Assembly: GCA_020091685.1 (NCBI GenBank)
Contig: CM034602.1
Location: 2,478,936 to 2,542,935 of the forward strand
Origin: Lutjanus erythropterus
Taxonomy: Eukaryota > Chordata > Actinopteri > Lutjaniformes > Lutjanidae
Direction of reading: 5' to 3'
Length of the DNA: 64,000 bases
The notes beneath the pieces were generated by a model, which was not told the origin of the DNA, did no database searches, and saw nothing but the letters and a program-made list of their open reading frames with translations. The translations under genes were made by a program, and so were the position numbers. Shown piece after piece: positions 1 to 64,000 of the stretch (position 1 is the stretch's first letter; the number at the start of each line of letters is the position of its first letter).

Positions 1-300
1 AATAAGCCACAGCAGCTAGCCAACGTCAGACACTGGAGCCTTTGGTGTCGAGGGGTAGAAACATCTTTTCTTCTCACTTTACACAAAAAAACAACTGCTG
101 TCACCTCTTCTGTCGCATCCGCCTGTCTCGTTTCATCTGTAGTTTTTTTAATCTTGGACAGACGTCTTCACGAGAATCAGATGAGAAGATGAATATCAGC
201 TTCATTTCTGTGCATCGGGTCTAAGACGTGTTTAGCCTAGCTTAGCACAAAGACTGGAAGTGGATGGAAACTGTTAGCTGGTATTAAAAGAGAAAAAGAG

Positions 301-440
301 GTGGCCTGAAAGCTCAGTTAGTGGAGCATTTGTCCAATGTGCCGGGGATGTGAGTTCAACTCCTGCCTGCAGTCTTTTACTGCATGTTACTTTCCTGTCA
401 TGTCGTCAGCTGTCCTGTCCATGAAAAAGCATAGAAGCCC
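301..440 (+). repeat. tRNA-derived SINE
   Basis: A polymerase III promoter pair typical of a tRNA-derived SINE is visible: a box A-like AGCTCAGTTAGTGG near 311 and a box B-like GAGTTCAACTC near 352. The tRNA-like head is followed by the CTGCATGTTACTTTCCTGTC-type tail common in teleost SINEs. It is not a working tRNA, because the acceptor and anticodon stems do not close. Limits are approximate. Confidence 0.7.
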
Positions 441-1426
441 CAAAACATAAATAAAAGAAATCCAATTCCGAAAATGCATCATGTGCCACGAGTCAGAGGA
501 GTAAGTAGTTAATGACAGCCGTTAAATTCAGAGCTGTGCTGAATGTCTTTTTTTTTTTTTTATTCAAATAGGGTCGATGTGGAAACATAAGGGAAACACC
601 TTACTAGCGACCCCAGGTGCACGGACAAAAATCAAACGGGGTGTGGGGATCCTCCCTCATGAGATGTTTTGAGTGTCTAACATTTAATTTCCTGCATTCT
701 CATTTAATGCACCAATTTCAAAGTCATCTGCTGCACTGAACATAAACGTAAAGGAAATAAAGAGTCAATAAGAGTAAAGCACAGCTGCATCAGATATATC
801 AAAGTTAATAGATAAGATGAGATAAACTTTATTGATCCTGCAAATGGTAAAGTTAGAGCAGCTCAAAAAGTACAGATAAAAAAGATCAAGTTAAATATAG
901 ATATTAGCATTAGTTGTCTGAATCCTGGAATGCTTTACCAAAAACAGTTTGAACATTTTCTCTGAACCTGGGTGCATATTAAGAGAATCTACATAAATAA
1001 AGGCGTCTCATGTTATTTCCACTCAAACTGTAATGAATTTGATGGATTAGGGACTAGCTCGTCAGCTAACAACATACAGTTAGCTTTCAAGTTGTCAGAA
1101 GATGCTGGTCTGTGACAAAATACCTGCAGAGCTGCTGACATTTCAGTCAGTCTCAGCTCTATTTTGTGCTCAGTGCTAATTAGCAAATATTAGCATGAAA
1201 CATGTAAAACCTAATAAATGTTAAACATATTAAGGCCGTCATTGTGGGCATGTTAGCATGCTGATGTTAGCATCTACCTAATGTACTAAAGTAGACCCGC
1301 ACAGAGCTGCTAGCATGGTTGTACACCATTATTGTTGTTTCTTGAGCTAACATACCGGCCACATAATGTTAGCTTTTTAGTCAGGAATCCATTAGAGAGT
1401 AAAATCAGAAAATTTAAAGGTTGTTC

Positions 1427-1994
1427 TTAAAGGGATAGTTCAAATGTTTTGAAGCGGAGTTGTATAAGGGACTTATCCATAGTTAAGTCCGTGAGAATCA
1501 GCAGGAGTAACGGTGCTAAACAATGTCTACAAAAACAAAAAGAAAACGCTGTTATATGAGCCAAATATCAGCTCATTTTTGCTCAACCAGACTCTGTTTG
1601 AAAAATCTGTAATTTTACCTCACAGAACACAGGGGTTGTTGGTGTACAGTTGCATCGATCTGATGGTTTGTTTGCTATTTTTTGACTTTGTTGAATCTGA
1701 TCTTACCTCTTAAAACACTGAAGTCACACAATAACACAAACAAACTAACAGATCGAGAAAACGGTAGGCTGTCAGCTCCTGTATTCTGTGACATAAAATT
1801 GCCAATTTTGCCAGTGGAGTTTGGTTGGTTTGGAAAGAGCAATATTTTACTTATTTAACAGCCGTTTTCTATTGGAAAAGGTTGTCTGATGGCAAAGTAA
1901 AGCGCTGCAAATATTCCATCTACTGTAGGTAATACACTATCAATATATACTTCATACAACCCCACTTTAGACAATGCAAACTATCCCTTTAAAG
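1427..1994. mobile_element. MITE, family A (AAAGGGATAGTT inverted ends)
   Basis: Inverted terminal repeats of about 45 bp bound this 0.57-kb segment. The left end reads TTAAAGGGATAGTT and continues into GCGGAGTTGTAT. The right end, read on the other strand, gives TTTAAAGGGATAGTTTG and then AGTGGGGTTGTATG. No transposase is encoded. A second full copy lies at 28231-28903 and left-end fragments at 40837 and 63571. Confidence 0.7.
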
Positions 1995-2995
1995 CTTAGA
2001 AACTTTAGGTAAACACGACTTAGTCTGTAAGCTAAGCTGAGCTAAACACGTCCTGGACCTGATTCTGTTTTGAATGCAGAGAGATGAAATTGATCTTCTC
2101 CTCTGACCTTTGGTAGAAGACAGAAAACAAATTTCTCATCTGCATGTTTATCATTTATCAATCTAAGAAATCCTCATCAGCATTCAGTTCCCTGTTTTTT
2201 CATTTTAATCTGCTTTGATTAACAATCTGCCTATTGATTAGACATTTTGCTTCCTTCACAGCCGCTTATCTGCATCTTCAGTCAGAGTTGCTTTGTTGCA
2301 TTTTAATGAGCTCAAGACTCCAGAACTCTTACTGGTGCAGGAATAATGTTTCTTTAGCTTATTAATATTCAGGCTCAGTGTGTATAAACAGCTTGGTTGA
2401 AGAGATTTCAGCCTCTTCTTGAGACTGAAGTCTGTCTTTGACACCAGAGTCCTGCTTGCTCATATTTAGGCCACCTCTAAGACTTGATGAATGGTATCAT
2501 TTTTCCAGACAAGCCATGCCACCAAATCTTAATCCTTCTGATTGAGTTTGGCTCCTTAAGATATGTAAACTCGGGGAGAAATCCTCCTGAGGGAACGTCT
2601 CTCTTTTCTTTTTTTTTTTTTAATTAAGAAGACGATGCTCGGCGGCCGGTCGGACCTCCAGTCAGTCCCACTGCGACTCGTGCATGTGCGCCGTGTCGCA
2701 TCCAATTAGGCCAAAGCTAACGAGTCCAGGGGTCTGACTCCTGGGGGATTTGAGGCGGGTGGTGGTTGGTGGTGGTGGGATATTAAAGCCACAGGTCACT
2801 CGGGTTGATGCCTCAGTCATGGTGTTATTGTTGTTATGATGATTCAGTTTGCAGAATCAGACTTTTTAACTGAAGCCAGTTGTTCAGAGAACGCTGCTCA
2901 GTTTAATTTAAATACTTCAGACTTGGTTTCAGAATTTGAGAGCTTAAACTTAACTTATTTAACTAATTAATTTTTTGAATGACACCTCCTCCCCA

Positions 2996-3060
2996 TGATC
3001 CTCCTCTTTCTTCCCCTCCTCCTCCTCCTCTCGTCCTGGCTCATCTTCCTCCTCCTCAGA
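2996..3060. repeat. Pyrimidine-rich (CCT)n tract
   Basis: A strand-asymmetric run made almost only of C and T with repeated CCT units. It lies in the non-coding stretch upstream of the aass SDH exons. Confidence 0.7.
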
Positions 3061-3635
3061 TCCTCATCAGTCACACAGATACCGTTTGATTTAATGTGTT
3101 TTTAAACGCATCACAGCCACTTTGACTTTGTGCACATTGTGTTGTTACAATGAAGATGTACACAGGAAAATATGAGCTCATTTAATAAAAAAACACTAAT
3201 GCTTATGTGTGAAATATAAACCCAACATTTAAGGCGACAGTGAAAGAAAAGCTACAACTGTTACTTAACTTGTGTTTTTACTGGGAACTTTGTGGTTTTT
3301 TCAAGCTTTTAGACAATTTAACGTCAGTATTGCAGCGTAAAACGAATATATATATCAGTGAAAATTGCAAATTTAAATTGTTTTAATATGTTTTTGTGAA
3401 CAACAAAGGGTAAGCAAATTTTTCCCCTGTTGTGCAACTTAACTTCTTAACTAGTCTTGTCTGTTATATTTTTGTGGTGTCTGATTGTTTTAACTGATTA
3501 TCTGATTTGTTTGTTAACTTTTCCTGTTAGTTTCTATTACAAGTAACGTTTGATAGAAGATGAGGTCGTTTCAGTCAAGTGTAAAAGCAGAAGACGAGTT
3601 GAGGAAAAGCACATCGAAGGTCACAGGTTACTTAT

Positions 3636-4100
3636 GTGGCTATGAATCATTTACCTTGTGAAGCGGCTGGATTTTCAAGATCACATGAGAATCCATCTTG
3701 CCAGGCTTCAACTTACCGTGCCAAAAGTGGTGCAGCAAATCAGCGTCCAAGAGGGACTACCAGGGTTCATCTTGAACAAACAGTGGCGTCTCCTGAAGAG
3801 GTTAGCGCAGATACTGTGATAGCATCCGTTATATCAGAACTGGAGAGTATTTCTTCTTTGAAAGAAGAGAAAAAAAACGACACTGAAGGGTTTTTTTCAT
3901 GGAAAATATGTTTTCGCTCTGACCAGCCTCATCAAGAGTTTGATCTGATTGGTTAGCCTGTGTTGGATGTGATACGCAGGCGGTTTGTTCAATCACCTGC
4001 CAAGTGTTTTTGAAAGTGCCTGCCCTTTTCCAAACAGTTTCCAAGGATGACCTCCCAGATGGTTCTGTGGAACAAGCCATCTGGTGCTTCAGGTTAAAAA
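3636..4100 (+). pseudogene. Decayed helicase-like repeat fragment (tentative)
   Basis: A short open frame contains SELESISSLKEE near 3835-3870, and the region to 4100 resembles a dispersed teleost repeat carrying a RecQ-like helicase N-terminal piece. The expected Walker A motif is not intact, and downstream codons need frame changes. No start, splice or length supports a live gene. The call rests on recognition of a short motif and could be wrong. The rest of 1-5494 outside the listed repeats shows no coding exon that I can recognise, and the missing central aass exons are not there. Confidence 0.3.
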
Positions 4101-5494
4101 TGGAAGCCCCGTGACCCATTTTTTTTTTAGTGTGAAAAGTAACCAGAAGAGCTGCGTTCAAAGTTCAACAGTCTGGAAAGTGCTGCGTTGTCAGCTGATC
4201 AATAAAAAAAGTGCGATTATAACAGAGACGGTGTGTGATAAAGGGGTCGAGGTGAATTAAATCAGTGAAGTGTTTGAAGTGCACGGCAGGCTGGAGTCTG
4301 TTAACAGTCAGAGACAGACACATCCACATTTTACGCTTTTATCCAAACATCTGTATCTATGGAAACACATTTCTGCAAATAAGATGAAACAAAAGATCCT
4401 CCAAGTCATTTTAATGAGAAATAGATAAGATAAATAGATTATTATAGATAAGATAATAAGTCATTATTTTCAGAAAGTTTCTTCGAGATATTAACTCAGT
4501 ATTTTAAGATAGGGGAGACCAGGGGCATTTCTAACATATTTTAAAATATTTTCCTTCATAATATGCATCATCTTTTGATATGAGAAACCTATATATGTGC
4601 AGTAATTACTAATATAATTTATATATTTTCACCAATACAGACAAGACTGTAATATTATAATACATGCAAGAAGTCCGAGTGTTACCACCGACCCCTTTTT
4701 GGGGGCAATTGTTAGTGATTCGGGGCAGTTGAAACAATAGGTTATATTATCCCATACAAGCCCCTCTCAAAGTAATCACATTACTGCTGTAGTATCTAAT
4801 AATTACCTAAGTTTGTAGGCTACTATTATAATGAAATTCATTTATAATTCATTGAATCCAGTGAGTTTTCTTTAATAATTTGAGAGATAATTCACTACTT
4901 TGAAAAAAGTGATGCTCTGAAGGACGTAACCAACACTAGACTGGTTCAGGCTTGTCCAGGGACACCATTTCCTTTTCCACTGAGGTAGTGTGCTGGACAC
5001 CACTTTGTTAATAAATGAACTTCACTGAAATTCAACAAGGGACAGAAATACAAATCCCATGTTGTGTATTTCTTTACATTCAAAGCTGTTACATAAAAAA
5101 AAAATTCAAGACAAACTTTAAACTGAATATAGGCTGAATCAAATCCCCAAATAGCGTTTTTTTTTTTTTTCGTTAGCTTTCTGTTGTAAAACCAAATGTG
5201 CAAAGAGTCAAAGTGGCTGTTTTTCTTTTTTCCTTCTGTGTCTCTTATTGTGGGTGACAAGACTGGTTTCCATCCAATAAACTTCTTTAGTATTGTAAAG
5301 AAATTTTAACAGACAGATGAGCAGCTCGTTTAATTAAGGTCATGTGCTTTTTGTGGTGCTTCCACCTTTTAAAAACTTTTGCTGTTTGTCCAGACTTTTG
5401 TCTTTCACAGCCTGTTGGATGGAAACACAGTAACTGAGACCCACTGTGTTTTTTAAGACGTGACTCTTAAGTCAGTGTGTCTGATATTCTTCAG

Positions 5495-7161
5495 AGAAAA
5501 GGCGCAGATCATGAAGAAGGCTGGCATGAAGCGCGTTCTGCTGCTGGGTTCGGGATACGTCTCTGGACCCGTGGTCGAGTATTTGACTCGTGACGAGGGG
5601 ACCCAGATCACCGTGGGTGAGTTTGTCTTACAAGTCATTTAAGTCTTATGGTGTTTGGAATATGTAGCAATATTATCATGGTTTAAAGGTGTGCTATTAA
5701 ATCTGTGGTTCTCTGTCTGTGTTCAGCGTCGGTGCTGCTGAAGCAGGCGGAGGAACTGGCAGCCAAATATCCCAACACCATCCCCATCACGCTGGACGTC
5801 GGCAGCCAGGAAGGACACCTCGACTCTCTGATAAAAGATCATGACCTGGTCATGAGGTAAAGCATGAGTATTTCGTTACAGGCAGAGATACAAAATGTTT
5901 AACGTGTATGGATGGAAAAAGTTATCTCCTTTTTCTTTTCCTGAAGTAGACTTGAAATATTTGAGAGCAAAGTGGTAAATCAAGAATCAAGAAGTTCTGA
6001 AATAACACTGTAACACTAGGATTAGAAATTAAAAAAGTTTTTCTTTTAGAATTTTGACATTTCCATCAACTTTTTTGAATGTGATACATCAAAACGCACG
6101 TAAATTGAAGTGTGGCTGTTGTTTTCTCCTGAGAGCTCTTTCTGTCACTGAGCCTCCCAGTGAGGAAAACTGTTAAATACAAAAAGTTATTCAGTCAGAA
6201 GAAACTGAAATCAAACGACCCGCACAACCGATAAAATTTTGTGTTTGCATGCAAGTTTCAGCTGGCGTGAGTCAAGCAAGCTAAGGAGCGCTCCTGTTTT
6301 CTTTAAGATAATTAATTTATACTGTTTGCTGTCTTAATTCGTCCCTAATTGAACTGTCTAGTGCAGTGCCCATTTAAAATATGTCTACTCAGAACAGGCA
6401 GATTGCCAGGCTCTGATAAACTGCTGCTTGGAGGTTCCTCGAGAACATCCAAACAACTTCACACTCGATGCTGTGCTTCCTTGGGTCCTTCTGAAAGCTG
6501 CATAGCTTCTTGGCAGCTTCTCTAAAAATTGTGATGTGTGTTGCAAAATTCTTGTTCCAGTGTTCTGAGTGCTCCAAATAACTGTTCCGTATGTCACAGC
6601 AACCATGGCTGAATTTAAGGCCAGTCCAGTCGTATACATGTTATATGCAAACATATGTGGACGTGTCAGAGTCAGTTCATCAGGCTCAGCTCTGGGCTCA
6701 GTTTTCATAATCAGGTGCTGTATGCTGATAAATGAATTTGGCGTGTGTCCTGACCTCCCCTCGTCCCTCTGCTGCTCCTCAGCATGCTGCCACACACGTT
6801 TCACCCACTGGTCATCAAACACTGCATCAAGAGGAAGGTAAACATGGTGACGGCCAGCTACCTGAGTCCTGCCATGAAGGAGCTGCAGAGCAGGTGAGCA
6901 GTGACCAGAAAACATCTGGAGGAAAGTGAAAATTAAAACATGTTTTATTCTGGTGATGTGTTTAATGAGAATGTAATTTACATCATCTTACATCTTACAT
7001 CAGCGTGGAGGAGGCAGGCATCACCGTCGTGAACGAGATGGGACTGGACCCGGGTATCGACCACATGCTCGCCATGGAGTGTATCGACCAGGCCAAAGCT
7101 GACGGCTGCACTGTGAGTCAGCAGTACACACTCCCACTGAGAGAGAGAGAGAGAGAGAGAG

Positions 7162-7198
<37 letters not shown>

Positions 7199-10100
7199 TA
7201 ATGATTGTTGGAACACATGCAGGCTTCCTGGCAGATGTATTGATCCATTATACAGACGGACAGTCCACATGTTCACACTGCTGAATTTCACACACGTTTT
7301 AGTCCAGAAACAGACGCCGTCAGACATGAGCTGATGTGGTGTGTCTGTCTTTCTTTTTTTTTTTTTTTTTTTGGCCCAGAAAACCTGAACACAACCTGAA
7401 AAAGACCTGCAACCTGTGATTTAAACCTGTTAATGAAAAGCAGTCAGGACAAATCGTCATAGTCAAAGAAGCTAAACCTGTTTGTGCCAGAATGATAAAT
7501 AAATAAACATGAAGTCAATGAGTGATTCGAGGTTCAATGTTTGTTAGAGGTAAGGAAATAACAGCAGAGACTAATGTTAATTGTTAATTGTAATGTTTGA
7601 TCCTGGTCTGCAACTGAAAAAATGTCTTCAAATGTCTGATTTTTCTAAAACCCAAAGAAATTCACTTTAATATGATAATAAACAAAGAGAAGCTTGACAT
7701 CTCCATATTTGAGAGGCTAAGAACATCATTTTCTGCCATTTCGCGTTAAAAATGCAGTTTCAGTAGCGGTGATGTCTTCACATGACTGATTTGATATGTA
7801 ACACTGTGAGCCTTTTGTTCTGAAAACAACAAAAAATTTGTTTTGGATGCCACCATTACATAGTTTTTCAACCAGAGAAGACAGAAAAGTTGATTTATTT
7901 ATGTATTTTTTTACGCGATGACTCCGTATGTTGGAACAGTTCTTTGAAAATTAAATCAACTTTAAATTAAATTCCTTATAAAAACATTTAGCCTGTTTAT
8001 GTAAAAAAAGAAGCCTCCAGAGATCTCGAGATGAGACTTTAGAAACTTTTGGATATCTACATCAGCTTTTAAAAAACAGTACTGATCGAGCTCTCACTCT
8101 GACAAATTTCTCACGTGGAGACACGACGGTTCAAGTTACATTTGATCAAAAGCTGACAGCATTACATTTTAAAAAATTAAATAGTGTTGAACTGTTGCTG
8201 AACTAAGCGGCACTGAAACTACTTTTAAAACTGACTTACAGGCAGGTTTGTTGTTTACGAATGCTTCAGGGTCTGAGCGCGTTCAGGAGGCAAAACAGCT
8301 TCGATAGCTGGTCAAACGATTAAAGTCAACAGCTGTAATCAATGTACACTTTGCGTGTTTTTTAAATCCTTCTTGATTCAACACCAGACCAGGAGCGAGG
8401 ACGTAATGTTAGCATCAATTAGCCAATTAACTCATAGTAAAAATATTCACTACGCGTCTGACAGAAATTTGACAGCTACTGTAAACATCCTGTACAAGAC
8501 GTGAGACACATGACGGCTTTCCAGGTCTGTGACGGTGACAAAATGGCTCCAGTTACATTAGAAAATAACCCGGACTGCGCCGATTACATCAATAAACGAG
8601 TTCTGACCACATTACCTGAAGATCTGCTCTGTATATCAACACACTTAACCACAAATCTGGAGAGAGAGAGTGAGAGAGGAGCTCAAACAAACCATGTACG
8701 CTATAGGAACTACTTCATCTCTTACAATATCCTCCTCGATCGTGTCTAGAAGGGAACCCTTGATTTGCAAAACTCCTGTGAGATCATAGTTTCAGCCAGA
8801 ATAATCTCTCGTGAGATTTTTTTGCGAGACATGACCGTCCTCCTACCTGCCAGCGGTCCAAGAGAGGGAGACAAAGAGAGAAAAACCCCTTTGCTGTTTT
8901 CAGAATAAGCTTTTTGAAAGTGACGTCACTAAAAGGGTCTGAAAAGTTGTTAAATCTGTTGGCAACACCGGTTGTGTTATGTGGAAAAGTGTGCTTTCTG
9001 CCCCTGGTTGTGCGCACGTCTCTGTGATGATGATGTATTGAAACCCATCTATAAAACAGGTGACTGTCAGACCTTTTAATATGATGTGATTAATGTTGTT
9101 TAGGTGGAGTCCTACAGCTCGTTCTGCGGAGGCCTTCCTGCTCCCGAATATTCTGACAATCCTCTCCGCTACAAGTTCAGCTGGAGTCCGTACGGCGTCC
9201 TGCAGAACACCATCAACCCCGCCCTCTTCCTCAAAGACAACCAGGTACGGAGGCCTCAGAGGACCAGAAATTATTAATATGCAAAATGTTCTTTCTGTAA
9301 ATTTGTTCCCAGAATTGCAGTACTTTATAAATCGGGAGGAGAAACTGAATCTGCGTGTGTGTGTGATTTTTAACCAGTTGGTGAGCATCCCGGCTGGCGG
9401 GTCTCTGATGGACTTGGCCACTCCAATGGACTTCCTTCCTGGTTTCAGCATGGAGGGATTTCCGAACCGCGACAGCACCAAGTACGCTGAGCCTTACGGC
9501 ATCGAGACGGCACACACGCTGATCAGAGGAACACTGCGCTTCAAGGTACCACACACACAGAAACACACACAAAATATTGACTGATTGTTACAGACCATTT
9601 AATTGTGTGAAGTTTCAGCTTAATTATTGTTATCTACTTCTCTGCAGCAACCCGTCAAGTTTTTTAGTTTAGTCTCAGTTAATTGTTTTGTCTTCAAAAT
9701 GAAGGTCGTGAGAAATTCTCATCACAGTTTCCCACAGCCCAAGATGATTCCCTAAAATGTCTTCATTTGTCCAAAACTCCTGTATAGTCAGTTTACAATG
9801 ATATGAAATGGTGAAAAGCAGCAAATCCTCATAATTGACTGGTTATGCAACAGTCTCAGTTGACCCTTCGCTAAGACCCTCCTGCAACCAGCAGCTGTTG
9901 TAGTAGCTGCAACTGCTCTAGCTGAGTGACACTCAGTGGCTCGTGAGTTTGGACAGCCGTGTCTTTTTTTTTGTTGTCTTTCAAAAGACTTGTTGTTTTT
10001 TACCTCCAGTAGCAGTGGTTATACTACATAGACTTTATTAAGTCACCCACATATATTTTCTGCCCCACTTTGGCGTTTTTTTTAACTTTTTTTTATCCTT

Positions 10101-13100
10101 CTGATAAAGTGAAACCATCTGTGATTAATTAAGGAATTCATTAAGTTCGCTCTGTGTCTTTATCACACGAACTCTGCAGAGAAACACAGTCTCCTTAATG
10201 GTGGTCTATTTGTGCAGTTGTTGTGTAAAAGCTTGTAATTGCATCTGGTTGGTTCTGATGTCAGTCAGTATCATGTTTGTTTTGATCATTTTAATTGACT
10301 CCATCATTGACAACAAATCAGCATGACGTTCACTTGACATGCAAACTGTCACACCACACTCACCCAGTACAGACGGTGTGCATGTGAACGTGGCTCTAAG
10401 CTGAGGATTTACAGTGAAGATTTAGGCTAAAAACACGGTGTAAATTTTAAGTCTTTTAAGTCAAACTTGGTGTGTCAGGGCTTTAAGAGCCTTGGATTAC
10501 ACCAGACGAGCAGTATGGAGGCCTTTTATGTATTTATTCTGTTGAAGACTGGTCACCATTGTTTAGGAGATTCTGCAACGCTTTTTTCCTGTGAAACTTT
10601 TGTGGACTAAAAAACTAAACCCAACCTTCAATTGACACAAGGTTGAGTAGATACTGACTGAATTTTCATTTTTGGGCGAACTATCCCTTTAAGACGGGGG
10701 GTGTCACTCCGACAGCAGTGAGGCTGGGGAAAGACACAAATCATCAGTGTAAATGTGTGTCCTTGTAAATTCAAAGTCCAAATAAAAAAGTAATAACAGT
10801 AAAATATTAGATTTTCTGTCTTTGAGAAGTTTGTAAAATTCAAACAAATGCTCCGTGGAAACAATGCATATTTTCCTGCCTGAAAATATTTCTCCCAGTA
10901 TCTTTTTCTTTTTTATCGAATGTGTTTATTATGACTCTGTTTCACTCTTGCTCTCCCTCACAGGGCTTCACCAAGGCCATGAGCACGTTTATCAAACTGG
11001 GCCTGATCAACAGCGACGCCTGTCCCATCCTGCACCACAGTTCATCTCCTGTTTCCTGGGTGAGAACCTCCGCCGAGGATCCATTCACTGTCAAAAAAAA
11101 CCCCAGAAGGGATGATGAAAACATCCAAATGTTTGAAATGCCTCCTGCCTCTGTCTGCAGTCTGTTTTGCAGCTCTCCCACTTGAAGCATGTGACTGTGG
11201 AAGTGGGTTTTGCTGAAGAGTCTATTACTGTCAATAGCTCACCAAGGCTGCAGTGAGCCAAGGCTCTCTGACACTGATGAGAGTTTACAGCCAATCAGCT
11301 TTGTCCTCTTTTATCTTGCTGAGACCAAAGAGAAACGCAGAGCTGCATGTTCAGAATGTGTTTATCATAATTCAAAGCATGATTAGTGATTTTCTATCCT
11401 TCCACTTGTCTTTTTTCTGTCTGGAAATGAGATGTAACGAGAAACAGATAAATGCCCTCGAGCCTCCTCAAAGGTTAACCCCGCCGCTTCTGAAAGTGTC
11501 TCGTCTCAGTCTGTTAAGAGAGACAGACAAGGAGCTACAGATGAGCTAGGAGACAGACTGCAAGCTAAAGAGGAAGCCAGGAGGAAGTCTAGGAGCTTTA
11601 GAGGAGCTAATATGAAGCTAAAGAGGAGATAGGAAACAGACTAGAATCTAAAGATGAGGTAGGAGGCAGACCAGGGGCTAAAGAGGAGCTAGGAGACACA
11701 CTAGGAGCTAAACAAGAGCGAGAGGACAGACTAGCAGCTACGGAGGAGGTGAAGTGGAGCTTAGAGACATACTGGAACTGGTTTCGGAGACATTTTAGGA
11801 AATAAAGAAACAATATGTGAAAGTGTTTGAACGTGACAGTCTTAGGACCTATAAAGAGAAACTGATCTGTGTTCTCTCCTCTCTGCAGAAAGAGCTCCTC
11901 TGTAAGCAGATGGGATTGTCCTCCTCTGTCTCCCATGATGCCTTTGAAAAAGCCGTATACGAACGCATCGGAAAGGACGACACTCAAATGGACAACCTGA
12001 GATGGTGAGAGACTACAAGACCGTTCACTGAAAACCGTTTCTCTGTGAACCTCTGTGTGCTGACTCTGAACCACAGCCCTCTACGATCTAAAGTGGAGCT
12101 TCAGTGTCCTCGTGAAAACCATGGACATATTTGGAAAGTCATGAATGTTAACTGCCCTCCAAAGAAAACAGGAATTACAGGGGTTACATTGGGGGGAAAA
12201 AAGGGGTTTTCAGTGTGTCCTAAGTCCCAAGATTACGTCCTCAAAAGTTTACTTATTAGAGAATTTTGACTTTTTTCTTAAAAAAATCACTCAAACCGAT
12301 GAATCAATTGTCAAAATAATGGGTTATGTCTATCGGTACAAAGGTAAATCATAAAAAAATCAATGCAGCAGTAGCATATTGATGCATCTCATTAGGATGC
12401 GCATATGTTTCATATTTGGCATCAAGGAACTACTGCTGTAACTTTCCTCTGTTTCTTCTCTCCCCCTGCCTCTGCCTGCACCGCTCTCGCTGGACACCTG
12501 CTGTCTCACTCACACAAAACAAGCGCTCCACCCTCCCTTTCCTGTCTCTCCTCTTCATGTCCTCAAAACAAACAGTGAAAGATTTAATGTAGCACCAACT
12601 AATGTTCATAACGCGCAAGTGTTTGGCTTTTATAAGAAAGATAAGAAACACAACGTGTCTGACAGCAGAGTACAGAGCCACGAGTTGACCCACAGAGACA
12701 TCATGTCACTGTGAGAGCAGGTAACACGCAGCATCACTGTTCCTCCACACCCCACTTCCTCTACACGGTCAAATTCAATCCAAACCACAGCACTCTTCAT
12801 ATGAAACAGAGCAGCTGATCATCTTACTGCAAAAATGACTTTTAAAGAGTTTGAAAGTTTGTTCACAGATTCTCATTTAGGCTGCAGGATCTCATTTACA
12901 CGAGACTCATAAGATGTTCACACCACTGTAATGTCTCCTTCTCTCTATCTCTGCTCTTAATGGATTTAGTAAAACTATCAAGATTTCTTCCTGCAACTTA
13001 TAGCGCCCTACACATGTAGCATTAATAGCATCAGCAGAAGGTACTCTGATACTGAGAGTACAGTAAGTTAACAAAACACCAACACAACAGTATGTCAGTG

Positions 13101-15163
13101 TTATATGGTGTGTTGCTGACACCTCTGGTACATTTTGTACTTTTTCATTTGAGTCTCAGTTCATTCTGAAAAGGTCCAAATCCTGCGTCATGCCCTTTTA
13201 TACAAGTTCTTTGGATGTCCATTTGTGCGTGCGCCTCGGCTCTGATCCGGTAGATGCTGATGCCGCTTTTTAAAGTTAGTGTTGGTGCTGCGGATGGCGG
13301 GGCTGAGAACAAGGCCGAGGCCGCTCCTCTTCTGCACACTTTTTACTTCCCTCCCTAATGAGGACGCCTGAAGTGGTGTAGCGTGCACACTCTTCAATTT
13401 AAATCAACTTTTCCAAGGGTCTCTTCAGACCAAGGCTCCATGCTGCCATTGTTCTGCAGCCGCTGGCGGCGAAGTGAAGAGGACCATGCTGGCATTGAAA
13501 CGTAAATCCTTAGACGGTAAAAGTGAACTGTTGGAAACATTCCATCTGTGCCGTTAAAAGAGTAAAAAGCCAACGCGCTCGCAGCTCAAATTGAATGACT
13601 TGTTGTTCATTTATTCAATTCACCAGCAAAACAGTGACAAAAAGCAACTGCTCATCTCTTTAGATTTAGCCAAGGATGTGTGGGCCGCCGCAGCCCTGCT
13701 GGGGTGTTAAAGCAGAGTAATTTTCTTTTAAAGCTTTTAAAAATGGCTTTGTGAAGGTTATTCTATTGTGAAGAAGAAAAATCTTGGTTTTTTTGTGTGT
13801 CTCCGTGTGTTCAGGTTTGGAATGCTGAGCGATGAGTCGGTGCCTCACGCCGAGAGCATTATAGCTGCTCTGGCAAAACATCTGGAAGCAAAACTCTCTT
13901 TTGGTGAGACAAAATCCCATTTTATTCCCACTAATAAGAAAAACACAATTACAAAATGCAATAATGGTAAATAAACTATCAATGATCTCTCTAACATGAT
14001 CAGAGAAGGGCGAGAAAGACATGATCATCCTGAGGAATGACGTGGGGCTTCGCCACCCGACCGGCGAGCTGGAGATGAAACACAGTAGCCTGGTGGTGTA
14101 CGGCAACCCCAATGGCTTCTCCGCCATGGCCAAGACTGTAGGATACCCAGCAGCCATCGCTGCTCGCATGGTCCTTGATGGTTAGTGACAGAGAAAAACC
14201 CTGATGACATGTTTCAATTCATTTATTGTTTGTTCAGAACATTTAGTTTTGTTACACTGAATTTTCTTGGAAACTTGCTCCTCTGACCAGGTTCAGGTTT
14301 TTAGAAAATAAGTAAAGAAGTTTGTCCTGTCAGCCTGGAAGCTGTCCTTGGTTTGTCCTGTCATGTCATGAATTTGTCAGCTAGCTTAGTGAAACTAATG
14401 CTGGTTTGTTTTGTCAGTCTCTGAAGCTAATGTTCTGCTGGGCCAAGAAGCTAATGTTAGTGTCCTGTTGGTCTGAGAATCTACTGTTAGTGTGTCAATT
14501 TAGGAAGCTAACTTTAGTTTATCCTTTCAGTCTGTGAAGCTAACATTTCTTTGTCTGATGTCTTCACAAACTGTCAGTCCTTGAAGCTAATGTTAGTTTC
14601 TCATTTCAGACAGTGAAGCTAATATTTGCCTAGCTTATGCTAGTTTCCCATGTCTCTCTGTAAAGCTAATATACGTTTATCCTGCTGGACCGAGAAGCTA
14701 ACGTTAGTTTGTTAGTCTGTGAAACTAATGAAAGTTTTTTTCTGCTCGTCTGTGAAGCTAACATCAGTTTGTTTGTTAGCCTTTGAAGCTAACTTAAGTT
14801 TGTCCTGTCACTCTGTAATACTAATGCAAACTTGTCCCGCTGGTCCAAGAAGCTAACGTTAGTTTGTCCTGTCAGTCTGTGGAGCTAATGTTAGTTTGCT
14901 GACTTCACAGGAAGACAGAACTGTGATCACTGGGATGTGCAGCTTCCTAGAAATTCATTTTGTTCCATCATGCAGCATTTATAATGCTGAAGACGTGTGT
15001 TAGTTTGAATGTACAGAACATCTGTGTTTGTTTTCTCTCTGCAGGTGAAATCGCCACAAAGGGTCTGGTGGCTCCGATGACGAAAGACATCTACGGGCCG
15101 GTGCTGGCCCGACTGAAGGAGGAGGGACTTCACTTCATGTACAAGAGCAGCCTGCAGGAGTAG
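5495..15163 (+). CDS. aass: aass 3' half: saccharopine dehydrogenase domain of alpha-aminoadipic semialdehyde synthase
   Basis: The mitochondrial SDH domain oxidises saccharopine with NAD+ to glutamate and alpha-aminoadipic semialdehyde, the second step of lysine breakdown. Eleven exons join in one frame (about 458 residues): 5495-5616, 5727-5856, 6783-6893, 7004-7112, 9104-9243, 9378-9545, 10964-11059, 11889-12004, 13815-13903, 14004-14180 and 15044-15163, ending in TAG. Each is bounded by AG/GT and phases agree. The first exon carries the Rossmann nucleotide-binding motif [15 protein letters not shown]. Later conserved blocks are [54 protein letters not shown] and [14 protein letters not shown]. 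The first exon starts inside a codon, so coding sequence precedes it, but no LKR exon lies upstream in the window; the LKR half is at 41412-49181. Introns hold only repeats and low-complexity DNA. Function is certain by family, and the 5' truncation is probably an assembly effect. Confidence 0.95.
7139..7198. repeat. Compound microsatellite (GA)n(GT)n
   Basis: An uninterrupted GA run passes directly into a GT run, starting about 26 bp after the donor site of an aass intron (exon end 7112). Open frames through it are repeat artefacts. Confidence 0.95.
10478..10694. mobile_element. Truncated MITE, family B
   Basis: The right end reads GGGCGAACTATCCCTTTAAG, and the interior (CTTGGATTACACCAGACGAGC) matches the full copy at 32349-32877. 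The left inverted end is missing. It lies in the aass intron between exons ending at 9545 and starting at 10964. Confidence 0.6.
11520..11765. repeat. Degenerate minisatellite, GGAGCTAAAGAGGAGCTAGG type
   Basis: Purine-rich units built on AGGAGCTA and AGACAGACTAG recur several times with a period of roughly 36 bp. They lie in the aass intron 11060-11888. Copies are diverged, so the limits are approximate. Confidence 0.65.
14330..14900. repeat. Degenerate minisatellite, GAAGCTAATGTTAGTTTGTCC type
   Basis: About ten diverged units share GAAGCTAA, GTTAGTTTG and CCTGTCAGTCTGT, spaced some 50-60 bp apart. They fill most of the last aass intron (14181-15043). The tract is non-coding. Confidence 0.75.
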
Positions 15164-17070
15164 AGCCGATAACACCAGAAAAAATGTATACAATCCACAG
15201 GCTATAATCTGACTTTTCAACAACTTTATCCTTTTCTGATGGTCTCAGTCTCACCTGTCTGCTGATAGTCTGATCTGCCAGGGGCTGATAAAATATGGGA
15301 AATGTGCTAAAAAAGGCAGGAAAAAAAACAAATAATTTAATCCTGAAAAATTCGCTTTATTTGGTGATGCTTTAAAATTGCATTTATTAGAAATTTAAAG
15401 CATTAAAAGCATTTAAAGCATTAAAAATAAAAACAGTCTAATCAGGTGAAAGTACAGTAGAAACCAGGTTTGGCTGGGATTGGCTGTTGGCTGTTGCCAT
15501 CAGTTAAAATGAAAAGCGAAGCCTTCTCACAGATGAAATGTTTAATGGCGACCAGATTCCACAGATGAGTTTGATGATTTTTAACCTTTCATACAATCAT
15601 AAATCTTCTGTGTTTTTATGGAAGGACTTGACTGTCGGTCAGTTAACTAACAAACCTGCTAACAAGTTTTTTTGTTTTGTTTTATCACTTCGCCTTAAAC
15701 ACACTAACACGGGTTTCTGGATAAATTAAAATCCAACAAACCCAGGTCAGCACTGCACTAACCTTCAAGCTGTGATACAAGAAAAATCTTAGTTATAAAC
15801 CCATTTAAAGGAGATCTATGTCACCATTATGCATGCAAAGAGAGAGCTGAAGCCATAGAATTGTGTATTAAATGGATTGTGATCCTGTTTAAGATACGAT
15901 CTGTGGTTGAAGTGAGTTGTTTCTCGCAGCCAACTCTTCCCCAGACATGGCAGAGACAGTCAGGCTGCAGGAACACTGCAGGAGCGCAGTGTCTGTCTCG
16001 CTTCACTTTTTGCTCATTTTAACATTTATGAACATCTACGCCTTCTACAAGTTTATGAATGATTCTTTACGACTCATAAGAAGAACACTTACTCATTTGT
16101 GGAAAATTTTGCATCAATTTGAGCTCAAACTAAAACTTAATTTGAACTGAAACAAAAAGGTAATTCTGGTCCTGAGTGGGAGTTTCTAAGGACAGCACAG
16201 CTGCAACGTTCATGTCAAGTATTTCACCTTAAAATGTTCCCTCCAATATTATTCTGAACAATCCTAAATTTTCCTACTATATACCTTGAGATAGATCTAA
16301 AATATAATATACACTTATTTAAAAATAAGTGTATATTTAAGCACAACAAATATGCTATTTTTGGAGTATTACTTATTAACTCATGATCTCGATTCGGTAA
16401 CGTCAGTAACATCGACTCCCGGCTCATGTCGAGCTCAGAGTTAGAAAGTTTGATTTGAGATGTTTAAACTTTGGTGTAAAGTTTCTCAGAGTGATAAGTA
16501 TTTATTGTTTGCCATCTGAGTGATATTTATTTTATTTTGGGGGGTGATCGCCTTGTAAAAGGTTTGATGAATGCTTTAAATGGGAAAAAAAATAAAACCC
16601 AGAGCTATTTTACATGTACCTGAGATATATTTTTTAAAATAATATATCCATAAATGTGTACCTGATATGTATTTTATATGTGGCCACCAGAGGGATTTGA
16701 ACAGAGGATATTTTGGTAGATTTTTATGTTCCTGTCAGATTTAAAAGGAAAGAATTCAGATAAACACAAATACATATCCAAGTGAAACTAAAAAGGAACA
16801 CATCAACATTAAAACATTTATTAAAGTTTAGATATCAGTCTGATTATTGGTTTATTGACCTCCTTTTGATACCAATCTGAATATTGGTTTGATTTATACC
16901 TCGTAAACCTCCAACATGAAGACGGTTTTTATTTTTGTTGTTTTGTTGTTAAAGTTTGACTTGATGTTTATGGAATTCATGATTACAAATCACATCTTCA
17001 TTTATAAAAGCTTGTTTTGATAGAACACTTTTGCTTTATGAAAATGTACAAGTGGTTGTTTGAATAAAAT
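15164..17070 (+). other. Probable aass 3' untranslated region and downstream DNA
   Basis: AT-rich sequence follows the aass stop codon. Candidate poly(A) signals AATAAA occur near 16591 and 17063. The sequence alone does not show which is used. No other gene is visible. Confidence 0.4.
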
Positions 17071-19044
17071 CCATTTTGTTATGTTCTTTCTTCTTGTTTC
17101 ACTTTGAAAAGATTTTTACCTTGCCATTGTAATAACCTTTACACTAAATTGTTTACACGTCAGTTTATTAATGCATTTCTTAGACACAGATGCACAGAAG
17201 AATATTAGTGTCAGAAAAAGGAAGAGATGTTAGTAAGAATTTGACCAATTAAAAACATATCAGTCTATAATTGATGTCTAGAAATGGCAGTAATGGGAGT
17301 AAAAGCATTTTTTCTGGTGGAGGCATTTGTTGAATAAGGAAAAAAACAGCAAAAACAATAAAATGAGAAACATGCATTTTATATTCTATTAATTATCAAT
17401 GATAAATTTATTTAGCATTTTCCCAATCACCCTGATCAGAAGAGGAATGAAGACAATAAAATCAAAATAATACAAATGTAATTAACTCTAATATTTTTTT
17501 TAATATCATTTTATAAATGAGGAAAATGCCTTTTGGGCTGCAGGGGGATTTTTTTTGCTGCAGTACCGCAAGTTTCCACTAGAACAGAACCAAGGCTGAG
17601 TGCCCGCTCTAATCTCTGATCTGGAGCCAGTGTTTGGTTTGTCCATCCTGGGCTCCCGTAGAAACATGGCTGTGCAAGATGGCGGAAGAACTGCTGCTCC
17701 TGTGGAAACACACGGCTCATTCTGAGGTAACAAAAAACACAACAATACTTATTTTAACTAATAAAAACATACTAATGAAGATTATATCTCATTTCTACCA
17801 ACAGATCCACCTAAATGTCACAAACTGGACCTTCAGACCTGCACGATATCAACTCAGGTGAGTTAAAGAGTTTTTTTCTGACTGAACATCTTTGACGCTC
17901 CTGTTGATTGAGATTATTTGATATCATCTGAACTGAATTAAAAGTAATTTGCATTTAAATGTAATGAAATATTTTCATTTTCTAAACGGTGTCAGCAGAG
18001 ACAAACAAGATGTTTAGTTTGGTCCATGTGGCTCAGGAACAGTGTGAACACTGTGATGTAAGCAGTTTGTTCATGTTCATTTTTAAAGGGAGAGTCTTTG
18101 TTTTTTTCTCCTGGCCTTCAGAGCTGTTTATCCAGCTGGAGTGTTTTGGTGTGAGTTGCAGGGTTTTGGAGATTTCAGCTCTAGAGATGTCTGACTTCTG
18201 TCTAATATAACTGAACTAAATGTCACTCAGCTTGTGGTGTTCAAAGCACCAAAAGAAAAAATACATTTGGATTCATCTGCTTTGCAAAAATCCTGACCCA
18301 GTTACTCAAGATACTCCGCAGACCTTGTTGTGAGCAGTTTCATGGGAACTACTTTCCTTCCAGTAGAAAAGACAGTAGCTCTGGTAGATTTTAAAGTAGT
18401 CTGAGTGGATTTTACTGCAGAAAGAAAGTAGATCTTACAGGAAACTAACCAATACCCAAGAGATAGAGCTGATGTATGTTTAAATTTAGACAGCAGAAAA
18501 AAAATACTGAACAACCGAAAGTTACTTTTATATCTCAAAATCAGTTCTTTATTGAAAACTTTTGTTCAGGTAAAATGATGCTGTTCCTGGTTCAGAGTGT
18601 AACAGCACTTCCTGACTGGAGGATGCAAACCAGCGAGCGAGCGAGTGAGCGAGCAAACAGTAGATTGTTTCAGTTTCTTTCCTAACCTGCTCATCGCTCA
18701 GCAGACAGGCTGAGTGACGTGTCACTTACTTTAAAAAAACGCTCGTCCTGGTTCTGTTTTGGTGAAGTTTACAACACCATTTTCTTTGTCAGAAAGAGAG
18801 GTGGCACCTTTTATATGATCCTCAAAGTGAGTAAACTGCCTCCCAGTTATACAGAAACAAGCCTGACCTCAGGAAGTTACGTTAGTGTGAAAAAAATAAG
18901 CTCTGCAGAGGCAGAAATAAGAGGCGTCGCTTGTGTTATAAGTGGGCATTTTTTCATGTGTGTTACAGTTGCACAGGTCTGAAACCTCTATGATCAATTA
19001 AAGTCTCTCTTTTGCCTTAAGACTTGGAGAATATAAAAATCACT

Positions 19045-19540
19045 TTACACTGTAAAAAAAAAAAAAAAAAAAGCTGAGAAAACTCAAAAATTATTGAAAA
19101 AGGCACTGCAATAATTTTGAGTTTTGAGTGCAACTCAAACTTTTTTTTGCTGACCTATCATCTTTAGTTAAGATGATTTACTTTTCCACTTTAGATGAAC
19201 CTGAATCTTTGAGTTTAAGAAATTTTAAAAAATGTAGTTCAAAAACTGCTGACAGTGAGCTGTGGACTTACTATTACTTATTACAATATTTTTGTGGCTG
19301 AAAATTAAAAGGTTTTAAATGAAAATATAAAAATAATTCTCTTTCACTTTAATGCATTTACTCTATATATTTTTAAATACATTTCTACAACTCACAGGTT
19401 TAAGATAATCTAAAGAAAAAAAGTAAATTATCTCAACAAAAGATTAGTGGTTAGTAAAACTTTGTCAGAACTTAATAATCTGAGTTGGACTGTTGCAGTA
19501 CGTTGCCTTGAAATTTAGAGTTTTCTTAACTTTTTTGATG
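19045..19540. mobile_element. Probable MITE with diverged inverted ends
   Basis: The left end has ACACTGTAAAAAA followed by GAGAAAACTCAAAAATT. The right end read on the other strand has AAAAAAGTTAAGAAAACTCT. The ends are about 480 bp apart. Similarity is imperfect and no target duplication is clear. Confidence 0.45.
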
Positions 19541-21112
19541 AATGAAAATTGAAATGTTAGAAAAACATTATTCATTGACATATTTTTTTTTTGCCAAAAC
19601 CACAGGGAGCCACTGGAGAGGAGCTAAAGAGCCGCAGGTTGCAGACCTCCAAGGTCTTCTTTAAAAATATAACTTTCACTCAATTGAATACATTTGCAGT
19701 GTAGTATTCTGCTTTTACGTAAATAAAACTTCTTAATAATTCCACCACTGAGTTGATCTAAAGTCTGACTTTGAGTTTGAAGCCATAGTCAAAGATGTTG
19801 TTCACCAGGCATCTGTTAACACGTGTCAACATAAACATTTAGTGCTTCTGATCCTGTTCTGACGTCTTCTCGGCCTCCAGCTCAGCTCCTCGGACAAAAA
19901 AAAACAAAAAGACAATCAGCCCGTTTGCTTCCACTTAATTTGAAGGCAGCCATGCAAACTAGGCCACCGAGCAGGGGATAATTGGGCATGTAATTATGAA
20001 AAGTCAGAAATGCAAATGAAGGTGTGGATACGGCGGCCGGTCAAGACGACGTCTGGACACTTGACCTATTTTCTGTCCCGAAAAGGCGCGTTTCTTGCAG
20101 AGTCTTAACCCGGATTAACATGTGGGAAATCAGTTGGAATAACCGGTTCAGTGCAGGGATTAAAGCATGACTCCATAAAGGGAAAATACATAATCCACAT
20201 GTCGGACAGGACTCGGGTTTTCATCAGGCCACGTCTTTATTTTCTCTCTTTCTGTGTTTGTTTCATTAACACCTCTCTCCTGTCGGGCTCACAGGAGGTT
20301 GGCTCCATCTTTTGTCTCGCTGTCGTCACCTCTGACCTTCGGCCTCCTTCCTGTCCGCTGAGGCTGGTGATCGAGGAGCTGAGGATCTTTCTGCTGCCGT
20401 AAGTGTCTCTGGATAAACACACCCGCTAAAGGTCTAAAAATGTAAATGTAACCTGCTTTCTGAGTCACTGTTTGGTTGCATCTTCATCATCCTGGCAGGA
20501 GTCTTACTTTGCTGTTAAATTATTATTGAAATTCTGTTTCCACAGAATGAATCATGATGTATTTTTGGTGATGCCCTGCCACCTGCAGGACAAAAATAAT
20601 AAAAATATAAAAATCTATCAGGCAGGCAGAGAAATTCTAGAGGTGCAGTGTGTAAGATATGGCCAGAATTTTAATTTTCCCCATTAAAAAGTGAACTAAC
20701 ATTATCAGCAGAATGTGGAGTGGCTACGTTTCACAAGCTCTCAGTGTAAAGTAAGGAAATGTTCTTCCACCTGTTGTCCTTATTAAATAGAAGAATTCAC
20801 CTCCTCAGTTTTTCTCTTTTACCAAAGACTTTAACTAAACCCTCAAAGCTGCTGCAGGTACTAGAAAGAAACCGATCACAGTCCCGGCTCTCAGCTGGGA
20901 CTGATGTGAAAGCAGAACTACGTCCTCCAGATGTTCTCTGCAACAAGAACAGGTTCTCCCTCTTTCATTCAAACTAAACTGGCAACAGCAGGAGAAAGAC
21001 TAAATTAAATCTCAAGATGTTTTTATAATTAGAAAAAGAGAAATAATTCTAGTTAGGCTTTTAATGTTGGATTGTTTTTATCAGGGTAAAATAAATACCC
21101 ACATAATTAATG

Positions 21113-21790
21113 TACAGTGCTTAACAGATTTATTAGACCACCACCCAGTGTAAGGTTTATGCCACACTGCCCTAAATGAACAGAATTGTCAATTACTAAA
21201 ATCATTTTTTATGTTTCTGTAATGGTTAATAAACCAGTATGTAGAAGCTCTTTAACTGAAATGATATTTTTAATTTCTAAAATATAATTGTTATCCATGA
21301 ATTTTCAAATTCACTGTTTTAAAGCACATTATTTATTTCTTGATGTCAAATCATAGTTATTTACTTTCATTCCTGAACAGACTTCTGGACTGAATCTGAT
21401 TGGTCGCGGGTTCATATACCAACAAGACAATGAGCTCAAGCAAACTATAAAAGTAAAGTCAAACTTCAGAGACTGTTTGACCAAGAAAGTGAAAGTCTGT
21501 GGGAACAGATAGAAACTATTTGGAACTTAATAACAAAAGAGACTGTTGAAAAGAACATAAAGACAATGTCAGCAAGAATGCAAACTGTTATCAAGACCGA
21601 AGGAGGCCAGAAAAAAAAGATGTTTTTTGGTTATTATGTGTGAAAAAGAAGTATTTAGTTGTTTCAGTTTATTTGCCAAATAAAGAACAATAATATTTTT
21701 AGTTTTAAACAAGTTTTTGAAAGATTTCTGAAATATTTATTTTTTCTCAGTTTTATGACAAGTGGTCTAAGACATTTATTAAGCACTGTA
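21113..21790 (+). mobile_element. Decayed Tc1/mariner-like element
   Basis: Both ends start with TACAGTGCTTAA and continue to a shared TTAGACCAC, inverted, next to the TA dinucleotide expected for this superfamily. Inside, about 21415-21640 translates to pieces of a Tc1-type transposase C-terminus: YQQDNELKQTIK (the region of the third catalytic acid), then in another frame SLWEQIETIWNLITKETVEK and MSARMQTVIKTEGGQ. The frame shift and the lack of the N-terminal two thirds show that it is inactive. Confidence 0.8.
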
Positions 21791-23579
21791 CAAACTGTCC
21801 CTGAAGACAGAAAGAAATCTGTTGTTTAACTCAGAACTCCTTACAGTCGGCTTCAATCTAATTTTATGAAGTGATTTTAATACAGTTACATCAGAAAATG
21901 ACAACAGCTGTCCTTTTTCTTTTTGATTGTGTTTCTCTGCTGAAGTTTTTATGGGTGTTTCTATAGACTTTGTGGAGCAGAGAGGTTCTACATGCAGGTC
22001 AGTGAATCATCAGGTGGTTTCAGAGTTACAGGATTCTGTTAATGCATCATGAAAACAGTACAGCATGTATTGATATTGGAAAATGTACTTTTGTACTTAA
22101 AAGCATGTATTCTAGTACTTTAACTCAAGTATAATTTTGACTGAGCAACTTTCACTTGTAGTTGAGTAATATTTGACCAGGAGTATCTATACTTTGACTC
22201 AAGTACTGAGGTTGAGTATTTCGTCCACCTGCTGGTTTCATTTCAGTCCACATATCAGCTGGTTAGAGCCGTGTTTAAGATTCAGACGCTCTCATTTTTT
22301 TGAAAAAGGAAAAATGTGAGAAAGTGTAGTTTTGCATTGATGCTTTGGCCTAAAACTCTTGTTGTTCAGATGAAGGAAAACATGTTTGTTTGGTACAGAC
22401 TCCAAAAAATACCACTCCACCATGATATTTATAGTTTTTTTTTTTCAGTAAAAATAATTGTAATGCAAAAATGATCATTTCCACTAATTGTATCCCTTAT
22501 GTGCATCAAACTGACTTTGCCACATTTTGCACAAAATTAGCCAGTACAGGAAATTCACTGCTTTACAGTGGCATTAAGTGGCTGATCACATGTCAGTGTC
22601 ACAGTTCTGAACAAACCAAATGACTTCTAAAATTTAGACACAAAGTTTTTGCTGGTGAAAATGTGTGAGTGCACCTTAGCTGCAGTGTGGTGACAGCTGT
22701 AGTTGTGCACACGGTAACAAAAAACTCCAGCAGGCTGTTTCTTTGGTGTTCTTTCACGTATTTAATCCCCTAACTAATAATCCAGCAGTGTTTCATGTCC
22801 AGCTAAAAAAACAAACATGTCAGTACCCCATGCATCACATTTAGTCTGTTACAAAATCCAGAATATAAAAGCATTAATGTTCTGCTACTAAGCAATTAGA
22901 ATCAAATCATAACATTTGAATGCACTAAAAATGGTAAAATATAAAAATCTAAAAGTATAAATAGAAATTTGGTCCATCGAGTTGATTACTATAATATTAT
23001 TTACATTAGATTATTATTTTTATTATTCCAGGCCCTTATTTTTATATTTGACTTCAATAGCACACTGCTGCTACCGTTGTGATGGTATTTACAGAAAAGA
23101 GTTCAGTGCAGGAGCTCTATAAAAGACAAGCTAACAAAATATCTCATTTGATGTAAAAAGATGCAGTTTTTCCCTTTTTTTCCCCATTTGGCTCAGTGCC
23201 AATAAATACAAAGGTCTAGGAAAAGTTTGTTAGTGGAGTTGAAACGTCTCAGGGCAGTACAGCGTTAAAACATCGGACAGTTAGTCTACAGCTCGTATCA
23301 AAGTTAGAAGTACAGGATGAAAAATACAAAAAGGCACACATTACAAAACCGCAGGGAGTCCGGATCCGGCGAAGAAGAAACTCGTTCGGTGCACGCCAGC
23401 CTCACGCTACGACACAGAGTCCTGAACGAGGAGGATTTTATTATTTTTTTTATTTTAGTCGTCGTAGCGTGAGTCTGGCATCAGGAGAAGTTCTGTTGGT
23501 GGTTTGAAGAGGAAGAACAAGAGGCTGTTGCTCATTTTTAACAGGAGTTCTTTGTGTGTTTTCTTTTTTTTTGTGGCGG

Positions 23580-25344
23580 TTACACCAGGGATTCAAGGCT
23601 CTCGGCAGTGCTGGCGGTTCCCACCACGATGGTTCCGTTGTTGTCGGAGGACTGGAGGGTTTTCTCGTCTTCTTGCGTCCCGATGAGACTCAGCATGGCT
23701 TTGTACAGGAACTGGTACTGCTCCTGTAAAACGACGACGAGGTAAATGATTTTTATATTTAGGGCTGCGTCAGAATCCTGATGTAACTCTGATAACATGT
23801 TAATTTATGAACAACTGAACATTGGGCCTCATGCAAGAACATTCTCGTATTCTTATCTTTAATTTCTCTGGCTTTTGTTTGTACGAAGGGAACATGTCAC
23901 GTCAGATTCAGCAGACTCTCGTATCTATCTGAGTGCAGCGGGAGGAGGAGGAGGAGGTCAAAGGGAAGTTTCCTTCATCTAAATTATTGATACTAGGCTT
24001 TATAAGTAAATTTACTGTAAACTGTGTTCGTATCTGAAAGAAAGTTCAAAATATGAGACAACTGGTGACAAGTGGTTCTTGCATGAGGTCCAGTGAGTGT
24101 GTTCATCCTGGTTTTGATCACATTCAGGATGTTGACATGCAACAAGAGAAAGCAGATTATTCATATAGATATATACGTGATTCTAACAGTATTTCTCGTT
24201 ATCTGTTCTGTATCAACATAAAAAGTTCAGAAATGAGGATGAGGTGTTTACATGCCACAGGATCCAGAGGGCTGTACTACCAAGTTTGACTTTAGACTCA
24301 ACATACTTCACTAACACATTAATCAGAGTCTGGTGTATCTTTTTTAACCTGGTTAGATCACCATGGTAACCGATGCTGACCTCATGACCTGGTCAGGAGC
24401 AGGTGATGTTCTGAGTTTCAGATTTTTGCCACGATATATTTTTTAGATTTTCCACAGCTCTTCATTATGACAGCTCGATCATTTTGACTGAAGTGGGCGT
24501 CTGGCAAAGAGTCAAATGAAGCAACAAACGCCCCTTTTTTAGTCTGAAGAAGAAAGTCTGAGTTAACAAAGCAAGTTGATAACCACAGTCATGATACCTG
24601 TTATTATGTCTGACTGAGGTTTTAAGTTTTGTTGAGGAGCTCGTGGTAAAGAAAGACTGGCTGTGCTGAGCTTCCTTCGTAGTACAACCCTCTGGTTTCT
24701 ATCAGAGTACTCCAGGTAGCATATCCAGATTTCTCAGAATCCGGATCTGGAACCAGGATATGATATTTACATACACAAAGCATGAGATATATACTGTTAC
24801 CATGATAAAAAATGACACATACTATGTTCCCCTATGTCACTGTATTCCCAGAGCTCAGCTGTTAACTTGATGAGTTAGGATTGCTGATTAAACTATGAAA
24901 TTATCCTTTAAGCATTAGATACTGTGAAGTGTAACAGACAGTAGAGTATCATCAGCGTATTGTGAGACAATGAACAGTCTTACGATGTCGCTGAAGATTC
25001 CCGGTCTCATTAGGTTTGTCAGCTTGGCCACTTGGAAGACATCGACCGAACCTTCGGCCTCCAGCTGGCGAGTCAGAGACAATAGAGCGCAGAACGTTCC
25101 TGCCGTGACTCCGCCCACACTGGAAGTGAAAAAGAAATCAAAGCTGTTCTAATTTTTGCTGTAAAATAACAGAATCCTTGAGCAGTCAGTGAGGGTCTTA
25201 CTCATCGTGGACCACCATGGGTCCGTCCTTGACGGTGCTCTCCTCTTTCACCAGGTTAAGGAGCTCGAAGGTGCTGCTGATGGGACTGTCCGGGTTCGGC
25301 CAGCGGGGGGCGCGGTAGTGTTTCACCTCCAGAACGTAGTCATC
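23580..25344 (-). CDS. ptprz1: ptprz1 3' end: C-terminal part of receptor tyrosine phosphatase zeta
   Basis: Three - strand exons join in frame: 25344-25202, 25119-24984 and 23723-23580 (stop TAA at 23582-23580). They encode the end of the second, membrane-distal phosphatase domain (D2) and the tail of this single-pass neural/glial receptor. Visible blocks are [56 protein letters not shown] and [17 protein letters not shown]. The signature loop has Asp where active phosphatases have the nucleophilic Cys, as known for the inactive D2 of this family. The protein ends in ESLV, a PDZ-binding motif. All earlier exons are missing; they should lie right of 25344, where an intron and then the N gap follow. 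Whether this is the a or b fish paralogue cannot be told. Confidence 0.92.
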
Positions 25345-26587
25345 CTTTTGAAGTATGGAGGAAAGAGATCGGACATCTTTTACAACAAGTCAAGAGTGAG
25401 TTTTGAACTTTTTGTCTTCTGACCCCTTAAATCAGTGGTTCTCAGACTTTACTGATGCTGATCACTCTGACCTTTACTTCACTGAAATCCAACTTGGATC
25501 TTTTTGATTAGTTGCTTCTCCATAATTATTAATTGTTAATAGGGCTGTCAGTTTAACGCGTTAATTAGATTAATTAATTACGTTGCAAATTAACGCGCTA
25601 TAAAAATTAACGCAATTAATCATGAGTGGCAAGTCAATGCGCAAGCATTTTAAATTTGGCCCATTGAGTTCGGCACGCGTGTGATCCGCGGACCACATGT
25701 GAGCATCATAGTTTTACTGTTACTTTTGTATAAGTTATAATACCAGAAATCTCAATGCAGAGTTGCAGTGAAAAGAGGACAGATGCGACTGTGTGCAGCG
25801 CATCTCTGTGAAGAGCGACTGATTTAAAAGTCGTCACATCACCTTGAGTGAAATCCAGACCGTAACTTTTTTCACTGATGTAACTCTGCTATCACCAAAG
25901 AAACAGATCATAAAACTGTGATGTTCATTGAAACTTTGGTGATATCAGCTGTCTTAACTTCTACACAGCTCCTCTCTGCTCACCGCTGCAGCTCTGTCTC
26001 ACCCCGTCTGTGACACAGTGTGTCTGCTGATTGATCGTGACTTCTAACCAATCAGATGCTGTGCTGTAGGCGGGACATTGAGCCAGACTACAGAGCGTAG
26101 TTGTGTATTATACTGTACAGTGTATAATGATCTAATATATGTATAGTATATACATAGTACAGCACTGTATAAGTTTGAAGTTTTTAATATATTACCATTA
26201 TCATTACTATTATCATTATTATTACATTACATAACTATGGTGATAATTACAGACAGACAAAGAAGTTCGGTAAAGTTGGAAAGATATTCACAGATTCGGA
26301 CTTCCGGCATCAATAACTCATTAGTGATACGTTGTCAAAACATAAACGAGGCCTCTTTCCCATCGTTGTAAGGTAGACAATGTGCTACAAGCCCAGTTTT
26401 ATCAAAAGTAGCTGTCTTTCAAGCTGCAGAAATAACATTGGTGTCTATGAGCAGCATGCTGTGTGACGAGTGGATAGGGACCGTCTGCTAATTGCAAAAC
26501 CGCTACAGCAGCGAAGAGAAACACTACACAGATATTCAATAACTTCACTCTTAGATAATGTAGTGTCACCAAAATCACTGCAGCCTT
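25345..26587. other. ptprz1 intron up to the assembly gap
   Basis: No phosphatase exon is found between the exon ending at 25344 and the gap. The sequence contains the AT-rich repeat at 25537 and otherwise unremarkable non-coding DNA. The next upstream D2 exon would be expected here or beyond. Confidence 0.6.
25537..25630. repeat. Palindrome-rich TTAACGCGTTAA repeat (possible hAT-type end)
   Basis: GGGCTGTCAGTTTAACGCG is followed by closely spaced inverted copies of TTAACGCG and ATTAATTA. This is a dispersed teleost repeat head often assigned to non-autonomous hAT elements. I could not find its partner end before the gap. Confidence 0.45.
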
Positions 26588-27087
26588 NNNNNNNNNNNNN
26601 NNNNNNNNNNNNNNNNNNNNNNNNNNNNNNNNNNNNNNNNNNNNNNNNNNNNNNNNNNNNNNNNNNNNNNNNNNNNNNNNNNNNNNNNNNNNNNNNNNNN
26701 NNNNNNNNNNNNNNNNNNNNNNNNNNNNNNNNNNNNNNNNNNNNNNNNNNNNNNNNNNNNNNNNNNNNNNNNNNNNNNNNNNNNNNNNNNNNNNNNNNNN
26801 NNNNNNNNNNNNNNNNNNNNNNNNNNNNNNNNNNNNNNNNNNNNNNNNNNNNNNNNNNNNNNNNNNNNNNNNNNNNNNNNNNNNNNNNNNNNNNNNNNNN
26901 NNNNNNNNNNNNNNNNNNNNNNNNNNNNNNNNNNNNNNNNNNNNNNNNNNNNNNNNNNNNNNNNNNNNNNNNNNNNNNNNNNNNNNNNNNNNNNNNNNNN
27001 NNNNNNNNNNNNNNNNNNNNNNNNNNNNNNNNNNNNNNNNNNNNNNNNNNNNNNNNNNNNNNNNNNNNNNNNNNNNNNNNNNNNNNN
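26588..27087. other. Assembly gap of exactly 500 N
   Basis: A run of 500 N, identical in length to the second gap, so it is a placeholder and not a measured distance. ptprz1 is cut on its left side and fezf1 on its right side. Open frames spanning it are artefacts. Confidence 0.99.
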
Positions 27088-29023
27088 ATAATAAACGCTC
27101 TGTCCCTTTATTTGACTGATGCTCAGTTACAGCATCTTTTTTGGAGAATATCGACACAATTTATAATAAAATTAGATTCAACATTTTAACCTTTTTTTTC
27201 CATGAAAAACATGCAGAGGAGGTTGTAGATGGTTTTTCAGCCCTGAGTAGTGTCTGCAGATATTTCTATCAGGTGATTCCCAACAACCTCCACAGTATGA
27301 GGACACTGAATAAACTTGATTTCACCAGCTAAAGAAAAGGCTTATATAACCTGAGGGGTGAAACTTGGTGCAAAGGAACGTCCAAAAAGAAACTGGAGAT
27401 CCCCCCCTCTCTTTAGGGACATCAGTACCACAACAATGCACAAATTTTCAAACTTAGAATGACAAAAAAGATTATGTAATTAGAGAAAACTGAAAAAGGG
27501 AAAGTAGAAGCTGAGATAAAATAGCATTTGTAGCAGAGTCTGAATATTTTAGTTACTTCAATATGTTGTTTTTTATTCTGTGTTTAGTTTCAGTATCATT
27601 TTTCTCCCGTGGTCCTGATCAGGGATGAAACAGTTCACAGTTCATAATAATTCCTGACAAACAGTACTATTATTTCAAATTTTAACTGTTTGATTCCACA
27701 CATTGAAAAACTCTTCCAGCATCGACCAAAGTTAGCAACAGACTCCGAGACACAGACGTAGCAGCAACTTGGGTTTATTTTACGTTCATGAAAACAAAAA
27801 ATGAACAAAAAGCGCACAGTGGTGCTAATCTTATAAGTGAGTTCAGTATAAAACCTGACATTATTTCAGTCAGTACTTTTTGAATATTTTCAGCACATTT
27901 TAACAATAATAGCTGATGATCATGATAACTTTGATAACACTATAATTGATAAGTTACAGGAAATGTTCATACTGTGGCTCTCATCGCAGGGATCAGAGGA
28001 TAAATTTGAAGGGATTCACAAGATGATTAGCGGGAAATAAGAATAAAAAAAAAACATATTTCTTCTGCACAAATCTTGTGTGTTTTTTAACCTTTTCTCT
28101 AATTTGTACTTATTTTATTGTGAAATAAATAGTTTGCCTAGAAAAAGTATTACAACAAAATAATCTAGGAATCCTCTCTTCTGTTTGAACTGCAGCTCAC
28201 AGATATCTTCAACCTGCACCATGACTTTGCTTCAAGGGGATAGTTTGAATTATTTGTAGTGGGGTTGTATGAGTTACTTTGACAGTTTGGAGAAGCAGCA
28301 GGAGTCCCAAGCAAAGTACTGCCACCTATAAAACAATATAAGTTTAAGCATACACTATATTTTGAATATTTTTACCACTTTATCTTGCTGTCAGACAGCC
28401 TTTTCCGATTGGTCAGTCAGTAATTTTATTTTGCAGAACACGGGACTTGCAGGTCTACCACCGCCTCAATCTGTGAGTTTGTTTGTTTGTTTTATTGTGT
28501 GACTTTGGTGAATCCAAACTAACTCACTGAAACACCAAAATCACACAATACTGCAAACAAACAAACCAACCTGCAGCTCGTGTGTTCTGTGAGGTAAAAT
28601 GACTGATTTTGTCAATGGAGTTTGGTTGTTTTGGAGAGAGCGATATTTGGCTTATATAACATCAGTTTTCCATCAGAAAAAGGCTGTCTGATAGCAAGGT
28701 AAAAAAAATATCTAAATATAGCATGCACTTAAAGTGACATTGATGTTTTCAGGTAGCTAAAGTACGTTGCGTAGCTTCCTACACTGGTGCTGCTGCTGCT
28801 TCTCCAAACTGGGGTCGTGTTGACCACCATCTACTTCAGTTAATGCACAGATTGTGGATACCTCATATAACTCCACTTTAAATAATCCAAACTATCCCTT
28901 TAATGGACATGTTTCATTTGTTATTTTTCTATAAAATTGAACAAACCATGTCAAACTGTCAAATGTTGTATTTCCTTGATTTTCTTGCCCTGATCTTACT
29001 TCTCATCCTCTGACTTTGTGCAG
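27088..29023. other. fezf1 intron from the gap to the last exon
   Basis: No zinc-finger exon is recognisable here, although fezf1 should have coding exons upstream. The stretch holds a family A MITE (28231-28903) and otherwise AT-rich non-coding DNA. Confidence 0.55.
28231..28903. mobile_element. MITE, family A (full copy)
   Basis: The left end reads AAGGGGATAGTTTG then TAGTGGGGTTGTATGAG. The right end ends in CCAAACTATCCCTTTAA. The inverted ends match those at 1427-1994. No coding capacity. Confidence 0.7.
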
Positions 29024-29259
29024 GAAACTACAAGAACCACAAGCTGACGCACAGCGGCGAGAAGCAGTTCAAGTGTTCGATCTGCAGCAAGGCGTTCCAC
29101 CAGGTGTACAACCTCACCTTCCACATGCACACGCACAATGACAAGAAGCCCTTCACCTGCCCCACCTGCGGCAAGGGCTTCTGCAGGAACTTTGACCTGA
29201 AGAAACACATCAGGAAGCTGCACGACCCGGCCGGCCCACAGTCGCCCCCACAGGCCTGA
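29024..29259 (+). CDS. fezf1: fezf1 last coding exon (C2H2 zinc-finger transcription factor, partial)
   Basis: FEZF1 is a nuclear repressor for forebrain and olfactory development with an N-terminal Engrailed-homology motif and six C2H2 fingers. This exon, after acceptor GTGCAG, gives the end of finger 4 ([14 protein letters not shown]), a full finger with [17 protein letters not shown] and the last finger with [17 protein letters not shown]. It then ends in a short tail and TGA. The fingers alone cannot separate fezf1 from its paralogue fezf2. I chose fezf1 because aass and ptprz1 are its conserved neighbours. Fingers 1-3 and the N-terminus are absent and should lie upstream, beyond the gap. 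Confidence 0.88.
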
Positions 29260-30344
29260 GCGCTGAGTCTGTACCCTGTCATCCCAACATGCCACCCCTG
29301 AAACAAACTTAAGTCCTTACATGTCAGATTTATGAGCCCTGTAGGTGTTAAGGATTAAGATTTTTCCATAAATTAGGAACTTGTGCCCTCAAATTACCAA
29401 TTTGTGTGCTAAGTTGCCAAAATGTGTAACTTAGGATCTTCAAGTAGTACCCAAATCAATAATTGGTGGCCAAAAATCACGAAATCATGCTCTCAGACTG
29501 TGTCATTTCGCCTCTTGTGCAGCCATGAAATTCTCCACATCCTTAAGGCTGAGTTTTAATGGCTGATTCTGGTATTTTTAAGAGAAAATATTTTCAGTTT
29601 GACTCATTTTAAGGCAGCAGAGGCTGAGACTCTGCAAGCTCCAAAATTGTTGGATCCTACACTTCCCACAATGCAACTGGATTGTGTCATCTGACTAGCC
29701 TGAGAAACTCCCACGTCTTTCAACTTCCATGGCGGAGATTTTCTGCTGTACATTTGTAGTTGCTGAGATATCCCTGATGACCTCACTATGACATCATCAG
29801 GGTTATCAGTGTTTTCAGGACGATCACGGGTAGAATCGGTTAAGTGCCCCTTTAAATTTGGACCAGCAGGGTTTCTTAGACTGACACAGATGATAACAAA
29901 TCATGTCGTTCGGGGGCGGTCCCTTCTGAAACGGATGATGACCCCTACACCCCTACCCTATCTCAGACAAAAGTATATAATCATGATAGAAGAAACGGCC
30001 TTGAACAGTCAGTATTTCTGCTTAAAACCTATGAAATCAGTAAAGAGTAAACTGACATATTACAATGAATTTCGAGGCTTATTTGGTTAAGTTTCAGTTC
30101 AGTTAAAGTTCCCATGAAACGGATAGCGGAGTGCTTATTGCTTCCACATATTAACGTATTCGCAAATATCACGGTCAGTGAATGTATTATGGAAAACAGT
30201 ATTAGCTAACTTTTACCTGACTGAGTCCAAACCCAGCGCCTGACACCAACTGAGGTCAGTTTCATGACAGGGAATACAGCTCCGAGGTGGTTTTCCAGTT
30301 AAGTTTGGTTCTGCTCCTGGGAAGCTGAGTCAACTATCTGTATG

Positions 30345-30890
30345 GCTAACTGAGCGAACAACAATTAGCGACATAAGCGGCAAGTAAAATTATCTTTCCA
30401 TCAGTAAACTCTGTAAATGACCTGAGTATTGTTTTCCATGTCTGACCTGGAGGCTGTGTTCTCTGGTTCAGTTGCCTGTCAACGATAGCTAACAGTTACT
30501 GTTGGCAGCAGTAAGAGATTAGCTACTTTAGCATCAAGTAATGCTATCTTTCCATCAGCAAACTCAGTAAATGACCTGGGTACTGTATTCCCTGTCTGTC
30601 TTGGAGAGTGTATTCACTGGTTCCATGGCCTGCTAATGGGAGCTAATAGTTACAGTTAGCAGCAGTTAGCAGTTAGCTACTTTGGCTGCAAGTAAAGCCA
30701 TCTTTCCATGAGTGAACTCTGTAAATGACCTCAGTGCTGTATTTCCTGTCAGGCTCAGGAGCTGTATTCATTGGTACTGTTGCCCACTAATAGCTGCTAA
30801 CAGTTAGAGTTAGCAACAGTTAGTGGTTAGTTGCTTTAGCAACAATTAAAGCTATCTGTCCAGCAAGAAACTCTGTGATTGAATCACTGA
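30345..30890. repeat. 154-bp tandem repeat, about 3.5 copies
   Basis: The motif ATCTTTCCATCAGTAAACTC recurs with slight changes at 30392, 30546, 30700 and 30854, which is exactly 154 bp each time. The units also share TAAATGACCT and clusters of GTTAGCAGCAGTTAG. Confidence 0.85.
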
Positions 30891-32099
30891 GTTGAAGCTG
30901 ATTGTTTTCCAGGAAATAATAAACTCTAAAATATCATTAAGAATACCCAAGAATTACCTACAAAATGAGTTTTTTTGTCATTTTTGGGCCAGATCCAGAG
31001 TATAGCACAAGGAATATGTGATAAAACCCCTTGACTTGACTTCACGGGAACTTTAAACTCAAGTGAAATATTTTTGATAAAGTTAGTGTATGTTTTGGTT
31101 GATAGTCCACAAAGTTTGTCATTTTTAAATACAAATTCCCACAAATAACAGACACTTCATTTGTACAAATTTCCCTAAATGTGACCCAAAAGAAACAGAG
31201 AAGGAAACCCTGTCCTCGACTCCTCCAGTCGCCTCTCAGGCCTGTTGACCCCAAACTTGACCCTTTCCCCTTGAACTTGACCCCGCAAAAACCATCAGGA
31301 CACTTCCTCACTCCTCCAGGCCCCACAGTGGACCCTCAGACCCTGACCCTTGACCTCTGACCCCTCCGGCCCTGACGGCGGCCTGGAAACTGACAGGAGG
31401 TATTCTGATGCGTCTGTCCCTCTCAGCTCATGTTGGACTGAGGACAATTCACAGAGGACAAACTGAACTTTAGCTCCTCTGTCCTCTGATTATTAGTCAG
31501 TTAAATTTTAACGGTGGCTAATTATTCTATCATTAGTCATCAGTGATTATTAGTTTTCATTGATTTTCTGTTGCATCTCAGGATGTGAGATTGATGAACT
31601 GAGACCAGAGATGTTATGGAGGTGAAACAACTGATTTTATTGTCAAAAACAGGATTCATACCGACATTTTACAGCAAACGTCTGTTGATATTCAATATTT
31701 TTATCATGTCAACAAATCCATTTTTTGAGAAGAGAAAACAACAATGAATTCTACAAACAAGTATTGTGTGCGTATCAAACCCTGATACATCTTCTTCCTC
31801 TGTGCCATAAAGCTCCATTGTTGTCCAAAAACTATTAAAAACACACTGACATTTATTTTGACTCAATCCCACATCGTCCTGCTGCCCCAAATATTCTTTA
31901 GAGAACCAAATGTGGATTAATCCACCATTTACTCCTGTTTGAGTAATGTTTGATTAAAAACTACAGTGAGCAGCTGTGAAACTGTGTTTGTTGACAATAA
32001 GAAAATACAGAGTAACACCAGACTTGTGCTTTAACATGTTTCTGTGTTCTCATAGGATGGCCTATAAGTAGCACGCCACTTTCTGAGACATTTCACATG

Positions 32100-33095
32100 T
32101 AATGTCTATGCATTTTGAACTTTTTGTATTTCATTTAATGCCGTTCAGTCCTGTGCATTTTATGGGTTTTGGATGTGGTATCAATAGTTCCTCGTCGTCA
32201 TAGTGATCATCATCATGATTACCGTGAAACAGTCACAGTTTGGTTTAGGCACCAAAACTACTTGGTTAAGTTCAGGAACATGATTTGAGTTAAAAGAAGT
32301 ACGCAGGTTATGTACATGACCCTACGTAAAAACAAAACAAACAAAAAACTTAAAGGGATAGTTCATCAAAAGATTGAAAATTCAGTCATTATCTACTGAA
32401 CCTCATGCCGATTGAAGGTGTGTTTAGTTTTTTTAGTTCACAAAACACTGCGGGAGTTTCATGGGAAAACAGCGTTTTAGAATCTCCCAAACAATGGAAG
32501 TGAATGGTGACCAGTTTTCAAGCTTTTGATTTATATCCTTAGTTTGGAGCCACGTTCACATGCTCATGCACACCATCTGAACTGGGTGTGTGCACGCAAG
32601 TGGACGGCATATCGGGGCTTTAAGAGGCTTGGATTATACCAGATGAGCAGCATGGAGGCATTTTGTGTTTTTTTGGGGTTTTTTTTTCAGTTGTTGTTTC
32701 TGTTTGAAAACTGGTCACCGTTCACTTCCATCGTTTGGGAGATTCTGCAACACTGTTTTCCTGTGAATCTCCAGCAGTGTTTTGTGGACTAAAAAAAATA
32801 AACCTGACCTTAAATCGATGTGAGGGTGAGCAGATAACGACTGAACTTTTATTTTTGCATGAACTATCCCTTTAAGCTTTTTGCAGGTTATTTAATACCA
32901 TTTAGTTTGGCGCTTTTTGAGTTTTGTATCCTCATTGTCATAGTCAGGTGACCTTCATCATCACACGGTTAATGTGAAACAGTCGGTGTGATTTAGGCAC
33001 CAAAACTGCTTGGTTAGGTTTAGGAAAGTAGTGTGACTACGTACATGACCGTACATCAAACAAACAAACAAAAGTCAGCCTTGACTTTTGGTCAA
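32100..33095. repeat. Direct duplication flanking a family B MITE
   Basis: Segments at about 32100-32345 and 32885-33090 share GTGAAACAGTC, TTTAGGCACCAAAACT, CTTGGTTA and GTACATGACC in the same order. They sit on either side of the MITE at 32349-32877. Either the duplication is part of a larger composite repeat or two copies lie in tandem. Confidence 0.6.
32349..32877. mobile_element. MITE, family B (full copy)
   Basis: The left end is CTTAAAGGGATAGTTCATC followed by TTGAAAATTCAGTCATTATC. The right end is its inverse (ACGACTGAACTTTTATTTTT, then GAACTATCCCTTTAAG). It shares the first bases with family A but not the interior. Confidence 0.75.
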
Positions 33096-36000
33096 TGTGA
33101 CACAAACCCTGGTCTCCTGGATGAAAGTCCTGTATTTGTTTGACCCATCCATCCACCCTGACCCCCTCTGTACATGGACTGTGTCACTCTTTATTCTAAG
33201 TCACTTGACATTTTTTCATTTTTAAATGACACGCCATCTCTGCTCAGTCAGTACAGACAAAATGGCTTTAAAATGACATGCAAAAAGAAAAACATGCATT
33301 GTGATAACATGTGAAATGACTTGTTGTTGTCTCATGTGCCATTTGGTGAGACCAGGCTGGTTTAACATAAATTCACAGCAGGTAGAATCAAACTCCTCAG
33401 AACTTCATCGAATCCTTCTCTCCAATATATCCAGAAGTTTGATCACATACCAACAGTAGAAAACAAACAACCTTAAATCTTGTTCCACTTACCAGCTTTT
33501 CCAGGAGGTTTCATTGCCAGACCCAAGCATTGAACTTGGGGAACTTGAGAAAAGAGTGAAGGATTTGCAGCCTTTATCACAACTTGTTTCTCAGTTTGTA
33601 GTTTTGCCCATCATTTCTGTCACTCATAATAACATTTGAGACCCAGGAACACAGTGATAAAACTACAAAGAGGTTTGATGAGTCAAGAAACACAATCCAG
33701 GTTGGAAACAAACCTAAAAAAGTTATTACAGTGATTCCTGCAGTTATTCATTATTAACATCCATAAGTCTCTCCTTGCTTCAGCTTCCTCCTCTTCTAAC
33801 TGTAGTCGTGTGCACACGTTTTCCTTTGCACGGACAGATTTTTACCAACATTTCGGATATGCATCCCACCAGACTTCCCTTTTGTAGAAAGTAGAAATTA
33901 TGGTCAAAACTATGATAATAAGATCCATGTTGTGATAAACCAGGCTCGAACACTCGTCTGTAACCTTCAGTACTTTAATAAAAATGATTATGATTCCTTC
34001 ACTGTTGATGTGATTTCTTACAATCTGCTGGAGTACAGCAGACTGTAAGAAACTAAAGGAAAACTTCTTTGTACTCAAAGCTTCACCTCTCCATCTCTGG
34101 TCCCGACTGACGGAGGAAAACAATCCATCTGAAGCTCTTCTCCGTTCTGTCTGTTGTTATGTTTGATTTCAATCTCAGGATTATTGTAAAAAGAAGTGTT
34201 TTATGATATTTATTTTAAATTGTACCACTGTTATAAAAAAAAAAGTTTCTTGTCACGGTGAAGGTTAGTTTCTTTTTGGGCCTCCTGCTCCAGACGCTTA
34301 ATGAGGAAAAATAATAAATAAAATCAAATGTGTGTGATCACTTTTCAAAACATTTTTAAAATATTTCACTACACTATACATTTAGACAAGACATGTTGAC
34401 TGCATATTAGCCTGATAAAAGTAAAAATATAAATATATACATTTTTATTTATACACTGGAGATCTGTATTTGAAGAGATATTTTTCAATCTAAAATAACT
34501 ATTTATTTTTTACTTTAATTAAGTTAAAAGCTGAAGTTTGAATACTGTAAGTCTCTGCTGTGTGGCACAGATACAGCAGAAGGATATTTCATAAACACAG
34601 GCACACTGAGAGCTTTTATTTAAAAAAAAACCCAAAACTTTATTTATAAATGCAGAATGGTTTACAAAAGCATATGGCAACATACTACTTATTTTTGTAA
34701 GGAAAATCAAATATCAAACAAACTAGGTATGAGTATGTATGGAAGCCTATAGGGGACTTTATTAAAATGATAATATTCAAGTTGACAATGAAAATGTAAT
34801 TCCACAATAACATTATAATTTTCCACATATGCATGTGGGTTTTTTTGTAAAAAAGAAAATGCAATAATCCAGTTTGCATTGTCACATAGTCATACAGGCG
34901 TGCTATGACTCTCGATGACTTTCGATGTCGTACCCAGCTGTACTTTGAGATACAGAGTCAGAATGTTGCTGGATTAAATGGCTTTTGAGATTAACATTAC
35001 AACATGACAACTGAAATTGTTTTACATTTTATGTCAAATTAAGCAAAACTAAATCAAATGTACAACCATTTCATTCAAAATTATAGCATAAGGAGCCAAA
35101 ACGTTTTCAAATTCATAATAACTATGTGATAATAAATCATAGTAAGTTAATATTTTGCAAAATTATGAGACACTGCAATAATTTTTTACTTTTTATTGAT
35201 CAGTCTTATAGTTTTGACCTACTTTATGCCTCTTTTAAAATATTTTTTTCTTATCCTGGCAGAAAGTTTTCCATATACAGATATTTAATGAAAATGTAAA
35301 TACAATATCGTTAGCCTCATAGCATAATTGCCTAAGTCATTTTTTGGCCAAATTGAGATATCCGCCTAACTCTACTCTCCTGACACTGCTGCATCACCCT
35401 GCCTTATCGCCTTTGTCCTAAGCCTATCAGAATGCTTGTTACACTCCAAAATCACTATCTGCTTAAGTCATCTCTTTGACTTAGGCATTTCTGAGCTACT
35501 GCCTAAGTCATGTCTTTGACTTAGGCATTTTTGGAACTACATACAAAGATGGCAGCCCTGATGAAAAACAGGGCTCAGCTGTCTGCAAGTGAAGCATTAG
35601 CTCTTCTCTTTGATTGCTGGTTCACATTTCCTCATCTTTCTATACAGTAAATGTACTTTCAGTCGATCATAGGAATTATGAACTGTGTCTTTAAACTTTT
35701 AATCACATTTCCGTGACAAAGTATGATGTAGTGCTGTTGCTATTGTAAAGAGCTGACCTTCATTTAACAGGGTTTATTGTGTTAAAACACTCAGCAGCAC
35801 TTTCTTTACTTGCCTAAACATAACTTAAGTTGTTTTACTTTCTTAAACATGACCAAAGTTGTTTTACTTGTCTAAGGTGTAGCATTGTATTTATTGTTGT
35901 ATTGATGTCAATGCACTTTATTTTCATTTAAAATTCTTATGCTGCTGTAACAAATTGAATTTCTCCTATGGGGGAATCATAAAGTGTTACCTTACCCCTC

Positions 36001-36320
36001 TTTTCTTCTGCTTCAGGGTCAGGAAATGAACTTAATGATACCGATTTAGAGAAGGACTTAGAGAAGGAGTTAGAGAAGGACTATAGACCTGAGAAAGAAG
36101 ACTGGTCAGACCTAGATCTGGCCATAAAGCATGGTGTAACCATAAAGCAAAAATATCTGGTTGTAGGGCACACACAAATGGAGTGGAGGACTCCATGCAT
36201 AGCCTCATTGAACGCGGTACCATGAAAGAAATTCACACTCCACATGATTACATTATCATCTTTGAGACTGCACGTTTGCATCCATCCCCATTCGAGCTCA
36301 CCCAGGTATACCACGACCAG

Positions 36321-36477
36321 GGGCGCCGCCAGGGGGGGAAAAGTTAGGACGATTCTAAGGGCCCGGGCCTGACAGGGGGCCCTTTAAGGGCTATCAATAT
36401 TATTTTAATAGTATTATCTATCGTAGGTTTTTTTAGGTTTCAGGGGGCCCAAGATTTTCTGGCAGTTACCTGGGGCC
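36321..36477. mobile_element. Nested GC-rich insertion (GGGCGCCGCC type)
   Basis: About 157 bp starting GGGCGCCGCCAGGGGGGG and ending GGGGCC separate VYHDQ from YVTN in the transposase pseudogene. Poly-G/poly-C ends and GGGGGCCC motifs are repeated inside. Limits are set by where the pseudogene frame stops and resumes. Confidence 0.55.
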
Positions 36478-36576
36478 TATGTCACCAACATCCAACCAAA
36501 TAGAAAAGTTGGCGACCCCACAGTCAGTGACCTTTGGACTCTCCAGTACTTGGCAGATGGTAGAATTCAGTACAAG

Positions 36577-37342
36577 CAGTGGTGGAAAGAGTACTGAAAA
36601 TCTGTACTCAAGTACAAGTACTATTACATTGCTAAAATATTACTCAATTACAAGTAAAAGTACTAGTGTTAGAATAAATACTTAAGTACAAAGTATTTGT
36701 CAAAAAAAAACTACTCAGGGTATTAGTTACTTTTAACCGATGATGTCACCATCACCTCTCCAGACTAGGGCTCTAAATTTTCTGTATTTTGCTTTACCAA
36801 TAGTTAAAACACTAACAGTCAATTAATCATTAATAATTGATTTGATACAAAACAAGTGTTTTTCCCCTCATTTTGATTGGCTGTCTTTTTTTCTCTCATT
36901 TCAAGTTTTTATTTCCTTATTCAGCAAATGTCTCCAGCAGACAAAACAAAGCTAGATGAGGTGCAGTTACTGCCACAACTATTGATTAAATATCCATGAA
37001 TACATTTGTAACTGGTTAAATTCTTAATGAAAAATCAATTAAAGATCAGTTATTAAATATACTTTTTTTGCTTTTTGTCCATATGTCCTGGTTTCTATTA
37101 ACTTTTTTGCTACCAAATCACTTTATTGGCTACAAAAATGCAGATAAAAGGTCTGGATATGAATTCAAATTGTACTCAGTACTCAACTATGACTAGTAAC
37201 TAAGTAGATTACATGGCATAATGAATACTTAAGTACACGTAAAAATACAGACTTGAAAATCTACCCATAAAAGTACAAGTACTCCAATAAACTACTTAAT
37301 TATAGTAATTTGAGTATTTATAATTAATTACTTCCACCCTTG
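36577..37342. mobile_element. Nested hAT-type MITE with 8-bp target duplication
   Basis: The left end CAGTGGTGGAAAGAGTACT and the right end TACTTCCACCCTTG are inverted. The flanks AGTACAAG (36569-36576) and GGTACAAG (37343-37350) match at seven of eight positions, the duplication length of hAT elements. Removing the element and one flank restores the pseudogene frame LADGRIQYK-LEFESDW. The interior repeats 'GTACTCAAGTAC' motifs and encodes no transposase. Confidence 0.85.
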
Positions 37343-38689
37343 GGTACAAGTTAGAGTTTGAATCTGACTGGGAGGACCTGCCTCAGCGAGTCAGCATTCC
37401 CAAAGAACCATTCCACTGGGTCCAGCTCTTTCCTGTCCAGTTACCAATTACTCTCAGGAAATTCAATGACTTGCAGGCATTGGAGAGTAGCCTACCAGTA
37501 CTATGACAACCTCCCTCATCAATAGACAGTGTGAAAATGAGCTCACAAAGCACCTGAGTGGGACTTAGGTTTAGATTAGACAAGTAAGACAACTTGGTTA
37601 TGTTTAGCAAAGTAGAACAACTTTGGAACATGATATTAAATTGACTCAATGCAAGGCAGACACAAGCCTTGCCTTCTGTGACAAAAAGCAGTAGGTTTGA
37701 TTTTATTATTGAGGCTTTACCATGTTCAAACAAAGAAATTAAACTGTTGTTCATTTTTCTCAGTTTTTTCTCAGTTTCAGCAGTCAGGTAATGTTGTCAC
37801 TGTGAACTATACAGTTTGTTTTGTTTGATATAATTTAATATTTTGTTTTGAGATAATATAGTTGCTGAATTTAGGCAAATAAAACAACTTTGGTTATGTT
37901 TGCATGTATGTATGTAAGAGAAAAAAATGCCTAAGTCATGGCATATTATCTGCAAGATTTGCCTAAGTCACTTTTATCTGTTATGCAATCGTTGTTGTGT
38001 CTTTCTTTTTTTTGCACACGTGTTCACACATCTAGTTGACCTTACTATTACAGTATTACTAAAAAATCTTTACCGGTTTGCTGAAAAATGTGTTTTTTCT
38101 TATTTTCCGAAAACGTCAAAATATGACTTAGGCAATTATGCTATTAGGCTAACGATATGTGGTAGGGTTGTTCTGATACCAACACCAGGACTGGAAATAA
38201 CTCTAATACAGCCTAGAGAATAATAGTTTTTAATTCCAGTATGCCTGACTGAAGCGGAGGAAAGACGAATTGCTAGGGTTCATTAATTAGTATAAAATGT
38301 GGCTATAACTTTGAATAAATCCATCAATTTCTGGATTTTACAAAAGCAGAGTGACAATCTTATCCAAATAAAATCTCTTAATTAAAATATAACTATATAA
38401 TTTGTGTACACAAACATGCTGTGATGAATAATTATTAAATGACAAATCAACTTATTTTTTTATTTTATATATATTCTTTGTTGTTAGCCTTTGTAATTAG
38501 CTCAGGAAAGTCTGACTTCTCACCTGTGAATATTGATTTATGATTGAATAACACAAAATACCAGGAGGTTATTAATAAGAGCATAATTTCATGTTTTATA
38601 AAGTGAATCTAAACAACAAATCTTTCCAAAGAAATCTAAATTGAAGGTAAATCTATTTCCACTGTTTTCGTTTGCTGCGGTCATCACTG

Positions 38690-38860
38690 TGCGACAGGCT
38701 GAGCGGGAGGCCGTTCCTCAGCTCTGCCCTCTGATTGGTGGAGAGACTTTAGTAGTCTGCTGTTCAGATTTATAAACACTCGGCAGGGATCATCAGAGAC
38801 AGCGCGTGCAGAGCCGCACCGCTCGCGGACAGGTTCTCTAGGAAGGGTGGCGGCAGACGA
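38690..38860 (+). promoter_or_regulatory. Promoter-like stretch with CCAAT and TATA motifs (tentative)
   Basis: CTGATTGGTGG (an inverted CCAAT box) at about 38731 is followed some 30 bp later by GATTTATAAACAC, a TATA-like motif at about 38768, and then a GC-richer segment. No open frame follows that I recognise. It may be a non-coding transcript promoter, or part of a repeat. Confidence 0.25.
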
Positions 38861-40039
38861 GCGCTTGTTTTTAACTTACAGCTCACATGGGTGGTCACAT
38901 AAACGCACCGCTTGTAATTTATCAAACTATCCCCCACTCCCTCTCTCTTGAGTATAAATAATCCAGACAAGCTCGTGTACGTTTGTGAAGTATTAGTCTT
39001 GACGTAGAGACTCGTACGGCACCGACGCCGCCCGTATGGAGTGCGCTGTAAACAAAAACAAAGTCACCTAGGGAGAAATTCCATCCACTACACGCACAAA
39101 GTTGCCCCGCGGCAGCCGGCACAGCTTGCCAGCATAAAACCGGAAGACAAGTGGTTTTACCTTCAGAATAAAAGACAAAATTCTACCTGTAAGAATTTCC
39201 ATCCCTGTTTAGAACAACTAGTTTCACAGTAGCACTGCCTGTACTGTACGTTGGTACATCTTGTAATTGCCTCATTAAAAAACATAATGGTACATATGTT
39301 TACATATATTTATACTGTATGGACTTTCTTACAATATATGTTCCTTTTGCGTTTTTACTTTGTAATTTATTGTGAATTATATAGAACTGGGCTACAATCA
39401 GTTTTCCACATTTTTCTTTCTTTCTTTTGTTATTTTTTTAAATGCTGTTTGTCTAAAACATATTTTGTTAATTTCTGCAGTGTTCAACATTCACTTTAAA
39501 CTTCTATAAGCCTGATCCATTAGTTAAAATGTCTTGGTAATCTGCACAGCAATCAGTTCTAGAGCTGCTACAATTAATCAATTGCAAATCGGTTACTAAA
39601 TTAATCAAGAGCTATTTAAATATAATGCATTTATATATTATATAAATTCTCTTATTTCGGTGTCCTAAATATGAATATTTGCTGGTTTCTTTACTCTTTG
39701 GAAGTATGTGAGTAAAGTAAGTAACTTTGGACAGTGTGAAGATGTCACATTAGTCCTACTTAACTCACTAAACCAGAGATTCAAAATGTCAATTGTGACC
39801 ATTAATATTAGAATTCAGATAATTAAATTAAATTTAGACTTATGAGGGAAGAAGTGAGAAAGGTATAAATATACTATTTATTTATTTATTTATTTATACA
39901 TAAGTACATGCATACATACAAACATGAAGTCATAAGTAAAAAAAAAAATAGAAAAATCAACAATGGTTATAATTTTAAAATCAAATTAAAACATAAACCA
40001 CCTTTGCAGTACAGGAAGCCAATCAGAAACCGACTAGAA

Positions 40040-40229
40040 TATTCGACTTTTACTTTGAAGTCCTGGGCGGAAGTGGATTAGTGTACCCTGTGGGGTGTAT
40101 GAAAATACGTAGCTTCGGAGGGGAGTTGGTACTCGTCTCACCTCTGTGTGACTCTCCGGTGTCGTCGGTAAACCGTCGTCATATTTCCTCGTCAGGAGCC
40201 GGCGTGGTGAGCACAAACCGGTCAGAAAG
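40040..40229 (+). promoter_or_regulatory. aass promoter region and non-coding first exon
   Basis: A CpG-richer segment with GGGCGGAAGTGG (an ETS-like site) near 40066 and several CG dinucleotides leads to GTCAGAAAG|GTGAGT, a strong donor with the exon end at 40229. The start codon lies at 41412 in the next exon, so this would be the untranslated first exon. No clear TATA box is seen, as expected for a housekeeping promoter. The transcription start is not determinable. Confidence 0.5.
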
Positions 40230-40836
40230 GTGAGTTCGACCCGGCAGCTGCTTCACCTGCAGCCTGTTATCGATCTGAGTATGGATAACATCGCTAATCG
40301 ATGTGTGTAAGTTGTACTGTAGCGTCAGTAGGGTTGACCAGGACCCGGAATTGACCCATGTGGCTGCAGTGTAGGTTAAAACCACACAGAAGCTACGAGC
40401 TAAAATCTACACCAAACTCCAGTCATATTTTTGCAGATTTTAATTCTGTGTCTGCAGCATTCAATAATACTGACTTTATAATGATCACTGATCAAGTCTG
40501 TAATAACTGTTAACTTGTTGTAGTTAACGGGTTTCATATTGTTCTTATATATCAATCCTGCAGTACTTTAATGAGCACAGAAACTATGTTTGATGCTAAA
40601 TATTCACGTTATAGATCTCTGATTTAGTGACTTACGTTTGGTTAGACTGTTTCGCAAACACTGGGGTCATTTTAATGTACCACCAGTGTGTCCCAACCTG
40701 TGTATCGAGACCCTTCAAGGGCTTGCAAGCTGAACCTGAAGAGAGGAATAGTTCACCAGTTTGGGGGAAAAACACGTATTCACATTATTGACAAGAATCA
40801 GATGAGAAGATTGATACCAGTCTCCTGTCTGTACAC

Positions 40837-41010
40837 TTAAAGGGACAGTTTGGGCTTTTTGAGGTGTGGTTGTATGAGGCACTTATTCATAGTCAGTGTA
40901 TTATCTACAGCAGTAGTAGTTGGCATGCCGGCTGTTTGGAAAAGCAGCAGGAGAACTGGTGAAGGTGGTGTAAACAAGGTAAAGTGGAGAAAGTATTCTA
41001 AATGTGACAT
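40837..41010. mobile_element. Family A MITE fragment (left end)
   Basis: ACTTAAAGGGACAGTTTGG and then GAGGTGTGGTTGTATGAGGC match the left end of the copies at 1427 and 28231, and the interior continues to AAAAGCAGCAGGAG. It lies in the aass first intron. Flanking pieces near 40790-40830 and 41015-41050 (GAGAAGATTGATACCAGTCT; TTAGCGTAGCTTAGCATAAA) belong to another dispersed repeat also seen at about 170-260. Confidence 0.5.
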
Positions 41011-41411
41011 ACACATGGTTAGCGTAGCTTAGCATAAAGACTGGGAATGGGATGCATGCAGGGTGTTGTAACCCTACTGCAGTTCTGTGTCATCTAGTAA
41101 CTCTAGTCTGACTAAACCACCTGTTAGTTGGCAGCTCTCTCCCAGCAGCAAACTGAACTCGGCCTGTTAATTATCATGCTTTGCCTTGGCTGTTAAATTG
41201 TTCTACCAGAGGGCCAAACGCATAAAGTACATGGCACAAAGAAACACGCGCATATCTGTGTGGGTTTATTTTTCCAGTATTAGTGAGCTTTGCGTTATTG
41301 CACGGAGGTACAGGACAGATTGTGTCACTTCCTGTCTGACTGTCACAAGCCAGCGTCTGTGATGATGTTGTTTGTCAGCAGTGTGTCTGTCGTGAGCAGG
41401 GGGGTGCAGTC

Positions 41412-49181
<7,770 letters not shown>

Positions 49182-49681
49182 NNNNNNNNNNNNNNNNNNN
49201 NNNNNNNNNNNNNNNNNNNNNNNNNNNNNNNNNNNNNNNNNNNNNNNNNNNNNNNNNNNNNNNNNNNNNNNNNNNNNNNNNNNNNNNNNNNNNNNNNNNN
49301 NNNNNNNNNNNNNNNNNNNNNNNNNNNNNNNNNNNNNNNNNNNNNNNNNNNNNNNNNNNNNNNNNNNNNNNNNNNNNNNNNNNNNNNNNNNNNNNNNNNN
49401 NNNNNNNNNNNNNNNNNNNNNNNNNNNNNNNNNNNNNNNNNNNNNNNNNNNNNNNNNNNNNNNNNNNNNNNNNNNNNNNNNNNNNNNNNNNNNNNNNNNN
49501 NNNNNNNNNNNNNNNNNNNNNNNNNNNNNNNNNNNNNNNNNNNNNNNNNNNNNNNNNNNNNNNNNNNNNNNNNNNNNNNNNNNNNNNNNNNNNNNNNNNN
49601 NNNNNNNNNNNNNNNNNNNNNNNNNNNNNNNNNNNNNNNNNNNNNNNNNNNNNNNNNNNNNNNNNNNNNNNNNNNNNNNNN
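49182..49681. other. Assembly gap of exactly 500 N
   Basis: The gap begins inside an aass exon (after CACC C) and ends nine bases before the left inverted end of the KDZ transposon. Its length equals that of the first gap, so the true distance is unknown. Long open frames through it are artefacts. Confidence 0.99.
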
Positions 49682-49690
49682 CATTAATAC

Positions 49691-49805
49691 CTGACTGCAG
49701 CCCGGGCTGCCCCCGAAGCCGCAGCAAACCACGCCCCCTACATACCACGCCCCTTACACACCACGCCCCTTACACTTCACGCCACCCGCAAACCACGCCT
49801 GCTGT
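49691..49805 (+). repeat. KDZ left terminal inverted repeat with ACCACGCC units
   Basis: After CTGACTGCAGCCC the sequence carries AAACCACGCCCCCTACA, TACCACGCCCCTTACAC, ACCACGCCCCTTACACT, TCACGCCACCCGCA and AAACCACGCC. These roughly 16-bp units could serve as a row of transposase-binding sites. They match inverted units at the right end. Confidence 0.8.
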
Positions 49806-49819
49806 TGGTACGGTGGCGC

Positions 49820-49865
49820 GCAGGCAAGCAAGAAGAAGAAGAAGAAAGAAGAAGAAGAAGGCGGC
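49820..49865. repeat. (GAA)n tract near the KDZ left end
   Basis: AAGAAGAAGAAGAAAGAAG runs just inside the left inverted repeat and upstream of the proposed start codon at 49933. Confidence 0.85.
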
Positions 49866-49932
49866 AGTACGGGCGATTAGGAAGACGAAGAAGGCACAAT
49901 TTATCAGTAAATGTAGGCAAGACGCGATATCA

Positions 49933-52900
49933 ATGCCGGTTCAGGTGAGACACATTCATATTATTTCTAAATTAACACTTAATGTCATTAAATTAACACT
50001 TAATGTCATTTTAACCGTACATTCGCCAACCGACTGCAGTTGCCAGTAGCACGTAGGTCGTTTACATTTTGGGAAGATATTGACGTTTAATTTAACGTTA
50101 ACATTTTAGACATCTTTTGCTTGGCAGAAAGAGCATTAATTACTTTTTTTCAAATAAAAATCTATTTCTTCAAACTCAATACACTGAAAATGTCCGCGAG
50201 TAAACCCATTTTGTGTCGTATTATACATGTGTTAGGCTATATGAAAATCAGAGTAATGAGTGAGCAAGGGATGATAACAGAACAGTGGGGGAACACGGCA
50301 CGTAGACTCAGAACTCAACATATCAAACTTTTTTTTTCTTTAGCAAAAATATATTCAAAGAATAGTTTTGGTGATATGTATGTTGATGAAATTTGATTGA
50401 AGTGTGGTTTACAGTTCCTTTTATTTCTTTTCAAAATAAAATGTATAAAGTAAGGAAGTAGGCCTATGAGTTTTTTTAATAGTATTTTATTCTCCTATAG
50501 ACCAACATCACAACATTTCGGGAGGGCACATGCCCGGAGCTCATTAAATTGGGAGTGGACACTTTTCAGTGCCCAATGTGCCACAAGGTAGGGCCATACC
50601 ATGCCCTAATTCCCCATTTACAAGGCCACCAGAAGTCCGTTGTTAAATGTGGAGGTAAGTTCAACCACAGATATTGATAAAATGTTAATACCAATGCCAT
50701 TATCGATTCCTATTGATCTGATTTTGTCAATTATGTTATCGATTTATGGTCAGTAGGCTATTCTATGGGAAACATAACTGTTCTATTATTGTCACTGTTA
50801 ATCTTTTGGCTTGCTATATACAGTCTGAAGGCTGCACTGCCCTGCACTTGAGTTCTGCCTTTGTTGATCAGCATCAGATGATATTGGTTCCAAATTCAAT
50901 TTGTTGTTGATTTCAATTGGAAGTGGTTCTCAATTTCATCCCATCCCTAATTGTGACACTGTATGATAAGTAGAGATTACTATGCAGCATGATAATACTT
51001 TTAATTGGTATCATATGTCCCCAAGCTCATCAAGTACTCTCATCACTGCCCAGGCATCTGATGATGGACAAAAGGCAGAACTCACCTGTGGGCAGTGCAG
51101 CCTCCAGACTGTATATAGCAAGCCAAAAGATCAACAGTAACAATAAAAGAACAGTTAAGTTCTTGGACAATGTGTAGACCTACTTTTCTATAAATCTTAT
51201 AGAAATTATTTTTATATATTACATATTTACAAAATATTTTCTTAAAATGCACCTGTAATATCTTCCATATTTTTTCTGCCTTTCAGGATATAATGTTTAC
51301 AAATGTCACCTTCATTGTGTGGCCAGCAGCCATTACCATTGCAGCTACTGTCCGGGTTATTGTAAGAAAGGAGCTGTTCTTCAATCACTTCAAAACTTGC
51401 CTAACGGCAGGTACACCAGTGGCAGTGACTGCAGCTCCACCACTAACGGCGCGGGCAACGATGGGTCCACCACTGACACCAGTAGCACCGGGCGGGTTCA
51501 CCACTGACGTTGGAGGGTCCATCACTGACACCAGCGGGTTCACCACTGATGCCAGCATCGCCAGTGGGTCCATCACCGACATCGGCGGTTCACCACTGAT
51601 GCCAGCAGCGCCAGTGGGTCCATCACCACATCGCGCGGTTCACCACTGATGCCAGCAGCGCCAGTGGGTCCATCACAGACACCGGCGGTTCACCACTGAT
51701 GCCAGCAGCGCCAGTGGGTCCATCACCGACATCGGCGGGTTCACCACTGATGCCAGCAGCGCCAGTGGGTCCATCACCGACATCGGCGCGGGTTCACCAC
51801 TGACACTGGCGGCGACGGCAAGTCCACTGCTGGATACAGCAGCGACAAAGGCTTCAAAACTTGCCCAAAGAAGATGACAGCCATAAAATTTTGATATCAA
51901 AACGCAGAAAAACCACATGTTGTTTTTGCAACTTGATATTATTAAAGAAAACCTCAAAGCTTATTCAGAGAAGACACGCATCAAAAACACGAGACATCAC
52001 AGCCAATCGCTATCTACAGTCTGTGTGTATTGATAGAAAAAGGGGCATTTTTGCAGTTTTAATGATATTCAATGGTCCAGCCCAGTACATTCATGTCCAA
52101 AAGTGTACCTGGGGTGAGAAGCCACAGATTACCTGTCAGTTGGACACATGCAACAGGCTATATGAATATGCACGCAGAAGTGGGCAAGTAGGTTTTGACT
52201 GCCAACATATTCAGTCAGTGGTGTATGGTCCTGTAGCCACTAATTTACCTGTTGCCCTTGATGAAGAGATTTTAACAGATATGGTAATCAACAAATGGTT
52301 CAGCAAGGACACAGAGAGAGATTGTTTAAGAAGGAAGCTGGCTGCTGATGCAGATGGTGCACCACTGAGCTTTGAAGTAAATCTCAGGAAAGAACAAAGA
52401 CAGTACTTTTTTTCTGTTTTTGAGCCACACATCTCCTCATACTGTAGATTTGGAAGGCTCATGGTCCACTACAATGGTATCAAAAATACTTGGCATTGCC
52501 CTTGCACAAAGGCTCGAAAATCCTGCCCACACAAAGCCATAGCTAAGTGGCACCTGCACCAGCTAAAACCTGAGATTTTCACAAATCCGGAAAGCTGTCA
52601 TGAAGACCCCCCTGAGACATTTTCAGTTGAGACACATCCTGCAGTTGACACACAAACAGAGAACATTTCCCTGTATCCCCCAGAGGGGGAAGCACTGGTG
52701 GAAATGGTGGAGTACCTTATTTCACACAAGGCCCTGCCAGCAAATCTCTCAAGAGACTTGACATTGGTAAAGTCGTCATCGGATATCCCTAGGAACTTGG
52801 TCCCACGCGAGAACTATTGCCACAAGTGTCCAGGCGAAGTTCCTCTTTCAGAACCGATTGTCATATCGAACAAAGCCAAGATTGTTACAATCAATGAAGT

Positions 52901-55900
52901 TGTGGAGGGTAGGTTGTAGTCCATGATAGCAATTGTAATTGCTGTTTTTAATTTTCATGCATGATAAATATAGTCAGTCATTCTGTAATTCTTGAAACAT
53001 TGACAAGACTTTGAACATCCCTTTTCTTTTCTTTTTTAAGGTGTAACAACATATTGCAAAGAATGTGCTGCATGCGGCACATTTTACCGCTACCAGGAGT
53101 GGGCAGAGGGCCTACATAACTTCAATGATCGTGTCATTTTGACGCATCATTTCTGTCTCTTTCTGAGGAACTCTATACAGGTAAATAAAATGTATAAAAA
53201 TATATTTTTTGTGTTAACCTTTGTTCCTTTCCAGTAGATACAAACATGGTGTATAATAATCTCAAGATGATAAAGAAAAATTGTCATAGCAAAGGGTCTG
53301 ATTACTCTGTTTCTCCTTTTTTAATTAATTTGCATTTAGGAGTATGGAGTGTAGATTGATGAAGCTGAAATTGAATTTAAACAATTTTAGCAGAAGGCTG
53401 CAACATAACACAATGTGAAAAAACTGAATGGGTCTGAATATTTTCTGAACCCACTTTATCAATGTGACAACTTTATATTCACATCCATTTCTAGAGCCAT
53501 ACAGCTGTGGCAAGAGTGGTGGAGGCTTTGCAGAAAACAAACAATCAAAAGTATCCAGATCCTGATTTGATTCTTCATGGCTACCTTCATTTTGAAGCCC
53601 TGTCATCCCACAAATATGAATTCTCGTGTGTAAACTGTGGAGATCACCCCCCTGTTGTGATTATGGATCTGCACAAAAAGGGAGTATTCAGTATGCCAAG
53701 TGGGTACTTTTTTCTTTTCATGTTTTTTTTTATCAGAAATGCTACAGTGTCTTACAATTGCCACTGATTGTTTGTCTTTTGATTGTCAGTGTGTGATCTC
53801 CAAGAACCACCACCTGAATTTGATGGCCAGGTGGATGTTGATGACTTCTGGCTCTCTGTTAGCCAAGAAATTCTTTGTCGGGGCTTTGTGAAGAGTAGGT
53901 GAAGATTTTCAACTTTGAATTACTGAAAGGGAATGGTTGAGGTCAGGTTTCAGTGGGAGAAAGGATTCCACAAGTGATCCAACAGTCTCATATGTTGAAA
54001 AGTCATCATTTAAAGGGTCCTCTGTGCCAGATGTATCCAACTGCATACATTGATATTTCTTACGAGGAGTCGATGTGTTTTTTGTCTGGTTGTTCCTTCT
54101 CTAGGTAATGCTGCTAATCCATGTGTGATATCACCGTCCTATCACAAATGGGCACCTTGGATTGGACCACACACCAGGGCAAGCAACTTGTTATTAAACA
54201 CAGAATACCAGAAGGGTCGAGGCAGCAAGCGGGCAAACCCTGCAGACCAGGCCGAGATGGATATATGCGAGGACAGATTGATCAACGAAATAATGAACTT
54301 GAAGGTGACATTAGCGGTGATGCTTTGGATTACAGCCTGCAACGTACAGAGTAATTACTGACCTACTGAGCAATAATATGGAACTTTGAGAGTTATTAGG
54401 AATAATTAATGCTGTAACGACCAGGTATGTATTTTATAACTACGGGGTATGCAGGCTGTAATCCAAAGCGTTACCAGATTAGTTTCTAGATTTTATTCTT
54501 AAATGTTCACATTTATTAGGTGCATATTTGTGCATAACAAAAAACGTGTGAGTATAAGCAATACTTTGAATGTAATTTATGCTAGCATCTTTGCATTAAA
54601 GCTTATGTGGCTGTTAAAATATTTGCCTATGTTTTCACAGATTGACGCGGTGCGAAACCTGGTCAAAGAGTGTGGCCTTGAGTCAACGGGTTCCAAAATG
54701 GATCTTGTCATCAGGTTGAAAGACCAGATGAAAACCCGCAGTGCTTTTGACAAGGTCTTTCAAAAAGTATGGGGTGCATCTGGTAAGTTTATCAAAAATA
54801 CAAATCTGAGATTTTTGCTGACAATTACATGTATATTTAATAAAACACATCTTTAACACTATCAAAGTGAAGCATGATTTAAACCAAACACTTCTAAATA
54901 TTTTTTCCATCTCATGTTTTTTTTTTCTTTCTTTGTTTCTTGTCAAGGTGGCTGGGCAGTGATAATGTGCCCCTGTGGGATCATTAATTCTATCAAGTTC
55001 AATGTGAGGGCTGAAAGTCCACGGGACTACTGTGACATGTTGCTGTCATTTAAGCACTTCCCTAATGTAGTCATATATGATTTTGCAAGAGGTTTGGCCA
55101 CGCACACCAACCTGCGTGAACCAGTGAAAATCCCCTTTAGGCCAAATGAAGGCAGACTCACTGATGACACGCCAGAAAACCTTCAAGCTGCACAGAAAGG
55201 TGATCTGAAAGTAAACTTGCCATGGCTGAAAGTTAAAAAGGAGCATGCAGACAGCAGCGCACACCCCTCTACAGGTTCAGCTGAACACTATGCTCTGTAC
55301 GACACTTTCCACGAGGCCAACACCAAAGACGCAAAAGACTGCTTGAGGAAAATTGCTCTGGTACCCGAACTGCATGGCTGGGTGAATTCTCAGGTAGCAG
55401 AGCAGTTGTTCTCCAAAATGAGAAAGAATAACTACTTCCTAAATATGATGTCTCCAGGGAGCCATATTTTTCTCATGCGCTCTATCATTCATCATCACAA
55501 CACCATGTTGAATGAGAAGACCTTGGCTGACATTCATAAGATCTCATCAGCAGACATCACACTGGATTCATCTGGAAAGGCCATAATGGGTGTGTAATTA
55601 TCAGAAAAAAGGTAATAATGGTAATGATGTATTGTATGCACTGCTTTATTTATGTTTAAATTGTTATTTTCTAGCAACTGCGCTTTTGCAGAGCGGAACC
55701 TCACTTCCAGCACATCCCAAAGGTAATTTGCCATCCCTTTTGGGAATGCCATCTATATAATTGGAAGACAAACATGTCTCATGAACAAGGCGTGATGATG
55801 TTATATCTTTTACTACAGTGCAATTGGACCCAGCAAACATTGACCAGTGTTCAGAGGAATGTGAGGCCCTGACAATCATTTCATCACTGAAGCCCTGCCG

Positions 55901-58900
55901 AGCCTCATGGACCGTAAAGGGTCATCATCCGCTTCAGGAGCAGCTGGTAAACAGATATTTCTGCATACTGCCATCATTGTTCTTAACAACTTTTTTTGAC
56001 AAATTGTTGATGTCAATGCTTTGTTTCTTTTTCCTGTTTATTTATACCTGTTACCCTAGCTCAATTATGTCCTGGATGTTACGAGACCTGGAAATGAGCT
56101 CATCATCAAAGATGGACCAACTTGCCTTTGCAGAAGTGACATCTTGACCCTTGGACTTCAGAGAGAAATGGAATCAGTGGTACTTAACAACTGTACATTT
56201 TACTGATGAAAGCATCTTTTCATCAAAAATCATTAAGAATTCATTGTATGATGCTGTTTGTAAACTACATCAACAGGTAGTGAATGGGTGCCTCAGGCTG
56301 GTCCGGGAGATGGCAAATATGCAGGTTGGTTTAAAAAAATAAATATATGTAAGACATTTAATACTGACCAAGATTAAGTGAGTAGATGAAAAGGGAATTT
56401 CTAGGCTTGTGTGCATTACATAGATGTATTGATGAGTGACACTGAGCCATATGCTTTACCATTTTCTAGCACTTAAATCTTGGTTTGCTTTCTATCTACA
56501 GGGAAGGGATGTTTTTGTCGCTGACCTGCACATCAGCCCAACATGGCTCCCTCCCACAAACGTTGATCCCCTGCTCCATTTCCCAGTAATTAAACAATAT
56601 AAGTTGTAATTTTGTGAAAAGTCTTTGCTGGTCCTAAAATACTATGCGTCAAGGCAAATTTAATGCAAGGATAATTCAAACACTAAGCTAAATAAAATGT
56701 CTAACAAATCACTGCTCAATATCATGTACTCCCTCATCATGCATAACTGATTCAAGTGTCAATAAAATAATAAAATCAGTCAATAAAATCAGCACTTTTT
56801 TTTAACAGAAAGATGCTGACCAGAGAGATGCCCTAATCATCCCCCTGTGGATTCCAGGGCATTTTCTTCTGTGTGTAAGGACATTATACCATTTCAGATA
56901 CTGTATACAGAACATAATTTTGTGAGCGGCATACAATATCAACAGACCATGTGAAGACAAGTCATTTTTGAGTTTGCTGTGGCTTTTTGCTTATTGTGCA
57001 AACTGTATATTTTCTATAGGCAATGAGGCCACTCCAGAAAGAAATCTTTTTTCTGGATTCCCTGTACTTCAGAAAAGCTGATGGTTTCTCTAGTCAGGCC
57101 TACAGGAAGCTGTTGAGGTTGTCAGTGTTGTGTGTTCTGGCGGTCACGTTACCCTGACCTGCCAATGTTTTGAAAACGTTCCAAACATAAGTTCATTGTG
57201 AGCACTGAAAGATTGTTATAGAGTCAGAGAAGATTTGTTTCTAGAGAGCTGAAATGGACTCAAATAGACAATTTGTCAGTGAAATCAAAAGGAAAGGGGG
57301 GGCAGAAAGAAATCCTCCTTGTTGAACTTGAAATGTACCTATTTGCATGGTCCAGTTCTTGGACATGTTCCCTGTTCTGTGGATTACAGATTTTGATACT
57401 GTTCATATTTTATCAGTTTGCGTTTTTTCTCCCCAACAGAATCATAGCAGTGTACACTTTTTATGTTTTACATTGCTGTGTTTTTTGTTACTCAGAGGTG
57501 TTGCACAGCAGATTGTTGCGGGAGCCTGGACAGAGAAGGCTGCTCTGGATTTGGAGGTATTGCCTGCAATATCACTATCAAATAGATTTGTAATTATCTA
57601 CTATTCGTTAACTGTAACTGTCTGTTACACAGGATGTTCCGAAGCAGACACATGGCAATGACTGTGGTGTCTTCATGATAATGGTGAGTGAGCGTAATGC
57701 CATATAAAGTAGTAGTTAGCTGTCAGATATTCCTTGTGTCTTACATGTATTGATTTATATAATTTATCATCACTACAGTATGCCTGGTACTTTGCCATGG
57801 ATGCTTGCTTTGACTTCAGTGTTGTAAGTACCCTATAAAGTTGAAAAAAATGATATTACTACATTTTTTAAACTATAACAAAATCAACTGTGGTAGTAAC
57901 TGTAACTGTGGTCTTTATTAGGATGACATGTGTCTCCTGAGAAGATGGTGGTGCATTGTTCTATTAGAAAACCTTGGGCTGGAAGGGTATGCTGCAGGGA
58001 TTCCTGAAAGACAATTCGATTTTTAATGAAATTATTAAGAACACTTTATGCTAACACTTGTCTCTTTATTCTGGGTCATGAAAATGTATGTTAATTACAG
58101 GTACGGAAGGAAGTTTGCCCATTTTACAGAAGAAGGAAAGGCAACCCTTCGTGACAATGTACCACCGGTATTCAGGATCACACGCAAAAGAAAACCAAGC
58201 AGCACCATGGTCAGTGAAGACCTTACACAGTATCCATCACTCCTGCCTGTTTGAAAATAAGTCACCACTCAAACAGCTATTAAATGAACATTTATAGCAC
58301 ACGATGCAATATGTTCTTGATGGTACTGTGTTATACAGTTGCATTCAAAATTATTGCACCCCCATTACAGAATTGGTGTATTAGCAAAATTAACAAACTG
58401 TCATTTTTGCAATACATGTATTTGTATGTCACTCAGGCATATTTCTGACATGCACTTAAACTTCACCGTTGAAAAATCTGCAGCCAGTACAGTTATTTGA
58501 AGTGATATCTGAAGCACACCTGATATAACTAATGAAGCTATTGATAAATTGTATCAGGTGTACAACACCAGTTATGCTAAGGTGTACTCTTATGGGGGAT
58601 TCCATTGTGAGGACTGAGTTATTTTGAGACAGCAGTTGTCCTAAAAACCACATTTATAATTTGTTGTCTTGAGCTTTACCAATGTTTTTTGGTTGATTTG
58701 TTCATTGTAAAAAGAAGAAAGTCTGTACATTTTGTCAATAAACCAAATTTGCAATGGGGGCGCAATAGTTTTAAGTGCAAACGTCAGTCCTCTCTGGATC
58801 CCCATAAAACAAACTGACACAATTATGGTTTGCTTTCTGCAGAATCCACAGCACATTGACCCTGCCTTGGATCACATGTACAGTAAGAGGCCTTACAGCT

Positions 58901-60295
58901 TTCCACCTAGAGAGCAGGTTAAGGTGAGTGAAGATTATTGCATGAGAATAACATATCCAGTGTTTACAGCTGTGCACTAAGTCATGTCTTTGTGTGTCTT
59001 GATTAAGGACAATAATGACAGCAGTGACCAACAGGATGTGGTCACCACAACCAGAGATGTTGGGATCCTGAGTGAAGACATGTCTTTCGACAGGCTAATG
59101 GTAAGGACATGCAAAGGATCAAGAAACAGAATAATTATGTTTGCGGTGGCGGCACCCTTTGTAGTTGTGGGCAGTGACACCTCTCGGTGTGGACGGCTCC
59201 CATAGAATGGTGTTTCCTCACCTGGTCCCTCAGTGCTCAGCCATATTTTATTTTTGGGGTGGGGTGGATGCATGTGTGTAGTGTGCTATGTGTGTATATA
59301 CTGTACGTATGAGGGTGTGGAGGGTGGGGATGTATGTTTTTAATATGTAAAGCACTTTCTGTTTAATCAAATTTTAGGAAAGGGCTCAGCAAGCTGAACA
59401 AGAACGAAGAGTCACCAGTGAGCTTCTTTTAACGTTCATCACTCAGGATAAAGGCCTGCTACAACATCTTGAAGTGAGTTTGAAAATAAATTTTACTCAC
59501 ATACTCTAGATAATTTTGGTCAAAACATGATAAATGAATGATTTAAGTGAACCATTTTCTGTTAGCGTAGTGTTTGTATATTTATTTTGAGCAACCTCCC
59601 AAAAATATATATTTATATTTACAGGCAGTCATTGCAGGAAAAGTTGCATCCTCCTGGGCATCATCAAAGGACAGAGTCAGAATTTTCTTTGAGGAGGATG
59701 AGCAGCTGGACAGAGTGCTGGGCTTCTTGACAAGCCTGGTTGAAGCACAGGCAACCACATGTCACGATCAAGTGGCATTTGTTATGGATGTGCTTCTGCC
59801 AGAGGTAATTTTTTTTTTTTAATTTATCATGTTAACATGTTTTGTATTATTACTATTGTCAGTTTTAACTTATGGTTAATATCTTGTTAACTGCTACATG
59901 ACAGACTACTTTAATGTCTAAATGAAAGATGTCCTTTTGTTCACCTCCTGACACAGGCAACAGTCCACGCCCTTGCAGCTGTCCATGCAGTTTCCCTCCA
60001 CAGAGCCACAGAAATCTATAAATGTGGACTGCAGTATGACTTGAAGTATGCTACAAACATAAGGAGTGTGCTAATACCTATATGTATTGTTTGTACATTG
60101 TTTATGACAACTTCTCAGTGTGAATTTCCTGTTACTAATTGCTATTTTATTCCATTTTGTCTCATCAGTGAGAAACAGCTGTTGGCTTATTACTTGGCAA
60201 AAAACATGAGCAAGGAGGCACAAAAGAAAATAAAAAACTACGCTGAAAAACTACAAAGAGCTCTGGAGTCTGAGGACTTTTTGAAGAGGCTGTAG
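49933..60295 (+). CDS. KDZ-type transposase with SWIM, SAP-like and Ulp1 protease domains
   Basis: I joined 27 exons with GT-AG limits: 49933-49944, 50501-50654, 51287-52908, 53041-53180, 53495-53699, 53790-53894, 54105-54304, 54641-54782, 54948-55589, 55675-55722, 55819-55946, 56060-56179, 56277-56324, 56502-56585, 56809-56874, 57020-57117, 57496-57556, 57633-57683, 57779-57823, 57922-57986, 58101-58209, 58843-58923, 59008-59100, 59378-59473, 59625-59804, 59957-60045 and 60169-60295 (TAG). Leaving out the 464-bp insertion in exon 3, this gives about 1,448 residues. In order: CPMC...H...H finger (28-50), CHLHC...HCSYC knuckle (57-75), a CCFC...H finger, SWIM finger HCPCTKARKSCPH (near 300), CKECAACG, SAP-like helix pair (659-700), transposase core (706-919, ESPRDYCDML, FPNVVIYDFARGLATHTN), then a Ulp1-like protease with His in WIPGHF (about 1080), Asp in FFLDSL (1097) and Gln/Cys in QTHGNDCG (1142/1148), and a helical tail. 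The catalytic acids of the transposase are not assigned. The start at 49933 is chosen because MPVQ splices in phase, but an upstream start in the gap is possible. Confidence 0.8.
51388..51865. repeat. 464-bp minisatellite insertion inside KDZ exon 3, with 14-bp direct repeats
   Basis: CTTCAAAACTTGCC occurs at 51388-51401 and again at 51852-51865. Between them the motif TTCACCACTGA recurs at 51497, 51539, 51589, 51639, 51689, 51740 and 51793, a period of about 50 bp with CCAGTGGGTCCATCAC in each unit. The offset of 464 bp is not a multiple of three, so the transposase frame changes from LQSLQNLP to LQNLPKEDDSHK. A GT-AG segment at 51411-51850 (CAG|GTACAC to ACAAAG|G, 440 bp) would restore the frame if spliced, adding eight residues. 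Its acceptor has a weak pyrimidine tract. Confidence 0.8.
58334..58783. mobile_element. Tc1/mariner-type MITE nested in a KDZ intron
   Basis: The left end TACAGTTGCATTCAAAATTA continues TTGCACCCCCATTACA. The right end read inversely gives TTTGCACTTAAAACTATTGC and GCCCCCATTGCA. It lies wholly in the intron 58210-58842, so it does not break the transposase. No coding capacity. Confidence 0.75.
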
Positions 60296-60346
60296 CTGGC
60301 CGGACATTAAATGCACCTGTGTAACCCTGTGTGGTACTTTATTGGT

Positions 60347-60360
60347 AATAAAACAATAAA
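60347..60360 (+). terminator. KDZ poly(A) signals
   Basis: AATAAA at 60347-60352 and again at 60355-60360 lie 52 and 60 bp after the transposase stop codon, which fits a very short 3' untranslated region. Confidence 0.65.
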
Positions 60361-60889
60361 ATCTGTTGCTGGCTGTTTCATTTGTCTGATTTTTTTTTCT
60401 AAAATAAAACTTTTAAACTTACCCATAAGAAATCATCACCTTTGAGTGATATTTATGGCATGTGATGTAGTAGGCCAAGCTGTGACACTGTGGCTCTTAG
60501 AAAAACAGCTGGTGTAAACAACAATTTTAACTGAAATAACTGCTGCTAATTATTATTATCATTATTATTATTATTATTATTGTAAATATTAATTTTAGTT
60601 CAAAATAACCTTGGTACATTAGTCAAAAAAAGAAAAGATGCATGCACCAGATTTAGCAGAAAGCTAATTTTCATTTGCAGTCCTATTTAATTACATTACT
60701 TTCTGTTTTGTTTTGTTTTTTTGGTTGTTGTTGTTTTTTTTTAATCAATTTATTGTTTCAAGCGCATTGTTTGCATTGGAAGGCATTTAATGTTGTAAAT
60801 CAACCGTTAAAGTTGTTAAAATTGCTCCCGTTACTGCATTATTGCTTTATTTCCCTTCTGTTTACTTTCGACATGCTGTGGAACTCCAC

Positions 60890-60985
60890 AGCCACCGTAG
60901 CATCATGTGGGCGTAGTTTGTAGGGGCGTGGTTTGTAGGAGGCGTGGTTTGTAGCGGCTGTGGCTTGGCTCTGGGCTGCAGTCAG
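60890..60985 (-). repeat. KDZ right terminal inverted repeat with GGCGTGGTTTGTAG units
   Basis: GTGGGCGTAGTTTGTAG, GGGCGTGGTTTGTAG, GAGGCGTGGTTTGTAG and CGGCTGTGGCTTGG precede GGGCTGCAGTCAG, which ends at 60985. They are the inverse of the left-end units. Confidence 0.8.
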
Positions 60986-61724
60986 ACCCTTCTCGTCCGC
61001 TTGGCGCCTCTGCGCCCTACCTGGCGGTGAGCGAAGAGCAATTTTCATGTCATGACAGTTGAGCTAGCTAACTTGGTGCTGCCTGTTAGCTGCAGTAACA
61101 TATCTGCAGTAACAAGCGCCTGTCTCCCCCCGTTCCTCTGTGTGTATGAATGTAGCCCTAGCTTCAGTAAAGCACAGAGCACAGGTGAGAGAGGGGAGGA
61201 GAGACAGTGTGACAGTAAATATTAAATAAAATAAATAAATAAAGCAAAGGGCATCTTGAGGGAAAGACTGAATCTTATATTCAGTATACTTAAGCATTAA
61301 GTCAGCTAAGGTATATATAGGCTAATTGTTGTGTTTATGTTTAATTATGTCTCATGTGATTGTGTTTTTATTTGGCAATTATTAGCTGATAGCTTTATTA
61401 CGTAAAGATTGTTGGTTATGTGTGAACTTTTGCTTAATGTAGTGTGTGTAGAAGTGCCTAGAATTTGAATATTTATTATGAATGTACTTTCTTGCAAACC
61501 TATGGATAAAAACAGTCATATCTGGTGCTGCATAGTTTGAGCAGACATACACACAGACAAACTGAGATACATAAGATGAGACTAATATATTGTTTCTAGG
61601 CAAAGAGAAACACATTTGGAGGCTGCGCTTGAGTGGTGAGTGAAGTAAAATCTGAACTCAAAGTGACAACAGAGTACATTATTTGACTGTGGACTGTGTT
61701 TAGCTGCCTTAAATGGGACAGAAG

Positions 61725-62245
61725 AACAATGGTAGTAGGCAGCCATGTATATTAGACTTAGAGCCAGACATTCAGTTAAACCAATCACAATCAGCTTTGA
61801 CAATTTCTGCCCAGCAACTGTGGGTGGACATGTATCCACTGTGTAGGCAAGACATGCATTTGATGAAAATCGATTTAAAGAACTGGGGTCATCTGCTTTT
61901 CTCCTGAAGGTCTTAATCTGAGTTAATATGAGAGTGAATGGGACAGTTGGTTGGAAAACTTGTCCTTTTTGACCTTGCTGAACCAAAACTATAAGTCCTT
62001 TTGTTTCTGTGGTCACATGTTGCAACCGGCACGGCTTTTCCTACAATCTGATGTACAATTTGTGTATGTTGAGAGAACACTGAAGTCTGAATCTGAGAAG
62101 GGGTGTAAGTGAGAGAAGAACAAAATGGCTGACAATAAAAATGGCAGTAGGCAGTGATGGATATTAGCCTTAGAGCTAGATATTCAATGGCTGCTATGGC
62201 CAGCAGCTATGAGTGAACATGCATCCAATGTGTAAGCAAGACACA
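61725..62245. repeat. Diverged direct duplication, about 0.4 kb apart
   Basis: Segments 61730-61857 and 62140-62245 share GTAGGCAG, ATATTAG, TTAGAGC, ATTCA, CCAGCA and GTGTA-GCAAGACA in the same order. They may be two copies of one dispersed repeat. Confidence 0.5.
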
Positions 62246-62336
62246 CAGACACGCACACACTCACCCATACACATACAAACATGCACAATAGTGCATGCAC
62301 GCACACACACGTGCACGGACACACGCACACACGCAT
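62228..62336. repeat. Imperfect CA-rich microsatellite
   Basis: ACACACAGACACGCACACAC and similar CA/CG/CATA units run through about 110 bp. Confidence 0.85.
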
Positions 62337-62646
62337 AACTTCAATGATACATTTAGTGCTATTATTACTGCTGGCAGTATGGTGGAAATACTAGTTGGCA
62401 GTGAGCATAAGGCACACTCAAAGTTTTGTGCAAAATTTTCTAGCTATAGTTAGTGATGCCTATGTGAATTGTACATCAGGCACATTGAATGACACTTACA
62501 CTGCAGCAATTACAGTGAACATGATGCTGAAGCATCCCTTTAATAAATTTAATTGTTTTACTGTAATAAATTCATCCCACTGCAGTTGAAGTAAATAAAG
62601 GCAGACTTAAAAAGTGTAAATGTTTCTTTTATGTCAGTCTGCTTTC

Positions 62647-63403
62647 TTTAAAGGAGAAGTGTGTGATTTCCAGTGGCATCTAGCGTTCAAACGTTAGATT
62701 GCAACTAAGAGGATTTACCCCGACACCGCCCCTCTCTCACCAAGAGTACGGTGGCCATCAGCAGACAAAATGTCGAGCGAAAGCTATCTCACAACAAACT
62801 ACAGTTATGTGTGTAGGATGAATTACCTGTCCAGCAGAAAACAGGCAACCTCGGCGTCACTGTGAAAGCGTTTGTCCTCCATCAGTGATTTCCATCGTGT
62901 AAACGCTATGCCGATGTTGATTCGTGTTTTTGCCGTTTCCTGTCATGCTTGCGTTTACTTTCTTCACGTCTCCGCTTCTTGGATGACGGGGATTCACTGT
63001 CCGCTGCTTTTTGTTCTGGTACAGTGTATGTATGATCCTCCATTTGTCAAAACTGTGCCAGTCAAGGCTCACAACGCTAAATGGTCTGCCAGCAATCACC
63101 CGCGTCTATCCTCCCCGTCTACTTCCGTGTTTACGATGCGGCGTCTATGTAAGGTCGCCATGGGCTTCCCAAGACTCACTGTTAGTGCAGTTTGTCCGCT
63201 CTGCGCTGCCATAGACAGCGCAGGATGATGATCTCCGTAAGTCGACCCGACAGTATGTAACTATAAATGGCTATTTCTAAAGTAACGGGAACATATAGAT
63301 TATGAGTTTACATTGATTGATAATAATAAATAACATACTTATATATAATATATCTCATTTATGTACATACATTCCTGTAATTATTACACACTGGTCCTTT
63401 AAA
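62647..63403. mobile_element. MITE with TTTAAAGGA..AGTGTGT inverted ends
   Basis: The left end TTTAAAGGAGAAGTGTGTGA and the right end read inversely as TTTAAAGGACCAGTGTGTAA bound 757 bp. The interior has CCGACACCGCCCCTCTCTC and a CpG-richer middle and no transposase. Confidence 0.75.
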
Positions 63404-63570
63404 TTGCATAAGTTAGTCTAATGTCATGCTTTGTTGGAGTTGCATGAGTTAGTCTAATGTCATGTTTAGGTCGGGAGGCTTAAACTGCATTTTCTCACAA
63501 AACATGTTGATATACTATTTGTTGGTAAACAAAAAAAGCCAAGTGCCTTTAAAACAATTTTAATAGCTTT

Positions 63571-64000
63571 TAAAGGGATAATTCAGCTTATTTGAAGTGG
63601 GGTTATGTGAGGACCTTATCTATAGTCAGTGTATTAACTACAGTGAATTTGAGTCAGCACACCCCCAATTGGGACAAGCAGAGAGGAGCACCATTAGGGA
63701 AGCTAGCAGTGTACTACTGTGGACAAGGTCAGTAACAAAACATATTTTAGCCACCTGAACAAGGTCCACCTAGAAAATAATTATTTTCCATTGTAAATGG
63801 CCCACTGATAATCCAGAGTTTTACTTATGTCAAGATTAACTAACTGAGATTTTTCACTAAACCTAGAATACACCCCTGGTCTTAGCACAGTGCATGAGGA
63901 GATGGAGTCCAGCAACCCACCACTGCTGTCCTCACCGCTAACCTAAAGCATCCATGTACCTGGGAGTGGGAGTCGGCACACCAAGAGGCCACTGCTTCAC
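63571..64000. mobile_element. Family A MITE fragment running off the window
   Basis: TTTTAAAGGGATAATTCAGC and TGAAGTGGGGTTATGTGAGG then ATAGTCAGTGTATTAACTAC match the left part of the family A copies. The right inverted end is not reached by 64000. Confidence 0.5.

What the first reader, a model, noticed from the sequence alone, without database searches (positions are those of the whole stretch)
49691..60985. Complete-looking KDZ/Zisupton-type transposon with an open 27-exon frame
Most KDZ copies are decayed. Here both inverted ends, nearly all splice sites, all exon phases, the SWIM finger and all Ulp1 catalytic positions are readable, with poly(A) signals just after the stop. Apart from one insertion in exon 3, no stop or shift was needed. 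This suggests recent activity in this fish lineage and makes it the best candidate in the window for an under-described system: a transposase fused to a SUMO-type protease.
Basis: partly seen in the sequence, partly recalled or inferred. Interest (0 to 1): 0.85.

Follow-up and report, generated by a model that had tools for sequence, protein, structure and literature searches.

The report
Zisupton-like fish transposon with SUMO protease
This stretch of a fish genome is a nearly complete 11-kb jumping gene of the known Zisupton kind, encoding a putative DNA-moving enzyme joined to a SUMO-protease domain and, unexpectedly, to a domain otherwise known from the tail of a DNA-repair protein; as assembled, the front of its gene is out of frame, and the few close copies found are shorter.

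Summary
Between subterminal inverted repeats (49691-49768 / 60909-60985) lies one gene of about 27 exons; exons 3b-27 splice into 1,354 codons plus stop. Corrections: (1) the exon-3 "insertion" is a native coding minisatellite linker, also in the C24 copy and, as another repeat, in the C5 paralog; the window copy is frameshifted in the finger before it and in the repeat. (2) The KDZ profile PF18758 does not match. (3) The element starts 9 nt from a 500-N gap; no target-site duplication can be tested. (4) It is the only place found with this core exon; the next is 63% identical. Two internally deleted copies exist, one 2.9% diverged: fairly recent mobility, low copy number. Best reading: a CxC4-type, Zisupton-like transposon. 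Transposase plus SUMO protease is known; the PWWP3-type tail, also in C5 and its C20 derivative and apparently in a PHD-finger element, is the new part.

The parts
49682..60995 (+). Whole element as assembled: from the contig edge after the 500-N gap to the last base shared with the C6 copy
   Evidence: Right terminus shared with C6/C153 up to 60995; left TAATAC shared with the C24 copy; gap 49182-49681 is exactly 500 N
49691..49768 (+). Left subterminal inverted repeat, containing 16-bp tandem units (ACCACGCCCCCTACAC type)
60909..60985 (-). Right subterminal inverted repeat
49933..50654 (+). Exons 1-2 (49933-49944, 50501-50654): start codon and first residues
   Evidence: part of exon 2 matches the C6 copy at 94% aa over 32 residues
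51287..51400 (+). Exon 3 front: first zinc finger, frameshifted relative to the C24 copy
51401..51866 (+).
   Evidence: open in the C24 copy and an (ATIPPP)n linker in C5
51867..52908 (+). Exon 3 rear: second zinc finger (lacking a His present in C5) and SWIM-like motif (52497-52532)
52779..53550 (+). CxC4 cysteine cluster (across two introns)
   Evidence: Pfam PF18717 3e-12; also C5 paralog 3.1e-10
53495..55589 (+). Putative DDE transposase core, exons 5-9; candidate acids at 53666 (D), 55079 (D), 55400 (E)
   Evidence: Conserved in paralogs; catalytic assignment inferred; no Pfam or PDB match (exon 9 only)
54641..54782 (+). SAP-like segment (exon 8)
   Evidence: By eye only; Pfam SAP did not match
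56809..57986 (+). Ulp1/C48 SUMO-type protease, exons 15-20; His 56860, Asp 57056, Gln 57645, Cys 57663 (first base of codon)
   Evidence: Pfam PF02902 3.1e-8; SENP1 1.4e-6
59405..60183 (+). PWWP3A/B-type C-terminal domain (exons 24-27)
   Evidence: Pfam PF20886 3.5e-23; exon 25 alone rings in the genome search
60293..60295 (+). Stop codon, followed by AATAAA-type poly(A) signals

Best explanation
A single near-full-length copy of a low-copy, Zisupton-like (KDZ-associated, CxC4-bearing) DNA transposon, probably cut-and-paste. Its one spliced gene encodes zinc fingers and a SWIM-like finger (DNA or protein binding), a CxC4 cluster, a putative DDE transposase core, an Ulp1-type SUMO protease and a PWWP3A/B-type C-terminal domain. 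Most likely working: the fingers bind the subterminal repeats with their GC-rich tandem units, the core excises and inserts the element, and the protease strips SUMO (or a similar tag) from chromatin or repair proteins at the site; the PWWP3-type tail may tether the complex to repair or chromatin factors. Shown: sequence anatomy, domains, aligned protease residues, deleted relatives. Inferred: catalysis, binding, desumoylation, tethering. As assembled, this copy could not make the whole protein, because exon 3 is out of frame.
For: CxC4, C48 and PF20886 matches; SENP1/Ulp1 in the PDB; 1,354 open codons; subterminal repeats and shared outer ends in other copies; two further loci of the same family, both internally deleted (C6, assembled again as C153; C24); purifying pattern between window and C5 in exon 9 (69, 48 and 139 of 213 codon positions 1, 2, 3 differ). 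Gene structure like reported Zisupton genes in Pristionchus (1,166-1,367 aa, 18-31 exons, inverted repeats, no TSD found; PMC9297572, passages).
Against: PF18758 (KDZ transposase) does not match the spliced protein at E<=1. The genome search with PF18758 rings only at C168, but that test is weak: the same kind of search with CxC4 also missed the window, whose spliced protein matches CxC4 at 3e-12. The exon-9 profile shows no similarity to the C168 KDZ stretch, again weak: one 117-aa template, and the C8 row of that profile was misframed. Platyfish Zisupton carries CxC7 (PMC12062965, passages), not listed by Pfam for this protein. SWIM and SAP are not Pfam-significant. No TSD could be read. No expression data. 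Joined partial protease pieces of C5 and C301 did not reach Pfam C48 at E<=1.
Confidence: 0.85

Rival explanations
1. A domesticated, single-copy host gene derived from a Zisupton-like transposon: an N-terminally shortened protein started inside exon 3 is kept by selection.
For: Only one place found with exon 9 of this element; 1,354 open codons where neutral decay of 1.5% predicts roughly 13 indels and 2 stops; the zinc-finger front is broken while the rest is open.
Against: Subterminal repeats and deleted sister copies a few percent diverged point to a mobile element. Over the stretches shared with C6, coding and non-coding divergence are alike (2.4-4.0% vs 2.85%), although a neutral C6 branch could hide selection on the window branch.
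Confidence: 0.08
2. A recently active copy that is truly intact; the exon-3 shifts are assembly errors in and near a GC-rich minisatellite.
For: The shifts cluster in finger and repeat; the remaining 4,062 nt have none; the contig edge lies 9 nt before the left repeat.
Against: The finger shift lies outside the repeat; no reads available here. The second finger also lacks a His present in C5.
Confidence: 0.25
3. Not KDZ: a separate DDE superfamily that shares only the CxC4 cluster and the Ulp1 domain with KDZ elements.
For: PF18758 not met; no similarity to the C168 KDZ stretch in a weak test.
Against: CxC4 is named for KDZ transposases (Pfam description) and sits directly before the putative core; length, exon number and protease resemble Zisupton (recalled).
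Confidence: 0.2

Closest known systems
Zisupton of platyfish (Bohne et al. 2012: abstract recalled, text not held; UniProt G3KL21 named in PMC12062965)
   Same: About 11 kb, one gene of 24 exons, zinc finger plus Ulp1 SUMO protease, 99-bp subterminal inverted repeats (recalled)
   Different: The platyfish protein has a CxC7 cluster and an F-box in one isoform (PMC12062965, passages); here CxC4 and a PWWP3-type tail. The 8-nt TSD (PMC12730594, passages) could not be read here.
Zisupton genes of Pristionchus pacificus (PMC9297572, passages)
   Same: Multi-exon genes of 1,166-1,367 aa with 18-31 exons, terminal inverted repeats, no TSD found
   Different: Their best-conserved part is the PF18758 domain; this protein does not match that profile
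Other transposons with Ulp1-like proteases (Ginger, PMC2836005, seen only in a search listing; plant Mutator-like, recalled)
   Same: Transposon that encodes an Ulp1-type protease
   Different: Other transposase superfamilies (recalled)
PWWP3A/B (MUM1/EXPAND1) C-terminal domain, PF20886
   Same: Domain homology 3.5e-23 and, for exons 25-26, the same exon boundaries as the C1 gene (by eye)
   Different: Here fused to a putative transposase and protease; Pfam lists no PWWP domain in the element's protein

Membership tests
KDZ superfamily | PF18758 transposase profile | tested here: not met
   No match of the spliced protein at E<=1. The genome search rings only at C168, but searches of that kind miss intron-split domains (one search missed the window's CxC4)
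KDZ superfamily | Associated CxC cysteine cluster before the transposase | tested here: met
   CxC4 3e-12; also C5 paralog and C301
KDZ superfamily | RNase H-like DDE core | tested here: inconclusive
   Candidate D, D, E only; no PDB match for exon 9; structure prediction never accepted (8 calls, machine busy)
Zisupton | C-terminal Ulp1 SUMO-type protease with catalytic residues | tested here: met
Zisupton | Single many-exon gene, about 11 kb | tested here: met
Zisupton | Subterminal inverted repeats | tested here: met
Zisupton | 8-nt target-site duplication | tested here: inconclusive
   Left outer end at a contig edge; C6 left end and C24 right end are missing
Zisupton (platyfish) | CxC7 cluster | tested here: not met
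   Not listed for the protein; none found in the genome, but that search rang nowhere, not in the controls either
PWWP3A/B C-terminal domain | PF20886 profile over its cut-off | tested here: met
   82.5 bits vs cut-off 27

The most novel reading that the evidence does not exclude
The C-terminal domain of the repair-associated chromatin factor PWWP3A/B is a module shared with DNA transposons: in this genome it ends the Zisupton-like element and its 63%-identical paralog, and apparently a PHD-finger element of another kind. It may couple transposase complexes to break repair or chromatin relaxation, next to a SUMO protease in the same protein; either transposons took it from the host gene or the host gene's tail came from a transposon.
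Probability: 0.3. Interest if true: 0.65.

Novelty: new variant of a known kind. Interest (0 to 1): 0.42.

Why it matters
The transposase plus SUMO-protease design is already the hallmark of Zisupton. The addition here is a repair-factor tail domain carried by a transposon lineage, and apparently by a second kind, in one genome, with exon boundaries like those of a candidate host gene. If confirmed more widely, it shows gene-to-transposon (or reverse) domain traffic and suggests how such elements might steer repair of their own breaks.

Tried and rejected
Rejected: 'insertion in exon 3' (native linker); a recent burst. Left open: a TSD (unreadable); a link of the core to the C168 KDZ stretch (none seen, weak test with one misframed row). 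Tried without result: viral-contig scan with the core (3 pattern matches, none confirmed); CxC7 in the genome (rang nowhere, controls included); PDB for the tail and for exon 9 (none). Papers on PWWP3A/MUM1 with transposons: 72 papers hold two terms; the 20 listed hold no PWWP3A, PWWP3B or MUM1L1; 12 of 51 listed; 6 of 6 listed; no listed title joins the two, and unlisted ones were not seen. Bohne 2012 and Iyer 2014 are not held. Structure prediction of exon 9 was asked for and never accepted. The PHD element's protease-looking piece gave no Pfam match, nor did its 346-aa ORF. A PWWP motif was looked for in the fetched C1 stretch only by a crude pattern on the + strand: none, so the name PWWP3A/B for that gene rests on PF20886 alone. 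Pfam gave no match for the left neighbour.

Full report
What is there. The window lies in an assembly of 937.6 Mb in 444 contigs. The element runs from the contig edge after a gap of exactly 500 N (49182-49681) to 60995. Inverted repeats 49691-49768 and 60909-60985 are 80% alike over 80 columns and hold 16-bp tandem units. Outside the right repeat, ten further bases are shared with the C6 and C153 copies before the flanks part; outside the left repeat TAATAC is shared with the C24 copy. So the repeats are subterminal, as recalled for Zisupton. The outer left end is cut by the contig edge and no target-site duplication can be read.

The gene. Exons 3b-27 join into 1,354 codons plus stop. One search prints 23 of 24 introns as GT-AG because exon 15 was run 3 nt too far there; with its end at 56874 the donor is GT. 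I chose edges by hand to keep the frame. Evidence that does not rest on that choice: CxC4 (3e-12), Peptidase_C48 (3.1e-8) and PWP3A-B_C (3.5e-23) span introns; exon 4 alone already matches CxC4 at 3e-7; SENP1 is the best PDB match of the protease (1.4e-6); and in the C5 paralog 17 of 26 exon queries find ordered counterparts, some weak, while nine do not (its output was cut, but not in the C5 part).

Exon 3. The C24 copy has the same linker with fewer units and reads open through finger and linker. The C5 paralog has another in-frame repeat, (ATIPPP)n, at the same place between the two fingers. The window copy is frameshifted in the first finger relative to C24 and in the repeat; its second finger lacks a histidine present in C5. 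Whether these are lesions or assembly errors is open.

Copies. A protein search with exon 9 found 5 places: window 100%, C5 63% open, C301 62% with three stops, C3 55%, C8 41% (lower bounds by the tool's note). A DNA search with the right end gave 52 matches (40 of 113 candidates scored): 10 belong to the window, C6, C153 and C24, one is the window's own left repeat, and 41 are of 37-62 bases in two short stretches, partly an ATT run. The left end gave 17 matches: the same loci plus four short ones (C11, C13, C213, C21). C6 and C153 carry the same deleted copy, with no difference over the bases compared, at least 9,900, so probably one locus assembled twice. Window vs C6: 93 differences in 3,199 aligned sites (2.9%) and 20 indel events; non-coding 2.85%, codon positions 2.8, 2.4, 4.0%. 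BLAST identities with gaps are lower in the left part (C6 92%, C24 90%). C24 keeps the left part to about 51983 and then jumps to 59994. For C24 no overall divergence was computed: 10 differences in 255 sites over one stretch, 97-98% in right-end pieces. With 1.5% neutral change, 2.2 stops (14% of 300 runs had none) and about 13 indels would be expected in the 4,062-nt frame; none is seen. The simulation is rough: the indel rate comes from mostly non-coding DNA. So the window lineage was probably under selection until lately or inserted lately.

The tail. PF20886 rings at 9 places in the genome: three at the C1 gene, one each at the window, C5, C6, C153, C20 and C3:40313681. Taking C6/C153 as one, five loci besides C1 carry it. 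Four belong to the Zisupton-like elements: window, C6, C5, and C20, which holds exon-3 and exon-25 pieces. The fifth, C3, lies downstream on the same strand of a PHD-finger ORF (1.8e-6) and a 346-aa ORF that I take by eye for a transposase (no Pfam match); that these are one element is inferred. Exon 25-26 boundaries and phases agree between window and C1; exon 26 is 89 nt in both (C1 counted by eye). Pairwise identity of the tail pieces: window-C1 42%, window-C5 30%, window-C3 25%, C1-C5 31%, while exon 9 is 63% between window and C5. The tail may have been acquired separately or may evolve faster; direction of transfer is not settled. No PWWP motif was found in the fetched part of the C1 gene by a crude pattern.

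Comparison with what is known. Zisupton (recalled abstract) is a zinc-finger SUMO-protease transposon of 11 kb and 24 exons, so the fusion is not new. Platyfish Zisupton bears CxC7 and an F-box in one isoform (PMC12062965, passages). The window has CxC4 and fails PF18758 in the spliced protein. The genome-wide PF18758 search adds little, since the same kind of search with CxC4 rang only at C301 and missed the window. I file it as Zisupton-like, associated with KDZ by CxC4, and leave strict KDZ membership open. EXPAND1/MUM1 is said to expand 53BP1 foci and relax chromatin (PMC9778356, passages), which is the ground for the repair-tethering guess.

Verdict. Ordinary in kind, unusual in its tail; interest moderate.

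Noticed in passing
48300-49181: Exons left of the gap read by eye like AASS (lysine-ketoglutarate reductase/saccharopine dehydrogenase; name recalled), same strand as the element; Pfam gave no match to the pieces tried. The join to the element crosses a 500-N gap, so adjacency is not proven.
   Followed up: partly
50771-51161: 72-nt inverted arms (93% complementary) in intron 2, probably a nested MITE; the repeat is also seen in the C6 and C24 copies, so it is older than the split of those copies.
   Followed up: partly
54316-54475: Second small inverted-repeat stretch (26-nt arms) in intron 7.
   Followed up: no
C3:40313651-40318441 (L031): PHD-finger ORF, a 346-aa ORF that may be a transposase, a protease-looking piece and a PF20886 piece in a row: possibly another transposon kind with the same tail.
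   Followed up: partly
C168:5514-5864 (L001): The only PF18758 match found in the genome (51 bits), a separate KDZ stretch.
   Followed up: partly
C6:47001-62000 and C153:25001-35000: No difference over the bases compared (at least 9,900): C153 looks like an unpurged duplicate contig.
   Followed up: partly
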